From Burkholderiales bacterium 8X (GTDB lineage Bacteria > Pseudomonadota > Gammaproteobacteria > Burkholderiales > Burkholderiaceae_C): 64,000 nt of DNA. Below are positions 1 to 64,000 of the stretch, one piece after another. The notes under the pieces were generated by a model. That model searched no databases, was not told the DNA's origin, and saw only the letters and a list, made by a program, of their open reading frames with translations. The stretch's first letter is position 1. Each line of letters opens with the position of its first letter. Location of the stretch: positions 689-64,688 of the forward strand of contig LR732703.1 in assembly GCA_902506565.1 (NCBI GenBank). Reading direction: 5' to 3'. A program made the position numbers and the translations under genes.

Positions 1-1692
1 CAGACCTTCGCCGCCAAGGACGGGCGCTTCAACCGCGACACCTTCTTCGGCCAGAACGAGGAGCTGGCGCGGCTCGCGCAGGGCATGACCGACGAGCAGA
101 TCGACCGGCTCAAGCGCGGCGGCCACGACCTGGTCAAGATCCACGCGGCCTATGCGGCGGCGGCGGCCCATCGCGGCCAGCCGACCGTGATCCTCGCGCA
201 CACCAAGAAGGGCTACGGCATGGGCGCGGCCGGCCAGGGCCGCATGACCACGCATTCGCACAAGAAGTTCGAAAGCGCCGACCTGATCGGCTTTCGGAAC
301 CGTTTCAACCTGCCGCTCAGCGACGAAGAAGCCACCTCGCTCACCTTCTACAAGCCGGCGGCGGACAGTCCCGAGATGCAGTACCTGGCGGCACACCGCG
401 CGGCCCTTGGCGGCAGCCTGCCGCGGCGCGAGACGAGCTGCGCGGTGGTGCCCAAGCCGGAGCTTTCGGGCTACGCGCGCTTCGCGGTCGAGGCCGCCGG
501 CAAGGAGATGAGCACCACGATGGCCTTCGTGCGGATGCTGGGCAACCTGATGAAGGACAAGGCGCTCGGTCCGCGGGTGGTGCCGATCGTGGCGGACGAG
601 GCGCGCACCTTCGGCATGGCCAACCTCTTCAAGCAGGTCGGCATCTATTCGAGTGTCGGCCAGCGCTATGCGCCGGAGGACATCGACTCGATCCTGAGCT
701 ACCGCGAAGCCACCGACGGCCAGATCCTCGAGGAAGGCATCAGCGAGGCCGGCGCCATCGCCAGCTGGACGGCCGCGGCCACCAGCTACAGCGTGCACGG
801 GCTGGCGATGCTGCCCTTCTACATCTACTACTCGATGTTCGGCTTCCAACGGGTCGGCGACCAGATCTGGGCTGCCGCCGACCAGCGGCCGCGCGGCTTT
901 TTGCTGGGCGCGACCTCTGGTCGGACCACGCTCGGCGGCGAGGGCCTGCAGCACCAGGACGGCACCAGCCACCTGGTCGCCTCGACCATTCCCAACTGCA
1001 AGGCCTACGACCCGGCCTTCGCGGGAGAGATGGCAGTGATCGTCGATGCGGGCATCCGCGAGATGCTGGTGGAGCAGAAGGACGTTTTCTATTACGTCAC
1101 GCTGATGAACGAGAACTACGCGCAGCCGAGCCTTCCGCCGGGCGTGGAGGGCGACGTGCTGCGGGGCTGCTATCGCTTTCCACTCGAATCGGAGGCTCGG
1201 CCGGCAGAGGCCGCGACGGCCCCCAAGCCCGCCGACCGTGCCAAGGCCGCGAAGGCCGCCGGCGGGAAGCCGGCCCAGGTCACGCTCCTCGGGTCCGGCG
1301 CCATCCTGAACGAAGTCTTGGCCGCAGCTCGCCAGCTGTCGGCGGAGGGCGTCGAGGTCGAGGTGTTCAGCGTCACCAGCTGGAGCGAGCTGGCGCGGGA
1401 CGGACAGTCCCGCGAGGCTCGCCTGCTGGACGGCGAGGCTGTCGCCGAAGAAGCCTTCATCACCCGCCAGCTGACAGCCGGCCGCGGACCGGTCATCGCC
1501 GCAACCGACTACGTGCGTGCCGTGCCCGAAAGCATCCGTGCCTACGTGCCGCGCGGTCGGCGCTACCTCACGCTCGGCACCGACGGCTTCGGCCGCAGCG
1601 ACACCCGCTCGGCCCTGCGCAGCTTTTTCGGTGTGGACGCAGCCAGCATCGCCAAGGCGGCACGGCACCTGTTGAAGGAAATGGAAGCATGA
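1..1692 (+). CDS. aceE: Pyruvate dehydrogenase E1 component (AceE type), 3' part
   Basis: Thiamine-diphosphate E1 subunit of the homodimeric type, which decarboxylates pyruvate and hands the acetyl group to an E2 lipoyl domain. The frame is open from base 1, so the start lies outside the window; about 563 C-terminal residues are visible of a family usually near 890. Visible signatures are KKGYGMG near residue 70, SVGQRYAPED near 218, EEGISEAGA near 245 and the GGEGLQHQDG stretch near 313. An Ala/Lys-rich linker at about residues 400-424 looks like an insertion. The stop overlaps the ltnD start (ATGA), which implies translational coupling to tetronate genes. No aceF (E2) follows, so this may be a specialised paralogue rather than the housekeeping copy. 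Confidence 0.9.
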   Translation, partial: QTFAAKDGRFNRDTFFGQNEELARLAQGMTDEQIDRLKRGGHDLVKIHAAYAAAAAHRGQPTVILAHTKKGYGMGAAGQGRMTTHSHKKFESADLIGFRNRFNLPLSDEEATSLTFYKPAADSPEMQYLAAHRAALGGSLPRRETSCAVVPKPELSGYARFAVEAAGKEMSTTMAFVRMLGNLMKDKALGPRVVPIVADEARTFGMANLFKQVGIYSSVGQRYAPEDIDSILSYREATDGQILEEGISEAGAIASWTAAATSYSVHGLAMLPFYIYYSMFGFQRVGDQIWAAADQRPRGFLLGATSGRTTLGGEGLQHQDGTSHLVASTIPNCKAYDPAFAGEMAVIVDAGIREMLVEQKDVFYYVTLMNENYAQPSLPPGVEGDVLRGCYRFPLESEARPAEAATAPKPADRAKAAKAAGGKPAQVTLLGSGAILNEVLAAARQLSAEGVEVEVFSVTSWSELARDGQSREARLLDGEAVAEEAFITRQLTAGRGPVIAATDYVRAVPESIRAYVPRGRRYLTLGTDGFGRSDTRSALRSFFGVDAASIAKAARHLLKEMEA

Positions 1693-2603
1693 AGAAGGCA
1701 GGATTGATCGGTCTCGGCGCGATGGGCGCCGGCATCGCCCGCACCTTGCGTGGGCGCGGCTGGGCGCTTCGCGTCTGCGATGCCCGGCCCGGCGCGGCCG
1801 AAGCCTTTGCTGCGGAAGACGGAGGCGGAACGGCCTGCGCGAGCCCGGCGCAAGTGGCCGAGGGCTGCGAGCTGCTGGTCTCGGTGGTGGTCGATGCCGC
1901 GCAGACCGAGGAGGTGTTGTTCGGCAACGATGGCGCCGCTGCCGCCATGAAGCCCGGCAGCGTGTTCGTGATGTGCTCGACGGTCGATCCGCGCCGCTCG
2001 ATCGCATTCGAGACTCGGCTGGCCGAACTCGGCATCCTCTATGTCGATGCGCCGATTTCCGGCGGCGCCGCCAAGGCCGCGAGCGGGCAGATGACGATGA
2101 TGACGTCGGCCCGTTCCGAGGCCTACGCCAAAGCCGACGCGCTGCTCGACGCGATGGCCGGCAAGGTCTACCGGCTGGGCGACCGCGCGGGCATCGCGAG
2201 CAAGGTCAAGATCATCAACCAGCTGCTCGCCGGCGTGCACATCGCCGCGGCGGCCGAGGCCATGGCGCTCGGCCTGCGCGAGGGCGTGGCCGCCGATGCC
2301 CTGTACGAGGTGATCACGAACAGTGCCGGCAACAGCTGGATGTTCGAGAACCGCATGGCGCATGTGCTGGCCGGCGACTACACGCCGCTGTCGGCGGTCG
2401 ACATCTTCGTGAAGGACCTGGGCCTGGTGCTCGATACCGCGCGGGCCAGCAAGTTTCCGCTGCCGCTCGCATCCACCGCGCACCAGATGTTCATGCAGGC
2501 TTCGAGCGCCGGCTTCGCTCGCGAGGACGACAGTGCGGTGATCAAGATCTTCCCGGGCATCGAGCTGCCGCGCGGCGAAACGAAAGACGGAGGCGCAGCA
2601 TGA
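1689..2603 (+). CDS. ltnD: L-threonate dehydrogenase, beta-hydroxyacid dehydrogenase family
   Basis: NAD-dependent oxidation of L-threonate (or a similar tetronate) at C2 to 2-oxo-tetronate in the cytoplasm. 304 residues, the usual length. The N-terminal Rossmann signature GLIGLGAMGAG is at residues 6-16; the substrate-site stretch DAPISGGAAKA and the expected catalytic-lysine region GIASKVKIINQ follow. The start overlaps the preceding stop by four bases and the stop overlaps the otnK start, so it lies inside a coupled operon. The family also contains 3-hydroxyisobutyrate and tartronate semialdehyde reductases; the otnK-otnC-otnI neighbours are what favour LtnD. Confidence 0.85.
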   Translation: MKKAGLIGLGAMGAGIARTLRGRGWALRVCDARPGAAEAFAAEDGGGTACASPAQVAEGCELLVSVVVDAAQTEEVLFGNDGAAAAMKPGSVFVMCSTVDPRRSIAFETRLAELGILYVDAPISGGAAKAASGQMTMMTSARSEAYAKADALLDAMAGKVYRLGDRAGIASKVKIINQLLAGVHIAAAAEAMALGLREGVAADALYEVITNSAGNSWMFENRMAHVLAGDYTPLSAVDIFVKDLGLVLDTARASKFPLPLASTAHQMFMQASSAGFAREDDSAVIKIFPGIELPRGETKDGGAA

Positions 2604-3868
2604 CGATCCGCCTCGGCTGCATCGCCGACGACTTCACCGGCGCGACCGACCTCGCCAACAACCTGGTGCGCGCCGGCATGCGGGTGGTTCAGACCATCGG
2701 CGTGCCGAAGCAGCCGCCCGCGGCGGACGTGGACGCGATCGTGGTCGCGCTCAAGTCGCGCACCATCGCACCGCAAGACGCGGTGGCGCAGTCGCTCGAG
2801 GCGCTTCGATGGCTCCAGGCAGAGGGCGCCACGCAGATCTACTTCAAGTACTGCTCCACCTTCGACAGCACCGCCGAGGGCAACATCGGCCCGGTCACCG
2901 AGGCGCTGATGGCGGCGCTCGGCTGCGACTTCACCATCGCGACGCCCGCCTTCCCGGACAACCAGCGCACGGTCTTCAAGGGTTATCTCTTCGTCGGCGA
3001 CCTGCTCCTCAGCGAGAGCGGCATGCAGAAGCATCCGCTCACGCCGATGACGGACGCGAACCTGGTGCGGGTGCTGCAGGCGCAGACCCGGCGCAAGGTC
3101 GGGCTGATCGACCATTCGGTGGTGGCCCGCGGCGAAGCCGCCATCCGCGAGCGCGTCGCACGGCTGCGGGCCGACGGCGTCGGCATCGCGGTGGTCGATG
3201 CGGTTTCGAACGACGACTTGCTGCGACTGGGGCCGGCACTCGCCGACCTGCCGCTGGTCACCGCAGGATCGGGCGTGGCGATCGGCCTGCCAGCCAACTT
3301 GGGCCTGGCGCCGACGTCGACCGCCAGCCGGCTGCCGCCGCCGGGCGGGCTGCAGGCGGTGGTGTCCGGGAGCTGTTCGCAGGCAACCCAGCGACAGGTG
3401 GCGAACTTCATCGCTTCCAAGCGGCCGGCGCTGGCGCTCGATCCGCTCCGGCTTTCGACCGACAGCGACGCGGTCGCGAAGGCGCTCGCCTGGGCCGAGC
3501 CGCTCCTCGCCGATGGGCCGGTGCTGGTCTATTCGACCGCCGAGCCTTCGGCCGTCAAGAGCGTGCAAGACCGGCTCGGCGTCGAGGCGGCGGGCGCGAT
3601 GGTGGAGCGGAGCCTGGCAGAGATCGCCCGCGGCCTGGTCGAGCGCGGCGTGCGCCAGTTGGTGGTGGCGGGCGGCGAAACCTCGGGCGCCTGCGTGCAG
3701 GCGCTCGGCATCTCGCAACTGCAGATCGGCGCGCAGATCGACCCGGGCGTGCCGTGGTGCCATGCCATGGCGGATGCGGCGGGCGGCAAGGGCCTCCATG
3801 TCGCGCTCAAGTCCGGGAATTTCGGCACGGACGACTTCTTCTCGAAGGCATTCGGAGCGCTCGAATGA
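2600..3868 (+). CDS. otnK: 3-oxo-tetronate kinase
   Basis: ATP-dependent kinase giving 3-oxo-tetronate 4-phosphate, the middle step of threonate/erythronate catabolism. 422 residues, typical of the family once called DUF1537. The N-terminal substrate-binding half begins with ADDFTGATDLANNL (residues 9-22); the C-terminal nucleotide-binding half carries the glycine-rich VVAGGETSGA. I chose the ATG at 2600 because it overlaps the ltnD stop (ATGA) and places the ADDFTGA motif at the usual distance from the N terminus; the frame stays open far upstream, but that part is out of register with homologues. Its stop overlaps a small ORF that leads into otnC. Confidence 0.9.
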   Translation: MTIRLGCIADDFTGATDLANNLVRAGMRVVQTIGVPKQPPAADVDAIVVALKSRTIAPQDAVAQSLEALRWLQAEGATQIYFKYCSTFDSTAEGNIGPVTEALMAALGCDFTIATPAFPDNQRTVFKGYLFVGDLLLSESGMQKHPLTPMTDANLVRVLQAQTRRKVGLIDHSVVARGEAAIRERVARLRADGVGIAVVDAVSNDDLLRLGPALADLPLVTAGSGVAIGLPANLGLAPTSTASRLPPPGGLQAVVSGSCSQATQRQVANFIASKRPALALDPLRLSTDSDAVAKALAWAEPLLADGPVLVYSTAEPSAVKSVQDRLGVEAAGAMVERSLAEIARGLVERGVRQLVVAGGETSGACVQALGISQLQIGAQIDPGVPWCHAMADAAGGKGLHVALKSGNFGTDDFFSKAFGALE

Positions 3869-3978
3869 ACGGGGTCGCCATGCGGGACAACCGAGATTGC
3901 CGAGATTGCCGAGAGCTCCAAGAGCTCCAAGAGCTCCAAGCGCCACGAGATCCCTTCAACGAAAGGGTCGCCCGGTGA
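3865..3978 (+). CDS. 37-codon ORF bridging otnK and otnC
   Basis: Short hypothetical ORF whose ATG overlaps the otnK stop (ATGA) and whose TGA overlaps the GTG start of otnC (GTGA). It is rich in charged residues and contains a repeated RDC and LQE pattern caused by 9-bp tandem repeats in the DNA. I know no family for it. It could be a leader that passes ribosomes from otnK to otnC, or simply a chance ORF in a spacer. Confidence 0.3.
   Translation: MNGVAMRDNRDCRDCRELQELQELQAPRDPFNERVAR
3891..3940 (+). repeat. 9-bp tandem repeats between otnK and otnC
   Basis: Two copies of CCGAGATTG (3891-3908) followed by CCGAG and three perfect copies of AGCTCCAAG (3914-3940). The unit length keeps every frame intact. 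The tract sits inside the 107-bp otnK-otnC spacer. Confidence 0.9.
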
Positions 3979-4739
3979 CGGAGAACGAGGCACGAGAGGA
4001 AATCTGCCGGGTCGGCCGGAGCCTGTTCGAACGAGGCTACGTGCACGCGACGGCCGGCAACATCAGCCTGCGGCTGGATGACGGGTTCCTGATCACCCCG
4101 ACGGATGCCTGCCTGGGCTTTCTCGACCCGGCTCGGCTCGCACGACTGGACGGCGAGCTTCGCCAGACCGGCGGCGACCGGGCCAGCAAGACCATCGGGC
4201 TGCATGCCCGCATCTACGAGGCGGCGCGGCGCTTAGATCCTGCGACGCGCTGCGTCATCCATACGCACAGCAGCCACTGCGTCGCGCTGACGCTCCTGCC
4301 GACGGCATCGCGTTCGTCACCGCCGCAACCCTCGGCCTCGCCATCGTCTTCGGCCTCGCTGTCACCTTCCCCTTCCGATCGGCAGTCGACGGACGTTGGC
4401 GAGGGCGAGCTCCTGCCGGCGCTCACGCCGTATTTCGTCATGAAGGTCGGGCATGTTCCGCGGGTCGGCTACCACCGGCCGGGCGCGCCCGAGGCGGCCG
4501 AGCGGGTGGCGGAGCTGATTGCGCGCTACGGCGAAGAAGGCCGGCCGATTCGTGCCGTGATGCTCGACCGCCTCGGGCCCAACGTCTGGCACGACTCGCC
4601 CGCGAGCGCCATGGCGGTGCTCGAGGAGCTGGAAGAAACGGCCAAGCTGCGCCTCCTGGCCGGAAGCGCTGATCCCATCGCCGAGCTGGGTCCGGAACAG
4701 ATCGACGAACTGCGGCGCACTTTCGGCGCTCGCTGGTAG
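3975..4739 (+). CDS. otnC: 3-oxo-tetronate 4-phosphate decarboxylase, class II aldolase fold
   Basis: Predicted to decarboxylate 3-oxo-tetronate 4-phosphate to dihydroxyacetone phosphate. 254 residues from a GTG start preceded by GAAAGGG; the frame is open further upstream but that part is repeat-derived. Class II aldolase signatures are GNIS near residue 24 and HTHSSH near residue 97. Two positions differ from the FucA/YgbL pattern: the PSKE catalytic segment reads ASKT, and the NHGP zinc-ligand segment reads RLGP. A Ser/Pro-rich tract of about 30 residues follows HTHSSHC. These may be traits of a subgroup. Neighbours ltnD, otnK and otnI support the role; activity itself is not shown. Confidence 0.75.
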   Translation: MTENEAREEICRVGRSLFERGYVHATAGNISLRLDDGFLITPTDACLGFLDPARLARLDGELRQTGGDRASKTIGLHARIYEAARRLDPATRCVIHTHSSHCVALTLLPTASRSSPPQPSASPSSSASLSPSPSDRQSTDVGEGELLPALTPYFVMKVGHVPRVGYHRPGAPEAAERVAELIARYGEEGRPIRAVMLDRLGPNVWHDSPASAMAVLEELEETAKLRLLAGSADPIAELGPEQIDELRRTFGARW

Positions 4740-4790
4740 GGTCGATCGCGTCCCCGCAACCCTGTAGCAAGTCATTCACGCTTATTCGCC

Positions 4791-5672
4791 ATGCCACGCT
4801 TCGCAGCCAATCTTTCCATGCTCTATCCGGAGCTCGACTTCCTCGACCGCTTCGAGGCCGCGGCCCGGGATGGGTTCGAGGGTGTCGAGTACCTTTTCCC
4901 GTACGCCTACCCCGCCCGCGAGTTGGCCAGCCGGCTGCTCGCCAACGGCCTGCAGCAGGTGCTGTTCAACGGACCGCCGGGCAATTGGGACGAGGGCGAG
5001 CGCGGACTTGCCTGCCTGCCCGGCCGCGAAGGCGAGTTCCAGGAAAGCGTGCGTCGCGCGCTCGAATACGCGCTGGCACTGGATTGCCCTCGCATCCACA
5101 TCATGGGCGGGCTGGTACCGGCCGAACTGGAACGCGAGGCGGTACAACCGACCTATATTGACAATCTTCGGTGGGCGGCGGCCGAGGCGGCGCTGGTGGG
5201 CCGCGACCTGCTCATCGAGCCGATCAACACGCGCGACATCCCACGGTTCTTCCTCAACCGGCAGGACCATGCGCACGAGATCGTCGAAAGCGTCGGGGCG
5301 CCCAATCTCAAGGTGCAGTTTGACCTGTACCACTGCCAGATCGTCGAGGGCGACCTGGCCATGAAGATCCGCAAGTACCTGCCGACCGGGCGGGTCGGGC
5401 ATTTCCAGATCGCCGGCGTGCCCGAGCGGCACGAGCCCGACGTCGGGGAACTCGATTTTCCGTACCTGTTCGACGTGATCGACGAGGTCTCGGCAGCGTC
5501 GGGCTGGAGCGGCTGGGTGGGATGCGAGTACCGGCCGGCCAGCGGCTCGAAGCCGGGCGGCACCTCGGAGGCGCTCGGCTGGCTGCGCGAATGGCGGCAG
5601 CGGCAGGAGCGCAAGCAGCGGGCGGGCGCAAATCCGGGTCGCGATGGCGCTCTCGAAGGGAGCGCCTCGTGA
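4791..5672 (+). CDS. otnI: 2-oxo-tetronate isomerase (hydroxypyruvate isomerase family)
   Basis: TIM-barrel isomerase of the Hyi/OtnI family, expected to convert 2-oxo-tetronate to 3-oxo-tetronate between LtnD and OtnK. Residues 1-260 align in style with the family: [11 protein letters not shown] at the N terminus, GVEYLFPY, an acidic metal-site segment [22 protein letters not shown] and the C-terminal WVGCEYRP. A polar tail of about 30 residues follows, longer than usual. There is a 51-bp gap after otnC without an obvious Shine-Dalgarno. The stop overlaps the next gene (GTGA). Confidence 0.85.
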
Positions 5673-6133
5673 GCATGGGCAAGCCGATGGCGAACTACGC
5701 GGCCTCGCGCCGCGTCGGCGATTTCATCCTGATGAGCGGCGTGGTGGCGGTCGACCCTTCGACCCGCCGCGCGGTGCAAGGCTACGAGGACATCCCCGAA
5801 TCGGCGGTGCGCGCGCTGCAGCCGCTCGGCTATGCGACCGGCCAGATGTCGGTCGATGTCTTCGAGGCGCCAATCGTGGCGCAGAGCTGGTTCGTGCTGG
5901 AGCGCATCCGGCAGATTGCGGTCGAGCACGGCGGCACGATGGAAGACGTGGTGAAGCTGGTGCAGTATTTCCGGCGGCTTCCGGACTACGCGCCGTACAA
6001 CCGGGTCCGTGGGCTTTTCTATCCGGGGCAGCCGCCGGTCAGCACGGTGGTCGAGGTGTCGGGCTTCCTGCCGGGCGAGGGCGTGTGGGTCGAAGTCGAA
6101 GCCACCATGTACCTGCCGCCGCGCGCCGGCTGA
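5669..6133 (+). CDS. RidA/YjgF/UK114-family protein lacking the catalytic arginine
   Basis: Small trimeric-fold family whose best known member RidA deaminates reactive enamine/imine intermediates. 154 residues from a GTG that overlaps the otnI stop, with GAAGGGAG upstream; an ATG six bases later is an alternative. Family features are [11 protein letters not shown], the central [10 protein letters not shown] and the C-terminal [10 protein letters not shown]. In RidA the segment PARS..VEV carries the essential arginine; here the matching segment is PPVSTVVEV, so imine deaminase activity is doubtful. Last gene of the tetronate operon; its role there is unknown. Confidence 0.8.
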
Positions 6134-6148
6134 ACGCCCAAAACGCCC

Positions 6149-6180
6149 AAAAAAAAGCGGAACCCGGCCTGGGTTCCGCT
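6149..6180 (-). terminator. Rho-independent terminator of the IscR-like gene
   Basis: Perfect 10-bp inverted repeat AGCGGAACCC/GGGTTCCGCT with a 5-base loop at 6156-6180. Eight A residues lie next to it at 6149-6156, so on the minus strand the stem is followed by a U tract. It ends the minus-strand unit just after the 6199 stop and lies tail to tail with the tetronate operon. Confidence 0.85.
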
Positions 6181-6198
6181 CGATGCGAGTCGGTGGGC

Positions 6199-6735
6199 TC
6201 AGCGCTTGGCGAGCATCCGGCCGAGCGCGAAAACCGAGTTCGGTGCATTGACGCGCGGCGGCTTGACCCGGGCCGGGCGAATGCCGGTGCGCTTCTCGAC
6301 CGGCGCCGTCTCGATGCGCACGCCGCGGGCGATCTGCTCGTCGACCAGGCTCTGCAGGCTGACCGAATCCAGGAACTCGACCGTCCGGCGATTGACCGAG
6401 GCCCAGAGGTCGTCGGTGCTGCAGCGGCCTTCGGCCAGGCCGTCCGAGTTGGCTTCGGCGGCACGCTTGTCGTCGGCGTCGTCCTCGATCGCGAAGATGA
6501 TGTCCGCGACGGTGATGAGGTTGGCCTTGCGGCCGAGCGAATAGCCGCCGCCGGGGCCGCGGGTCGATTCGACCAGCTTGTGCCGACGCAGCTTGCCGAA
6601 CAGCTGCTCGAGGTACGACAGGGAAATCCGTTGGCGCTGGCTGACGCCGGCGAGTGTGACGGGACCGGCACGGCTTCGCAGGGCGAGGTCGATCATGGCG
6701 GTGACGGCAAAGCGGCCTTTGGTGGTGAGTCTCAT
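6199..6735 (-). CDS. Rrf2-family (IscR-like) regulator with cluster cysteines missing
   Basis: 178-residue winged-helix regulator. The N terminus MRLTTKGRFAVTAMIDLAL and the recognition-helix region ISLSYLEQLFGKLRR, then STRGPGGGYSLGR, are strongly IscR-like. IscR binds a [2Fe-2S] cluster through three cysteines and a histidine in residues about 92-107. Here that stretch (residues 88-110) holds a single cysteine (C105), the first two cysteine positions are not Cys and the histidine position is Asp. It is not next to isc genes; it lies after an MFS exporter. A cluster-free, constitutive or differently sensing Rrf2 paralogue is likely. Confidence 0.85.
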   Translation of the reverse strand: MRLTTKGRFAVTAMIDLALRSRAGPVTLAGVSQRQRISLSYLEQLFGKLRRHKLVESTRGPGGGYSLGRKANLITVADIIFAIEDDADDKRAAEANSDGLAEGRCSTDDLWASVNRRTVEFLDSVSLQSLVDEQIARGVRIETAPVEKRTGIRPARVKPPRVNAPNSVFALGRMLAKR

Positions 6736-6855
6736 GGTTGTCCTCTCGGTCGGGGGGCAATGTGGGCTGCATCAGCTGCAGCCCGGGCTCGGCGGGCGGC
6801 CGCGTTCATGTCAATCGGAGTGTAGGGATGCGAAGAGGTTCCCAAAAAAAATCGT

Positions 6856-8484
6856 TCAACGCTGCACCACGTAGCGCGTCACGACCGGAAGCTCCTCGCC
6901 GATATGGAACGCTAGACGGCGCTCCCTGAGCGCCATGTCAGCCGCCGTCGCGCGATGGAATCGGCGGAGATGCTCCGTCCACGATTCGTCGACCACCTGT
7001 TCGACATAGCGGCCGGGCTCGGTGATGTCGTGCAGCAGCTCCCAGGCGATCGCGCCCTGGCTGATGCGGGCCCGGCGGGTCTGCTGCATGACCGCCTGGA
7101 AAGCGGTCGCCCGCGCCGGGTCGATCAGGTATTCGATGCTGATCAGCACCCGGCCGTTTTCCTCCGGCGCGGCGGCGGGAGGGCCGGCGGTCCAGCCGCG
7201 GCTCGCGGGTGCGGTGTCGTCGTCCTCGCCGCCCTGGTCGGTCACCCAGCGCAGCGCGGCCAGCATCACCGCGACGCCGGTCACGGCCGAGATCGCCAGG
7301 CTGACGGGCAACGAGCTGAGTTCGGCGATCTGGCCCCAGAGCGCGGCACCGAAGGCGCTCGCGCCCATGATCGCCATCTGGTACATCGACATGCCGCGGG
7401 CCCGCACCCAATCGGGCAGCGCGAGCTGGGCCGAGACCGAGAGCGAATTGGCGACCGTGATCCAGGCCATGCCGTTGAGCAGCATGGCCGGTACCGCCAC
7501 CCAGGCGTTCGGCGCCACCACCATGATCGCGGTCGAGGCCGACTGCAGCAGCGTGCCGCGAAGCACCAACTGGTCGCGGGTGAAGGCCTGGCGCAGCCGC
7601 GGCATGAACATCACCGCCACGATGGCGCCGGTGCCCATCGCCGCCAGCAGCAAGGTGAAGGTGCCGGCGCCGCCGCCCTTCAGGTTGCGCGCCAGGAGCG
7701 GCAACAGTGCCAGCACCGCGGTCGAGTGCAGGAAGAAGATCGAGATCCGCGTGAGCACCGCCCGCATGCGCGGCGACTGGCGCACGAACTGCACCCCGAC
7801 CCGCATCGCGCTGATCAGGCGCTCACGCCCGAGCGGATTCGGCGTGTGTTCCCGGCGCCAGCGCAGCACCACGAAGCCCGACGCCACGCTCAGCACGGCA
7901 TTGAGGCCGAACACCCAGACGCTCCCGGCGCTCGCGATCAGCGTGCCGGCCACCAACGGGCCGATGATGCGCGAGGCGTTCATCGCGATGCCGTTGAGGC
8001 CGAGCGCGGCCGGGAGATGGGTCCGCGGAACGAGTTCGGGGACGATCGCCGAGAACACCGGCCAGCGCATCGCGAGGCCGATGCCGTTGGCGAAGGTCAG
8101 GGCCAGGAGCAGCGGCGCGGTCATCCAGTCGAGCACCACCGCGGCGCACAGCAGGATGGCGGTACCGGCGAGCCAGAACTGGGTCGCGACCAGCCAGCGG
8201 CGCCGGTCGAGGATGTCCGCCAGCGCGCCGCTCGGCAGGCCGAGCAGGAAAACCGGCAGGGTGGATGCGGTTTGCACCAGCGCGACCCAGATCGGGGATG
8301 GCGTGAGCGAAGTCATCAGCCAGGCGGCCGCCACGTCGTTCATCCACATGCAGACGTTGGCGATCAGCCAGGTGCTCCAGAGCAGCCGGAACACCGGCAG
8401 GCCGAGCGGTGCGAAGGGTCCGATGCGCGGGGGTGGAACGCGGGCAGGCGCGACCGGTGATTCCTCGAGCGAGATGGGTGGCAT
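6856..8484 (-). CDS. MFS exporter with C-terminal cytosolic domain (MFS_3/enterobactin-exporter type)
   Basis: 542-residue inner-membrane transporter. About twelve hydrophobic helices span residues 25-420. The loop segment GALADILDRRRWL after helix 2 is the MFS motif A region. Residues about 450-542 form a soluble alpha/beta domain resembling antibiotic-biosynthesis-monooxygenase (ABM) folds, as in PF05977 proteins. Substrate unknown. It starts 36 bases after the Lrp gene, so the two are probably co-transcribed; the IscR-like gene follows 120 bases later. Confidence 0.8.
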   Translation of the reverse strand: MPPISLEESPVAPARVPPPRIGPFAPLGLPVFRLLWSTWLIANVCMWMNDVAAAWLMTSLTPSPIWVALVQTASTLPVFLLGLPSGALADILDRRRWLVATQFWLAGTAILLCAAVVLDWMTAPLLLALTFANGIGLAMRWPVFSAIVPELVPRTHLPAALGLNGIAMNASRIIGPLVAGTLIASAGSVWVFGLNAVLSVASGFVVLRWRREHTPNPLGRERLISAMRVGVQFVRQSPRMRAVLTRISIFFLHSTAVLALLPLLARNLKGGGAGTFTLLLAAMGTGAIVAVMFMPRLRQAFTRDQLVLRGTLLQSASTAIMVVAPNAWVAVPAMLLNGMAWITVANSLSVSAQLALPDWVRARGMSMYQMAIMGASAFGAALWGQIAELSSLPVSLAISAVTGVAVMLAALRWVTDQGGEDDDTAPASRGWTAGPPAAAPEENGRVLISIEYLIDPARATAFQAVMQQTRRARISQGAIAWELLHDITEPGRYVEQVVDESWTEHLRRFHRATAADMALRERRLAFHIGEELPVVTRYVVQR

Positions 8485-8520
8485 CGGCGCTATTGTCCCT
8501 GCCGCCCGGCAGCGGGTCTG

Positions 8521-9021
8521 TCAGCGCAGAACCTTGTCCGGCGCCTGTTTCAGGTGGCCGAGCGGCAGCGCATGGCTCGCCTTGACCTCGCCGAGCGAGA
8601 AGCTGGTGTGCAGGTCCTTGACGTTCGGCAGGTTGAGCAGGTGCTGCAGCGCGAAGCGCGAGAACGCATCCAGGTCCTGCGAAACCACCTGCAGCTCGAA
8701 GGTGCCGGTGCCGCTGATGTAGTGGCAGGCGATCACCTCGGGCAGCTGGCGGATCGCGTCTTCGAGCTTGCGGGTGCTTTCGCCGGTGACCCGCTCGGTG
8801 TCGACCCGCACGAACGCCAGGACGCCGAGGCCGATCTTCTTGCGATCGATCTCGGCCCGGTAACCCTTGATGAAGCCGGCCTCCTCGAGGGCACGAACCC
8901 GCCGCCAGCAGGGCGCCGCGGACAGGCCGACGCGCTGCGCGAGCTCGGCGTTGGTGAGCCGGCCGTCGCTTTGCAGTTCTTGCAGGATCGCGAGGTCGAA
9001 CTTGTCGATTCTTTCTTGCAT
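8521..9021 (-). CDS. Lrp/AsnC-family transcriptional regulator
   Basis: 166 residues: an N-terminal helix-turn-helix (FDLAILQELQSDGRLTNAEL, with PCWRRVRALEE as recognition region) and a C-terminal RAM ligand-binding domain from about residue 65. Such regulators normally respond to amino acids. It is divergent from the indolepyruvate ferredoxin oxidoreductase gene, with a shared 161-bp upstream region, so it probably controls that gene in response to aromatic amino acids (inference). The ATG lies only 5 bases from a TAGAAT element and has no Shine-Dalgarno. Confidence 0.9.
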   Translation of the reverse strand: MQERIDKFDLAILQELQSDGRLTNAELAQRVGLSAAPCWRRVRALEEAGFIKGYRAEIDRKKIGLGVLAFVRVDTERVTGESTRKLEDAIRQLPEVIACHYISGTGTFELQVVSQDLDAFSRFALQHLLNLPNVKDLHTSFSLGEVKASHALPLGHLKQAPDKVLR

Positions 9022-9026
9022 GCTGC

Positions 9027-9032
9027 ATTCTA
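9027..9032 (-). promoter_or_regulatory. Candidate -10 element of the Lrp gene
   Basis: TAGAAT on the minus strand, 5 bases before the start codon; a start site at or close to the ATG would give a leaderless mRNA. No convincing -35 hexamer. Confidence 0.35.
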
Positions 9033-9182
9033 GGAAAGAAGCTTCCAGATTGCGGCGCTTTCAGGGCATAGAACGCAAACACCTGTCGCATGGCCGGGCA
9101 TACACTTTGCGTCAATATGGCTCGGGCATCGCTCGAAAGCCACCCACCGCTACGCCCGACCGGCCAGCCACAGGAGACACCC

Positions 9183-12100
9183 ATGAATGCACCGTTGCCC
9201 GAGCACATCCGCAAGGCCCTCGAGACCGTCACGCTGGACGACAAGTATTCGCTGGACTACGGGCGTGCCTTCATGAGCGGTGTCCAGGCGCTGGTCAAGC
9301 TGCCGATGCTGCAGCGGCTTCGGGACCAGCAGCAGGGCAAGAACACGGCGGGCTTCATCAGCGGCTACCGCGGTTCCCCGCTCGGCGGCTACGACCAGGC
9401 GCTGTGGAAGGCCAGCAAGTTCCTGAAGGAACAGAACATCGTGTTCCAGCCGGGCGTCAACGAGGAGTTGGCCGCCACCGCGCTATGGGGTACGCAGCAG
9501 CTCGGCTTCTCGCCGCCGGGCACCAATCGCTTCGACGGCGTCTTCGGCATCTGGTACGGCAAGGGCCCGGGCGTCGACCGCTGCTCGGACGTCTTCAAGC
9601 ATGCCAACATGGCCGGCACCACGCCCTGGGGCGGGGTGATCGCGGTGGCCGGCGACGACCACATCTCGAAAAGCTCGACCGCGGCCCACCAGAGCGATCA
9701 CATCTTCAAGGCCTGCGGCACGCCGGTCTTCTTCCCGACCAACGTCCAGGAAATCCTCGATCTGGGCATCCATGCCTTCGCGCTGAGCCGCTTCTCCGGC
9801 CTCTGGTCGGGTTTGAAGACGATCCAGGAGATCGTCGAGTCGAGCGCCACCGCGATGATCGATCCGGAGCGGGTCGACATCGTCATTCCGTCCGACTTCC
9901 AGATGCCGCCCGGCGGGCTGCACATCCGCTGGCCCGACCATGCGCTGGAGCAGGAGGCCCGCCTCATGCACTACAAGTGGTACGCCGCGCTCGCCTACAT
10001 CCGCGCCAACCGTCTCAACCACAACGTGATCGAAGGCCCGAACGACCGCTTCGGCATCATGGCGAGCGGCAAGGCCTTCAACGACACCCGCCAGGCGCTG
10101 ATCGACCTCGGCCTCGACGACGCGGCCTGCCGGCAACTCGGCATTCGGCTGCACAAGGTGGCCGTGGTCTGGCCGCTCGAGGCACAGCTGACCCGCGCCT
10201 TCGCGGCCGGGCTGCAAGAAATCCTGGTGGTCGAGGAAAAGCGCCAGGTCATCGAATACCAGCTGAAGGAAGAGCTCTACAACTGGCGCCCGGACGTCCG
10301 CCCGAACGTGGTCGGCAAGTTCGACGAAGGCGAGGTACACCAGGCCGAAGGCTATTCGGGCGGCGAATGGTCGATGCCGAACCCGACCTCGCACACCTTG
10401 CTGCGGGCCAATGCCGACCTCAACCCCGCGATGATCGCCAAGGCGATCGCGCAGCGCCTCAAGAAGACCGGCCTGCTCGCAGCCGCCGGCGCCGACATGA
10501 TGGCTCGGGTCGAGTCCCAGCTCGCCATCCTCGAGGCCAAGGAGCGCTCGATGGCCGCGCCGCCGGTGATCGGCGTCGCGAACGCCACCCGCCAGCCGTG
10601 GTTCTGCTCCGGCTGCCCGCACAACACCAGCACGGTCGTGCCCGAGGGCTCGCGCGCCCTCGGCGGCATCGGCTGCCACTTCATGGCGACCTGGATGGAC
10701 CGCTCCACCATCGGCTTCACGCAGATGGGCGGCGAAGGCGTGCCGTGGGTCGGCCAGCAGCCCTTCACCACCGACCAGCACATCTTCGCCAACCTCGGCG
10801 ACGGCACCTACTTCCACAGCGGCCTGCTCGCGATCCGCCAAAGCATCGCGGCCGGCGTCAACATCACCTACAAGATCCTCTACAACGACGCGGTCGCCAT
10901 GACCGGCGGCCAGCAGCTCGGCGAGCGGCCCGAGGGCCATTCGGTGCTGCAGATCGCCGAAAGCCTGCATGCCGAAGGCGCCGTCAAGGTGGTCGTGGTG
11001 ACCGACGAGCCCGAGAAATACGACGGCGTCAACGTGCCCGGGCAGGACGTCAAGGTGCGCCACCGCGACGACCTGGACGAGATCCAGCGCGAATTCCGCC
11101 TGATCAAGGGCACCACGGCCATCATCTACGACCAGACCTGCGCCACCGAGAAGCGGCGCCGCCGCAAGCGGGGCACGGCGGTCGATCCGGCCAAGCGCGT
11201 GGTCATCAACGACCTGGTCTGCGAAGGCTGCGGCGATTGCAGCGTCAAGAGCAACTGCCTGTCGGTCGAGCCGCTCGAGACCGAATTCGGCCGCAAGCGC
11301 ACCATCAACCAGAGCACCTGCAACAAGGACATGAGCTGCTTGAAGGGCTTCTGCCCGAGCTTCGTCTCGGTCGAGGGTGGCCAGCTCAAGAAGAAGGCCA
11401 AGAGCAAGGCCGCGACGCCGGCGGAGCTGGGCGCACTGCCCGAGCCGGCGCTGCCTTCGCTGGCCGGCGGCGGCGTCTGGGGGATCGTGGTCGCCGGCGT
11501 CGGCGGTACCGGCGTGATCACCATCGGCCAGCTGCTCGGCATGGCGGCGCACATCGAAGGCAAGGGCATCGTCACGCAGGATGCCGCGGGCCTTGCGCAG
11601 AAGGGCGGCGCCACCTGGAGCCACGTGCTGATCGGCGACACCCAGAACGACATCCGCACCACCCGCGTCGGCACCGCCGCGGCCGACCTGATCCTGGCCT
11701 GCGATCCGCTGGTGAGCGTCAACGCCGAGACCACGGCTCGCATGCGCGAAGGCCGCACCCACGTGGCCCTCAACAGCCACAGCACGCCCACGGCCGCGTT
11801 CGTTCGCAATGCCAACTGGCAGAACCCCGAGGAGGCCTGCGCCGCCGAGATCGCGCGCGTGGTCGGTGCCGATGGCATCGGAGCCTTCGATGCGGACGCA
11901 GCCGCCACCTCGCTGATGGGCGACACCATCTACGTCAACCCGATGATCCTCGGCTTCGCCTGGCAGAAAGGCTGGATTCCGCTGGAACACGCGTCCCTGA
12001 TGCGCGCCATCGAGCTGAACGCGGTGGCGGTCGAGAACAACAAGGCGGCCTTCGAATGGGGCCGCCAGGCTGCCGAGCGGCCGGCCGAACTCCAGAAGCG

Positions 12101-12788
12101 GGTGCAGCCCGGCCACGTCATCGAGTTCAAGAAGCGCGAGACGGTGGAGAGCCTGGTCGCCCGCCGGGTCGAGTTCCTGACCGGCTACCAGAACCAGCGC
12201 TATGCGGCGGCCTACCAATCCTTCGTCGCCAAGGTGCAGCAGGCCGAAGCGCCCCTGGGCAAGAGCAGCCTCACCGAAGCGGTGGCGCGCGCTCTCTTCA
12301 AGCTGATGGCCTACAAGGACGAATACGAGGTCGCCCGGCTGCACACCGATCGCGCCTTCCTCGCACGGATCGAAGGCATGTTCGAAGGCGACTACAAGCT
12401 CAACTACCACCTGGCGCCGCCGATCATCGCCAAGAAGAACGCCAAGGGCGAGCTGCAGAAGCAGAAGTTCGGTCCTTCGATGCTGACCGGATTCCGGGTG
12501 CTGGCCAAGCTCAAGGGCTTGCGCGGAACCGCGCTCGACGTCTTCGGCCGCACCGAGGAGCGCAAGACCGAACGCGCGCTCATCGGCGAGTACCGCGCGA
12601 GCATCGAGGAGGTGCTGCGCGGGCTCGATGCCGGCAACCATGCGGTGGCGCTGGAGATCGCCAACCTGCCGGACCAGATCCGCGGCTACGGCCACGTCAA
12701 GGAGCGCAACCTGGTCGCGGCCCGCAAGCGCTGGGACGAACTCATGGGCCAGTGGCGCAGCCCCGCCGCCGTTCGCGACGCGGCTTGA
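9183..12788 (+). CDS. Indolepyruvate ferredoxin oxidoreductase, fused alpha/beta subunits
   Basis: Oxidatively decarboxylates aryl-pyruvates from aromatic amino acid transamination to aryl-acetyl-CoA, passing electrons to ferredoxin. 1201 residues fusing the IorA- and IorB-like parts. N-terminal PFOR-type domain (residues 1-400), ThDP domain with NLGDGTYFHSG near 540, a cysteine-rich Fe-S segment at 680-735 (CEGCGDC, then CNKDMSCLKGFCP), and the gamma-type domain with AGVGGTGVITIGQ near 772. I chose the ATG at 9183, preceded by CAGGAGACACCC; the frame opens earlier at 9090 but without family similarity. The Lrp gene is divergent. Confidence 0.92.
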   Translation: MNAPLPEHIRKALETVTLDDKYSLDYGRAFMSGVQALVKLPMLQRLRDQQQGKNTAGFISGYRGSPLGGYDQALWKASKFLKEQNIVFQPGVNEELAATALWGTQQLGFSPPGTNRFDGVFGIWYGKGPGVDRCSDVFKHANMAGTTPWGGVIAVAGDDHISKSSTAAHQSDHIFKACGTPVFFPTNVQEILDLGIHAFALSRFSGLWSGLKTIQEIVESSATAMIDPERVDIVIPSDFQMPPGGLHIRWPDHALEQEARLMHYKWYAALAYIRANRLNHNVIEGPNDRFGIMASGKAFNDTRQALIDLGLDDAACRQLGIRLHKVAVVWPLEAQLTRAFAAGLQEILVVEEKRQVIEYQLKEELYNWRPDVRPNVVGKFDEGEVHQAEGYSGGEWSMPNPTSHTLLRANADLNPAMIAKAIAQRLKKTGLLAAAGADMMARVESQLAILEAKERSMAAPPVIGVANATRQPWFCSGCPHNTSTVVPEGSRALGGIGCHFMATWMDRSTIGFTQMGGEGVPWVGQQPFTTDQHIFANLGDGTYFHSGLLAIRQSIAAGVNITYKILYNDAVAMTGGQQLGERPEGHSVLQIAESLHAEGAVKVVVVTDEPEKYDGVNVPGQDVKVRHRDDLDEIQREFRLIKGTTAIIYDQTCATEKRRRRKRGTAVDPAKRVVINDLVCEGCGDCSVKSNCLSVEPLETEFGRKRTINQSTCNKDMSCLKGFCPSFVSVEGGQLKKKAKSKAATPAELGALPEPALPSLAGGGVWGIVVAGVGGTGVITIGQLLGMAAHIEGKGIVTQDAAGLAQKGGATWSHVLIGDTQNDIRTTRVGTAAADLILACDPLVSVNAETTARMREGRTHVALNSHSTPTAAFVRNANWQNPEEACAAEIARVVGADGIGAFDADAAATSLMGDTIYVNPMILGFAWQKGWIPLEHASLMRAIELNAVAVENNKAAFEWGRQAAERPAELQKRVQPGHVIEFKKRETVESLVARRVEFLTGYQNQRYAAAYQSFVAKVQQAEAPLGKSSLTEAVARALFKLMAYKDEYEVARLHTDRAFLARIEGMFEGDYKLNYHLAPPIIAKKNAKGELQKQKFGPSMLTGFRVLAKLKGLRGTALDVFGRTEERKTERALIGEYRASIEEVLRGLDAGNHAVALEIANLPDQIRGYGHVKERNLVAARKRWDELMGQWRSPAAVRDAA

Positions 12789-12920
12789 GCGAGGCATCCG
12801 CACGGCGCGCGGCAGATCGCCCGGGTCTTGCCGGCGCTGCCCGCGCCGGCGGGCCGGGGATGGCCCCGGAAAGCCCGGCAAGGCGTCGGGGGTAGCCCCG
12901 AAGCGCTCGCACGGGCGCCC

Positions 12921-12926
12921 TACAAT
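12921..12926 (+). promoter_or_regulatory. Candidate -10 element upstream of yajC
   Basis: TACAAT followed by GCGC, in the 252-bp spacer before yajC, about 115 bases from the start codon. It matches the CTANAATGCG pattern seen before several other genes here. No clear -35. The rest of the spacer shows nothing recognisable. Confidence 0.4.
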
Positions 12927-13040
12927 GCGCGGTGCTGCGCGAGGCCTCGTCCCGCGCCTGCGGCCGCACCAGGCGGCTGCGCAAGAGCGCTTTCTCCCCC
13001 GAATCGGCGCCCTTGTTCCTTTCCCCTGTTGGAGACTCCC

Positions 13041-13373
13041 TTGTTCATCTCTTCCGCTTTTGCCCAGACCGCGCCTGCAGCCGCCGGCGGCACCGACATG
13101 ATGTCCTCGCTCGGCAGCATGCTGCCCCTGGTGCTGATGTTCGTGGTGTTGTATTTCGTCATGATCCGGCCGCAGATGAAGCGCCAGAAGGAAGCCCGGG
13201 CCATGCTCGAGGCACTTGCCAAGGGTGACGAAGTCGCAACCGCCGGTGGCGTGCTCGGCAAGATCACGCAGCTCGGCGACCAGTACCTCACGCTCGAAGT
13301 CGCCCGCGGCGTCGAGGTCCAGGTGCAGCGCAGCGCGGTGGTGCAGGTGCTGCCCAAGGGCGTCGTCAAGTAA
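13041..13373 (+). CDS. yajC: Sec translocon accessory protein YajC
   Basis: 110-residue single-span inner-membrane protein of the SecDF-YajC complex. The N terminus FISSAFAQT is the usual beta-proteobacterial one and is reached from a TTG codon at 13041 preceded by TTGGAGACTCCC, so a TTG start is likely; no in-frame ATG fits. One transmembrane helix (LPLVLMFVVLYFVMI, about residues 28-42) is followed by the conserved RPQMKRQKE and a small basic cytosolic domain. Followed by secD after 39 bases. Confidence 0.9.
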   Translation: MFISSAFAQTAPAAAGGTDMMSSLGSMLPLVLMFVVLYFVMIRPQMKRQKEARAMLEALAKGDEVATAGGVLGKITQLGDQYLTLEVARGVEVQVQRSAVVQVLPKGVVK

Positions 13374-13412
13374 GTTGTTCAGCAGAGCGGCGTTGCCGCA
13401 CGAAGCGCGATC

Positions 13413-15296
13413 ATGAATCGTTATCCGGTCTGGAAGTACGCGATCATCGTGATCGTGCTGTTGGTGGGCTTCATCTATGCCCTGCCCAATTTCTTCGGCG
13501 AGGCGCCTGCCGTGCAGGTGTCTTCGGCCAAGTCGATCGTCAAGATCGATGCGGGCACCCAGGCGCGGGTCGAGGCCGCGCTGGCCGGCGCCAACCTCAA
13601 GCCCGACCTGCTGACGCTGGACGCCACCTCGGTGCGCGCCCGCTTCACCAACACCGACGACCAACTCAAGGCGCGCGACGTGGTCCAGCGCGCATTGGTG
13701 CCCGATCCGGCCGACCCGTCGTACGTGGTCGCGCTCAACCTGTTGTCGCGCTCGCCTTCCTGGCTCACCGCGCTGCATGCCTACCCGATGTACCTGGGCC
13801 TCGACCTGCGCGGCGGGGTCGACTTCCTGCTGCAGGTCGACATGAAGGGCGCTATCGACAAGAAGGCCGAGTCCTTCGCGAGCGACCTGCGCACGGCCTT
13901 GCGCGACAAGGGCATCCGCGGCAGCGCCGCCAGCCGCAACGGCCAGACCGTCGAAGTCCGCTTCCGCGATGCCGCCAGCCTTGCGGCGGCCAAGCGGATC
14001 GTGCAGGACCAGTTTCCCGACCTGACGCCGGTGGACTCGCAGGAAGGCAGCGACTACAAGCTGACCGCGTCGATCAAGCCGGAGGCCGCGCGCCGCCTGC
14101 AGGACGCCGCGCTCAAGCAGAACATCACCACGCTGCACAACCGCATCAACGAACTCGGCGTGGCCGAGCCGGTCATCCAGCAGCAGGGCCTCGACCGGAT
14201 CGTGGTGCAGCTCCCCGGCGTGCAGGACACCGCCAAGGCGAAGGACATCCTCGGCCGCACGGCCACGCTCGAGATGCGGATGGTCGACGAGTCGAGCGAA
14301 GGCCGCGCTGCCGAAAGCGGCGGCCCGGTGCCCTTCGGTTCCGAGAAGTTCATCGATCGCGAAGGCCGCCCGGTCATCGTCAAGAAGCAGGTGCTGGTCA
14401 CCGGCGACAGCCTGACCGACGCCCAGCCCGGCTTCGATTCGCAAACCCAGCAGCCCAAGGTCGACCTGACCATGGATTCGAAGGGCGGCCGCATCATGCG
14501 CGACGTGAGCCGCGAGAACCTGCGCAAGCGCATGGCGATCCTGATCTTCGAAAAGGGCAAGGGCGAGGTCCTCACCGCACCTTCGATCAACGGCGAACTG
14601 GGCAACCGCTTCCAGATCTCGGGCGCGATGAACGTGGTCGAGGCCAACGACCTGGCGCTGCTGCTGCGCGCCGGCTCGCTGGCGGCGCCGATGGAAATCA
14701 TCCAGGAACGAACCATCGGCCCGACGCTCGGCGCCGACAACATCGAGAAGGGCTTCAAGAGCGTCACCTACGGCTTCCTGGCCATCATGGTGTTCATGTG
14801 CGTCTACTACGCGCTCTTCGGCTTCTTCTCCTCGATCGCGCTCGCGGTCAACCTCTTGCTGCTGGTGGCCGTGCTCTCGATGCTGCAGGCCACCCTCACG
14901 CTCCCGGGCATCGCGGCCATGGCGCTCGCCATCGGCGTCGCGATCGACTCGAACGTGCTGATCAACGAGCGGGTCCGCGAGGAGCTTCGCTCCGGCGCCT
15001 CGCCGCAGGCCGCGATCCACGCGGGCTACGACCGCGCCTGGGGAACCATCCTCGACTCGAACGTGACCACGCTCATCGCCGGCATCGCGCTGCTGGCCTT
15101 CGGTTCCGGACCGGTGCGAGGCTTCGCGGTGGTCCATTGCATCGGCATCGTGACCTCGATGTTCTCGGCGGTCTTCTTCTCGCGTGGGCTGGTGAACTTC
15201 TGGTACGGCAACAAGAAGAAGCTCAAGTCGGTGTCGATCGGCACGGTCTGGCGGCCGGCTGCCACGGCCACGGCCTCTGCCTCGAAAGCCCCCTAA
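13413..15296 (+). CDS. secD: Protein translocase subunit SecD
   Basis: Inner-membrane RND-type subunit that uses the proton gradient to assist late steps of Sec export. 627 residues: an N-terminal transmembrane segment, a large periplasmic P1 domain with the conserved LGLDLRGGVDFLLQVD near residue 130, and five C-terminal transmembrane helices from about residue 450 with GIAMALAIGVAIDSNVLINE near 505. Lies between yajC and secF, the standard order. Confidence 0.97.
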   Translation: MNRYPVWKYAIIVIVLLVGFIYALPNFFGEAPAVQVSSAKSIVKIDAGTQARVEAALAGANLKPDLLTLDATSVRARFTNTDDQLKARDVVQRALVPDPADPSYVVALNLLSRSPSWLTALHAYPMYLGLDLRGGVDFLLQVDMKGAIDKKAESFASDLRTALRDKGIRGSAASRNGQTVEVRFRDAASLAAAKRIVQDQFPDLTPVDSQEGSDYKLTASIKPEAARRLQDAALKQNITTLHNRINELGVAEPVIQQQGLDRIVVQLPGVQDTAKAKDILGRTATLEMRMVDESSEGRAAESGGPVPFGSEKFIDREGRPVIVKKQVLVTGDSLTDAQPGFDSQTQQPKVDLTMDSKGGRIMRDVSRENLRKRMAILIFEKGKGEVLTAPSINGELGNRFQISGAMNVVEANDLALLLRAGSLAAPMEIIQERTIGPTLGADNIEKGFKSVTYGFLAIMVFMCVYYALFGFFSSIALAVNLLLLVAVLSMLQATLTLPGIAAMALAIGVAIDSNVLINERVREELRSGASPQAAIHAGYDRAWGTILDSNVTTLIAGIALLAFGSGPVRGFAVVHCIGIVTSMFSAVFFSRGLVNFWYGNKKKLKSVSIGTVWRPAATATASASKAP

Positions 15297-15329
15297 AGCC
15301 GCCACGCCCGGCGCGCACCAGGACACGAC

Positions 15330-16283
15330 ATGGAATTTTTCCGCATCCACCGCACCATCCCGTTCATGCGCCACGCCCTGGTGCTGAACGCGGTCTCGGT
15401 CATCACCTTCATCGCGGCGGTTTTCTTCCTCTTCCACAAGGGCCTGCACCTGTCGGTCGAATTCACCGGCGGCACGGTGATGGAAGTCGCCTACCAGCAG
15501 CCGGTCGATGTGGGCAAGGTCCGCGAAACCGTCGCCAAGCTGGGCTATCAGGAGGTCCAGGTCCAGAACTACGGCACGTCGCGCGACGTGCAGATCCGCC
15601 TGCCGGTGCAGAAAGGCCAGACCTCCAGCCAGCAGAGCAGCCAGGTCATGGATGCGCTGAAGGCGGTCGATCCGAGCGCCACGCTGCGCGGCAACGAGTT
15701 CGTCGGTCCGCAGGTGGGCGACGAACTCACCACCAACGGCCTCAAGGCGCTCGGCATGGTGGTGGTCGGCATCATGGTCTACCTGGCCTTCCGCTTCGAA
15801 TGGAAGTTCGCGCTCGCCACCGTGCTGGCCAACCTGCACGACGTGGTCATCATCCTGGGGTTCTTCGCGTTCTTCCAGTGGGAGTTCTCGCTCGCGGTGC
15901 TGGCGGCGGTGCTGGCCGTGCTGGGCTATTCGGTCAACGAATCGGTGGTGATCTTCGACCGGGTGCGCGAGAACTTCCGCCGCTATCGCAAGATGGACAC
16001 CCAGGAAGTGATCGACAACGCGATCACCTCGACCATCAGCCGGACCATCATCACCCACGGGTCGACCCAGCTGGTCGTGCTCTCGATGTTCTTCTTCGGC
16101 GGGCCGACGCTCCATTACTTCTCGCTGGCGCTCACCATCGGCATCCTGTTCGGCATCTACTCGTCGGCCTTCGTGGCCGCAGCGATCGCGATGTGGCTCG
16201 GGGTCAAGCGCGAAGACCTGGTCAAGGCGGCCGTGAAGCGCGAGGGCGACCCGGACGATCCGAACGCCGGCGCGGCCGTGTGA
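15330..16283 (+). CDS. secF: Protein translocase subunit SecF
   Basis: Partner of SecD. 317 residues with one N-terminal helix, the periplasmic motif VEFTGGTVMEV near residue 45, and five further helices including LAVLGYSVNESVVIFDRVRE near residue 195. Starts 33 bases after secD with the same orientation. Confidence 0.97.
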   Translation: MEFFRIHRTIPFMRHALVLNAVSVITFIAAVFFLFHKGLHLSVEFTGGTVMEVAYQQPVDVGKVRETVAKLGYQEVQVQNYGTSRDVQIRLPVQKGQTSSQQSSQVMDALKAVDPSATLRGNEFVGPQVGDELTTNGLKALGMVVVGIMVYLAFRFEWKFALATVLANLHDVVIILGFFAFFQWEFSLAVLAAVLAVLGYSVNESVVIFDRVRENFRRYRKMDTQEVIDNAITSTISRTIITHGSTQLVVLSMFFFGGPTLHYFSLALTIGILFGIYSSAFVAAAIAMWLGVKREDLVKAAVKREGDPDDPNAGAAV

Positions 16284-16407
16284 GGAAGGCTCGGACGCCG
16301 GACTTGGTACCGATCCCGCAGGTGATCGAGCGATCGCACCCTTGTGCGGTTACCCTCGACAATGCAAGCTCGCAGTTACAGCTTCGTATAACAGCCTTCG
16401 ATCGGTC

Positions 16408-18807
16408 ATGACTCCGCGGTCCAAAGTCTCTTCCATCCAACTTGCCCGCACGGTCCGGGAGCGGTTCGTCGCCCAGACCGAAGTGGCGATCCCGCCGGTC
16501 GCCACCGCCATCCGGGAGCGGCTTCTGGCGCTGGCAGGCATCACCGGCAATGCACGGCAGATGCAGGAGAACCGCGACAACTACCTCGCGTTCCAGGCGC
16601 AGGAGGCCAACTGGGTCCGGATGTCGCAGTTCGCCTGGCGCAAGTCGCTGGCCGGACTGCCCGACCCGAGCGGTTCGGTGCCCTCGTCGCTGCGGCTCGA
16701 ACTGATGGGGGACGATGCGGTCGAGACCAGCATCCTGTCCTCGCGCCTGGCCCAGGTGATCCAGGACAAGGCCGATGCCGAGATCAACGACCTCCGGCTG
16801 CGCATCCAGCACTTGGAAGACATCGGCGAACTCCACGCACGCGACGTCCTGAAGCCCGAGGCGCTGGCCAAGGTGCTGGTCGACCAATGGCTCGGCACCG
16901 GCTTGCATCGGGCGCTCTGGACCCAGGTGCAGGAGGCCGTGCAGCCGGTGCTGGTCGACGTGGTGGTCAAGGCCTACCACGATGCCAATGCACTCCTGAT
17001 CGAGCGCGGCGTCATGCCCGAGATCGACCTCAAGACCTTCGTGCGGCGAACCGGCGGTGCCAGTTCGGGCGCCGTGCCGCTCGGCGGCGCCGGGCATGCC
17101 CGCGGCACGATGATGGCGCAGGGCATTCCCAACCTGCCGCCCGGCAGCTTCGCACCGGCTTCCATCGGCGTCGGCTCGGGGCGGCCGATGGGCTCCGACG
17201 GCGCCTTCAGCGGCGGGTCGCCGCTGGTCATCGCCCGGCAGCGGGCCCAGGGCGTGCTGCTCAACCTCAAGCGCTTCGTGACCGACCGCATCGGCGGCGA
17301 CATCACCCAGCCGCGTGCCCAGGGTGCGGGTGGCGGATCGGTAGTGGTCGCGGGCGGTGGCGGTGGTGGCGGCGGCGGTGCGGCCGGTGGGGGCTCGTCG
17401 AGCCGCGCCGTGGTCGGCGGCTCGCCGGCGTTCGCCGCGGCCATCGCCGATGCCGAGGTCGCCTACCAGCTGATGTCGTCGCAGTACGTGGTGGCGGACG
17501 AGGCCACGGCCATCCATCAGTCGGCCGTTGAATTGCGCCGCCGCACCAGCGAACTGAAACGAAAGGCGCCGACCACCGCCGACAAGGCCACGGTCGAAAT
17601 CGTCGCCTTGATGTTCCAGGCGATCCTGGCCGAGGAACGCATTCCGTTCTCGGCCCGCGTCTGGTTCGCGCGCCTGCAGATGCCGGTGCTGCGGGTCGCG
17701 ATCGCCGAGCCCGAATTCTTCGGCACCTTGCAGCATCCGGCCCGCATGCTGATCGATCGCATGGGTTCCTGCGTGATGGGCTTCGATGCCGCAGCCATTT
17801 CGGGCAGCGCGCTCGAAGGCGAGATCCGCCGGGTCGTGCAGGTGATCGAGCAGTATCCCGAGACCGGCCAGCGGGTCTTCAAGCTGGTGTTCGACGAATT
17901 CGTCGCCTTCCTCAACAAGTACCTGACGCAGAGCGACGCGACCCAGCGGGTCATGAGCGTGGCGCAGCAGGTCGAGCAGAAGGAGACGATGGCGATCCAG
18001 TACACCATCGAGCTTCGCAAGATGCTCAACGACATGCCGGTGCGCGAGGAGATCCGCGAGTTCCTCTTCAAGGTCTGGGCCGAGGTGCTGGCCATCGCGG
18101 CGCTGCGCTACGGTCCGCAGGGCGAGCAGACGGTGACGCTCAAGCGAGCGGCCTCCGAGCTCGTCTGGGCGGCCAGCGCCAAGCCGAATCGCACCGATCG
18201 CGCCCGGGTCATCCAGGACCTGCCGCAATTGCTGCAGCGCCTGCGCCAGGGCATGACCCTGCTCGGCATCGTCGGCGATCCGCAGGAACAGCACATCAAG
18301 ATCATCGGCGCCACCCTGTCCGACGCTTTCCTGTCGAAGACGGAGGCGATCCCGCCCGCCAAGATCGAGGCGATGGCGCAGCGGCTGGCCAACCTGGAGG
18401 ATTTCGTCTCGGACGAGGGCGATGCCACCGACCTGCCGCTCGACGCGGCCAGCATCGAACTGCTGCTCGGGGTCGACGCGGCCTCGATCGAGGTGGTGCC
18501 CAACACCGGCACCAAGGTCGGCGACGACATGCTCGCCTGGGCGCACGAGCTTCAGATCGGGACCTGGTTCCTGCTCGATCACAACGACCGCGTGAGCCAG
18601 GTGCAATTCGTCTGGCGCAGCAGCCGCAAGCAACTGCACCTCTTCGCATCGAGCGACGGCCGCAGCTTCCTGATCCAGGTGGGGCGGCTGGCTTCCTACC
18701 TGCAGGCCGGACTGCTGATGCCGGCCGAGGAAGAAACGCTCACGGTCAGGGCCACGCGAGAAGCATTGGCCAAGCTCGACGCCAACCCCGAGCGCCTGCT
18801 GAACTGA
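16408..18807 (+). CDS. DUF1631 family protein
   Basis: 799-residue cytosolic protein of a family found in proteobacteria and sometimes misnamed thymidine phosphorylase; no proven function. Helix-rich throughout. A low-complexity linker at about residues 310-335 contains a run of nine glycines followed by Gly/Ser/Ala, separating an N-terminal part from a C-terminal part that begins FAAAIADAEVAYQLM. I chose the ATG at 16408; an upstream in-frame start at 16342 adds 22 residues that do not look conserved. Convergent with smg. Confidence 0.8.
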   Translation: MTPRSKVSSIQLARTVRERFVAQTEVAIPPVATAIRERLLALAGITGNARQMQENRDNYLAFQAQEANWVRMSQFAWRKSLAGLPDPSGSVPSSLRLELMGDDAVETSILSSRLAQVIQDKADAEINDLRLRIQHLEDIGELHARDVLKPEALAKVLVDQWLGTGLHRALWTQVQEAVQPVLVDVVVKAYHDANALLIERGVMPEIDLKTFVRRTGGASSGAVPLGGAGHARGTMMAQGIPNLPPGSFAPASIGVGSGRPMGSDGAFSGGSPLVIARQRAQGVLLNLKRFVTDRIGGDITQPRAQGAGGGSVVVAGGGGGGGGGAAGGGSSSRAVVGGSPAFAAAIADAEVAYQLMSSQYVVADEATAIHQSAVELRRRTSELKRKAPTTADKATVEIVALMFQAILAEERIPFSARVWFARLQMPVLRVAIAEPEFFGTLQHPARMLIDRMGSCVMGFDAAAISGSALEGEIRRVVQVIEQYPETGQRVFKLVFDEFVAFLNKYLTQSDATQRVMSVAQQVEQKETMAIQYTIELRKMLNDMPVREEIREFLFKVWAEVLAIAALRYGPQGEQTVTLKRAASELVWAASAKPNRTDRARVIQDLPQLLQRLRQGMTLLGIVGDPQEQHIKIIGATLSDAFLSKTEAIPPAKIEAMAQRLANLEDFVSDEGDATDLPLDAASIELLLGVDAASIEVVPNTGTKVGDDMLAWAHELQIGTWFLLDHNDRVSQVQFVWRSSRKQLHLFASSDGRSFLIQVGRLASYLQAGLLMPAEEETLTVRATREALAKLDANPERLLN

Positions 18808-18862
18808 GGCAGCGGGGCCACCGCGTCGGCCACGCGACCGGCACGCCCGAGACCGCCATGCA

Positions 18863-19375
18863 TCAGTGGGCGGTGCGAGTGGACGGATCGGCGCAGAGCT
18901 CGTCGAGCACCAAGGTGTCGGGTTCGATGCCGGTACTCCAATAGACCATCATCACGATGATCTTCAGCTCGTCGAGCGACACCGGCTCGCCTGAGGTCGC
19001 CATGGCGCGATCGACCACGATTTCGCGCATGTCCGCCGGCAGCACCGCCGACGCCTCCAGGAAGCTGATGAAGCCCAGGCAGGCGGCGCCCAAGTGTTCC
19101 TGTTCGGCGCTCGAGTAGACGCGCATGGCATCGGGCGATGACGGGATCGGAATCTCGCCCGCCGAACGCGTACCCACCACCGCGCTGCCGTCGGCTTTTC
19201 GGGTGAAGCGCACGCCCTGGGTGGCGAGCGAAAGACCATCGAGCCACCGAAGCGCATCGCGGATCTCCTCGCCGTCGAAACCGTGCGCGCTCAGCTTGCG
19301 GCCAAGTTGCTCGGGTTCGGGGCAGGCGTCGCCGCGCCAATAGTTTTCATAAACGAACACGAGCACTTCGAACAT
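18863..19375 (-). CDS. smg: Smg family protein (DUF494)
   Basis: 170-residue acidic cytosolic protein of the Smg family. The N terminus MFEVLVFVYENYW is diagnostic and the C-terminal LDELKIIVMMVYWSTG matches the family. Function is unproven; the gene is classically next to dprA, as here (36 bases downstream of it). Confidence 0.9.
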   Translation of the reverse strand: MFEVLVFVYENYWRGDACPEPEQLGRKLSAHGFDGEEIRDALRWLDGLSLATQGVRFTRKADGSAVVGTRSAGEIPIPSSPDAMRVYSSAEQEHLGAACLGFISFLEASAVLPADMREIVVDRAMATSGEPVSLDELKIIVMMVYWSTGIEPDTLVLDELCADPSTRTAH

Positions 19376-19411
19376 GCAATCAATATAGCCGAGCGCCCGT
19401 GCCGGCGGCCC

Positions 19412-20575
19412 TCAGCATCGTGCGGTTCGTTGAAAGAGTCCGCCGGGCAGGCGCGCGAGCTGTCCGTCCAGTTCGAGTTCGAGCAGCCGCGCCTGCAATT
19501 CGGCAGCGCCGAATCCGGTTCGTGCGCACAGGGCGTCGAGGCTGACCGGGTCGTAGCCGATGGCGCCGAGCAGGCCGGATGCGTCGCCGTGGGCGTCTGC
19601 GACCTCCGATGGGCGCAAGCCTTCTTCGCTCGACCGGTTCGCGGATGCCGTCGAGCCGGCTGCCGGGGTGAATTCTTCATGGACGTCGCTCGCCAGCTCG
19701 ACCAGCTTGGCGCCCTGCCGGATCAACGCATGGCAGCCGCGCGACTGCGGCGAGTGGATCGACCCGGGGATGGCGAAGACCTCGCGGCCGAGTTCGGTCG
19801 CAAGTCTGGCGGTGATAAGCGACCCCGACTGCAAGGCCGCCTCGATCACCAGCGTGCCCCGAGAGAGCCCGGCAATGATCCGGTTGCGCTTCGGGAAGTT
19901 CTGGTTGAGGGGTGGCGTGCCGAGGGCGAACTCGCTCACGATCAGGCCGCGATTGGCAATGCGGTGGGCCATCGCGCGGTGCTTGGCCGGGTAGACGCGG
20001 TCGAGGCCGGTGCCGACCACGGCCACCGTGGCGGCGAAGTCCGGCCGGGGTGCCGCTTCCAGGGCGCCTTCATGCGCCGCGCCGTCGATGCCCGCGGCCA
20101 GCCCCGACACCACGCACCAGCCGGCATCGCTGAAATCCTTGGCGAACGACCTGGCGTTGATCAGGCCTTGGGGTGTCGGATTGCGGCTGCCGACGATGGC
20201 GACGCTGCGGGGCAGCGGCGGCAGATCGAGACCGGGCGGGCCGATGACATACAGCAGGATCGGCGGATCGGCCGTTTCGAGAAGTGCGGCCGGATAACCC
20301 GGATCGCCGAGCGTCAGGATCCTGCGGACCGCGCCGGAATCATCCGGCGAGCCAAGCCATTCGAGCGTTCGCGTGATGACCGCCTCGAGGTCCGGCGGCA
20401 TTCGATGCAGAGCGTCGGCTTGCGCCAAGCTCACCACCTGGGCCAGCACCGCGGCGGGCTGGTCGAAGATGGCCTCCGGCAAGCCGAAGCTCGCCAGCAG
20501 CTTGCGGGCGGCAATGTCGCCCACGCCGGGCGTCAGGGTGAGCCGGAGCCACCCCGCGAGTTCGGATCGTTCCAC
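19412..20575 (-). CDS. dprA: DNA processing protein DprA
   Basis: Loads RecA on incoming single-stranded DNA during natural transformation. 387 residues: an N-terminal SAM-like region (TPGVGDIAARKLLASFG), the central Rossmann-like domain with VAIVGSRNPTPQG near residue 125 and VSGLAAGIDGAAHEGAL near 157, and a C-terminal winged-helix segment from about 320. Starts close after the LysM gene in the same direction. Confidence 0.95.
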   Translation of the reverse strand: MERSELAGWLRLTLTPGVGDIAARKLLASFGLPEAIFDQPAAVLAQVVSLAQADALHRMPPDLEAVITRTLEWLGSPDDSGAVRRILTLGDPGYPAALLETADPPILLYVIGPPGLDLPPLPRSVAIVGSRNPTPQGLINARSFAKDFSDAGWCVVSGLAAGIDGAAHEGALEAAPRPDFAATVAVVGTGLDRVYPAKHRAMAHRIANRGLIVSEFALGTPPLNQNFPKRNRIIAGLSRGTLVIEAALQSGSLITARLATELGREVFAIPGSIHSPQSRGCHALIRQGAKLVELASDVHEEFTPAAGSTASANRSSEEGLRPSEVADAHGDASGLLGAIGYDPVSLDALCARTGFGAAELQARLLELELDGQLARLPGGLFQRTARC

Positions 20576-20590
20576 GCGGTTTTGCGCGGC

Positions 20591-21820
20591 TCAGGGATTG
20601 GTCAGCAGGTCGCCGATGCGCGGCGCGTCGTTGATCTCGAGCACCAAGGCGTAGGACACGCGTTCGAACGGCCGGAACACCATCAGGAGGCCGATGCGTT
20701 CGTTCGGCAGCTTCATGGTTTCCTTCGCGCCGTTGGTTTTGTCGACGATGGTCTCGCCGTTCTTCAGGATGGCCAGCACATGGCCGTTTTCGATGCCGTC
20801 GAGCGTGCCCTTGTTGATGGCGACCACCTGGTTCTGCGCGGCGAACTGCACGGCGTTGCCGTACACCGACACGATGCGCGCCTCGACGTTCTGCGCCGGG
20901 GCGCGCGGCACGTAGCTCACGAGCTGGCGAGGCGGCTCGGGCAGGAGTCGGTCGCCGGCCCGCACTTCTTCGCGGGCGCCCACGATGTCGATGGTGGCCG
21001 GCACGATGTTCACGACCTCCTTGCCCTCGATCAGCTCGCGGGTGGTGGATTCGCCGCGCTGCAGGGTGGCCTTGCCGACGTACTGGGCCTCGTAGCCGAG
21101 GATTTCGCCGGTGCCCGGGTCCTTGAGGGGCGTCGCGTTCCGGAACAGGCGGAAGGTCTTGATGGGGCCGGCAGTCTCGACCAGCGGCGAGTTGATGTCG
21201 CCGCGGGCGTAGGCGCGGTCGCCGCGGGCGAGCAGCACGCGCCCGTCGTTGGCGGCGACGATCCGCGGCGCGGTCGCGAGGGTGAGTTCGTCGACCACGA
21301 TCGGCTCGCTCAGGAACGGTTCGATCAAGGCCGGGTTGAGCGTCGGCAAGGCCATGCCGGAAAGGCTCTCGGAGCGAACGCGCGGCGACAGCTTGATGAT
21401 ACCGTCCGACCGATCGGCGCCGCCGCCGCGGCGGGTGCTCAGGCGGGCGCGGCCGCCGGTCTTGTCGAGGAACAGCATCTGGCCGGGATAGATGCGGTGC
21501 GGGTTCTGGATCTCGGCGAGGTTCATGCCCCAGAGTTCAGGCCAGCGCCAGGGGCTGCGGAGGAAGATTCGGGAGATGGCCCAGAGCGTGTCGCCGGGCT
21601 TGACGGTGTATTCGTCGGGTGCGGTGGGTGCGAGTTCCGCCAGGGGAACGCCGGTTTGCGCGGTCTGCTGCGCGGTGGCGCGTTGCTGGGGCGTGATGGG
21701 ATAGTTCTGCGCCGATGCCGTGAAGCCGCCGAGGAGGGCAGTTGCCACCGCCGCGGCAACGAGCGAGGTGCGAAGGCTGGGGCGAAGCAGAGCGGGCAGG
21801 ATGGGCAGAATTTTTGTCAT
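20591..21820 (-). CDS. Secreted LysM peptidoglycan-binding protein
   Basis: 409 residues. A signal peptide (basic start, then SLVAAAVATALLGGFTASAQ) directs export. A LysM domain follows at about residues 70-120 (YTVKPGDTLWAIS ... IYPGQMLFL), and a large C-terminal region of beta-rich segments is conserved in beta-proteobacteria upstream of dprA. Probably binds peptidoglycan in the periplasm. The ATG at 21820 is chosen over one six codons upstream, which falls in a palindrome. Divergent from def. Confidence 0.85.
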   Translation of the reverse strand: MTKILPILPALLRPSLRTSLVAAAVATALLGGFTASAQNYPITPQQRATAQQTAQTGVPLAELAPTAPDEYTVKPGDTLWAISRIFLRSPWRWPELWGMNLAEIQNPHRIYPGQMLFLDKTGGRARLSTRRGGGADRSDGIIKLSPRVRSESLSGMALPTLNPALIEPFLSEPIVVDELTLATAPRIVAANDGRVLLARGDRAYARGDINSPLVETAGPIKTFRLFRNATPLKDPGTGEILGYEAQYVGKATLQRGESTTRELIEGKEVVNIVPATIDIVGAREEVRAGDRLLPEPPRQLVSYVPRAPAQNVEARIVSVYGNAVQFAAQNQVVAINKGTLDGIENGHVLAILKNGETIVDKTNGAKETMKLPNERIGLLMVFRPFERVSYALVLEINDAPRIGDLLTNP

Positions 21821-21828
21821 GGTCGATG

Positions 21829-21840
21829 GTGTGTACACAC
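21829..21840. promoter_or_regulatory. 12-bp perfect palindrome before the LysM gene
   Basis: GTGTGTACACAC, 8 bases upstream of the LysM start codon and covering its alternative start. Possible operator. Confidence 0.4.
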
Positions 21841-21905
21841 TGCGCCGGCAAGGCCGGACGGTCCCTCACAATTTGCAACGAATTTTGCGCTGAAGCCCCG
21901 GGGCG

Positions 21906-21926
21906 GGCAACGTTTAAACCGTTGCC
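21906..21926. promoter_or_regulatory. 21-bp inverted repeat between the LysM gene and def
   Basis: GGCAACG-N7-CGTTGCC with a TTTAAAC centre, perfect 7-bp arms. It lies midway in the 160-bp divergent promoter region, the expected place for a shared operator. Confidence 0.5.
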
Positions 21927-21980
21927 TTCTCCAGCGTTGGCCCGAAATGGTGAAAATAGAGACAATTTTTCCTCGATTTC

Positions 21981-22514
21981 ATGTCAAAACGAACCATCCT
22001 CAGTTATCCGGATGTGCGTTTGCACAAGGTCGCCAAGCCGGTCCAAGGCGTCGACGCGCGCATCAAGAGCCTCGTGGCGGACCTGCTCGAAACCATGTAC
22101 GACGCCAACGGCATCGGGCTTGCCGCGACCCAGGTCGACGCGCATGAACGCCTGGTCGTCATCGACGTGTCCGAGGAACGCGACAAGCCGCTGGTCCTGA
22201 TCAATCCGGAGATCGTCTGGGCAAGCGACGAGAAGGTGCTGAACGAGGAAGGCTGTCTGTCGGTACCCGGCATCTACGACGGCGTCGAACGCTCGACCTC
22301 GATCCGCGTCAATGCGCTGGATGCGAACGGCGAGCCGCAAACCATCGAGGCCGACGGCCTGCTGGCGGTCTGCATCCAGCATGAACTCGATCATCTGCTG
22401 GGCAAGGTCTTCGTCGAATACCTCTCTCCGCTCAAGCGCAACCGCATCAAGGGCAAGCTGCTGAAGCAGCAGCGCGAAGACCAGCGCGGCGAGCAGAAGG
22501 CTGGACGCGGGTGA
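21981..22514 (+). CDS. def: Peptide deformylase
   Basis: Removes the formyl group from the N-terminal methionine of new proteins. 177 residues with all three motifs: GIGLAATQ (44-51), EGCLSVPG (90-97, metal ligand C92) and QHELDHLLG (132-140, metal ligands H133 and H137). First gene of a unit with a lipoprotein gene and fmt; the stop overlaps the next start (GTGA). Confidence 0.97.
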
Positions 22515-23062
22515 GCCGCGAGCGGCTCGCGCGGGGTGCCGAATCAGTGGCGTCGATGTCGGCGTTGTCGTCGAAGTCGTCGGCGTTCGCGTCCTTGGCT
22601 TTGGCCTCGATGCTGCTGGCCGGCTGCGCCGGTGAACCCACCCGCATCTCGCCCGGCACCGAGCGGGCGGCTGCGCTGCAGCAGCTCGGCGCGCCCAGCG
22701 CGACCTATCGGCTCCAGGGGGGCGGCGAGCGTCTCCAGTATTCGCGTGCGCCGGCCGGCTTCGAGGTCAACAACGTCGATCTCGACGCGGCGGGCCGTGT
22801 GGTCTCGGTCCGGCAGGAGCTCGACGAGCGTTTGTTCGACCGGACCGTGAAGCCCGGCGTCTGGCGCGAGGCCGATGTGCTTCGAACCTACGGGCGCCCT
22901 TACGACATCACTCGGGTGACCTCGTTCGACGGCGTGATCTGGAGCTGGCGCTACAAGTCGATGAACACGCCCCGCCTGCTCTACATCTACCTCGATCCGG
23001 CCGGGGTGGTGCAGCGCTATCACACGGGCGACGATCTCACCCTCGACCTGATCAACCGGTGA
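22511..23062 (+). CDS. Small BamE/SmpA-like lipoprotein between def and fmt
   Basis: Outer-membrane-type lipoprotein of unknown function. From the GTG that overlaps the def stop it has 183 residues; from the ATG at 22556 it has 168, with a proper signal peptide ([20 protein letters not shown]) and lipobox LAGC. The later start makes the better signal peptide, the earlier one fits coupling. The mature part contains a BamE-like unit, with [11 protein letters not shown] and the repeat-like [11 protein letters not shown] followed by WSWRYKS. Also possible: an unrelated assembly-type lipoprotein. Confidence 0.7.
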
Positions 23063-23069
23063 GGCTCGC

Positions 23070-24035
23070 TTGAAGATCGCCTTCGCCGGAACGCCGGAAT
23101 TCGCGCGCGTTGCGCTCGAAGCCATCGCCGACGCCGGACATGAAATCGCGCTGGTGCTGACCCAGCCCGATCGGCCGGCTGGCCGTGGCATGAAGCTGCA
23201 GGCCTCGCCGGTCAAGCAGCTGGCCGTCGAGCGAGGATGGCGTTTGGCGCAGCCCCGCAGCTTGCGGCTCGATGGCAAGTATCCGGACGATGCCGCGCAG
23301 GCCCGGAGCGTGATCGCAGAAGCCGAAGCCGAGGTGATGGTGGTCGCCGCGTACGGCCTGATCCTGCCGCAGTGGGTGCTCGATGCGCCGCGGCTCGGCT
23401 GTCTCAACATCCACGCCAGCCTCTTGCCGCGCTGGCGCGGTGCCGCGCCGATCCATCGCGCGATCGAATGCGGCGACCGCGAGACCGGCATCACGATCAT
23501 GCAGATGGATGCCGGGCTCGACACCGGCGACATGCTGCTGCGCGAGGCGATCCCGATCGGCTCGGACAACACCGCCCGTCTGCACGACAGGCTCGCCGAC
23601 CTCGGTGGACGGCTGATCGTGGAAGCGCTGCAGCGCTTGGCATTCGGCAGGCTGCCCCGTACCCCGCAGCCTTCCGACGGCGTGACTTACGCGCACAAGG
23701 TCGAGAAAGACGAGGCAAGCATCGACTGGCGCCAGGATGCGAACGCCATCGCGCGTCGGGTGCGTGCCTTCGATCCCTTCCCCGGCGCCAGCTGCAAGCT
23801 GAACGGCGAGGTCGTCAAGATCTGGAGCGCAGAGGCACTGGAGGCTCCATCGGCGGCCGCCTCTGACCCGGCGCCATCCGGCACCGTGCTGTCTGTGCAG
23901 CCGGACGGCATCTTGGTGGCCGCCGGCGAGGGCGCGCTGCGCATCACCGAGCTTCAACGCGCCGGCGGCAAGCGATTGAAGGCGGCCGACTTCCTGCGCG
24001 GCTTCGACATTCGTCCGGGCCAGGCCTTCGACTGA
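23070..24035 (+). CDS. fmt: Methionyl-tRNA formyltransferase
   Basis: Formylates initiator Met-tRNA using 10-formyl-tetrahydrofolate. 321 residues: N-terminal [15 protein letters not shown], the catalytic [20 protein letters not shown] near residue 110 (family pattern with Asn-His) and the D in [11 protein letters not shown]; the C-terminal OB-like domain starts near 210. Pairs functionally with def. Confidence 0.97.
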
Positions 24036-24038
24036 TCG

Positions 24039-24779
24039 ATGTTCTTCCTGCCTTCGATCTATCGACGACCCGAGTTCCGCGAAGCGGCGCTGGGCATGGC
24101 CTCGCCTGCGCTGGGCATCGGCGCATGGGGCCTCATGACCGGCGTCGCGATGGTCAAGTCGGGCATGAGCGTGATCGAGTCCGTCGCCATGACGCTCCTG
24201 GTCTACGCGGGCAGCTCGCAGCTCGCGGCCATTCCCTTGCTGATCGCCGGAGCGCCCGCCTGGGTGGTGCTGGCGACCGGGTTCTGCGTCAACTTGCGCT
24301 TCGTGGTCTTCAGCCTTCACCTGCGTCCTTACCTGATGCACCTGCCGCGCTGGCGGCGGCTGGTCAACGGCTACCTGACGGCGGACATGAGCTATGCGCT
24401 CTTCACCCGCAAGTATCCGAAGCCCGGCGAGACGCCCGAGGAACAGCGTGCGCAGGAGGCCTACCTGGCCGGCAACTACGCCGTGACCTGGGCCGCTTGG
24501 ATGACGCTCAGCATGGTCGGCATCGCGCTCGCCAACTTCATTCCCCAGAACTGGGGGCTCGGCTTCGCGGGCGTCCTGAGCCTGGTCGCGATCGTCTGCT
24601 CGATGGCCACGACCCGCCTGCGACTGCTGGCGGCCCTGATCGCCGCGGCCACCGCGGTCGCGGCTTTTTCGCTGCCCCTCAAGCTCAACATCGTGGTGGG
24701 CATCGGCGTGGCGGTGCTGCTGTGCTTCTGGCTGGAAAAGCAGCTGGGCCTCGACCCGGGCGTGGAGGACGACCGATGA
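24039..24779 (+). CDS. azlC: AzlC family branched-chain amino acid exporter subunit
   Basis: 246-residue integral membrane protein, large subunit of the AzlCD amino acid efflux system. Several hydrophobic helices; the family motif YAGSSQLAAIPLL near residue 62 and FCVNLRFVVFSLHLRPYL near 87 are clear. Starts 3 bases after fmt and overlaps azlD by four bases. Confidence 0.88.
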   Translation: MFFLPSIYRRPEFREAALGMASPALGIGAWGLMTGVAMVKSGMSVIESVAMTLLVYAGSSQLAAIPLLIAGAPAWVVLATGFCVNLRFVVFSLHLRPYLMHLPRWRRLVNGYLTADMSYALFTRKYPKPGETPEEQRAQEAYLAGNYAVTWAAWMTLSMVGIALANFIPQNWGLGFAGVLSLVAIVCSMATTRLRLLAALIAAATAVAAFSLPLKLNIVVGIGVAVLLCFWLEKQLGLDPGVEDDR

Positions 24780-25114
24780 AGGGCAGCACCGACCTGTGGA
24801 CCCTGGCCGTGATCGTCGGCCTGGCCGGCGTCACGGTGCTCACGCGCTGCTTCTTCTTCATCCTCGACCGGCCCTGGGGCCTGCCCGACTGGGCGCATCG
24901 GGCGCTGCACTACGCACCGGCGGCTGCCCTGGCGGCTGTCATCGCGCCGGAAATCGTCATGACGCAGGGCCACCTGATCTCGACCTGGCAGGATGCCCGA
25001 CTGTACGGCGCGGCGGCTGGCATCGCGTGGTTCTTCTGGCGCCGCGGCATCCTCGGCACCATGCTCGCCGGGATGGCGGTCTACCTGCCGCTGCACCTCG
25101 GCCTGGGCTGGTAG
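24776..25114 (+). CDS. azlD: AzlD domain protein
   Basis: 112-residue small partner of AzlC with about four transmembrane helices; the VTVLTRCFFFIL start and [16 protein letters not shown] are typical. Its ATG overlaps the azlC stop (ATGA). Convergent with the Bug-protein gene. Confidence 0.88.
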   Translation: MKGSTDLWTLAVIVGLAGVTVLTRCFFFILDRPWGLPDWAHRALHYAPAAALAAVIAPEIVMTQGHLISTWQDARLYGAAAGIAWFFWRRGILGTMLAGMAVYLPLHLGLGW

Positions 25115-25145
25115 CCGACGCGACCAGACGCGATGCGACGCGGCT

Positions 25146-25167
25146 CGGCGCGGCGCGGCGCGGCGCG
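25146..25167. repeat. CGGCG x4 tract in a convergent spacer
   Basis: Four head-to-tail CGGCG units plus CG between azlD and the minus-strand Bug gene. Flanked at a distance by AGACGCG (25126-25132) and CGCGTCT (25164-25170), a weak long-loop inverted repeat. No U tract, so not a convincing terminator. Confidence 0.6.
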
Positions 25168-25180
25168 TCTCGACAAGGCG

Positions 25181-26152
25181 TCAGTCCAGCTGGACCTTGG
25201 CCTCCTTGATGATCTTGCCCCAGCGCTCGCTTTCCGCCCGCGACATCTTGTAGAAGTCCTGCGGCGTGCCGGGCAGCGCCTCGAAGCCGAAGTCGGCGAA
25301 GAGCTTCACCACCTTGGGTGCCTTCATCGCCTTCTGCAGTTCGGCATTCAGCCGGTTGACCACGTCCGGCGGCATGCCGGCCGGGCCGATCAGGCCGTGG
25401 AAGGCGGAGGCGTTCACGTCCTTGAAGCCGAGTTCGCCGAAGGTCGGCACATCCGGCAGTGCGGCCGCGCGCTGCGGCAGCGCGATGGCCAGCACCCGCA
25501 CCTTGCCCGAACGGATGATCGGCAGGCCCGACGCGAGGTCGAGCATCATGGTCGGCACCTGGCCGCCCATCACGTCGGTCATGGCGGGGGCGGCGCCCTT
25601 GTACGGCACGTGGACGATGTCGAGCCCGGCCCGCTGCTTGAAGAGCTCCATCGCCATGTGATGCGGCGAGCCGTTGCCGGGCGAGGCGTAGCTGACCTTC
25701 TGCGGATTCGACTTGGTGTACTGCACGAACTCGGCCAGCGTCTTGGCCGGGAAGTCCGGATTCACCACGAGCGCCACCGGAAAGCGGCCGATGGTGCCGA
25801 TGTAGGTGAAGTCGCTGGCCGGCTTGTACGGCAGCTTGGCGAACATGTGCTCGTTGAAGAGCAGCGCGGCGTTCTCGGCCTGCATGATGGTGTAGCCGTC
25901 CGGCTTGGCCTGCATCATCACCGAGACGCCGATGTTGGTCGACGCGCCGGGCCGGTTGTCGATCACGATCGGCTGGCCGAGCGAAGGCTGCATCGCCTCC
26001 GCCAGCGAACGCGCCAGGTTGTCGGTGCCGCCGCCGGCGACGTAGGGCACGATCCATTTAACGGGCTGGCTCGGATAGGTGTTCTGGGCGGGTGCGTGGC
26101 TGGCAAGGGTGAGCGCCAGGCCGGCGGCCAGCAGTTGCAAGGTCTTCTTCAT
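25181..26152 (-). CDS. Bug/TctC-family periplasmic substrate-binding protein
   Basis: 323-residue tripartite tricarboxylate-type binding protein. Signal peptide MKKTLQLLAAGLALTLASHA, then WIVPYVAGGGTDNLAR, the ligand-contact stretch, and NRPGAST near residue 75. Binds an organic acid or aromatic acid in the periplasm; no membrane TctAB genes are adjacent, as is common for these proteins in Burkholderiales. It is the last gene after the MBL hydrolase and probably scavenges the substrate of this cluster (inference). Confidence 0.9.
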   Translation of the reverse strand: MKKTLQLLAAGLALTLASHAPAQNTYPSQPVKWIVPYVAGGGTDNLARSLAEAMQPSLGQPIVIDNRPGASTNIGVSVMMQAKPDGYTIMQAENAALLFNEHMFAKLPYKPASDFTYIGTIGRFPVALVVNPDFPAKTLAEFVQYTKSNPQKVSYASPGNGSPHHMAMELFKQRAGLDIVHVPYKGAAPAMTDVMGGQVPTMMLDLASGLPIIRSGKVRVLAIALPQRAAALPDVPTFGELGFKDVNASAFHGLIGPAGMPPDVVNRLNAELQKAMKAPKVVKLFADFGFEALPGTPQDFYKMSRAESERWGKIIKEAKVQLD

Positions 26153-26205
26153 CGGAACGGTTCCTGTGGGTGGGTGATCGGTCGCAAGGGTGAAAGTGGA
26201 GAGGC

Positions 26206-27165
26206 TCAGCCGCGCAGCGTCTGCCAGAGGTCGCGGTCGCGGTCGGCGGTCCAGACCACCGGATGCTCGATGCCGCGCAGCTCGTCGTAGGCGCGCGAGA
26301 CATCGAAGGGCAGCACGTGCTGGAACACCGGCCAGTCGCCGAAGCGCGGCTTCATGGCGCGCTCGGCCCGCTCGAAGCAGCCGCGCAGGCTATCGCCGCC
26401 ATCGATGCCTTCGCGCACCGCGCCGATCAGGGTCGACAGGAAGGCCTTGGTAAGGGCGATGGCTTCGGCGCAGGCCGCTTGGCCCTCGACCACGGCGCCG
26501 CGTCCGGGCACCAGCACGCGGGGCTCGAGCGCGGCGACGGCATCCAGCGTGCCGGCCCAGTCCTGGATATAAGCGTCGCCCGCATAAACGCCGCAGCGGT
26601 TCTCGACCACGTCGCCCGAGAACAGCACGCCGCAATCCGGCAGCCAGGCCACCGTGTCGCCGCCGGAGTGGCCGCGGCCCAGGCACATCAGGCGCACTTC
26701 GCGATCACCGAGCCACAAGCTCATCTCGCGATCGAAGCCGAGCGTCGGCACCGTGAGGCCGGGGATTTCCTCGACCCCGGCGAAGAGCCGCGGGAAGCGG
26801 CCGACCTCCGAATCGAAATCCGCCTGGCCGCGCTCGTGCACCCAGTCGATCGTGCCCTGGCTGGCGACGATGGTCTCGACCTCGTCGAAGGCGCTCGCGC
26901 CCATCACCCGAACCGCGTGGTAGTGGGTCAACACGATGGTGCGGATCGGCTTGTCGGTGATGCGGCGGATGTCGGCGAGGAAGTCGCGCGCCATCCGCGG
27001 CGTCGGCCGGGTGTCGATCAGCACCACCTGGTCGTCGCCGACGATGAAGCCGCAGTTGGGATCGAAGTCGCTGATGTAGCCGTAGACTTTCGGCGCCAGT
27101 TCGCGGACCTGGGGCTTTTGCTCGCGCGTGTCGGAAGCGGAGGCGAAGGAGACGCTGGTGTTCAT
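26206..27165 (-). CDS. MBL-fold hydrolase with HYHAVR motif (copy 1)
   Basis: 319 residues, the same length as the copy at 55349-56308 and clearly a paralogue. Metallo-beta-lactamase fold: LTHYHAVRVMGASAF near residue 90, CLGRGHSGGDT near 165 and FSGDVVEN near 190. The canonical HxHxDH is HYHAVR, so the Asp and His that usually bind the second metal are absent, while the first two His, GHS and SGD are kept. I chose the ATG at 27165; the frame runs further upstream but overlaps the DUF2783 gene. Reaction unknown; it may hydrolyse an ester, lactone or thioester of an aromatic pathway. Confidence 0.82.
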   Translation of the reverse strand: MNTSVSFASASDTREQKPQVRELAPKVYGYISDFDPNCGFIVGDDQVVLIDTRPTPRMARDFLADIRRITDKPIRTIVLTHYHAVRVMGASAFDEVETIVASQGTIDWVHERGQADFDSEVGRFPRLFAGVEEIPGLTVPTLGFDREMSLWLGDREVRLMCLGRGHSGGDTVAWLPDCGVLFSGDVVENRCGVYAGDAYIQDWAGTLDAVAALEPRVLVPGRGAVVEGQAACAEAIALTKAFLSTLIGAVREGIDGGDSLRGCFERAERAMKPRFGDWPVFQHVLPFDVSRAYDELRGIEHPVVWTADRDRDLWQTLRG

Positions 27166-27389
27166 GGGGCAGGGCTCGGGGTGATGGTTGTCGTGGCAGA
27201 TGGTGACCCGCTGTCGCGCGCAGCGGCCACGCAATCCAGCAGCACTTGCTGGTCGCCGCATTGGTTGGCCAGCAGCAGTACCAGTCGGGCATTGAGGTCG
27301 GCGCTCTGTGCGTCGCTCAGGCCTTCGTGGGCGTTGATCCAGGCGGCATAGAAGCCGTCGGGGTCCGGGATGTGGGGTTCGGTGATCAT
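27162..27389 (-). CDS. DUF2783 protein (copy 1), candidate small partner of the FAD monooxygenase
   Basis: 75 residues; core DPDGFYAAWINAHEGLSDAQ then NARLVLLLANQCGDQQVL, which matches the copy at 58010-58240. Its ATG overlaps the stop of the FAD monooxygenase gene and its stop overlaps the MBL gene start. Both copies directly follow an FAD hydroxylase. From memory, Pseudomonas putida 3-hydroxyphenylacetate hydroxylase needs a large flavoprotein (MhaA) and a very small protein (MhaB); DUF2783 could be that type of partner (inference). Confidence 0.75.
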   Translation of the reverse strand: MITEPHIPDPDGFYAAWINAHEGLSDAQSADLNARLVLLLANQCGDQQVLLDCVAAARDSGSPSATTTITPSPAP

Positions 27390-29092
27390 GGGTGGCCTCC
27401 GGAGGTTGCGGGCAGCGCGGTCTGCATCGCGGCCACCACGGCAGCTGCATTCGCCCGGACCCGCTGTGCGGCGCGATAGGCATCGGGTCGCACCAGGCAG
27501 AAGCCGCCGGCCGGCAGGTCGCCCAGGTGGCGCGCGAGCGCGGCGTCCGGCTGCAAGGTCGGCAAGCCGCTCGCGCCATCGCCGCCCACCGCGACCAGTC
27601 GCAGCGGAAGCCGGCGAGCCGCGATCTCCGACTGCACGGCATCGACCTCGGCACGCTCCGGCGCAAACCAGAAGCCGAGGAACGACGTGCCGCCCCGCAG
27701 CAGGCTCGCGATGTCGGTGGGTGTCCCGTCCTGCCAGCAGAGCGGCAGGTTCTGCACCGACCGCGCACCTTCCGGCAAGGCCGGCCCCGGCGGATAGTCG
27801 TTGGCCACCGACATCCGGCCGGTGTTGACCATGCCCCGTGCGAATGCATGGCGGGAAGCCAGCGCCACCACCGCGCGACGCATCGTGTGCTCGGCCGGCG
27901 AGCGCGGTGCGAGGAAGCGTGCCGAGCGACTCGTGACCTGCAGGTTCTGCGCCGCTGCAGGCCGCCGCTCGGCGTCGTAGCTGTCGATCAGGCCTTCGCC
28001 TGCCCGGCCTTCGCTCACCAGCGCCAGCTTCCAGGCCAGGTTGGCGGCATCCTGGATGCCGCTGTTGCCGCCGCGGGCCCCGAACGGGCTCACCACGTGG
28101 GCCGAGTCGCCGATGAAGATCACCCGGCCATAGCGGAAGTCGTCCAGCAGATGGTCGCGATAGCCGTACGGGCCGATCCAGACGAATTCGAACTCCACGC
28201 CCGGCCCGAGCTGCTGGCGCAGGCGCGCGCCCGCGACCTCGGGCTTGCTGATGTGGGCGGTGTCGCAGTCCTCGGGCATCTGGTAGTCGATGCGCCAGAC
28301 GCCGTCGGCCATCAGGTGCTGCCAGACGCCGCGCCCTTCGTTGAAGCTCGCGTCGACCCAGGTCCAGCGCTCGGTCGGCAGCGGCTTCTTGAAGCGGACG
28401 TCGCTGATGCACCAGCGGTCGGTGCTGCGCGATGCATGGGCGTCGATGCCGAGCTGGGTGCGTATCGGGCTGTTGGCGCCGGTGGCATCGACCAGGTGGC
28501 CGGCTTCGATGGTGTAGCGGCCAGCGGGCGTCTCGACCTCGACCCGGACGCCTTCCGCCATCGGCTCGATGCGCGTCACCTTGTTCTTCCAGCGCAGGTC
28601 GGTCAACCCGAGTTCGAGGATGCGGTCGACCAGGAACCACTCGACATAGAACTGCTGCAGGTTGATGAAGGGCGGCTGCACCGAGAGGCTGTCGGTCTTC
28701 AGGTTGAAGTTGTAGACCTCCTCCTCGCCGGAGAAGGTTCGCCCGAACGACCAGGTGATGCCCTTTTCCGCGATGCGTTCGTAGATGCCGAGGCGGGCGA
28801 AGATCTCGAGGCTTTTCTGCGCATAGCAGATGCCGCGCGACGATGCGCCGCGCACGCCCACCGTGTCGTCCTCGTCCAGCAGCACCGCCTCGATGCCGCG
28901 GCTCGCCAGGTCGCAGGCCAGGGTGAGGCCGGCCGGGCCGGCGCCGACGATCACGATCGGATGGCGCTTGACCGCGCCGGGCGTCTCCAGCTCGGGCGGC
29001 GGCACGAAGGGCCAGCTGGGGAGCTGGTACTCGGGCGCGAAGGAATAGGTCTCGGCCGCGGTGTTCGATTCGGTATCGGTTGGCATGGTCAT
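27386..29092 (-). CDS. FAD-dependent aromatic monooxygenase (copy 1)
   Basis: 568-residue group A flavoprotein hydroxylase, expected to add one oxygen to a phenolic ring using NAD(P)H. GxGxxG at residues 50-55 (GAGPAG), and the GD motif GDSAHVVSPFGARGGNSG near 326. The usual DG motif reads VDATGANSPIR rather than CDG, a difference from copy 2. C-terminal thioredoxin-like region from about 450. I chose the ATG at 29092; upstream codons overlap the alpha/beta hydrolase gene. Followed by DUF2783, the same order as copy 2. Confidence 0.85.
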   Translation of the reverse strand: MTMPTDTESNTAAETYSFAPEYQLPSWPFVPPPELETPGAVKRHPIVIVGAGPAGLTLACDLASRGIEAVLLDEDDTVGVRGASSRGICYAQKSLEIFARLGIYERIAEKGITWSFGRTFSGEEEVYNFNLKTDSLSVQPPFINLQQFYVEWFLVDRILELGLTDLRWKNKVTRIEPMAEGVRVEVETPAGRYTIEAGHLVDATGANSPIRTQLGIDAHASRSTDRWCISDVRFKKPLPTERWTWVDASFNEGRGVWQHLMADGVWRIDYQMPEDCDTAHISKPEVAGARLRQQLGPGVEFEFVWIGPYGYRDHLLDDFRYGRVIFIGDSAHVVSPFGARGGNSGIQDAANLAWKLALVSEGRAGEGLIDSYDAERRPAAAQNLQVTSRSARFLAPRSPAEHTMRRAVVALASRHAFARGMVNTGRMSVANDYPPGPALPEGARSVQNLPLCWQDGTPTDIASLLRGGTSFLGFWFAPERAEVDAVQSEIAARRLPLRLVAVGGDGASGLPTLQPDAALARHLGDLPAGGFCLVRPDAYRAAQRVRANAAAVVAAMQTALPATSGGHP

Positions 29093-29117
29093 GGCTCGGT
29101 CGTGGCTCGGTCGTGGC

Positions 29118-30239
29118 TCACAGCGCGTGCGCCCATTCCGCGATCGCGTCCGCGGCCTTCGGCACCAGCTCGGGCTGACCGGCCAGGTAATGGTTGCCGC
29201 CGACGATGTCGACATTGCGGATGCGTTCGCCGCCGGCCTGCATCCAGGCGGCCCGGGTGCTCGGGAAGGTCGACTGGTCGGCGGTGTAGGTCAGGAGCAG
29301 CGCCGGCACGCTGGTACGCGCCAGGTTCGACGGCCCGTCGGCTTGCGAGCGCGAGGACCATTGCGACAGGAAGGCGGTCAGCGAGGTGGTGCGGCCCATC
29401 GCGTTGGCCGAGTAGTTGACCTGCCGCGCATCGCCCCAGACGCTGCCGGGTGCGCGATCGTTCGGATCGATCGACAGGTCGACGCAGCGCGGATCGGCAT
29501 GGGTGCGATACACGATGAAGGCCTGGTCCCGCGGCGCGCCGGGCGTGCTGCGCAGCTGCTGCAGCCGTGCCAGCGCCCATTGCTCGATGCGGTCCAGCCT
29601 GGCTTTTTGAGCGGCGGAGAAGCGGGCGAGGAACTCGGCGTCGTACGGCATCGCATGGCGGGCGTCGTACATGTCGAGTTCCGGATCGATCGACAGCGGA
29701 TCGTGCTCGTCCGTCACCGAGGGGTCGATCCAGTCGCGCATCAGCTTCGATCGGCCCTGGTGCGCGGCGCACAGCGCGATGCCGTCGACCGGCGGCAGGT
29801 CGCTCGGATGCAGGTGGGTCGGATCGCCGTCGGCGAAATGGTGCGCGGTCAGCTCCTCGGCCTGCGACTGGTAGAAGCTCGCCAGCGCCGCGCCGCCCGA
29901 ATTGCCGATCAGCACCACCTTTTCGTAGCCGGCAGCCCGCAGGTGCTGCACGCCGGCGCCGAGGTCCTGGATGGCGCGTTCCATCAGCAGCACCGTGTCA
30001 TTGCCCATGTAGCGCGAGTTGAGCCCCATGCAGGCGATGCCGCGCTCGGCCAGCGGCGCGATCAGGTAGTGCCCCATGAAGTTGCTGGTGGGATGCATCA
30101 CGATCGCGGCCACCTTCTTCGGACCGGCCGGTTCGCGAAGCGCGCCGTAGATTCGCGGGCGCAGCATTTGCAGACCCGATTGGCTTTCAAGTGCGGCGCC
30201 CGGCTTGACGTCGATCACCGCGAGCTTCAATTCGGTCAT
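29118..30239 (-). CDS. Alpha/beta hydrolase
   Basis: 373 residues. Nucleophile elbow GNSGG near residue 112 (VVLIGNSGGAALASFY) and a late histidine in GGNHYLAG near 345 fit a serine hydrolase; HPTSNFMGHY near 50 is the oxyanion region. Substrate unknown. It lies between the VOC gene, whose stop it overlaps, and the FAD monooxygenase, so it may act on a ring-cleavage or ester intermediate (inference). Confidence 0.8.
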   Translation of the reverse strand: MTELKLAVIDVKPGAALESQSGLQMLRPRIYGALREPAGPKKVAAIVMHPTSNFMGHYLIAPLAERGIACMGLNSRYMGNDTVLLMERAIQDLGAGVQHLRAAGYEKVVLIGNSGGAALASFYQSQAEELTAHHFADGDPTHLHPSDLPPVDGIALCAAHQGRSKLMRDWIDPSVTDEHDPLSIDPELDMYDARHAMPYDAEFLARFSAAQKARLDRIEQWALARLQQLRSTPGAPRDQAFIVYRTHADPRCVDLSIDPNDRAPGSVWGDARQVNYSANAMGRTTSLTAFLSQWSSRSQADGPSNLARTSVPALLLTYTADQSTFPSTRAAWMQAGGERIRNVDIVGGNHYLAGQPELVPKAADAIAEWAHAL

Positions 30240-30841
30240 CGCGCCGGCTCCAGGTCGCCCGATGCCGCACGGCCCGCGTCCTGCCGCAGCGAGGCCTTGC
30301 GTTCGGTCCAGGCATCCAGGTCGGCATGGGCGTGGCGGGCATGCGCCTCCATCTCGGCCGCGGGCACGGTCGGGGTGGTGAGCTCGACCCGGATCCCGTT
30401 CGGATCGAAGAAGTAGATCGACCCGATGATGTGATGGTCGGTGATGCCCAGCACCTCGACGCCCGCGGCTTGCAGGCGCGCCTTGGCGACTTCGAGGTCG
30501 GCGACCGAATCCACCCGCAGGGCGATGTGGTTGACCCAGGCCGGCGTGTTCGGCGAAGGCAGCGAGGCGGTGTCGTCGCCCAGGTCGAAGAAGGCGATGT
30601 ACGAGCCGTCCCGCATCTGGAAGAAGATGTGCACGTAGGGGCAGTATTCGCCGGTGCTCGGCACGTGATCGCTCTTGATGACGTGTACCAGCGGCAGCCC
30701 GAGCAGGTCTTCGTAGAAGCGGCGGGTTTCCTCGCCGTCGCGGCAGCGCCAGGCGAAGTGGTGCAGGCCGAGCACAGGCACCGGCAGCTGCACCGGTGCA
30801 GGCGTGGGTTCGTTCGCGGATCGGGCGATCGTCGGGTTCAT
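30236..30841 (-). CDS. VOC-family protein (glyoxalase/extradiol dioxygenase type)
   Basis: 201-residue vicinal-oxygen-chelate protein with two beta-alpha-beta-beta-beta units. Likely metal ligands are His in GLHHFAWRC (residue about 27), His in WVNHIALRV (about 104) and Glu in GIRVELTTP (about 154). First gene of the minus-strand operon, divergent from the LysR gene. In a cluster with an aromatic hydroxylase, an extradiol ring-cleavage role is attractive but unproven; a lyase or isomerase role is also possible. Confidence 0.8.
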   Translation of the reverse strand: MNPTIARSANEPTPAPVQLPVPVLGLHHFAWRCRDGEETRRFYEDLLGLPLVHVIKSDHVPSTGEYCPYVHIFFQMRDGSYIAFFDLGDDTASLPSPNTPAWVNHIALRVDSVADLEVAKARLQAAGVEVLGITDHHIIGSIYFFDPNGIRVELTTPTVPAAEMEAHARHAHADLDAWTERKASLRQDAGRAASGDLEPAR

Positions 30842-30860
30842 GGTCTTGTCTCCATCGCGG

Positions 30861-30880
30861 GTTGATCGCGGTTGATCGCG
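30861..30880. repeat. 10-bp tandem repeat in the LysR/VOC promoter region
   Basis: GTTGATCGCG twice head to tail, 20 bases upstream of the VOC start codon. Could be regulatory or a local duplication. Confidence 0.7.
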
Positions 30881-30917
30881 AATCGAGGCGCCATTGGGCC
30901 GGCTTTCTTCCTATGAT

Positions 30918-30943
30918 TCAATCGAAATAAATTCATTGATTGA
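30918..30943. promoter_or_regulatory. Candidate LysR operator
   Basis: TCAATC-N14-GATTGA in an AT-rich patch of the 122-bp divergent region, with further ATTCAAT/ATTCATT half-sites. LysR regulators bind such imperfect dyads next to their own gene. Confidence 0.45.
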
Positions 30944-30963
30944 TGAAGAAGGGCCATGAATCC

Positions 30964-31878
30964 ATGAACCTCACCCTGCGCCAGCTCCGGGCCTTCGCCG
31001 CGGTCGCCGCGACCGGGAGCTTCACCGCGGCGGCGCGCGAACTGCACCTCACCCAATCCGCCCTGAGCGTGCTGGTGCGCGAGCTCGAACGCGAGATGGG
31101 CGTGCAGCTGTTCGATCGCCACACCCGGCGGGTGCTGCTCTCCGAGGCCGGCCGCGAGTTCCAGCCCTCGGTCCAGCGGCTGCTGGCGGATCTGGCGGGC
31201 GCCGTCGCGAGCGTCACCGAGCTGCGCGAGAAGAAGCGCGGCGTGCTGCGCCTGGCCGCGCCGCAACTGATGGCCTGCACGCTGATGCCGCGGGTCATCG
31301 CGGCCTATGCCCGGCGCTATCCGGACATCGACGTCCGGCTCGCCGATACCTTGCCCGAGAACCTGATCGCCGGCCTGCTGTCCGGCGAGGTCGAGCTGGC
31401 CGTGGGGCAGGACGTCGCGGTCGATGTCGCGGCGATCGAGCGCCGCACCTTGTTCCGCGACCGGCACTGGCTGATCTGCCCGCCGGACCACGCCCTGGCG
31501 CGCCGCCGCAAGCTGCATTGGCGCGACCTGGAGCCCTACACCTTCATCGCGCCGACCCGCGACTTCCGGCAGCGCGTGCTGCCCGAGCTCGACGCCGAGG
31601 CGCGCGCGCTGATGCTGCGCGCGAGCACCCAGGAGGTGTCGTACATGACCACCGCGCTCGGCATGGTCGCCTCGGGACTCGGGCTGACCGTGTGCCCGAC
31701 CTATTCGGCTTCGCTGGTGCGTGCGCACGGCTTGAAGATGGTGCGGCTGGACGATCCGGATTTCCATCGCGAGGTCTGCGTGTATGTGGCAGCGCGCCGC
31801 TCGCTGTCGCCGGCGGCGGCGGGCTTCGTCGAGATGCTGGAGCTCGATGCCCGGCGCCCGCGCGGCTCGGTCGATTGA
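30964..31878 (+). CDS. LysR-family transcriptional regulator
   Basis: 304 residues from ATG 30964; an in-frame ATG at 30943 would add seven residues. The N-terminal winged helix is typical ([20 protein letters not shown], then [14 protein letters not shown]); the effector domain spans about 90-295. Divergent from the VOC-hydrolase-monooxygenase operon, which it probably activates in response to an aromatic compound. Confidence 0.9.
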
Positions 31879-31888
31879 AGGCGAAATC

Positions 31889-31894
31889 TACAAT
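31889..31894 (+). promoter_or_regulatory. Candidate -10 element of pgk
   Basis: TACAAT, followed by GCGCCG, 11 bases after the LysR stop and 52 bases before the pgk start. Same CTACAATGCGC context as before yajC. Confidence 0.45.
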
Positions 31895-31946
31895 GCGCCG
31901 ACGCCCGGACGGGCCTTCCTCCAGCCACTCACCCGACCTTTCCAAC

Positions 31947-33149
31947 ATGAACGTCATTCGATTCACCGACCTGTGCGCACAAGGCAAGGTCGCCGGCCAG
32001 CGAGTTTTCATCCGGGCCGACCTGAACGTGCCGCAGGACGATGCCGGCAACATCACCGAGGACACCCGGATCCGCGCTTCGGTGCCCTGCATCCGCCAGG
32101 CCCTCGAATCCGGTGCGGCCGTGATGGTCACCTCGCACCTCGGCCGACCCACCGAGGGTCAGTTCAAGCCGGCGGATTCGCTCGCACCGGTGGCCCGGCG
32201 CCTCGGCGAGTTGCTCGGGCGCGAGGTCCCGCTGAAGGCGGACTGGGTCGATGGCGTAGCCGTCGCTCCGGGCCAGGTGGTGCTGCTCGAGAACTGCCGG
32301 CTCAACAAGGGCGAGAAGAAGAACGACGAGGCGCTGGCTCGCAAGCTGGCGGCGCTCACCGACATCTATGTCAACGATGCCTTCGGCACCGCTCACCGCG
32401 CCGAAGCCACCACCTACGGCATCGCGCAATTCGCCAAGCTCGCCTCTGCCGGTCCACTGCTGGCCGCCGAGATCGACGCGATCACCCAGGCGCTGGCCGA
32501 GCCGAAGCGTCCGCTGGTGGCGATCGTCGCCGGATCGAAGGTCAGCACCAAGCTCACCATCCTGAAAAGCCTGGCCGAGAAGGTCGACCAGCTGATCGTC
32601 GGCGGCGGCATCGCCAACACCTTCATGCTGGCTTCAGGACTTTCGATCGGCAATTCGCTGGCCGAGCCGGACCTGATCGACGAGGCCCGCGCAGTGATCG
32701 ACGCGATGCGCGTGCGCGGCGCCGCGGTGCCGATCCCGGTCGACGTGGTCACGGCCACTCAATTCGCGGCCGATGCGACGGCCACCGTCAAGGACGCGGC
32801 CGACGTGGCCGAAGGCGACCTGATCCTGGACATCGGCCCGAAGACGGCCGAGATGCTGGCGGCGCAGCTGCGCGAAGCCGGCACCATCGTCTGGAACGGA
32901 CCGGTCGGCGTGTTCGAGTTCGATGCCTTCCAGGGCGGCACCAAGGCCATCGCCCTGGCGATCGCCGAAAGCAAGGCCTTCTCGATCGCGGGCGGCGGCG
33001 ACACCTTGGCCGCCATTGCCAAGTACGGCATCGAGGACAAGGTCGGCTACATCTCGACCGGCGGCGGCGCGTTCCTGGAAATTCTCGAGGGCAAGAAGCT
33101 GCCGGCGCTGGAAATCCTCGAAAAGCGCGCGGCCGAACAGCCATCCTGA
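31947..33149 (+). CDS. pgk: Phosphoglycerate kinase
   Basis: Glycolytic/gluconeogenic ATP-forming kinase, 400 residues. RADLNVPQD near residue 22 and [10 protein letters not shown] near 61 (substrate side), [10 protein letters not shown] near 130, and the ATP-site GGGDTLAAI near 350 are all present. ATG 31947 gives the normal N terminus; the frame is open upstream only by chance. Followed by pyk after 50 bases. Confidence 0.97.
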
Positions 33150-33199
33150 AACTGTATACAGTCCAGGATACAAAAACACCGACGAGAGACAAACACCCC

Positions 33200-34651
33200 A
33201 TGAGCCAGCAAGTCCGCCCCTCGCGCCACGCCACCAAGATCGTCGCGACCCTCGGCCCGGCCTCCAACACGCCGGAACTGCTCGAGCAGATGATCACCTA
33301 CAAGGTGAGCGTGGTGCGGCTCAACTTCAGCCATGGCACCGCGCAGGACCACATCGCCCGGGCCGCGATGGTGCGCGAGGCCGCGAAGCGAAGCGGGCGC
33401 GAGGTCGCGATCATGGCCGACCTGCAGGGCCCGAAGATCCGGGTCGGCAAGTTCGCCGGCGGCAAGATCCTGCTGGAGTCCGGCGCGCGCTTCGTGCTCG
33501 ATGCCTCCCGCACCGAACTGGGCGACATCGACGCGGTCGGCCTCGACTACAAGGATCTGCCGCGCGACGTGAAGCCCGGCGACCGGCTGCTGCTGAACGA
33601 CGGCCTCATCGTGCTCACGGTCGATGGCGTCAAGGGCGATGCGGTGCACACCACGGTGCGCATGGGCGGCGAGCTCTCGAACAACAAGGGCATCAACAAG
33701 CAGGGCGGCGGGCTGACGGCGCCGGCACTCACGCTCAAGGACATGGAGGACATCAAGACCGCGATGAGCTTCCAGGCCGACTACGTGGCCGTGAGCTTTC
33801 CGAAGAATGGCACCGACATGGAGATGGCGCGCCAGCTGTGCAACGTGGCGGCGGCCGAATTCGGCCACAAGCCCGGGATGATCGCCAAGATCGAGCGGGC
33901 CGAGGCGATCCCGCGGCTGGAAGAAATCCTGAGTGCGAGCGACGGCATCATGGTCGCGCGCGGCGACCTCGCGGTCGAGGTCGGCAACGCCGCCGTGCCG
34001 GCCCTTCAGAAGAAGATGATCCGCATGGCCCGCGAAATGGACAAGGTGGTCATCACGGCCACCCAGATGATGGAGTCGATGATCACCAACCCGGTCCCGA
34101 CCCGGGCCGAGGTGAGCGACGTGGCCAATGCGGTGCTCGACGGCACCGACGCGGTCATGCTCTCGGCCGAGACCGCGTCCGGGCGCTATCCGCTCGAGAC
34201 GGTGCAGGAGATGAGCCGCATCTGCGAAGCCGCCGAGGCCGCGGCCGATCCGCAGCTCGATGCCGACTTCAGCGGTCAGAACTACGCCCGCATCGACCAG
34301 TCGATCGCGATGGGCGCGCTCTTTACAGCCACCCGGCTGGGCGCCAAGGCGATCGTGGCCCTGACCGAATCCGGCTCGACGCCGCTCTGGATGAGCCGGC
34401 ATCGCGCCCACATCCCGATGTACGCGCTGACCTCTCGGCTCGCGACCCAGCGTCGGATGGCGCTGTATCGCAACGTCCGGCCGCTCTTGATGGATTCGGA
34501 AAGCGACCGCGACACCGCGCTCGAACAAGCCGAGGCCCACCTCAAGAAGCGCGGCATCGTGCAGACCGGCGACGTCTACGCGATCACCTGCGGCGAGCCG
34601 ATGGGCGCGCCGGGCGGCACCAACATGCTGAAGATCTGCCGGGCCGCTTGA
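33200..34651 (+). CDS. pyk: Pyruvate kinase
   Basis: Converts phosphoenolpyruvate to pyruvate with ATP formation. 483 residues: ATLGPASNTPELL at the N terminus, VVRLNFSHG, the catalytic-lysine motif GMIAKIERAEAIPRLEEIL near residue 225, MVARGDLAVEV near 250 and TATQMMESMITNP near 280. The C-terminal effector domain starts near 350. Upstream pgk suggests co-expression. Confidence 0.97.
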   Translation: MSQQVRPSRHATKIVATLGPASNTPELLEQMITYKVSVVRLNFSHGTAQDHIARAAMVREAAKRSGREVAIMADLQGPKIRVGKFAGGKILLESGARFVLDASRTELGDIDAVGLDYKDLPRDVKPGDRLLLNDGLIVLTVDGVKGDAVHTTVRMGGELSNNKGINKQGGGLTAPALTLKDMEDIKTAMSFQADYVAVSFPKNGTDMEMARQLCNVAAAEFGHKPGMIAKIERAEAIPRLEEILSASDGIMVARGDLAVEVGNAAVPALQKKMIRMAREMDKVVITATQMMESMITNPVPTRAEVSDVANAVLDGTDAVMLSAETASGRYPLETVQEMSRICEAAEAAADPQLDADFSGQNYARIDQSIAMGALFTATRLGAKAIVALTESGSTPLWMSRHRAHIPMYALTSRLATQRRMALYRNVRPLLMDSESDRDTALEQAEAHLKKRGIVQTGDVYAITCGEPMGAPGGTNMLKICRAA

Positions 34652-34709
34652 AGATCGTCCGCTCGTTCTGGCGCGCATCCGGTCGGGCAGAGCCTGCGTA
34701 GTCGAACGG

Positions 34710-35624
34710 ATGATGATCCGATCCCCTGCCGCGCGCCTGGCGCTCTTCGTCGCTGCCGCCGTCTTCACCCTGGCGCTCGCGGCTTGTTCCCCGCTCAAGC
34801 TGATCAATGGCCTGGTGCCGGGCAGCACCTACATCCTCGATGAAGGGCTCGCCTACGGCAGCCTGCCGCGCCAGCGGCTGGACGTGTATCGGCCGCTCGC
34901 GGAACGCGCGGCGCCCGAAGGCCGGCGGCCGCTGGTCGTGTTCTTCTATGGCGGCACCTGGAGCAGCGGGGATCGCGCCGGCTACCGCTTCGTCGGGGAG
35001 GCGCTGGCATCGCAGGGCGCGATCGTCGTGCTGCCCGATTACCGGCTCGCGCCCGGCGCGGTCTATCCCGACTTCGTGCGGGATAGCGCGATGGCGGTCA
35101 AGTGGGCCCTCGACAACGCCTTGCGCCTGGGCGCGGATCCCGCCCGGGTCTACGTCATGGGTCACAGCTCGGGCGCCTACAACGCCGCGATGGTGGCGCT
35201 GGACGACCGATGGCTGCGCGAACTCGGCGCCGACCCGAGCCGCCTGGCGGGCTGGGTCGGGCTCGCGGGCCCCTACGACTTCCTGCCGATCGACAACCCA
35301 CAGGCGCAGGTGGCATTCAGCTGGCCGAACACGCCGGCCGATTCGCAGCCGCTCGCGCATGCCTCGGCGAAGGCGCCGCGCACCTTGCTGGTTGCCGCGA
35401 CCAAGGACGAAACCGTCGATCCGCGGCGCAACACCTTGCAACTCGCTGAACGGCTCCGAAGCCTCGGCGTACCGATTCGCGTCGAGCTTTTCGACGACCT
35501 CAACCATGTCACGCTCATCGGTGCGGTGGCCAAGCCGCTGCGATGGCTGGGAGGGCCGGTGCTGCCGCCGATCCTGTCCTTCATGGGCTTGCCCGGGGTC
35601 CCGTCCGACAAGGTCGATCGATAG
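34710..35624 (+). CDS. Alpha/beta hydrolase lipoprotein (carboxylesterase type)
   Basis: 304 residues. Signal peptide with lipobox LAAC at about residues 22-25, so a membrane-anchored esterase. FFYGGTWSSGD near 75 is the oxyanion region, GHSSGAYNA near 150 carries the nucleophile Ser, and the late NHVTLIGA supplies His. Close to BD-FAE/hormone-sensitive-lipase-like carboxylesterases. Substrate unknown. Its stop codon overlaps the candidate -10 of fba. Confidence 0.8.
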   Translation: MMIRSPAARLALFVAAAVFTLALAACSPLKLINGLVPGSTYILDEGLAYGSLPRQRLDVYRPLAERAAPEGRRPLVVFFYGGTWSSGDRAGYRFVGEALASQGAIVVLPDYRLAPGAVYPDFVRDSAMAVKWALDNALRLGADPARVYVMGHSSGAYNAAMVALDDRWLRELGADPSRLAGWVGLAGPYDFLPIDNPQAQVAFSWPNTPADSQPLAHASAKAPRTLLVAATKDETVDPRRNTLQLAERLRSLGVPIRVELFDDLNHVTLIGAVAKPLRWLGGPVLPPILSFMGLPGVPSDKVDR

Positions 35625-35627
35625 AAT
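35622..35627 (+). promoter_or_regulatory. Candidate -10 element of fba
   Basis: TAGAAT followed by GCG; its first three bases are the stop codon of the esterase gene. About 51 bases before the fba start. Confidence 0.4.
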
Positions 35628-35678
35628 GCGAGGCGTTTTCTCTTACGTTCCCACCCCTAGATTCCACGAGGTACATCC

Positions 35679-36743
35679 ATGGCACTCGTTTCGATGCGCG
35701 AATTGCTCGACCATGCCGCCGTGAACGGCTACGGCATTCCGGCCTTCAACGTCAACAACCTCGAACAGGTCCAGGCCGTCATGTCGGCAGCCGCCGAAAT
35801 CGATGCGCCGGTGATCCTCCAGGCCAGCGCCGGCGCCCGCAAGTACGCAGGCGAACCCTTCATCAAGCACCTGATCGAGGCAGCCATCGAAAGCTGGCCG
35901 CAAGTGCCGCTCGTGATGCACCAGGACCACGGCCAGAGCCCGGACGTGTGCAAGGGCGCCATCGACCTCGGCTTCAGCTCGGTGATGATGGACGGCTCGC
36001 TGCAGGCCGACGGCAAGACCATCGCGAGCTACGACTACAACGTCGAGGTCACCAAGAAGGTGGCCGACATGGCGCACCGGGTCGGCGTCACGGTCGAAGG
36101 CGAGCTCGGCTGCCTCGGCTCGCTCGAGACCATGAAGGGCGACAAGGAAGACGGCCACGGCACCGATGCGACCATGACGATGGACCAGCTGCTGACCGAC
36201 CCGGAGCAGGCAGCCGACTTCGTGAAGCGCACCCAGATCGACGCGTTGGCCATCGCCATCGGCACCAGCCACGGCGCCTACAAGTTCACCCGCAAGCCCA
36301 CCGGCGACATCCTGGCGATCAACCGCATCAAGGAAATCCATCGCCGCATCCCGAACACGCACCTGGTGATGCACGGCTCGTCGAGCGTGCCGCAAGACCT
36401 CTTGGCCGAGATCCGCAAGTACGGCGGCAACATGAAGGAAACCTACGGCGTGCCGGTCGAGGAAATCCAGGAAGCGATCAAGCACGGCGTTCGGAAGATC
36501 AACATCGACACCGACATCCGCCTCGCCATGACCGCGGCCATCCGCAAGTTCTTCGCCGAGAACCCCGAGAAATTCGATCCGCGCGAGTACCTGAAGCCCG
36601 CGCGCGAGGCGGCCAAGGCGATCTGCAAGCAGCGCTACATCCAGTTCGGCTGCGAAGGCCAGGGCTCCAAGATCAAGGGCGACACGCTTCAGGTCATCGC
36701 AGCCAAGTACGCCAAGGGCGAATTGGCGCAAGAAGTGGTCTAG
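35679..36743 (+). CDS. fba: Class II fructose-bisphosphate aldolase, Calvin-cycle subtype
   Basis: Zinc-dependent aldolase of glycolysis and gluconeogenesis, 354 residues. [12 protein letters not shown] near residue 17, MHQDHGQ near 80 (zinc ligand His), [11 protein letters not shown] near 135, [11 protein letters not shown] near 195, VMHGSSSVP near 230 and [10 protein letters not shown] near 272. Subtype inferred from length and from these motifs; it is common in Burkholderiales and does not by itself imply CO2 fixation. A terminator follows. Confidence 0.95.
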
Positions 36744-36760
36744 GCCTTTTCGATTCAGGC

Positions 36761-36786
36761 AAGCCACCCTTCGCGGTGGCTTTTTT
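36761..36786 (+). terminator. Rho-independent terminator after fba
   Basis: AAGCCACC/GGTGGCTT stem with a CTTCGC loop, then six Ts. Lies 17 bases after the fba stop. Confidence 0.9.
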
Positions 36787-36893
36787 CTGCGCCCTCCGGA
36801 TCACGCGCACAATCTTTGCATCACCCGCTTCGGCTTGCTCGCCCCGTCTGCTCGCAACCGTCACGCCGCGCCACCAGCCCGCCCCCTTTCGAC

Positions 36894-37799
36894 ATGACCA
36901 CCGTCCATACCTCCTCCATCAAGAGCCTTCCGCTGCTCGCGCGCGGCAAGGTGCGCGACAACTATGCGGTGGGCGACGACCGCATCCTGATGGTCGCGAG
37001 CGACCGGTTGTCGGCCTTCGACGTGATCATGGGCGAACCGATTCCGGGCAAGGGCGAGATCCTGACCCAGATGGCGCTCTGGTGGTTCGATCGGCTCGGC
37101 TCACTGTGTCCCAACCACCTGACCGGCGACGCACCGGAGAGCGTGGTGGCTCCGGACGAGGTCGAGCAGGTCAGGGGGCGTTCGATGCTGGTCAAGCGGC
37201 TGAAGCCAATCCCGGTCGAGGCGGTGGTGCGGGGCTACCTGGCGGGTAGCGGCTGGAAGGAATATTCGGAAAACCAGGCGATCTGCGGCGTGTCGCTGCC
37301 TTCGGGTCTTCGCAATGCCGCCCAGCTGCCGCGACCGATCTTCACGCCCGCAGCCAAGGCGGCAGCCGGCGCGCACGACGAGAACATCAGCTACGACAAG
37401 GTGGTCGAGATCGTCGGGCCGACGCTGGCCCAGCAGATTCGCGACACCAGCATCGCGATCTACGAGGCGGCCGCCTCGATCGCCCTCAGCAAGGGGATGA
37501 TCATCGCGGACACCAAGTTCGAATTCGGCCTCGACGAGAGCGGCGCGCTGATCCTGATGGACGAGGTGCTCACGCCGGACAGTTCCCGCTACTGGCCGAT
37601 CGAGGGTTACGAGGCAGCGCTCGATTCGGGCAGCAACCCGCCTAGCTACGACAAGCAGTTCGTCCGCGACTGGCTCGAAGCCACCAAGATCAACGGCAAG
37701 CGCTGGGACAAGACGCCGCCGGCGCCGCGGCTGCCGGCCGAAGTCATCGAGAAGACCGCGGCCAAGTACCGCGAGGCGCTCGAACGACTCACCGACTGA
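36894..37799 (+). CDS. purC: Phosphoribosylaminoimidazole-succinocarboxamide synthase
   Basis: Purine biosynthesis step joining CAIR and aspartate. 301 residues with [29 protein letters not shown] near 35, [13 protein letters not shown] near 105 and the C-terminal [15 protein letters not shown] near 220. I chose ATG 36894; the 26 codons upstream are not conserved. purE and purK, the preceding steps, are 2 kb downstream. Confidence 0.96.
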
Positions 37800-37842
37800 T
37801 TCGCACCGGCCGGCCGGGGGCTGCGGCATCGGGAACCGGTCG

Positions 37843-37862
37843 GCGGACCCGGCGGGGTCCGC
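37843..37862 (+). terminator. Possible weak terminator after purC
   Basis: GCGGACCC/GGGTCCGC stem with GGCG loop, followed only by GTTGT. A stable hairpin but a poor U tract. Confidence 0.4.
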
Positions 37863-37937
37863 GTTGTCTAGACTCGGGCATTTCCGCCGCTTCCGGCCGT
37901 ATCCGGCCCTTCGCTGCAGACCGCAGCTCCAGCGACC

Positions 37938-38291
37938 ATGACCTTCACCACGACCCTTTTCAAGGCCCTTTCGACGGCCGACCTCACCCAGTGCAACGGC
38001 CAGAAGGTCGAAGCCCGGATGCTCGACGAGAGCCCGTCCGCCTTGCTCAAGCCTTATGTCGATCTCGCCGATCGCTCGACCGTCTACATCGAGGACCAGG
38101 AGATCCAGGTCGACGACGAAGGCCGCGCCTATTGCCGAGCGAAGGCAGACGCCAAGAGCGAGCCGCTGGTCTGGATCTTCCGGGTGCTGGGGCCGCTCAA
38201 GTCGATCCACATGCCCGATGAGCCGCTGACCGTCGCGGATCTCCGCCGGGTGATGGGGGCCAGCAACGGCTCGGCCAAGCGAAGCGCCTGA
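37938..38291 (+). CDS. Hypothetical protein
   Basis: 117 residues, no signal peptide or membrane segment, mixed alpha/beta composition with YIEDQEIQVDDEGRAYC in the middle. I do not recognise a family. Codon use looks like its neighbours and it has a free-standing position between purC and a convergent lipoprotein gene. Confidence 0.6.
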   Translation: MTFTTTLFKALSTADLTQCNGQKVEARMLDESPSALLKPYVDLADRSTVYIEDQEIQVDDEGRAYCRAKADAKSEPLVWIFRVLGPLKSIHMPDEPLTVADLRRVMGASNGSAKRSA

Positions 38292-38302
38292 ACCGTCTGC
38301 CG

Positions 38303-38324
38303 GTGCGCTGAAAAGTCAGCGCAC
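38303..38324. terminator. Hairpin at a convergent gene junction
   Basis: Perfect 9-bp stem GTGCGCTGA/TCAGCGCAC with loop AAAG. It lies between the hypothetical gene and the META lipoprotein gene and includes the latter's stop codon. No U tract on either side; it may still serve as a two-way transcription or mRNA end. Confidence 0.45.
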
Positions 38325-38753
38325 ACTTGCAGCCAAGGTGGCGACCGTGCGTCCGGAGCCGTCCAGTAGCACCAGCCGGCTGCGGTTCTGCAGCCGATAG
38401 CTTGCCGTCTGCTGCAATGCCGCGAAGAACTGGGTTTCGTTGATGTTGACCGCCGGATTGGCGCAGGCCATGCGGGTCGCGCCCAGCTGTCCGAGCTTGA
38501 GCGAGCTGCCCATGCGCTGGTAGGTGCCGCTCACGCGGTTGCAGCCGCCGGTGCCGCTCACCCGGCCGCTGTTGCCGTCGAAGCTGATCTGCGCATTCTC
38601 GCGAGGATCGTTGCTCGGCTCGATCAGTTCGTTGCCGAGCTGCTCCAGCTGCCATACCGGACCTTCGATGGGCTCGTCCAGGCTGATGTTGCTGCCGCAG
38701 CCGGCGAGGACTGCGAGGGCGAAGGCTGCCGCGGTGAACGTCGAAAAGCGCAT
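38316..38753 (-). CDS. META-domain lipoprotein (HslJ-like)
   Basis: 145 residues. Signal peptide and lipobox LAGC (residues 16-19), then a META/HslJ domain with [30 protein letters not shown] and the C-terminal [16 protein letters not shown] proteins are outer-membrane lipoproteins linked to stress or small-molecule tolerance; the exact role is unknown. Downstream of the thioredoxin-like gene on the same strand. Confidence 0.85.
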
Positions 38754-38863
38754 GGCCGTTCTTTCTTTCTCAATCAGAGGGTGGTTGCGCCATCCTATGC
38801 GACGGCTTCCTGGCCGGTCCATCCGCGCAGCTCCGCACGGCTCGGATCGCCTATCGCCTCGGC

Positions 38864-39784
38864 TCAGCTCAGAACCACGCTGCTCAACCGGCGGCGATAG
38901 GTGGCCACGGTCGGATCGTCCGGCGGAATCTGCCCATCCGCAACCTTGACCCTCGGCGGCTCGATGATTTCGAGGATCGCGATGTAGGTCTTGCGGGCCA
39001 GGTCCTCGTTCCAGCTCTTGTCCCGCATCAGGATCTCGAGCAGCTCGTCCATGGCGTCGGTCCAGCGCTGTTCGCCGATGAGCACCTGGGCCCGGCCGAA
39101 GCGGCTTTCGAAGTCGCGCTTGTTGGCGGCGATGCGGGCGTCGAACTCGCCGGCTTCGCGGGCAGGCCCCGCGGCGGGATGAACGAAGTCGACCGCATCG
39201 AACCAGCGTTGCAAGGCCTCGAAGCGGCGCACCGACGCCGCCTTCGCGATCACCGGCGCGAACGCCACCTTGGCGTCGTCGATGCGGCCTTCCCTCATCA
39301 GCAGCTTGACGTATTCGAAGCGGGCGTCGTCGTTGGCCGGATCGGTCGCGACGGCATGCTGCAGCTTCTCGAGCGCGCCTTCGGTGTCGCCATCGGCGAG
39401 CGCGCCCAATGCCTCTTCTTCTTGCTCGGCGGCTTCCATTTCTTCGGCTGCGGGCACGTGCTTGTCGAGGAAGGTGCGGATCTGTTCCGCGGGAATCGCG
39501 CCGACGAAGCCGTCCACCGGCTGGCCGTCCTTGAACATCACGCAGAACGGAATGCTGCGAACGCCGAACATCTGGCTCAGCTGCTGCGAGATCTGCGGCA
39601 CCTTGTCGGCATCGAGCTTGGCCAGCGTGAAGCGCCCGGCGTATTCGACTTCGAGCTTTTCCAGCACCGGTCCGAGCTGCTTGCAGGGTCCGCACCACTC
39701 CGCCCAGATGTCGAGCAGCACCGGCGCCACGGCCGAGGCATCGATCAGGTCGGACTGGAAATTTTCGAGAGTGATGTCGATCAT
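38864..39784 (-). CDS. cnoX: Thioredoxin-TPR chaperone CnoX/YbbN
   Basis: 306 residues: an N-terminal thioredoxin domain (1-110) with an intact active site WCGPC at 30-34, then a helical TPR-like domain to the C terminus with [15 protein letters not shown] and ELLEILMRD. CnoX proteins hold substrates for GroEL under oxidative stress; the WCGPC version may also be redox active. Divergent from purE with 36 bases between starts. Confidence 0.85.
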
Positions 39785-39807
39785 GAGGCGAAGTTGAGGG
39801 TGAAACG

Positions 39808-39813
39808 TAAAAT
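39808..39813 (+). promoter_or_regulatory. Candidate -10 element of purE
   Basis: TAAAAT, 7 bases before the purE ATG; no Shine-Dalgarno in between. Confidence 0.35.
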
Positions 39814-39820
39814 TGAAACC

Positions 39821-40426
39821 ATGAAGCAATCCATCCAGGTCGGCGTGGTCATGGGCTCGAACTCCGACTGGGAGACGATGGTCAGCGCGGTCGAGATTCT
39901 CCGGCAATTCGATATCGCGCACGAAGCGCGCGTGGTGTCGGCCCACCGCATGCCGGATGCGCTCTTCGCCTATGCCGAAGGCGCCGCTGCCCGCGGATTG
40001 GCCGCCATCATCGCCGGCGCCGGCGGGGCGGCCCACCTGCCGGGCATGCTGGCCGCCAAGACCACGGTGCCGGTGCTCGGCGTGCCGGTTGCCAGCCGGC
40101 ATCTGCAGGGCGTCGATTCGCTCTACAGCATCGTCCAGATGCCCAGGGGCGTGCCGGTCGCGACTTTCGCCATCGGCCCTGCCGGCGCAGCCAATGCGGC
40201 GCTGTTCGCGGTCGCGATGCTGGCAGTCGGCGACCCGGCTCTTCGCCGGCAGCTCGACCAGTTCAGGGCCCGCCAGACCGAAGTTGCGAGCAACATGAGC
40301 CTGCCGCCGCCGGCCGCTGCAGGCGAGCCGCGCGGTGCCGCGCCGATGTCCACCGGTCTCGACGGGGCGGACGCGCCGCGCGAGCCGGTCCCGTTGTTTT
40401 CGCCGCAAGGCGGGGGGGCGCTATGA
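39821..40426 (+). CDS. purE: N5-carboxyaminoimidazole ribonucleotide mutase
   Basis: Purine pathway mutase converting N5-CAIR to CAIR. 201 residues; the first 160 contain [10 protein letters not shown] (11-20), [10 protein letters not shown] near 45 and [12 protein letters not shown] near 70. A Pro/Ala/Gly-rich tail of about 35 residues is extra compared with the usual length near 165. Its stop overlaps the purK start (ATGA). Confidence 0.95.
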
Positions 40427-41604
40427 AGCCGATTCTTCCGGGCGCCACGTTGGGCGTGATGGGTGGTGGCCAGCTCGGCAGGATGTTCGTCCATGCCGCC
40501 CAGCGCCTCGGCTACTTCACCGCGGTGCTCGATCCCGATCCCGAAAGCCCTGCCGGCCGCGTGAGCCATCACCATGTCCAGGCCGACTACGTCGATGTCG
40601 ATGCGCTCGCCCACTTCGCGGGCCTGGCGGACGCGATCACCACCGAATTCGAGAACGTGCCGGCCGCGTCGCTCGAACACCTGGCGGTGGCTCGACCGGT
40701 GTCGCCGGCTGCCGCCGCGGTCGCGATCGCACAGGACCGCATTCGCGAGAAAGCGCACTTCGTCGGCTGCGGCGTGGATTGCGCGCCCTATGTGGCGGTC
40801 GAGTCGGACGACGTGTTGTCGGTCGTGCCTGCCAACCTCTTCCCCGGCTTGCTCAAGACCGCGCGGCTCGGCTACGACGGCAAGGGACAGCAGCGGGTCG
40901 GGAGCCGGGCCGAGCTGGTCGCGGCCTGGAAGGCGGTCGGGCAGCAGCCCTGCGTGCTCGAAAAGCTGATGCCGATCGACTACGAATGCTCGGTGGTGCT
41001 CGCGCGCGGCCGCGATGGCCTGCTGGTGCACTATCCGCCGCAGCGCAATCTGCATCGCGGCGGCATCCTGGCGGTGACCGAGGCGCACGACCAGGCCTTG
41101 CCGGACGACGTGGCGCAGCGTGCCGCGCAGGCGGCGCTCTCGATCGCCGAAGGCATGGAATACGTCGGCGTCCTCTGCGTCGAGTTCTTCGTGCTCGAGG
41201 GCGGCGCCTTGGTCGTTAACGAAATGGCACCGCGTCCCCACAACAGCGGCCACTGGACCACCGACGCCTGCGATGTCTCGCAGTTCGAACTGCAGGTCAG
41301 GACCTTGACCGGCCTGCCGCTCAATCCGCCGCGCCAGCACAGCCCGGCGGTCATGCTCAACCTGCTGGGCGATCTGTGGTTCCTCGAAGCCGACGGCGTC
41401 CGGCCGGACAAGCCTTTGGAGCCGCGCTGGGCCGACGTGCTGAAGCTGCCCGGAACGCATCTGCATTTGTACGGCAAGGTCGAGCCGAGGGCCGGACGCA
41501 AGATGGGCCATCTCACGCTCACCGGCGACAGCGTGGCCGCGGTGCGCAGCACGGCCGACTTCGCGGCGGCGATGCTCGGGCTCCCGATACCGCTGACCGA
41601 GTAG
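40423..41604 (+). CDS. purK: N5-carboxyaminoimidazole ribonucleotide synthase
   Basis: ATP-grasp enzyme that makes N5-CAIR from AIR and bicarbonate. 393 residues: [13 protein letters not shown] at the N terminus, [14 protein letters not shown] near 143 (ATP-grasp), [25 protein letters not shown] near 250-275. Translationally coupled to purE. Confidence 0.96.
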
Positions 41605-41617
41605 CCCGCATGTCGCG

Positions 41618-42637
41618 ATGCTCGAGGCGCCCGGCATGATTCGCGACGGCCGCCTGCCCGAGACCCTGGTCGAGGCCGCCCGCGTGCTGCGGGCCGGCGG
41701 CCTGGTCGCCTTTCCGACCGAAACCGTCTACGGGCTCGGGGCGGACGCCACCAACGACCAGGCGGTGGCCGGCATCTTCGCCGCCAAGGGCCGGCCGAGC
41801 GACCATCCGCTGATCGTCCACGTGGCGGCCGGGCCGCGCGGCACCGAGGCCTTGTCGCGCTTCGCGCAGCCGCTGCCGCTTTTCGCGCAGCGCCTGGTGC
41901 AGGCTTTCTGGCCCGGCCCGTTGACCTTGATCCTCACGCGCCAGCCGGGCGTCGCGGGCGCGGCGGCCGGCGGCGAGGACACCGTCGGGCTGCGCTGCCC
42001 CTCGCATCCGGTCGCGCAGGCCTTGCTGGCCGCTTGCGCCGAGCAGGGCGTCGCGGGCCTGGCAGGGCCGAGCGCCAACCGCTTCGGCCGCATCAGCCCG
42101 ACGCTCGCCGCGCATGTGGCCGAGGAGTTCGGGGACGCGCTGTTGGTGGTGGACGGCGGTGCCTGCGACGTCGGCATCGAATCGACCATCGTCGATTGCA
42201 GCCGCGGCGCGCCGGTGCTGCTACGGCCGGGCGTCATCACCCGAGCGCAGATCGAGGCGGCCTGCGGCCAGGTGCTGCGCGACAAGGCAGATCTGGCCGC
42301 GCCCGACCCGCGCGCACCCGGCACGCTCGAAGCCCATTACGCACCGAACGCCAAGGTTCGACTGATGGACGCCCGGGCGCTGCAATCGGCGCTCGACATC
42401 CTGGGCGCCTCGGGCGCGCACATCGCGGTCTGGTCGCGCACGGTGCTCAAGCAGCGCTCGTCCCGCATCCTGCAGCGGCGGATGCCGGACGATGCCCTGG
42501 CGGTCGCGCAGCAGCTCTTCGCGGTGCTGCGCGAGTTCGATGCCGCGGGCGTCAAGCTGATCTGGGTCGAGACGCCGCCGGCCACGCCGGAGTGGGAAGG
42601 CGTCGCCGACCGGCTGCAGCGGGCGGCGGCGGCCTGA
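41618..42637 (+). CDS. L-threonylcarbamoyladenylate synthase, Sua5 type
   Basis: Makes threonylcarbamoyl-AMP for the t6A modification of tRNAs. 339 residues with a YrdC domain (LRAGGLVAFPTETVYGLGAD near 30, SANRFGRISPT near 150) and a C-terminal Sua5 domain after the linker PDPRAPGTLEAHYAP. The ATG at 41618 is used; one at 41636 is also possible. The partner TsaB gene lies 4 kb further on. Confidence 0.92.
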   Translation: MLEAPGMIRDGRLPETLVEAARVLRAGGLVAFPTETVYGLGADATNDQAVAGIFAAKGRPSDHPLIVHVAAGPRGTEALSRFAQPLPLFAQRLVQAFWPGPLTLILTRQPGVAGAAAGGEDTVGLRCPSHPVAQALLAACAEQGVAGLAGPSANRFGRISPTLAAHVAEEFGDALLVVDGGACDVGIESTIVDCSRGAPVLLRPGVITRAQIEAACGQVLRDKADLAAPDPRAPGTLEAHYAPNAKVRLMDARALQSALDILGASGAHIAVWSRTVLKQRSSRILQRRMPDDALAVAQQLFAVLREFDAAGVKLIWVETPPATPEWEGVADRLQRAAAA

Positions 42638-42727
42638 GGCCGAGGCCCGCAGCGACCGGATCCCTACCCGATTCGCATCGGCTTGCGCCACCGCGCCGCG
42701 CCGCCCTTGTCCGGATTCAGCTCCGGC

Positions 42728-44074
42728 TTACTTCACCGAGTCGAACAGCGCCCGCGCCCGCACGTGGCAGAACGGCGGCTCGTAGGTGCCGTGATAGGCG
42801 CCGTAGTAGGTCGCGTAGGCGGCGCTGGTCGGATCGGTCGGCGCCTTGCCGCCCGGTCCGTAGGTGGCCTGGATCTGCGCATCGACATCGACCGTGGACA
42901 CGGTGGTCACCCCGCGCGCATCGAAGTCCGCCTTCGCCGGGATCATGTGGACCGCCGGCGGCACGGTCGGGTCGCCGGCGCCGCCGCAGAGCAGCGTGGC
43001 GGCGCGCGGCGTCCAGCCGAGCAGGTCGTTCTTCTGCGCGTCCAGGTACAGGCCGCTGTTCGCGTTGGTCCGGGTGTCGGCGACGAAGGCCGGCTGGAAG
43101 AGCGCGTCGCGGGCCTCGTTCGGGGTGCCGCCCGGCAGCGCGCCGGAGGTGATCAGCGTGGTGTAGTTGAGCGTCGGGCTCGGCAGCAGGTTCTCGATGG
43201 TGGCGGCGTAGGGCTGCTTGTAGGCGTCGTTGATGTCGTTGTAGACGTTGCCGTAGACCCGCTGGTAGGTGTTCACGATCATCGGCACGAAGAACTGGTA
43301 GCCGGCGATCGCGTTGGTCAGCTTGAAGGAGCCCGACAGGTTGTAGGGCCCCGCCAGGTGGGCGCCGGCGACCACGTTGAATTCGAGCGGGTTGTCCCGC
43401 TCGGCCGCGCGGTGCGCGGCCATCGACGAATGCCCGCCTTGCGAGTAGCCGGTGAACATCACCTTGCCCGAGAAGCTGCCGCCATTGGAGAGCACCGCCG
43501 AGCGCGCCGCACGGATCGAGTCGAGCACCGATCGCGCCTCGGAATCGGCATGCAGGTAAGGGTGGTACGGAAAGGTCGACTTGGCGTAGCCGAGATAGTC
43601 GGTGGCCACCACCGCGTAACCCTGCGAGGCGTACATCGCGATCAGCAAAAAGGTTTCGGAGTCCTGCGGATTGGCCAGCGTGCGCGGCTTCTGCACGTCG
43701 GTGCCCTTGGCATAGGCCACGAGCGGCACCGAGGTGGCGCAGGTGCCGGCCGGCATCAGCAGCACGCCGGAGGCGTTGGTGTCCTCGCCCTTCGGACCGA
43801 CGGTCGTGTAGTTGATCGGCACCACCCGCACGTCGCACTTGGCCTTGCCGCTGAGCGCCTGCAGCCCGCTCTGCGCGGTACCCGCGTCGATCTGAGCGGC
43901 GGTCACGGTGGTGACGGTGACTGCCGGCTCCTTGAGCGCGCCGGTGCCGGGGCCGACCACTCCGCCGCCATTGCCCACCCCGATGAAGCCGCCACCGCCG
44001 CCATCGCCGCCTCCGCCGCAGGAAGCAAGCAGGCAGGCCGCGCCGATGGCGCTCAGGATGTGAAGGCTCTTCAT
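42728..44074 (-). CDS. Lipase/prolyl-oligopeptidase-like lipoprotein
   Basis: 448 residues. Signal peptide and lipobox LASC at residues about 16-19, followed by a glycine-rich linker. Alpha/beta hydrolase core with FTGYSQGGHSSMAAH as nucleophile elbow near residue 200 and a late H near AVHMIP for the triad. Resembles secretory lipases; substrate unknown. I chose the ATG at 44074, which starts the signal peptide. Confidence 0.78.
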   Translation of the reverse strand: MKSLHILSAIGAACLLASCGGGGDGGGGGFIGVGNGGGVVGPGTGALKEPAVTVTTVTAAQIDAGTAQSGLQALSGKAKCDVRVVPINYTTVGPKGEDTNASGVLLMPAGTCATSVPLVAYAKGTDVQKPRTLANPQDSETFLLIAMYASQGYAVVATDYLGYAKSTFPYHPYLHADSEARSVLDSIRAARSAVLSNGGSFSGKVMFTGYSQGGHSSMAAHRAAERDNPLEFNVVAGAHLAGPYNLSGSFKLTNAIAGYQFFVPMIVNTYQRVYGNVYNDINDAYKQPYAATIENLLPSPTLNYTTLITSGALPGGTPNEARDALFQPAFVADTRTNANSGLYLDAQKNDLLGWTPRAATLLCGGAGDPTVPPAVHMIPAKADFDARGVTTVSTVDVDAQIQATYGPGGKAPTDPTSAAYATYYGAYHGTYEPPFCHVRARALFDSVK

Positions 44075-44215
44075 GGAATGTCTCCGTGGTGTGTGTTCGT
44101 TTGTGAGAAAGACGCGCACGATCCTAGGCCGGCGGTCGACGAAGCAGGACGAGGGAAACCCCGAGCCCCTCGAACGCACCACCGCGCCGTTGTCGCGTGC
44201 GCGACGCTTTCAAGG

Positions 44216-45670
44216 TCAGTTGTCGAGCGCGGCCCAGTCGACCAGCGCATCGAACGCCGGCCGGGCCGCGGCGGCATTGGCATGGTTGGCGATGGCCACC
44301 ACCACCCAGCGCCGACCGCTCGCGCCATGCACGTAGCCCGCGACGCCCGCCGCATCTCGCAGCGTTCCGGTCTTGAGGTGCGCCGCGCCGCCCGAACGCA
44401 GCGGCCGACGGCGCAAGGTGCCATCGACGCCGGCGAGCGGCAGCGACGACATCAGCTCCGGCATCACCGGCGATCGCCAGGCCACCTGCAGCATCTTGCC
44501 CAGTTCGCCGGCGGTGATGCGCTCTTCGCGCGACAAGCCGGAGCCGTTGTCGAAGACCGGCTGCCCTTCGCCGGTGCCGATGCGGTTGTTCCACCACTGG
44601 CGCATCGCGGTGCGTGCGCTTTCGAGGTTGCCGCGGCGCTTCTGCTCGAGGCCGAGCGTCAGGAAGAGCTGCTGCGCCATCACGTTGTTGCTGAACTTGT
44701 TGATGTCGCGGATCACCTCCGAAAGCGGCGGTGACACGACCTCGAAGACCGGCTTGGCGCCCGCCGGAACCCGTCCGTCGCGTGCGCGGCCCTTGAGCTG
44801 CGAGCCCATCTCGGCCCAGAGTCCGGCCACGGCGCGGCCGGCATAGCCCTGCGGGTCGGCATAGGCAACCGACCAGGTCTTCTCGCCGCACGCCGCCGGA
44901 AAGCTGCCCGCGAAGCCGATCCGCGCGGGATCGGAGACCTCGGCCGCGACCGCGCTGCGCCAATCGCCGCAATCGCCGGCCGAAAGCGGAAGGGTGGCCT
45001 GGGTCGAGACGCCGGCCAGGTACGGTTCGAAGTTGACCCGCGCGGTCTGCGTGGCGCGATCCGGCACAAAGGTCATCGCGACCGACTTGAAGTTGACGAG
45101 CAGCGCGTCGGGCGTCGCGTTGTACGGCTTCGAACCCTCGCCGTCGAAGGCATTCGGATCGATCGGCGGCACCTCGAAGGCGCTGCGGTCGAGCACGATG
45201 TCGCCGTCGATGGTGTGGATGCCGAGGCCCTGCACGCGCCGCAGCAGCAGCCAGAGCCGCTCCAGCACCAGCTTCGGATCGCCTTGCCCCTTGATGTACA
45301 AGTTGCCCGCGAGCACGCCGTTCTGCACCGGCCCGTCGACGTACACCGGCGTGGTCCACGCATAGGCCGGGCCGAGGATGTCGAGCGCGGCATAGGTCGT
45401 GACCAGCTTCATGATCGACGCCGGATTGACCGGCACCTGCGAGCGCCAGGCGAGCCGTGTCGGCCGTACGCCGTCGGCATCGGCCACCAGCAGCGTGACC
45501 GCGTCGCGCGGCACCTTGGCGCGTGCCAGCGCCGCGTCGACCTCCGGCGGGAGCGCCTGTGCACTCGCGGCCGCCGGCCAGAGGCAGGTCGACAAGCAGC
45601 CGAAGAGGCCGATGGCGGCGAGCGAGGCGCGGAGGCGGGCGGCGATGGAATCCGTGGCGGCTGAAGGCAT
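44216..45670 (-). CDS. dacB: D-alanyl-D-alanine carboxypeptidase/endopeptidase (PBP4, DacB)
   Basis: Periplasmic peptidoglycan hydrolase of the S13 family, 484 residues. Signal peptide to about residue 36 (WPAAASAQ). Catalytic SxxK in NPASIMKLVTT near 85, SNN in INKFSNNVMA near 320 and KTG in HLKTGTLRD near 430. ATG 45670 gives the signal peptide; the longer open frame upstream runs into the divergent gene. The start is 7 bases from GATAAT. Confidence 0.94.
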   Translation of the reverse strand: MPSAATDSIAARLRASLAAIGLFGCLSTCLWPAAASAQALPPEVDAALARAKVPRDAVTLLVADADGVRPTRLAWRSQVPVNPASIMKLVTTYAALDILGPAYAWTTPVYVDGPVQNGVLAGNLYIKGQGDPKLVLERLWLLLRRVQGLGIHTIDGDIVLDRSAFEVPPIDPNAFDGEGSKPYNATPDALLVNFKSVAMTFVPDRATQTARVNFEPYLAGVSTQATLPLSAGDCGDWRSAVAAEVSDPARIGFAGSFPAACGEKTWSVAYADPQGYAGRAVAGLWAEMGSQLKGRARDGRVPAGAKPVFEVVSPPLSEVIRDINKFSNNVMAQQLFLTLGLEQKRRGNLESARTAMRQWWNNRIGTGEGQPVFDNGSGLSREERITAGELGKMLQVAWRSPVMPELMSSLPLAGVDGTLRRRPLRSGGAAHLKTGTLRDAAGVAGYVHGASGRRWVVVAIANHANAAAARPAFDALVDWAALDN

Positions 45671-45677
45671 CGGCGGG

Positions 45678-45683
45678 ATTATC
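45678..45683 (-). promoter_or_regulatory. Candidate -10 element of dacB
   Basis: GATAAT on the minus strand, 7 bases from the dacB ATG, facing the mirror-image element of the DMT transporter gene. Confidence 0.35.
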
Positions 45684-45713
45684 CCGGCGCCGACCGGCGT
45701 GCCGAAGCGCCTC

Positions 45714-45719
45714 GATAAT
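45714..45719 (+). promoter_or_regulatory. Candidate -10 element of the DMT transporter gene
   Basis: GATAAT, 6 bases before the ATG at 45726; the context GATAATCGCCCGATGCC nearly repeats that of dacB on the other strand. Confidence 0.35.
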
Positions 45720-45725
45720 CGCCCG

Positions 45726-46766
45726 ATGCCCGTCGCCGCTCCCCGTTTTTCTCCCCGCACGATCGGCATCTGGGCAGCGGTGGTCACGGTGCTGGTCTGG
45801 ACGGCCTTCATCGTCATCGCGCGCGCTTCGGCCGCCCGGAGCCTCACGCCGCTCGACCTCACCTTCGTGCGCATCTGGGGCGCTGCCCTGGTGCTGCTGC
45901 CCTGGGGCGCCTGGCTGGTGATGAAGGCGCGCCGCGAGCAACGGCCGGACGCAGGCTCGCTCTTCGGCCTGTCGCCGCTGTCGCTTCGGATCACGGTGGT
46001 GGCCGGTGCGCTCGGCGGCGTCGCCTACGCCATGCTGGCCTACTGCGGCTTCTTCTTCGCGCCGGCCTCCCATGCCTCGGTGCTCATGCCGGGAAGCCTT
46101 CCGCTCTGGGCGACGCTGCTCGCCGCCATCTTCCTGCACGACCGCATCCATGCCTCCCGCGCCGTCGGCCTGGTGCTGATCGTCGCGGGCGACCTCCTGG
46201 TCGGCGGGGCCAGCCTCTTGCATGCATTGGACGGCGGCGACGTGTGGAAGGGCGACCTGCTCTTCATGTGCGCAGCCTTCACCTGGGCCGGCTACAGCGT
46301 GCTGGTGCGGCGGCACGGGCTGGAGGCCGTGCGCACCACGATCGCGATCACGGCCTTCGCCTTCCTGACCTACGTGCCGGCGTACGCGCTGCTGGCCGGC
46401 GCGGGCCTCGTCGCCAGCCGGCTGGCCCAGGCGCCGCTGGGCGAAATCGCGTTCCAGATGATGTTCCAGGGCGTCGGCTCGGTCGCGATATCGGGCATCA
46501 CCTTCACGCGGATGATCCAGTACTTCGGGCCGGTCCGATCGACCATGATCACGGCGGTCGTGCCCGGGCTCTCGGCGCTCGGCGCCGGCGTGTTCCTCGG
46601 CGAGCCGCTGCACTGGAACCTGGTCGCCGGCCTGGCTTGCGTCACCCTCGGCATCCTGTTCGGCGTGCAGCGCACCCGAAGCGCGGCACCGCCGGCCCCT
46701 GCGACCTCGGCCAGCACGCCGGTCGGCACGGCAGCGGCTGCGACAGCAGGGCGGATCGATGGCTAG
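45726..46766 (+). CDS. EamA/DMT-family transporter
   Basis: 346-residue inner-membrane protein with about ten hydrophobic helices in two EamA repeats (residues 10-145 and 180-320) and a short Ala/Pro tail. Related to RhtA/YdcZ-type metabolite exporters; substrate unknown. Overlaps tsaB by 8 bases. Confidence 0.85.
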   Translation: MPVAAPRFSPRTIGIWAAVVTVLVWTAFIVIARASAARSLTPLDLTFVRIWGAALVLLPWGAWLVMKARREQRPDAGSLFGLSPLSLRITVVAGALGGVAYAMLAYCGFFFAPASHASVLMPGSLPLWATLLAAIFLHDRIHASRAVGLVLIVAGDLLVGGASLLHALDGGDVWKGDLLFMCAAFTWAGYSVLVRRHGLEAVRTTIAITAFAFLTYVPAYALLAGAGLVASRLAQAPLGEIAFQMMFQGVGSVAISGITFTRMIQYFGPVRSTMITAVVPGLSALGAGVFLGEPLHWNLVAGLACVTLGILFGVQRTRSAAPPAPATSASTPVGTAAAATAGRIDG

Positions 46767-47463
46767 CCTGCTCGCCTTCGACACCAGCACCGAGGTGCTC
46801 ACGGTCGCCGTGCTTCAGGGCGACCGCATCTTCGAGCACCGGGGCGAGGGCGGCGCCGCGGCTTCGGCGGCGCTGCTGCCGGCGATCCTGCGCCTGCTGT
46901 CGGACGCCGGCCTGGCGCCGGCCTCGCTCGACGCCGTGGTGTTCGGCCGGGGTCCGGGCTCGTTCACGGGCCTGCGCACTGCCTGTTCGGTGGCGCAGGG
47001 CTTCGGCTGGGGCGCCGGCGTGCCGGTGCTGCCGATCGACACGCTCCACGCCGTGGCCGAGGACGCCCGGCATCGGTTCGGCAGCGAGCGCGTGATGGCG
47101 GTGCTCGATGCCCGCATGGACCAGGTCTACGCGGCCGGCTACGACTTCTCGAAAAGTTCGGCGGTGGGCGTGACGGAGGCGGTCGAGCCGGCGTTGCTCG
47201 CACCCGAGCAGGTCGAGCTGCCGGTTGGCTGGGTCATGGCGGGCAATGCCTTCGAGGCCTACGGCGAGCGCCTGCCTTCCGGGGGTGCGCGCCATGCGGC
47301 GCTGCCGCTGGCGACCGCCCTGCTTCGGCTGGCGCCGGCCATGCTCGCCGCAGGAAGGGCGGTCGCGCCCGAGCTCGCGCAGCCCGTGTACGTTCGCGAT
47401 AAAGTCGCGCAGACCACGCAGGAACGGGCCGACGCCAAGGCGGCGGCCGGCGGACCCCGATGA
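46759..47463 (+). CDS. tsaB: tRNA t6A biosynthesis protein TsaB
   Basis: 234-residue ASKHA-fold partner of TsaD in the t6A complex. LLAFDTSTEVLTVAVL at the N terminus, FGRGPGSFTGLRTACSVAQG near 62 and AVLDARMDQVYAA near 115 are characteristic. Followed by rimI, as in many Burkholderiales. Confidence 0.93.
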   Translation: MASLLAFDTSTEVLTVAVLQGDRIFEHRGEGGAAASAALLPAILRLLSDAGLAPASLDAVVFGRGPGSFTGLRTACSVAQGFGWGAGVPVLPIDTLHAVAEDARHRFGSERVMAVLDARMDQVYAAGYDFSKSSAVGVTEAVEPALLAPEQVELPVGWVMAGNAFEAYGERLPSGGARHAALPLATALLRLAPAMLAAGRAVAPELAQPVYVRDKVAQTTQERADAKAAAGGPR

Positions 47464-47521
47464 GCATCGGCGGCCGCCGCGATCCGGCTCCGAGCCCGGC
47501 GCGAAGCATCAAGGTATTCGT

Positions 47522-48181
47522 ATGAGCGCACTTCCCCTGCAGCCCCGCGAGGCGCGGCTCGAGGCGATCACCCCCGAGCGGATCGCCGCCGTCTCGGCGG
47601 TCGAGCAACAGGTCTACAGCCACCCGTGGTCGCCGACCAACTTCTCCGACTCGCTGATCGCCGGCTACCAATGCCAATGCCTGGTCGGGCCGCCCGCGTC
47701 CGACGGGGCGCCGCCGGTTGCGGCCGAAGGCCGTACCTTGTGGAGCCGCTGGGCCGGCACCGGCAAGCCCGCTGCCGCGGCGCCGGCACCCAGCCCGGCC
47801 GCCACGCCCGCGGTCCCTGCGGCGCCGGTCACCCTGCTGCCCGACGGCTCGACGCTGATCGGCTACTACATCGCGATGAAGGGCGTCGACGAGGTCCACC
47901 TGCTCAACATCACCGTGGCGCCGGCGTTCCAGCGCCAGGGTTGGGCGTCGATGATGCTGGAGCTCCTGGCCACCTGGTCGCGCGGGCAGGGTGCCCAGTG
48001 GTTGTGGCTCGAGGCCCGTGCCAGCAACCTGCGGGCGCTGGAGGTGTACGAACGACACGGCTATCGGCGGGTCGGCCTTCGCAAGGCCTATTACCCCGGA
48101 CACGGCGGCGTCCGCGAGAACGCCGTGGTCATGAGCCTGCGATTGAACGAATCGCCGAGCGCCTGGGGCGGCCTTCAATGA
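47522..48181 (+). CDS. rimI: Ribosomal protein alanine N-acetyltransferase RimI
   Basis: GNAT enzyme that acetylates the N terminus of ribosomal protein S18. 219 residues against about 150 usually: an Ala/Pro-rich insertion of about 60 residues (roughly 58-115) splits the N-terminal part. Acetyl-CoA motif VAPAFQRQGWASMMLELL near 140 and EARASNLRALEVYERHGYRRV near 165 are intact. Overlaps the next gene by four bases. Confidence 0.9.
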   Translation: MSALPLQPREARLEAITPERIAAVSAVEQQVYSHPWSPTNFSDSLIAGYQCQCLVGPPASDGAPPVAAEGRTLWSRWAGTGKPAAAAPAPSPAATPAVPAAPVTLLPDGSTLIGYYIAMKGVDEVHLLNITVAPAFQRQGWASMMLELLATWSRGQGAQWLWLEARASNLRALEVYERHGYRRVGLRKAYYPGHGGVRENAVVMSLRLNESPSAWGGLQ

Positions 48182-49065
48182 ACGAGACGAGCTTGAACCT
48201 GGACGCTCGCCAGCGGGCCATGCTCGAGGAGATGGGCGTCAAGGTCTGGTGGCCAGCGACCGCGCGCACTTCGAATGGGCCGGCGGTGGAAGCGCCGGGC
48301 GATGCAAGTCCGAACCCGGACCGAGTGGCGTCGGAACCGCCGGGTCGAGCGAACGCGCCTTCGGCTTCGCAAGCTACTTCGAATCAAGAATCGGACATCT
48401 CCGCGACCGTTCGGTTGGCGCCGAATGCCAGCCGACGAGCGCCGTCGGTCTCGCCGTCGCCGACCGGGCCGGCCTCTTCGCCGGCGCCAGCCGCACCCGC
48501 GCACGGCGCGGCGGTGCTGGTGCAGGCGCCGATTCGACTCGACCTTGGCCAAGGCCCCGCGCAAGGCGGCTGGCTGATCGTCGCGGACATGCCGCCGGAG
48601 CTGGATGGCCGCCACGGCGAGCCGTTCGCGGGCGATGCCGGCAAATTGCTCCACAACATGCTGCGCGCATTGCGGCTGCATGACGGCGGCACGCCGGTAC
48701 ACCTGATGCGCACGCATCGCGGCGTGGCATCGGGCCAGCCCGGCACGCCGGCACCGTTCGCCCGGCGGTTCGCCGAGGAGGCCTCGGCCTTGCGACCGCG
48801 CGTGATCCTCGCGATGGGTCCGCTCGCCGGGCAGGAGCTGATCCAGAGCGCCGAGCCGCTCGGCAAGCTGCGGGGCCGTGTCGCCAGGCTCGGCATGCCT
48901 GCGGTCGGTCTCGATCCGGCCACGCCGGTGGTGGTCACCTACCACCCGGCCTACCTGTTGCGCAGCCCGGCCGACAAGGCGCGGGCCTGGTGCGACCTGT
49001 GCCTGGCAGCGGAGCAGGCGTCGGGGATGCCTGCTGCCGCCGGGCCGCCGGCGTCCGCCACCTAG
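48178..49065 (+). CDS. Uracil-DNA glycosylase-like protein with degenerate motifs
   Basis: 295 residues. The N-terminal third is a Ser/Pro/Ala-rich tract; the rest follows the family 4-like UDG plan (ADMPPELDGRHGEPFAGDAGKLLHNML near 140, AMGPLAGQELI near 220, VTYHPAYLLRSP near 255). Motif A, usually GEAPG, reads ADMPP, and the four Cys that bind an iron-sulfur cluster in family 4 enzymes are missing. The HPAYLL motif is kept. Glycosylase activity is uncertain. Coupled to rimI by ATGA. Confidence 0.72.
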   Translation: MNETSLNLDARQRAMLEEMGVKVWWPATARTSNGPAVEAPGDASPNPDRVASEPPGRANAPSASQATSNQESDISATVRLAPNASRRAPSVSPSPTGPASSPAPAAPAHGAAVLVQAPIRLDLGQGPAQGGWLIVADMPPELDGRHGEPFAGDAGKLLHNMLRALRLHDGGTPVHLMRTHRGVASGQPGTPAPFARRFAEEASALRPRVILAMGPLAGQELIQSAEPLGKLRGRVARLGMPAVGLDPATPVVVTYHPAYLLRSPADKARAWCDLCLAAEQASGMPAAAGPPASAT

Positions 49066-49068
49066 AAT
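49063..49068 (+). promoter_or_regulatory. Candidate -10 element of pyrF
   Basis: TAGAAT, partly overlapping the UDG-like stop codon, 7 bases before the pyrF ATG; no Shine-Dalgarno. Confidence 0.35.
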
Positions 49069-49075
49069 TCCGCCG

Positions 49076-49900
49076 ATGACTTTCCTGGACAAGCTGCGCA
49101 CCGCCGAGCGCCAGAACGGCTCCATGCTGTGCGTCGGCCTCGATCCTGAACCTTCCCGCTTTCCCACGCACCTCTGCAACGACGCGAGCAAGATCTTCGA
49201 GTTCTGCGCCCGCATCGTCGATGCCACCGCCGACCTGGCGATCGCGTTCAAGCCGCAGATCGCGTACTTCTCTTCCCATGGTGCCGAGACCCAGCTCGAG
49301 CAGCTGATGGAACACATCCGCCGCCATGCGCCGCACGTGCCGACCATCCTCGACGCCAAGCGGGGCGACATCGGCTCCACCGCCGAGCAATATGCGCGCG
49401 AGGCTTTCGAGCGCTATGGCGCGGATGCGGTCACGCTGTCGCCGTTCATGGGCTTCGATTCGGTCGAGCCGTACCTCCGCCACGAAGGAAAAGGCGCTTT
49501 CCTGCTCTGCCGAACCAGCAACCCCGGCGGCGCCGATCTGCAGGGCCAGCGGCTGGCGGGCCTGCCCGGCGAACCTTTTTTGTATGAACACGTAGCCGGA
49601 CTGGCCCAGGGGCCCTGGAACCTGAACGGCCAGCTCGGGCTGGTCGTCGGCGCGACCTACCCGGCCGAGATCGAGCGGGTCCGCCAACTGGCGCCGACCG
49701 TGCCGTTGCTGATTCCCGGCGTCGGCGCCCAGGGCGGCGATCCGGTCGCCACCGTTCGAGCCGGTTGGCGTCCCGATGCCCCGATCGTGGTCAATTCGTC
49801 CCGGGCCATCATCTATGCGTCGGCCGAACTCGGCTTCGCCGAAGCCGCCCGGCGCGAGGCTCGCCGGACCCGCGACCTGCTCGAGTCCGCGAAGGGCTGA
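49076..49900 (+). CDS. pyrF: Orotidine 5'-phosphate decarboxylase
   Basis: Last step of UMP synthesis. 274 residues of the longer, type 2 subgroup. CVGLDPEPSRFP near 20, catalytic stretch ILDAKRGDIGSTAEQYA near 93, and the phosphate-site NSSRAIIYAS near 241. Chosen start at ATG 49076; upstream codons belong to the UDG-like gene frame region. Confidence 0.95.
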   Translation: MTFLDKLRTAERQNGSMLCVGLDPEPSRFPTHLCNDASKIFEFCARIVDATADLAIAFKPQIAYFSSHGAETQLEQLMEHIRRHAPHVPTILDAKRGDIGSTAEQYAREAFERYGADAVTLSPFMGFDSVEPYLRHEGKGAFLLCRTSNPGGADLQGQRLAGLPGEPFLYEHVAGLAQGPWNLNGQLGLVVGATYPAEIERVRQLAPTVPLLIPGVGAQGGDPVATVRAGWRPDAPIVVNSSRAIIYASAELGFAEAARREARRTRDLLESAKG

Positions 49901-49941
49901 TTGCCGCTTTTTCTGTCTTTTTGGTCCGGCGGTTGTATCCA

Positions 49942-49960
49942 TGTGACAAATAAAGTCACA
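49942..49960. promoter_or_regulatory. 19-bp AT-rich palindrome upstream of the DUF1800 gene
   Basis: TGTGAC-AAATAAA-GTCACA, perfect 6-bp arms, followed by TTTGTTAACAG, a strongly AT-rich patch in a GC-rich context, about 120 bases before the DUF1800 start. Likely a regulator site; it differs from CRP (TGTGA-N6-TCACA) in spacing. Confidence 0.55.
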
Positions 49961-50078
49961 TTTGTTAACAGTCCTTGTCCTACAGACCTCGTTTAGAGTC
50001 GCCGCAGCCCGCAATCCTGTCGGCACAACTATTGCCTCCTGATCGAACGGCTGCATCGCCGCAGGAGTGAGGAAACGC

Positions 50079-51953
50079 ATGGTCGAAGACTTGACGACCG
50101 GTCGCCCCGACGCGACCGCGGAGGCTTTGCGCGCGCCAGACACCTTGGTGTCCGAGGCCGCGCCCAGCACACCCGGACTCTCGGCTGCGGCGGCGCTTGC
50201 CGCGGCAGCGGCCCTCGCGGCTTGCGGCGGAGGCGGCGGTAGCGGAAGCGGCGGGGGCGGGGGCGGCTTCGGCAGCACCGGCGCCTTCGGCCTCTCCGGC
50301 AGCGGCAGCAACGGCGAGGTCTCGGTCCAGGCGGGCACGCTGACCGGCATCGTCAACACCGATACCGCCCGCACCTACATCTACACCGAAGCCAAGACCG
50401 ACGAGGAGGCTGCCCGCTTCCTGTTGCAGTCGACCTTCTCGGCTTCCGAGGCCGAGATCGCCGCGGTGCGCAACAAGGGCTACCTGGTCTGGCTGGGCGA
50501 GCAGGTCGACCGCGCGCCCGAGCAGACCGGCTGGAACTGGATCGCGAGCAAGCCCTACGACGCGGTCAACGCCGACGACATGATCTGGAACCAGCTCATG
50601 ACCTCGCCGGATGCCTTCCGCAAGCGCATGGCGCTGGTCTTCACCGAGATCTTCGTGGTCTCGATGAACGACATCGGCTCCAGCTGGACCCCGTACATGA
50701 TGGCCCAGTACTGGGACACCATGGTCGCCGGCGTCACCGGCAACTTCCGCAAGCTGCTCGAGGACATTGCCCTGAACCCGGCGATGGGCTTCTACCTCAA
50801 CACCAAGGGCAACCAGAAGGAAAACGCCCAGGGCCGGCAGCCGGACGAGAACTTCGCGCGCGAGGTCATGCAGCTCATGACGCTCGGCCTCTACCAGCTG
50901 AATGCGGACGGCACCGTCAAGATCGGCGCCGACGGCAATCCGCTCGACAGCTATTCGCAGGACGACGTCACCAACCTGGCGCGGGTCTTCACCGGCTACG
51001 ACCTCGACATCCGCAACGACGAGAAGAGCGGCACGCCCGGCGCCTTCACGCCGCCGGGCGCCAACTACACGATCGAGAGCAACGCCTGGACCCGGCGGCC
51101 GATGTCGATCACGGCTTCGCGGCATTCCACGCTGCAGGCCAATTTCCTGGGCGCTACCGTGCCTGCCAATGCGGACGGCGCCACCGCGCTTCGCATCGCG
51201 CTCGACGCCCTGTTCAATCATCCGAACGTCGGGCCCTTCATCTGCAAGCAGCTGATCCAGCGGCTGGTCACCAGCAACCCGAGCACGGCCTACGTGAAGC
51301 GGGTCGCGGACATCTTCGCGAACAACGGCTCGGGCGTGCGCGGCGACATGAAGAGCGTCTTCGCCGCCGTGCTGCTCGACAACGAGGCCCGCAGCCCCGC
51401 TGGCCTGACCGACGCCACCTTCGGACGCCTGCGCGAGCCGATGCTGCGGCTGGTGCAGTGGGCCCGCAATTTCGGCGCCGCCTCGACCAGCGGCAACTGG
51501 AAGATCGGCGACCTGTCGCGGCCGAACGACCAGCTGGGGCAGAGCCCGCTGCGCTCGCCGTCGGTGTTCAACTTCTTCCGGCCGGGCTACGTGCCGCCGT
51601 CGACCTCGATCGCCGCCAACAAGCTGGTCGCGCCCGAGTTCCAGATGGTCAACGAGACCAGCGTCGGCGGCTACATCAACTACATGCAGAACCAGCTGCC
51701 GAAAAACGGCAAGGACGTCAACGTCGCGTACGCCGCCGAGCTGGCGCTGGTGCTCGACCCGGCCGGCCTGGTGCGCCGGCTCAACCTGCTCATGACCGGC
51801 AACCAGTTGTCGGCCGCGACCGTCAACGTGATCGTGAACGCGCTGGCCACGCCCGCCGTGACAGCGACCAGCAACGACACGGTCAAGCTCAATCGCATCT
51901 ATGCCGCCGTGCTGCTGGTGATGGCATCGCCCCAGTACCTGATCCAGAAATAA
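50079..51953 (+). CDS. DUF1800 family exported protein
   Basis: 624 residues from ATG 50079, with GAGG 7 bases upstream; a GTG at 50067 is an alternative. Residues about 40-60 form a hydrophobic Ala-rich segment ending LAACGGGGG, a lipobox-like site with an unusually long N region, then a Gly/Ser linker. The DUF1800 domain covers most of the rest (RFLLQSTFSASEAEIAAV near 105, DENFAREVMQLMTLGLYQL near 260, FNFFRPGYVPP near 500). Function unknown; such genes are regularly followed by DUF1501 genes, as here (10 bases). Confidence 0.82.
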   Translation: MVEDLTTGRPDATAEALRAPDTLVSEAAPSTPGLSAAAALAAAAALAACGGGGGSGSGGGGGGFGSTGAFGLSGSGSNGEVSVQAGTLTGIVNTDTARTYIYTEAKTDEEAARFLLQSTFSASEAEIAAVRNKGYLVWLGEQVDRAPEQTGWNWIASKPYDAVNADDMIWNQLMTSPDAFRKRMALVFTEIFVVSMNDIGSSWTPYMMAQYWDTMVAGVTGNFRKLLEDIALNPAMGFYLNTKGNQKENAQGRQPDENFAREVMQLMTLGLYQLNADGTVKIGADGNPLDSYSQDDVTNLARVFTGYDLDIRNDEKSGTPGAFTPPGANYTIESNAWTRRPMSITASRHSTLQANFLGATVPANADGATALRIALDALFNHPNVGPFICKQLIQRLVTSNPSTAYVKRVADIFANNGSGVRGDMKSVFAAVLLDNEARSPAGLTDATFGRLREPMLRLVQWARNFGAASTSGNWKIGDLSRPNDQLGQSPLRSPSVFNFFRPGYVPPSTSIAANKLVAPEFQMVNETSVGGYINYMQNQLPKNGKDVNVAYAAELALVLDPAGLVRRLNLLMTGNQLSAATVNVIVNALATPAVTATSNDTVKLNRIYAAVLLVMASPQYLIQK

Positions 51954-51963
51954 GGCGACGACC

Positions 51964-53433
51964 ATGCATTTCATCGATCCTGCAGCGCATACCCGTCGCG
52001 CATTCCTCCGCCGCTCCGGGCAGCTGGCCATGACCGGCACCGCCCTTCCGTTCGCGCTCAACCTGGCCTCGATGGGCGAGGCCGCGGCGCAGGCCGCCTC
52101 GGGCGACGACTACAAGGCGCTGGTCTGCGTCTTCCTGTTCGGCGGCAACGACTACGCCAACACCGTGGTCACCTACGACGATCCGAGCTACACCGCCTAC
52201 AGCACCATCCGCGTGCCGCAGGCCTCGGGCGGCGTCGCCATCGCCAAGGCCGACCTCGCGCCGACGCTGCTGGTGCCCGACACGGCGCTTGCCGACGGGC
52301 GCCAGTACGCGCTGCACCCGGCCATGACCAAGCTGGCCGCGCTCTTCAACACCGACAAGAAGGTGGCGGTGCAGCTGAACGTCGGCCCGCTGGTCGTTCC
52401 GCTCACCCGCGCCACCTTCAACAACAGCAACAAGAAGCTCTACCCGGTGCCGCCGAAGCTGTTCTCGCACAACGACCAGCAGTCGACCTGGCAGTCGTCC
52501 TCGCCGGAAGGCTCGACGGTCGGCTGGGGCGGCAACATCGGCGACCTGGCGTTGACGCAGAACAGCAACTCGCTCTTCACCTGCATGTCGGTGGCGGGCA
52601 ATGCGGTGTTCCTCTCGGGCGATACGGCGCTGCAATACCAGGTGAGCACCGGCGGGGCGGTGGGCATCGCCAGCGTCAAGAACGCCAACACCTTCGGATC
52701 GACCGCCCTCAAGAACGCGATGGCACAGCTCGTGCAGGAAACCCGCGGCCACGCGCTCGAGAACGAATACAACCGCGTCACCAAGCGCGCGGTCGAGGCC
52801 GAGAGTTCGGTCACCGCCGCGATCCAGCCGGCCACCTTCGCGACCGATACCTTCGTCGGGTTGAACACCGGCCTCGCCAACCAGCTCAAGATGGTGGCGC
52901 GCATCATCCGCGGCCGCAGCACGCTTGGCGCCAAACGCCAGGTCTTCTTCGTGTCGATGGGCGGCTTCGACCTGCACGACAAGCTGATCGCCAACCAAGC
53001 GGGGCTCATGGGCCAGCTGAGCGATGCGCTCACGGCCTTCCACCAGCAGATGGTCGCGCAGGGCATGGCGGACAAGGTCACCGCCTTCACCGCGTCCGAC
53101 TTCGGCCGCACGCTCGCGAGCAACGGCGACGGTTCCGACCACGGCTGGGGCAGCCACCACTTCATCGTCGGCGGCGCGGTCAAGGGCAAGCAGCTCTACG
53201 GCACGCCGCAGGTGGTGAGCATCAACAACGACTCGAAGCTCCCCGGCTACGAAGGCCATGTGGGGCAGGGCCGGTTGATCCCGACCACTTCGGTCGACCA
53301 GTACGGCGCGACCCTGGCCAAGTGGTTCGGCGTGCCGGACGCCCAACTCCCGAGCATCCTGCCGAACCTGCGCAACTTCGGCGGCAGCTCGGGCGGCATC
53401 GCCTACCCGATCAACATGGGCTTCATGACCTGA
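51964..53433 (+). CDS. DUF1501 family Tat-exported protein
   Basis: 489 residues. Twin-arginine signal THTRRAFLRRSG-like stretch at about residues 10-18, then ALPFALNLASMGEAAA. The mature part has the alkaline-phosphatase-like DUF1501 fold: VFLFGGNDYANTVV near 57, FVSMGGFDLHDK near 320, FTASDFGRTLASNG near 375 and DHGWGSHHFIVGG near 392. Probably a periplasmic metal-dependent protein acting with the DUF1800 partner; substrate not known. Confidence 0.85.
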   Translation: MHFIDPAAHTRRAFLRRSGQLAMTGTALPFALNLASMGEAAAQAASGDDYKALVCVFLFGGNDYANTVVTYDDPSYTAYSTIRVPQASGGVAIAKADLAPTLLVPDTALADGRQYALHPAMTKLAALFNTDKKVAVQLNVGPLVVPLTRATFNNSNKKLYPVPPKLFSHNDQQSTWQSSSPEGSTVGWGGNIGDLALTQNSNSLFTCMSVAGNAVFLSGDTALQYQVSTGGAVGIASVKNANTFGSTALKNAMAQLVQETRGHALENEYNRVTKRAVEAESSVTAAIQPATFATDTFVGLNTGLANQLKMVARIIRGRSTLGAKRQVFFVSMGGFDLHDKLIANQAGLMGQLSDALTAFHQQMVAQGMADKVTAFTASDFGRTLASNGDGSDHGWGSHHFIVGGAVKGKQLYGTPQVVSINNDSKLPGYEGHVGQGRLIPTTSVDQYGATLAKWFGVPDAQLPSILPNLRNFGGSSGGIAYPINMGFMT

Positions 53434-53514
53434 GCCCGTGGGTTCCTGCTAGGTGCGCAAGGCGCCGTCATCCGGAATGATGGCGACCTTTCCAACACCG
53501 AAAAAAGGGAACTC

Positions 53515-53865
53515 ATGACTTACCAGGAAAGCTGCCACTGCGGCAGCATCGCGTTCGAGGTCGAGGGCCGGATCGAGCAGGCGATGTCCTGCAACTGCTC
53601 GATCTGTTCGCGCAAGGGTTCGCTGATGTGGTTCGTGCCGGCCGGCCATCTCACCCTCAGGACGCCGCAGGACGAGAACTTCGGCACCTACGTCTTCAAC
53701 CAGCACGTCATCCGGCATCGGTTCTGCAAGAACTGCGGCATCCATCCTTACGGCGAAGGCACCGACCCCAAGGGCCAGGCGATGGCGGCGATCAACATCC
53801 GCTGCCTCGAAGGCATCGACATCGACGCGATTCCGGTCACCCGCTACGACGGCAGGTCGGCATGA
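53515..53865 (+). CDS. GFA-family (glutathione-dependent formaldehyde-activating-like) protein, copy 1
   Basis: 116 residues with the zinc-binding pattern of the family: SCHCGSIAFEVEG, SCNCSICSRKG near 30 and FCKNCGIHPYG near 73. Members are often annotated for formaldehyde activation, but most have no proven activity. Preceded by AAAAAAGGGAACTC. Its stop overlaps the second GFA gene. Confidence 0.85.
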   Translation: MTYQESCHCGSIAFEVEGRIEQAMSCNCSICSRKGSLMWFVPAGHLTLRTPQDENFGTYVFNQHVIRHRFCKNCGIHPYGEGTDPKGQAMAAINIRCLEGIDIDAIPVTRYDGRSA

Positions 53866-54377
53866 GCGAAGGCGAGGCGCCGACCGAGCCAGCCTTTCCG
53901 GCCGCGGGCGGCTGCACCTGCCGCGCCGTGCGCTACCGCATGACCAGCCGGCCGCTCTTCGTGCATGGCTGCCATTGCCGCTGGTGCCAGCGCGAAAGCG
54001 GCTCGGCCTTCGCGCTCAACGCGATGATCGAAGCCGATCGGGTGCCGCTCGTCGCGGGCGACCCGGACATCGAGACGGTCGACACGCCATCGCACAGCGG
54101 CAAGGGACAGCAGATCGTGCGCTGCCGGCATTGCAAGGTGGCGCTCTGGAGCCATTACGCGGGCGCCGGGAAGACGATCAGCTTCGTGCGGGTCGGCACG
54201 CTCGACCAGCCGGATCTCCTGCCGCCGGACATCCACATCTTCACCGCCTCGAAACAGCCCTGGGTGATGCTGTCGCCGGACGTGCCGGCGGTGCCCGAGT
54301 ACTACCGGCGTTCGGCGCACTGGCCGGCCGAGAGCATCGAAAGGGCCGACGCCCTGCGCCGCCAGGCGACGGACTAG
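53862..54377 (+). CDS. GFA-family protein, copy 2
   Basis: 171 residues; GCTCRAVRYRM near 17, GCHCRWCQRESGS near 36 and VRCRHCKVALW near 88 are the zinc sites. Longer C terminus than copy 1. Coupled to copy 1 (ATGA). Its TAG stop shares CTAG with the convergent IclR gene stop. Confidence 0.85.
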   Translation: MSEGEAPTEPAFPAAGGCTCRAVRYRMTSRPLFVHGCHCRWCQRESGSAFALNAMIEADRVPLVAGDPDIETVDTPSHSGKGQQIVRCRHCKVALWSHYAGAGKTISFVRVGTLDQPDLLPPDIHIFTASKQPWVMLSPDVPAVPEYYRRSAHWPAESIERADALRRQATD

Positions 54378-55219
54378 CGCGCCTCGCCGGTCGAGTGGCG
54401 CACCGCTCCCAGCTGTTCGGAAATCCGGTCCGCACCCCGCGCCAGCGCCCGCGCGATCGGGCCCTCCCAGCCGGTGTCGAAGATCGCTGCCGGGCCGATC
54501 GCGGTCAGCGCCAGCACGATCGAGCCGGTGTGATCGAAGACCGGCGCCGACATCGCGTTCACGCCCGGCAGGATCTCGCCTTCGGAACGGCTCAGGCGGT
54601 GCTTTCGCACATCGACCAGCAGGGCCTCGAAGGACTTCCAGTCGGGTAGCGGCTGCAGCGGCGGATCGCCCTGCAGCCGCGCGGCCTCGAGCTTCGCCTC
54701 CTTGCGCTGGCGCTGCCGCTCTTCTTCGAGCGAACGCTTGACCACCGACGGATCGAGGTACGCGCCGAAGAGCCGCCCCGACGCGGTGTTGGTCAGCGAG
54801 AAGACCGTGCCGTGCCGCATGTTGACGTGCAGCGGCGCTGGCGATTCGGCAATCCGGACGATGGTCGCGCCGCGATCGCCCCAGACCGCGATCGCCACCG
54901 TCTGGCCGAGCTCGGCCGCGAGTTCGCCGATCAGCGGCGTCGCCACATGCACCGGGTTGGCTTGCTGCAGGCTGATCAGCCCCAGTTGCAATGCGAGCGG
55001 ACCGAGCAGATAGTGGCCGCTGCTGCGGTCCTGCTCGATCAGCCCGAGCCGCCCGAAGCTGACCATGTACGGATGAGCCTTGGCGGGCGACATGTCGGCC
55101 TCGCGCGCCAGGTCCTTGAGGGCCATCGGGCGACCGTGGTGTACCAGCGCGCGCAGCAGCTGGCCGCCCACCTCGATGCTCTGGATACCGCGCTGCGCCT
55201 TGTCGTTATCGCTCGTCAT
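54374..55219 (-). CDS. IclR-family transcriptional regulator
   Basis: 281 residues from ATG 55219 (GGAG 7 bases upstream; a GTG at 55225 would add two residues). The N-terminal winged helix contains MALKDLAREADMSPAKAHPY; the IclR effector domain spans about 90-275, with a charged Glu/Arg/Lys-rich insertion at about 165-185 that is unusual for the family. Divergent from the homogentisate operon and its probable regulator. Confidence 0.9.
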   Translation of the reverse strand: MTSDNDKAQRGIQSIEVGGQLLRALVHHGRPMALKDLAREADMSPAKAHPYMVSFGRLGLIEQDRSSGHYLLGPLALQLGLISLQQANPVHVATPLIGELAAELGQTVAIAVWGDRGATIVRIAESPAPLHVNMRHGTVFSLTNTASGRLFGAYLDPSVVKRSLEEERQRQRKEAKLEAARLQGDPPLQPLPDWKSFEALLVDVRKHRLSRSEGEILPGVNAMSAPVFDHTGSIVLALTAIGPAAIFDTGWEGPIARALARGADRISEQLGAVRHSTGEAR

Positions 55220-55288
55220 GGCCACTCCGACATTCGTTGATACAAAACCGGATTAGACATTAACCAACCCGCTGACTACACTCCCGTC

Positions 55289-55305
55289 ATTCGTTCTTTG
55301 CGAAT
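55289..55305. promoter_or_regulatory. Candidate IclR operator upstream of the homogentisate operon
   Basis: ATTCG-TTCTTTG-CGAAT inverted repeat in the divergent spacer; another ATTCGTT lies at 55232-55238 and an AACGAA near 55323. The spacer is AT-rich compared with the flanking genes. Confidence 0.5.
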
Positions 55306-55348
55306 CGATTCATCTTAGACAAACGAACAGCTCACCCGGAGACCCTCG

Positions 55349-56308
55349 ATGACAGCCACCAAAGCCTTTGCCAGCCAAGCCGATCTCGAAGAAAAGAAGA
55401 TCACCTTCAGCCAGATTTCCGAACACGCCTGGGCCTACACCGCCGAGGGCGACCCGAACACCGGCATCGTGATCGGCGACGACTGCGTGCTGGTGGCCGA
55501 CACCCAGGCCACCCCGGCCATGGCCGCCGACGTGGTGCGCCGCATCCGCGAAGTCACCGACAAGCCGATCCGCTACGTGGTGCTCACCCACTATCACGCG
55601 GTGCGCGTGCTGGGCGCGAGCGCCTATGGCGCCGAGCACATCCTCGCCAGCCAGGACACCCGCGACCTGATCGTCGAACGCGGCGAAGCCGACAAGGCGA
55701 GCGAAATCGGCCGCTTCCCGCGCCTCTTCCAGAACGTGGAGACGGTGCCTCCCGGCATGACCTGGCCGACCATGACCTTCGTCGGCAAGATGAGCCTCTG
55801 GCTCGGCAAGCTCGAAGTCCAGCTCTTGCAGCTGGGCCGCGGCCACACCAAGGGCGACACCGTGGTCTGGCTGCCCGAAGAGCGCGCGCTGCTCTCGGGC
55901 GACCTGGTCGAGTTCGGCGCCACGCCGTACGCCGGCGACGCCTACTTCCAGGACTGGCCGCAAACCCTCGACAACGTCGCGGCCCTCAAGCCGAAGGCCC
56001 TGGTGCCCGGCCGCGGCGCAGCGCTCACCACGCCCGAAGAAGTGAGCGAGGGCCTCAGCGGCACCCGCAGCTTCATCTCGGACGTCTACGCGAGCGTGCA
56101 GGAAGGCGTGAAGGCCGGCCGCGACCTGAACGCGGTCTACAAGGAGACCTATGCCAAGCTCAAGCCCAAGTACAGCCAGTGGGTCATCTTCGACCACTGC
56201 ATGCCCTTCGACGTGAGCCGCGCCTACGACGAGGCCTCGGGCCATGTCGATCCGCGCATCTGGACCGCCGAGCGCGACGTGGAGATGTGGAAGTCGCTGG
56301 AGAGCTGA
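55349..56308 (+). CDS. MBL-fold hydrolase with HYHAVR motif (copy 2)
   Basis: 319 residues, a paralogue of 26206-27165. LTHYHAVRVLGASAYG near residue 80, LGRGHTKGDTVVW near 155 and LLSGDLVEFG near 180. HYHAVR replaces HxHxDH. First gene of the homogentisate operon; no step of the known pathway needs it, so it may act on an ester or lactone side product or precursor (inference). Preceded by CCCGGAGACC. Confidence 0.82.
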   Translation: MTATKAFASQADLEEKKITFSQISEHAWAYTAEGDPNTGIVIGDDCVLVADTQATPAMAADVVRRIREVTDKPIRYVVLTHYHAVRVLGASAYGAEHILASQDTRDLIVERGEADKASEIGRFPRLFQNVETVPPGMTWPTMTFVGKMSLWLGKLEVQLLQLGRGHTKGDTVVWLPEERALLSGDLVEFGATPYAGDAYFQDWPQTLDNVAALKPKALVPGRGAALTTPEEVSEGLSGTRSFISDVYASVQEGVKAGRDLNAVYKETYAKLKPKYSQWVIFDHCMPFDVSRAYDEASGHVDPRIWTAERDVEMWKSLES

Positions 56309-56320
56309 GGCGAGACGGCC

Positions 56321-58003
56321 ATGAACGCATCGCCCGCGATCGACTACCAGAGCCTTCGCTTCGATTACCGGCGCCATCCGGACCAGTCGGCCGAAGCGCC
56401 GGCGCGCCATCCGGTCGTGGTGGTGGGCGCCGGCCCGGTCGGCCTCGCGCTCGCGATCGACCTGGCCCAGCGCGGCCAGCCGGTGGTGGTGCTCGACAAC
56501 GACTGCACGCTGTCGACCGGCTCGCGCGCCATCTGCTTCGCCAAGCGCACCCTCGAGATCTTCGATCGCCTCGGCTGCGGCCAGCGCATGGTCGACAAGG
56601 GCGTCTCGTGGAAGGTCGGGCGGGTGTACTTCCGCGACCAGGAGGTGTACCGCTTCGACCTCCTGCCGGAGGAAGGCCATGCGCGTCCGGCCTTCATCAA
56701 CCTGCAGCAGTACTACGTCGAAGGCTACCTCTCGGAGCGGGCGGCCGAGATGCCCGGCATCGACCTGCGCTGGAACAACAAGGTGGTCGGCATCTCGCAG
56801 GATGCGAGCGGCGCGATGCTCGACATCGAGACGCCGGACGGCCACTATCGCCTCGCCGCCGACTACGTGGCGGCTTGCGACGGCTCGCGCTCCAACCTGC
56901 GCCAGCTGCTCGGCCAGGAGGCGCGCGGCCGGAGCTTTCGGGATCGCTTCCTGATCGCCGACGTGCGGATGGACGCCGACCTGCCGACCGAGCGCCGCTT
57001 CTGGTTCGATCCGCCCTTCCATCCCGGGCAGAGCGTGCTGCTGCACAAGCAGGCCGACGCGATGTGGCGGGTCGACTTCCAGCTCGGCTGGGAGGCCGAC
57101 CCGGTCGAGGAGCGCAAGCCCGAGCGGATCATGCCGAGGGTTCGCGCGCTGCTCGACAGCCTCGGCCATGCCGGGGTGCAGTTCGAGATCGGCTGGGCCA
57201 GCGTCTACACCTTCGCCTGCCAGCGGATGGAGCGCTTTCGCCAGGGCCGGGTGCTGTTCGCCGGCGACTCGGCGCACGGCGTGTCGCCCTTCGGCGCGCG
57301 TGGCGCCAACTCGGGCGTGCAGGATTCGGACAACCTTGCCTGGAAGCTCGCCGCGGTGCTGAACGGCGAAGCCGGCGAGGCCTTGCTCGACAGCTACGGC
57401 GGCGAGCGCGAATACGCGGCCGACGAGAACATCCGTCATTCGACCCGGGCCACCGACTTCATCACGCCGAAGAGCGAGGTCAGCCGGCTGTTCCGCGACG
57501 CGGTGCTGGAGCTGTCGAAGCGGCATCCGTTTGCACGCGCGCTGGTCAACAGCGGCCGGCTGTCGGTGCCGGCAACGCTGCGCGAATCGCCGCTCAACAC
57601 GCCGGACGTCGATGCGTTCGGCGGCGCGATGGTGCCGGGTGCGCCCGCGGCCGATGCGCCGGTGCGCACTGCCGATGGCCGCGCCGGCTGGCTGCTGAAC
57701 GAGCTGTGCCCGCCCTCGGACAAGGGCCGCTCGCCGACCTGTTTCACCGCGCTGGTCTTCGGAGCGGACGATGCCGCTCGGCCGGCGCTGGACGCCATCG
57801 CGGCTGCCGATCGGCCGCTGCACGTGGTCCGCGTCGCCGGTGACGACGAGCAGGGCCGACTGGCTGCCGAGCGCTACGACGCACGGCCCGGCACGGTCTA
57901 CCTGCTGCGCCCCGACCAGCATGTCGCCGCGCGCTGGCGCTCGCCGACCGCGCCGCAGATCCGCGCCGCCGTCGACCGCGCGCTGGCCATCGCGAAGGAC
58001 TGA
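56321..58003 (+). CDS. FAD-dependent aromatic monooxygenase (copy 2), probable homogentisate-forming hydroxylase
   Basis: 560 residues. GAGPVG at 36-41, DG motif VAACDGSRSNLRQLLG near 185 and GD motif FAGDSAHGVSPFGARGANSG near 313, all intact. Directly followed by DUF2783, hmgA and fahA, so the product is probably homogentisate; a 3-hydroxyphenylacetate 6-hydroxylase of the MhaA type is the best guess, with 4-hydroxyphenylacetate 1-hydroxylase as an alternative. C-terminal thioredoxin-like region from about 440. Confidence 0.85.
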   Translation: MNASPAIDYQSLRFDYRRHPDQSAEAPARHPVVVVGAGPVGLALAIDLAQRGQPVVVLDNDCTLSTGSRAICFAKRTLEIFDRLGCGQRMVDKGVSWKVGRVYFRDQEVYRFDLLPEEGHARPAFINLQQYYVEGYLSERAAEMPGIDLRWNNKVVGISQDASGAMLDIETPDGHYRLAADYVAACDGSRSNLRQLLGQEARGRSFRDRFLIADVRMDADLPTERRFWFDPPFHPGQSVLLHKQADAMWRVDFQLGWEADPVEERKPERIMPRVRALLDSLGHAGVQFEIGWASVYTFACQRMERFRQGRVLFAGDSAHGVSPFGARGANSGVQDSDNLAWKLAAVLNGEAGEALLDSYGGEREYAADENIRHSTRATDFITPKSEVSRLFRDAVLELSKRHPFARALVNSGRLSVPATLRESPLNTPDVDAFGGAMVPGAPAADAPVRTADGRAGWLLNELCPPSDKGRSPTCFTALVFGADDAARPALDAIAAADRPLHVVRVAGDDEQGRLAAERYDARPGTVYLLRPDQHVAARWRSPTAPQIRAAVDRALAIAKD

Positions 58004-58009
58004 GACGCC

Positions 58010-58240
58010 ATGAGCTTGATCACCCACCCGCATCTCGATGCGCCGGACGACTTCTACGAAGACCTGATCGAGGCCCATCAAGGGCTGAGCGCCGACGAAA
58101 GCCATGCATTCAATGCACGCCTGCTGCTGCTGCTGGCCAACCACGTCGGCTCGCGCCAGGTACTGCGCGAAGCGCTCGCCGCGGCCGCCGTGCCGCGCGA
58201 AGAACCCTCTCTGCTTCCTGATTTCTCGAACCCACCATGA
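58010..58240 (+). CDS. DUF2783 protein (copy 2)
   Basis: 76 residues; [20 protein letters not shown] then [22 protein letters not shown], matching the copy at 27162-27389. Starts 6 bases after the FAD monooxygenase and overlaps hmgA by four bases. Probable small coupling partner of the hydroxylase (inference from position in both clusters). Confidence 0.8.
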
Positions 58241-59553
58241 CGACATCGCCCGAACCTTCGAACGAAGCCGAGCGCCGCTACCAAAGCGGCTTCGGCAACG
58301 AGTACGCCACCGAGGCCATCGCCGGCGCGCTGCCGCAGGGCCGCAACAGCCCGCAGCGCGCGCCGCTCGACCTTTATCCCGAGCTGATCTCGGGCACCGC
58401 CTTCACCGCGCCCCGGCACGAGAACCGCCGCAGCTGGCTGTACCGCCGCCAGCCTTCGGTGGTCTCCGGCCGCTACGAGGCGTATGCGCAATCGACCTGG
58501 ACCACCGGCGGCGACCGCGACATCGCCTTGATGCCCGAACCGATGCGCTGGCACCCGATCCCGATCGCCAATCCGGACGCCGATTTCGTCGACGGCATCC
58601 ATACCCTGGCCGCCAACGGCGATGTCGAGGCGCAGAGCGGCATCGCCGCGCATCTGTACCTGGCCGGCCGCTCGATGGAGCGGCGGGTGCTGGTCAATGC
58701 CGACGGCGAGATGCTGCTCGTGCCGCAGCAGGGCCGGCTGGTCATCACCACCGAAATGGGCGTGCTGGACGTGAAGCCGGGCGAGATCGCGCTGGTACCG
58801 CGCGGCGTGGTCTTCAAGGTGGCGCTGCCGGACGGCCCCTCGCGCGGCTACATCTGCGAGAACTACGGCGCCCAGTTCCGGCTGCCCGAGCTCGGCCCGA
58901 TCGGCTCCAACGGCCTCGCCAATGCGCGCGACTTCAAGGCGCCGGTGGCGGCCTTCGAAAGCCAACCCGGCGAGTACGAGATCGTCAAGAAATTCGGCGG
59001 CCGCTTCTGGCGCGCACCGATGCGGCAATCGCCCTTCAACGTGGTGGCCTGGCACGGCAACCTGGCCCCGGTCAAGTACGACACCGCCAACTTCATGACC
59101 ATCGGCTCGATCAGCTTCGACCATCCGGATCCGTCGATCTTCACCGTGCTCACCTCGCCGAGCGACACCCCGGGCACGGCCAATTGCGACTTCGTGATCT
59201 TCCCGCCGCGCTGGCTGGTGATGGAAGACACCTTTCGTCCGCCCTGGTACCACCGCAACCTGATGAGCGAATTCATGGGCCTGGTGTACGGCGAATACGA
59301 CGCCAAGCCCGGCGGCTTCAAGCCGGGCGGCGCGAGCCTGCACAACTCGATGGTGCCGCACGGGCCCGACGAAGAAGCCTTCGAGAAGGCCAGCAGCGCC
59401 GACCTCAAGCCACAGAAGCTCGACAACACGCTGGCCTTCATGTTCGAGAGCCGGCTGCGCTTCATCCCGACCCGCTTCGCGCTGCAGAACCCCGCGCTCG
59501 ACCAGGCCTACGCCGATTGCTGGGCCGGCCTGCAAGACCGATTCAAATCCTGA
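58237..59553 (+). CDS. hmgA: Homogentisate 1,2-dioxygenase
   Basis: Iron(II) enzyme that opens the ring of homogentisate to maleylacetoacetate. 438 residues, typical. [14 protein letters not shown] near the N terminus. The three iron ligands are visible with the exact spacing of the human enzyme: His and Glu in [12 protein letters not shown] (six apart), and His in NSMVPHGPD 30 residues later. Coupled to DUF2783 by ATGA. Confidence 0.97.
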
Positions 59554-59571
59554 CGATTCAAAGAACACAAG

Positions 59572-60861
59572 ATGACGAACAACGACAACCGCCTGGCCGC
59601 CACCCACCAGCCATCGCTTCGCAGCTGGGTCGCATCCGCCAACACCGAAGGCTGCGACTTCCCGATCCAGAACCTGCCCTTCGGACGCTTTCGCCCGGCC
59701 GGCAGCAACGAGACTGCCCGCATCGGCGTGGCGATCGGCGACCAGGTGCTCGACCTGAAAGCGGCAGACCTGGTCGACCATGACGACATGAACCGGCTGA
59801 TGGCCTCTTCGGCCGAAGATCGGGTCGCCCTGCGGGCCGCGATCTCCGCCGGCCTCGCCGAAGGCAGCGACCGGCAGTCCGCCTGGGAGGCCGCGCTGCT
59901 GGCCCAGGCCGACGTCGACATGGCGGTGCCCTGCCGCATCGGCGACTACACCGACTTCTATACCGGCATCCATCACGCGACCTCGGTCGGCAAGCTGTTC
60001 CGGCCCGACCAGCCGTTGATGCCGAACTACAAGTGGGTGCCGATCGGCTATCACGGCCGGGTCTCCTCGATCGGCGTGAGCGGCCAGCGCTTCCGCCGGC
60101 CGATGGGGCAAACCAAGGCGCCGGATGCGCAGCAACCGTCGCTCGGCCCGTCGAAGCGGCTCGACTACGAACTCGAGCTCGGCTTCTTCGTCGGCCGCGG
60201 CAATGCCCTGGGCGAGCCGATCGGCATCGATACGGCCGAGCAGCACCTGTTCGGCGTGACGCTGCTCAACGACTGGTCGGCGCGCGACATCCAGGCTTGG
60301 GAATACCAGCCGCTCGGGCCGTTCCTGGCAAAGAACTTCGCGACCACGCTGTCGCCGTGGATCGTGACGATGGAAGCTCTGGCACCCTTCCGTGCGCCGT
60401 TCGAGCGTGCCGCCGGCGACCCGCAGCCGCTGCCGTATCTGGACGCGCCGGCCAATCGCGAGCGCGGCGCCATCGACATCCAGGTCGAGGTCTGGCTGCA
60501 GACCGCCAAGATGCGCGACGCCGGGGAGCCGGCGGTTCGCCTGACCCGCGGCAGCACCACGCAGGCGGCCTACTGGACGGCCGCCCAGCTGGTCACGCAT
60601 CACACGGTGAATGGCTGCAACCTGCAGCCGGGCGACCTGTTCGGCTCGGGCACGCTGTCGGGTCCAGAGCCGGAGCAGGCCGGATCGCTGCTCGAACTCA
60701 CGCAAGGCGGCAAGAACCCACTGACGCTTCCCAACGGCGAGACCCGCACCTTCCTCGAGGACGGCGATGCGTTGACGCTGCGCGGCTTCTGCGAACGCAA
60801 CGGCGCCGTCCGCATCGGGCTCGGCGAAGTCACCGGCATCGTCGAACCGGCGCCTCGCTGA
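59572..60861 (+). CDS. fahA: Fumarylacetoacetase
   Basis: Hydrolyses fumarylacetoacetate to fumarate and acetoacetate. 429 residues with the metal and catalytic segments DYTDFYTGIHHATSVG near 125 (Asp ligand, catalytic His), LDYELELGFFVG near 200 (two Glu) and LLNDWSARDIQAWEYQPLGP near 230 (Asp). No maleylacetoacetate isomerase gene is next to it. 18 bases after hmgA. Confidence 0.97.
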   Translation: MTNNDNRLAATHQPSLRSWVASANTEGCDFPIQNLPFGRFRPAGSNETARIGVAIGDQVLDLKAADLVDHDDMNRLMASSAEDRVALRAAISAGLAEGSDRQSAWEAALLAQADVDMAVPCRIGDYTDFYTGIHHATSVGKLFRPDQPLMPNYKWVPIGYHGRVSSIGVSGQRFRRPMGQTKAPDAQQPSLGPSKRLDYELELGFFVGRGNALGEPIGIDTAEQHLFGVTLLNDWSARDIQAWEYQPLGPFLAKNFATTLSPWIVTMEALAPFRAPFERAAGDPQPLPYLDAPANRERGAIDIQVEVWLQTAKMRDAGEPAVRLTRGSTTQAAYWTAAQLVTHHTVNGCNLQPGDLFGSGTLSGPEPEQAGSLLELTQGGKNPLTLPNGETRTFLEDGDALTLRGFCERNGAVRIGLGEVTGIVEPAPR

Positions 60862-60962
60862 GCGTCTTCTTCGCCTCCTGGTTCCTCCCCAGAATTCGCG
60901 AACTTTCGACGGGCCTGCTCGGCTAAGGTCGGTGGTTCGAACGAAGAAACGGGGAGGAATCC

Positions 60963-62387
60963 ATGAACGAGCAAAGCGCCGCCGTGCTGGCGGCAGGGCG
61001 TCGACGGCCGATCGGCCAACCGACAAAGACGAAGACAAAGACGAAGACGCGATCCCTTGGGTCGAGCGCAGGCGGCGGCCTTCCACGGTGTGTCGCCACA
61101 CTGCGAGAGGCGGCCCGATGCACGGCACTCGCCATCGGCGCGCTGGCGATGGTCCAGCTGGGCGGCTGCGGCGGCAGTGACGGCGGCAGCGGCGCTGGAA
61201 CGCTCGGCGGCGGCGATCCGCAGGTTGCGATCGCGCCGAACCCGGACACCGCCGCTCCGGCCGCAAGCGGCGCTTCGGCGGCCGACCCCGGCACGGCGAC
61301 CGGCAGCAGCCTGCCGCCGAATTCCGATGCGTCTTCTGCTTCGCCGCCAGCTTCTCCCGCGACGGCCGGTGCCGCGCCCCCGTTGCCGCTTTCGCCGACC
61401 GATGCCGTCGCGGGCACTCCGGCTCTGCCGCCCGACAAGGGCACGATCAAGCCCGAGGATGCGGGCGTCAAGCCGCCGACGGTGGACGCCGCTTCCGCCG
61501 TGCCGCCCCCGCCGGCTGCACCGGTCCCGGCGCCGCCGTCATCCGCCGACCTCGCCCGCAAGGCGGTACTCGACGCCTACCGCGGCACTTTGCTGCCGGC
61601 CCTTGCGGTGTCGCCCGCGTGGACCGGCAACCTCGAGCGTTGCGCGGCCGGCGACACCAGCCCCGGCTACAAGGCCGCCGTGCTGGCCGGGGTGAACTAC
61701 TACCGCTCGCTGGCCGGACTGGGCCCGGTCAAGCTGAACGCCAGCTACTCCGCGCGGGCGCAGCAGGCCGCGTTGATGATGGGCGCCGAGCGCAGGCTCA
61801 GCCACCATCCCGACGCGTCCTGGAAGTGCTACACCCGGGTCGGCGCCGAGGCGGCCGACGCCTCGAACCTCGCCTACGGCTTTCGCGGCGCCCTCGCCCT
61901 GCCGGCCTACATGGACGATGCGTCGGCGCCCGAACTCGGCCACCGCCGCTGGCTGCTGTACCCGTGGCTGAAGGAAATCGGCACCGGCGACACCGCCGGC
62001 ACGAATGCGCTCTACGTGTACGGCGATGCGTTCGCCGACCTGTTGCCGGCTCGCGCTGCAGAAGACGGCATCGCCTGGCCGCCGCGGGGCTTCGTGCCGC
62101 TCGGCGACCATACCGCGCGGCCGACCTGGGCCTGGAGCTTCGACCTGCCGGACGGCGACCTCCGCCAGGCCACGGTCACGCTGACCAACGACCGCGGCCA
62201 GGTCATGCCGATCGCCACCCGGCTCACGGGCGACGAGCATCCGGCGCTGGTCTGGCGGCTGCAGGCGCCCGAGAGCGCCTGGTCGCGAAGCCCGGCCGAC
62301 ACGCGGTTCACCGTGCGCATCGACAACGCCCGCACCGGCAGCCGGGTGCGCAGCATCAGCTACGACGTGATCTTCGCGCTGCCCTGA
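60963..62387 (+). CDS. CAP-domain (SCP-like) protein, copy 1, probable lipoprotein
   Basis: 474 residues; start at ATG 60963 behind a near-ideal GGGGAGGAATCC. Residues 20-30 are a KTKT repeat, and a hydrophobic segment with lipobox LGGC only comes at about 66-69, so the N region is unusually long. A long Pro/Ala/Ser linker follows (75-200). The CAP domain runs from about 225: NYYRSLAGLGPVKLN, QQAALMMG, SHHPDASWKCY and LGHRRWLLYPWL. Function unknown; the next gene is a paralogue. Confidence 0.78.
   Translation: MNEQSAAVLAAGRRRPIGQPTKTKTKTKTRSLGSSAGGGLPRCVATLREAARCTALAIGALAMVQLGGCGGSDGGSGAGTLGGGDPQVAIAPNPDTAAPAASGASAADPGTATGSSLPPNSDASSASPPASPATAGAAPPLPLSPTDAVAGTPALPPDKGTIKPEDAGVKPPTVDAASAVPPPPAAPVPAPPSSADLARKAVLDAYRGTLLPALAVSPAWTGNLERCAAGDTSPGYKAAVLAGVNYYRSLAGLGPVKLNASYSARAQQAALMMGAERRLSHHPDASWKCYTRVGAEAADASNLAYGFRGALALPAYMDDASAPELGHRRWLLYPWLKEIGTGDTAGTNALYVYGDAFADLLPARAAEDGIAWPPRGFVPLGDHTARPTWAWSFDLPDGDLRQATVTLTNDRGQVMPIATRLTGDEHPALVWRLQAPESAWSRSPADTRFTVRIDNARTGSRVRSISYDVIFALP
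61023..61049 (+). repeat. 12-bp tandem repeat encoding KTKT
   Basis: Two copies of ACAAAGACGAAG plus ACG inside the N-terminal region of the first CAP gene; length changes in units of 12 keep the frame. Confidence 0.85.
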
Positions 62388-62541
62388 CGCGCTGAACGTC
62401 GGCGCAAGCTGCAATGGCCGTCCGGCCGACGGCCCGCTGCGCCGGGCCTGCGCCGTTCGCGCCAGTGCCTCAGACCGATTGGTGCGGCTGCATCCGCTGG
62501 CTATGGTGACCCCACAAGACATCGAAGGCTTGGGGAGCAAC

Positions 62542-63669
62542 ATGGAAGATTCAGCGAGTTCGGGGTCGAAGCGACCTGGGCCGGGCGGCCGCCTGCGTGC
62601 GGTGTCGGCGGTCGCGCTGCTGGCGCTGTCGGCAGCGCTTGCCGGCTGTGGCGGTGGCGGCGGTGGTGGAGGCGGCGGCGGCGCGGACGCCTCGGCGGCG
62701 CTGCTGCTGGCCACCATCAATGGCCGTCCAGCCGATGCCGGCTCCGGCGCCGCTCCCGCCGCGCCATCCAGTGCGACCGATGCAGGCACCACGCCCACCC
62801 TCGGACCCTCCGGCACCGACCTGTCGCCCGCGCGCCGCGCCGCGATGCTGGAAGTCTTCAGGACGCAGCTGATACCGGCGTTCGACGAACCCGTGGTCTG
62901 GACCGGAAGCACCGCCAGTTGCCTGGCCGGCCAGACCAGCCCCGAGCTGAAGGCGGCCGAGCTCTTCGTCATCAACTACTACCGCGAGCTCGCCGGCCTG
63001 CCGGCCGTGAGCCTGCATCTCGAGAACTCGATCGGCGCCCAGCAGGCGGCCTTGATGATGCGGGCCGAGGGCGCGCTGAGCCACGAGCCGCCGCCGAGCT
63101 GGGCCTGCTACACGCCGGCCGGCGCCTTGGCGGCCGCGCGTTCGAACATCGCGCTCGGCTACACCGGCGCCGCCGCGCTGCAGGCCTACATGGAGGACGA
63201 AGGCCATCCGCAGCTGGGACATCGCCGCTGGCTCTTGTACTCGCGCCTTCGGGACGTGGGCCTCGGCGATACCGAAAGCTCGAACGCGGTGTGGGTGGTC
63301 GGCACGTCGCTCCCGGGCGCGCCGGCCGAGGTGCTGGCCCGCGGCATCCCGTGGCCTCCGAGCGGCTTCGTGCCGATCGGCGACCGGGTGGTGCGACCGA
63401 CCAGCCTGTGGAGCTTCGGCTATCCGGGCGCCGACTTCACGGGCGCCAGCGTGGCGATGGCGAACGACCGGGGCGCGCCGCTCGCGATCAGCTACCAGGC
63501 GCTGCAGCCGGGCACCGGCGACGAGACCATCGCGTGGTCGCTCGCCTCGCCCGAAGGCGAATGGTCACGGCTTCCGGCCGACACCCGGTTCTCGGTCTCG
63601 CTCGGCAACGTCCGGGTCGGCTCGGAGATGCGCAGCTTCCGGTACGACGTGGTGTTCGTCACGCCCTGA
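62542..63669 (+). CDS. CAP-domain (SCP-like) lipoprotein, copy 2
   Basis: 375 residues from ATG 62542 with GGGGAGCAAC upstream; an earlier in-frame GTG/ATG region lacks a ribosome site. Signal peptide with lipobox LAGC at about 34-37, then eleven glycines. CAP domain from about 145: INYYRELAGLPAVSLHLE, QQAALMMRAEGALSHEPPPSW, LGHRRWLLYSRLRDVGLGDTE. Clearly a paralogue of copy 1 along the whole domain, including the C-terminal ADTRFSV and SFRYDVVF. Confidence 0.82.
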   Translation: MEDSASSGSKRPGPGGRLRAVSAVALLALSAALAGCGGGGGGGGGGGADASAALLLATINGRPADAGSGAAPAAPSSATDAGTTPTLGPSGTDLSPARRAAMLEVFRTQLIPAFDEPVVWTGSTASCLAGQTSPELKAAELFVINYYRELAGLPAVSLHLENSIGAQQAALMMRAEGALSHEPPPSWACYTPAGALAAARSNIALGYTGAAALQAYMEDEGHPQLGHRRWLLYSRLRDVGLGDTESSNAVWVVGTSLPGAPAEVLARGIPWPPSGFVPIGDRVVRPTSLWSFGYPGADFTGASVAMANDRGAPLAISYQALQPGTGDETIAWSLASPEGEWSRLPADTRFSVSLGNVRVGSEMRSFRYDVVFVTP

Positions 63670-64000
63670 TGCGGCAACGGCTGCGGTATCGAGCGCGACC
63701 GCCGAGATGCTGGACGCATCGATCGCCGAGGTGATCGCCGCACTGGCGGCACCGCGGGCGTGGGCCTCGCTGGCAGCCGCGCGTGCGCCGGCGGCGCGCG
63801 AAGCGTCGAGGTGCGCCTTGGCGCGAGCCGCCAGCGCCATTTCGCCGGGCGTGCTGGGCGAATAGGCGTCGACCGGCATCGACTTGCCGTCGGCGTCCAC
63901 CGCGACGAAGACGATCAGGCATTCGGTGGTCTTGTGCAGCTCGCCGCTTTTCAGGTCGCCGCTTCGGACCTCGACCGAGATGTTCATGCTGCTGTTGCCG
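63565..64000 (-). CDS. Acyl-CoA thioesterase (YciA-like hotdog fold), 3' part with C-terminal extension
   Basis: The frame enters from beyond 64000 and ends at 63565. Hotdog-family C-terminal signatures are visible: GNSSMNISVEVRSGDL, LHKTTECLIVFVAVDADGK and STPGEMALAARAKAHLDASR. Such proteins usually end about there; here roughly 75 Ala-rich residues follow and the last 105 bases overlap the end of the CAP gene on the other strand. The true stop may have been lost, or the tail may be a local oddity. Confidence 0.7.
   Translation of the reverse strand, partial: GNSSMNISVEVRSGDLKSGELHKTTECLIVFVAVDADGKSMPVDAYSPSTPGEMALAARAKAHLDASRAAGARAAASEAHARGAASAAITSAIDASSISAVALDTAAVAASGRDEHHVVPEAAHLRADPDVAERDREPGVGRKP

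Follow-up and report, generated by a model that had tools for sequence, protein, structure and literature searches.

A second IscR without cluster ligands in Burkholderiales bacterium 8X and its relatives

The iscR2 locus and its neighborhood

Positions 6199 to 6735 of the minus strand of the window (the whole 64-kb stretch of DNA analyzed here) hold an IscR-type gene of the Rrf2 family, a duplicate of IscR from which the cluster ligands are missing and which we refer to as iscR2. This ligand-less paralog was recognized from its open reading frame, its profile matches, and its alignment. The frame starts with ATG and runs uninterrupted for 178 amino acids (aa), which rules out a broken or partial gene. 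The product scores 112.9 bits against the Rrf2 profile PF02082, above the gathering cut-off of 30, and this score, together with the region-wise constraint on iscR2, also rules out a chance open reading frame. Orthologs with 75% to 76% identity and the same neighbors in three genomes of the same genus (L114 to L116) likewise argue against chance. Against the IscR equivalog TIGR02010, the window copy reaches 170.3 bits, under the curated cut-off of 207.55, and the closest relatives of the protein among solved structures are IscR. The insertion element ISCR2 in the literature is an unrelated namesake.

The initial annotation had placed the gene away from isc genes and behind an MFS exporter, and the locus agrees with this description. 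An MFS_3 exporter gene (PF05977; 6856 to 8484, minus strand) lies directly upstream, with 120 bp between its end and the start of iscR2, and is itself preceded by a gene for an Lrp/AsnC-type regulator (8521 to 9021, minus strand); the iscS-like gene is found at the other iscR copy of the genome. The window locus and the three orthologous loci, hereafter clade A, have in common a large oxidoreductase, which we take to be an indolepyruvate ferredoxin oxidoreductase, followed by the Lrp-type regulator, the exporter, and iscR2, with the regulator and the exporter kept in all four loci.

About 110 bp upstream of iscR2, a promoter-like block, GGGAACCT-N14-ACTCC (6817 to 6843, minus strand), is present in all four clade-A genomes. 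It resembles what we take to be the ECF-type promoter consensus and may act as a promoter. The shortened pattern GGAACCT-N13..15-ACTC has a single match in the window's own genome, at iscR2, and five in the three relatives, three of them at the iscR2 orthologs. The reversed pattern matched three times in the own genome and four, five, and six times in the others, so that no regulon could be drawn for the block. The search for Sigma-70 promoters between 6100 and 9200 found none. Behind iscR2 lies a terminator-like hairpin of 11 pairs with a T tail (6155 to 6181, minus strand); the terminator scan gave this one match against a mean of 1.5 in shuffled sequences, and by count the hairpin is thus not above chance. 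Elsewhere in the window, at 3891 to 3940, two perfect 9-bp tandem repeats adjoin each other, CCGAGATTG in 2.7 copies and AGAGCTCCA in 3.2 copies.

Ligand loss, distribution, and origin

Alignment with the canonical IscR of the same genome sets A92, D98, C105, and D108 of the window copy against the ligands C92, C98, C106, and H109, for which the E. coli equivalents are C92, C98, C104, and H107. The numbering used here is also matched by the IscR of Comamonas testosteroni (178 aa; C92, C98, C105, H108), whose disruption is reported to lower metal(loid) resistance (PMC4236595). The ligand set of three cysteines and one histidine is therefore absent from the window protein; C105, encoded at 6421 to 6423 (minus strand) and aligned with the third-ligand place, is its sole cysteine, as had been read from the sequence at the outset along with the replacement of the other two cysteines and the histidine. 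These positions belong to the former cluster loop (aa 83 to 109; 6409 to 6489, minus strand), which has lost its ligands, is partly of low confidence in the AlphaFold2 (AF2) model, and evolves nearly neutrally.

The initial annotation had also raised the question of a second, canonical iscR elsewhere in the genome, and one is present. The genome (G000; 4.79 Mb, 99.99% complete) holds two strong IscR-like genes, the window copy and a canonical iscR at G000:C1:2570422-2570955, which has CGGKENCMGSEAGRCMTH, exceeds the TIGR02010 cut-off of 207.55 with 212.4 bits, and adjoins an iscS-like gene (read by eye). A third Rrf2 match is weak, at 22.9 bits, below the Pfam cut-off.

Ligand-less copies were then compared as a set of 95 from the genus and the family, 36 of lineage V, which includes the window gene, and 59 of lineage W. 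The C-C-C-H set occurs in none of them, versus 12 of 12 canonical controls, and 46 have no cysteine anywhere (5 in lineage V and 41 in lineage W). A cysteine close to the third-ligand place, 3 to 5 residues ahead of the LW pair, is found in 29 lineage-V copies and 3 lineage-W copies, leaving 7 and 56, respectively, without it; all four clade-A copies and L117 have kept it. Neither C105 nor D98 is conserved across the lineage of the window gene. Histidine stands at the fourth-ligand place in three copies (L134, L145, and L176). Two of these, L134 and L145, retain this histidine and the cysteine near the third-ligand place and have lost the first two cysteines, and they are possible intermediates.

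The threshold used makes the genome counts of such copies lower bounds. At least 26 of 37 genomes of the same genus have one or more ligand-less copies, as read from the fetched loci, and in G022 (88% complete, 8% contaminated) such a copy is the sole match. The family search covered 299 genomes, 4 within the genus and 295 outside it. Of the latter, 60 gave at least two matches at E ≤ 1e-30, and the extra copy is ligand-less in 59 of these, both copies being canonical in the remaining one (G127). In the better-scoring copy, the ligands were read for part of the genomes, namely the 12 canonical controls and the loci of named relatives; among the best 80 named relatives, the loop is ligand-less in two, both Variovorax (L034 and L105), and canonical in the other 78. 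Outside the family, 24 genomes from the same order gave no second match better than E 1e-8. A survey of 641 Rrf2 proteins is described as finding the three cysteines in the majority (PMC9973013), and within the accessible text of openly licensed papers we found no earlier description of IscR paralogs in this family that have lost the ligands. Judged by these sequences, iscR2 appears to be a natural, recurrent, apo-like IscR.

In a tree of all 116 distinct rows, lineage V is the neighbor of canonical Variovorax IscR and lineage W stands apart; the starred branches of this tree force two ligand-loss changes, with a warning of long branches. The loop-free tree kept 81 of the 116 rows, the 35 dropped being near-copies and long branches (e.g., L219, L145, L200, L201, and L217). 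In this tree one origin of the ligand-less copies is not rejected (p-AU 0.777; 63 ligand-less rows versus 18), nor is it with L134 and L138 left free (p-AU 0.806), and the tree that holds the ligand-less rows together is the better one. The ligand-less copies may thus go back to one loss or to two. Gene position also favors a common origin, because an nhaR-like neighbor occurs in both lineages: it lies divergently beside iscR2 in 38 of 59 lineage-W loci and, with a BI-1 gene in between, in four lineage-V loci (L135, L136, L167, and L170). In total, 13 lineage-V loci have a BI-1 gene ahead of iscR2. A relative of the window oxidoreductase (9090 to 12788) is also found close to iscR2 at one lineage-W locus (L197), and a 220-aa match to it at one further lineage-V locus (L135), which may indicate that the window gene occupies an old iscR2 site.

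One of the nhaR-like neighbor proteins passes NF008284 (258.9 bits; cut-off, 219), and no protein of the window's own genome does so, the best reaching 50.8 of the 219 bits. A TTCG-N6-CGAA block noticed by eye in the lineage-W intergenic regions resembles the published NhaR consensus TCgaAAAAatCtA (PMC6307784), and the lineage-W copies may consequently be under NhaR control. Furthermore, many iscR2 copies adjoin genes for exported-looking proteins of about 111 to 142 aa with an M.RW start and a PPR-type end. For 16 lineage-V copies (nine with BI-1 in between) and 12 lineage-W copies (L118 to L124, L126 to L133, L158, L206 to L216, and L218), such a gene is found upstream at a distance of no more than 1 kb; for three further lineage-V copies (L141 to L143), it is found just downstream. 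The 12 canonical iscR loci had no such gene in the 3 kb scanned around them with the profile. Across 61 genomes the profile gave 26 matches at E ≤ 0.01. By their coordinates, all 15 strong matches (E < 1e-20) and three of the weak matches lie beside an iscR2, and the other eight, with E from 1.8e-5 to 0.01, lie elsewhere. The two members tested matched no Pfam or NCBIfam family. In the window genome, the exported protein was found neither with a one-member query (E ≤ 1) nor with the profile (E ≤ 0.01).

DNA-binding domain, constraint, and predicted structure

The winged-helix (wHTH) domain (aa 1 to 82; 6490 to 6735, minus strand) has the recognition helix ISLSYLEQ and the wing RGPGGGY of canonical IscR. 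The DNA-binding segments had been called IscR-like from the start, and both SLSYLEQ at 38 to 44 and the wing do match the canonical protein. In E. coli, S40, E43, and Q44 are described as touching the DNA major groove and E43 as barring apo-IscR from type 1 sites, which are bound by holo-IscR only, while type 2 sites are bound by both forms (PMC5411485); a role of R59 in DNA contact is also reported (PMC9973013). All four residues are present in the window copy. S40, E43, and R59 occur in 95 of 95 ligand-less copies and Q44 in 67 (20 of 36 in lineage V and 47 of 59 in lineage W); the other 28 have L, D, A, or P in its place, so that one common operator is not shared by the family. Five ligand-less copies read ARSSLEL or ARSSLEA at 38 to 44. 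This rebuilt helix marks the L139 to L143 subclade, which also has an upstream block, GGAAACTTTT...CACACCTA. Since S40, E43, and Q44 are all kept in the window protein, it would be an apo-like reader of type-2-like sites, blind to Fe-S status. A point against this reading is that the pattern CCNYA-N7-TRNGG, which we take as the type-2-like IscR core, has no match in the 64-kb window, versus 2.26 expected by chance.

The regions of the gene differ strongly in their constraint, as estimated by the Nei-Gojobori method, with values that are rough given the short regions. Between the window gene and its three orthologs, the wHTH domain has a dN of 0.06 at a dS of 0.71 to 1.16 (dN/dS of about 0.05 to 0.09), the loop a dN of 0.32 to 0.37 at a dS of 0.48 to 0.56, and the linker before the tail a dN of about 0.68 at a dS of 0.65 to 1.53. 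In a canonical pair (L147 and L151), loop dN is 0.02 at a dS of 0.62. The loop exceeds the wHTH domain in dN in 16 of 16 ligand-less pairs computed. Following the linker, the C-terminal motif PNSVFALG (aa 165 to 172; 6220 to 6243, minus strand) is again constrained, with a dN of 0 at a dS of 0.66 to 1.14 between the window gene and the orthologs; across the 16 pairs its dN is 0 in 13 and 0.06 in 3. This selection pattern reads as that of a working DNA-binding protein that would have given up its cluster.

The tail motif is shared with canonical IscR. In the form [PA]N[SW][VI]F, it is found in 94 of 95 ligand-less copies, L219 being the exception; among the 12 canonical controls it occurs in 10, and the remaining two are from other families. 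A search of 10 genomes at the DNA level returned 19 matches to PNSVFALG, which by their coordinates all fall where an iscR or a ligand-less copy ends, and none to a control pattern; in G100, one ligand-less copy has a variant tail that escapes this pattern. To our knowledge, the E. coli IscR does not have the motif.

The AF2 model, built from 69 (62 ligand-less and 7 canonical) of 107 collected sequences, has a mean pLDDT of 81.6, with 86 to 96 across the first eight ten-residue blocks and values below 50 at 96 to 103 and 145 to 154. A C-terminal helix at 168 to 177, which overlaps the tail motif, is of moderate confidence. Helices 107 to 124 and 127 to 137 (6325 to 6417, minus strand) are the putative dimerization part, by analogy with the account of IscR in PMC4236595. 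The best Foldseek match is IscR on its promoter (4hf1_B; E 3.0e-12; TM score of 0.88 by target length and 0.65 by query length), followed by apo-IscR (4hf0), and compared with 4hf1_B the model has the winged-helix fold of the Rrf2 superfamily. In the PDB sequences of both matches, the cluster cysteines read as alanine.

Possible roles of IscR2

That the gene codes for a cluster-independent regulator was proposed in the initial annotation, and ligand loss, a nearly unconstrained loop, a constrained wHTH domain, and cysteine-free relatives all point the same way. At the level of the family, cluster independence is strongly supported, given that none of the 95 copies has the ligand set, that 46 have no cysteine at all, and that the loop is almost free to change next to a constrained wHTH domain. 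For the window member itself, cluster independence is likely; because the cysteine near the C105 place is kept throughout clade A and in 29 of 36 lineage-V copies, it may serve there as a thiol or help to hold an unusual cluster.

IscR is the textbook Fe-S sensor, and its apo form acts on DNA by itself. The reading that we consider probable is that IscR2 is a duplicated IscR turned cluster-free regulator, acting like a permanently apo-IscR. The copy coexists with a canonical IscR, has lost its ligands, and combines a constrained DNA-binding part and tail with a loosened loop. As a winged-helix dimer, it would bind operators of the type-2-like rather than the type-1 kind, independently of cellular Fe-S status, and the canonical IscR of the genome would keep the Fe-S sensing job. 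The dimer is presumed, and the apo-like binding mode is suggested by the identical contact residues and by E43 in every ligand-less copy. IscR2 might regulate its own or neighboring genes and could receive its signal through its expression level, the conserved PNSVFALG tail, or C105. The closest parallel is the apo-locked E. coli IscR (Cys to Ala; 4hf0 and 4hf1), which has the same fold and DNA-contact residues and no ligand set; however, that protein is a laboratory mutant, whereas iscR2 is a natural second copy with other neighbors.

A different use of C105, which we regard as unlikely, is a monothiol switch that senses quinones or electrophiles, like C102 of SifR, and controls export through the adjacent MFS gene. 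SifR and YwnA are Rrf2 proteins without a cluster and with one cysteine in the connector region, as the window protein would be, and the single cysteine of SifR is described as a quinone sensor (PMC9218516). C105 is the sole cysteine of the window protein, a cysteine near its place is shared with the three orthologs, L117, and most of lineage V, and the exporter adjoins iscR2 in all four clade-A genomes. Nevertheless, the SifR/YwnA cysteine is reported as conserved in its own group (PMC9218516), whereas that of IscR2 is missing from most of the family, including 7 of 36 lineage-V copies and all but 3 of 59 in lineage W, and the loop around C105 is nearly unconstrained.

It is improbable that IscR2, rather than controlling a regulon of its own, tunes the Fe-S regulon by forming pairs with canonical IscR or by competing with it for binding sites. 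In clade A, the recognition helix does not differ from the canonical one and the helix behind the loop is similar to its canonical counterpart, and the two proteins have the private C-terminal motif in common; on the other hand, 28 of 95 copies have replaced Q44 in the recognition helix, and the recognized neighbors are nhaR, BI-1, or exporter genes rather than isc genes. More doubtful still is an Fe-S cluster held by C105 with acidic or external ligands. The IscR of Rhodobacter sphaeroides, of the same family and with one cysteine like iscR2, is reported to bind a cluster (PMC4618611), and the acidic D98 and D108 occupy ligand places in the window copy. However, the Rhodobacter protein is encoded by the first gene of an isc-suf operon, and its cysteine, C142, does not match the IscR ligand positions (PMC4618611), whereas that of IscR2 stands at the third-ligand place; C105 and D98 are not kept across the lineage, 46 of 95 relatives are cysteine-free, and a canonical IscR exists in the same genome. 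Least credible is a former iscR decaying toward loss, since the fast change of the loop and linker and the patchy occurrence (26 of 37 genomes of the genus and 59 of 295 others of the family, at the thresholds used) are outweighed by the low dN/dS of the wHTH domain, the tail motif unchanged between orthologs at a dS of 0.66 to 1.14, the stop-free frame, and the kept neighbors and upstream block.

Under the favored reading of a cluster-free, apo-like regulator, the wide maintenance of a ligand-less copy beside an intact IscR suggests that apo activity is selectable on its own. The dozens of natural "cluster mutants," with the recognition helix unchanged or altered, offer a test of the role of the cluster in DNA specificity. 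They also call for caution in annotation, as these copies resemble iscR and yet very likely lack Fe-S sensing. More tentatively, an old duplicate of the Fe-S sensor may have given rise, perhaps more than once, to a cluster-free IscR2 family wired to envelope and ion stress. In this speculative scenario, a new regulatory module would consist of IscR2 with PNSVFALG as a docking helix and the exported protein (M.RW...PPR), sometimes joined by NhaR and BI-1, and the recognition helix would have been re-aimed in several subclades at targets of their own.

Among other Rrf2 proteins, CymR is a regulator not known to hold a cluster and has a fold similar to that of the window protein, but the window copy scores only 86.8 bits against the CymR equivalog (NF047409; cut-off, 195). 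A cysteine-synthase-like gene, identified by eye, lies downstream of iscR2 in several lineage-W loci (L161, L165, L166, L168, L169, L179, L186, L188 to L190, L194, and L196), an arrangement that recalls the pairing of CymR with CysK in Firmicutes.
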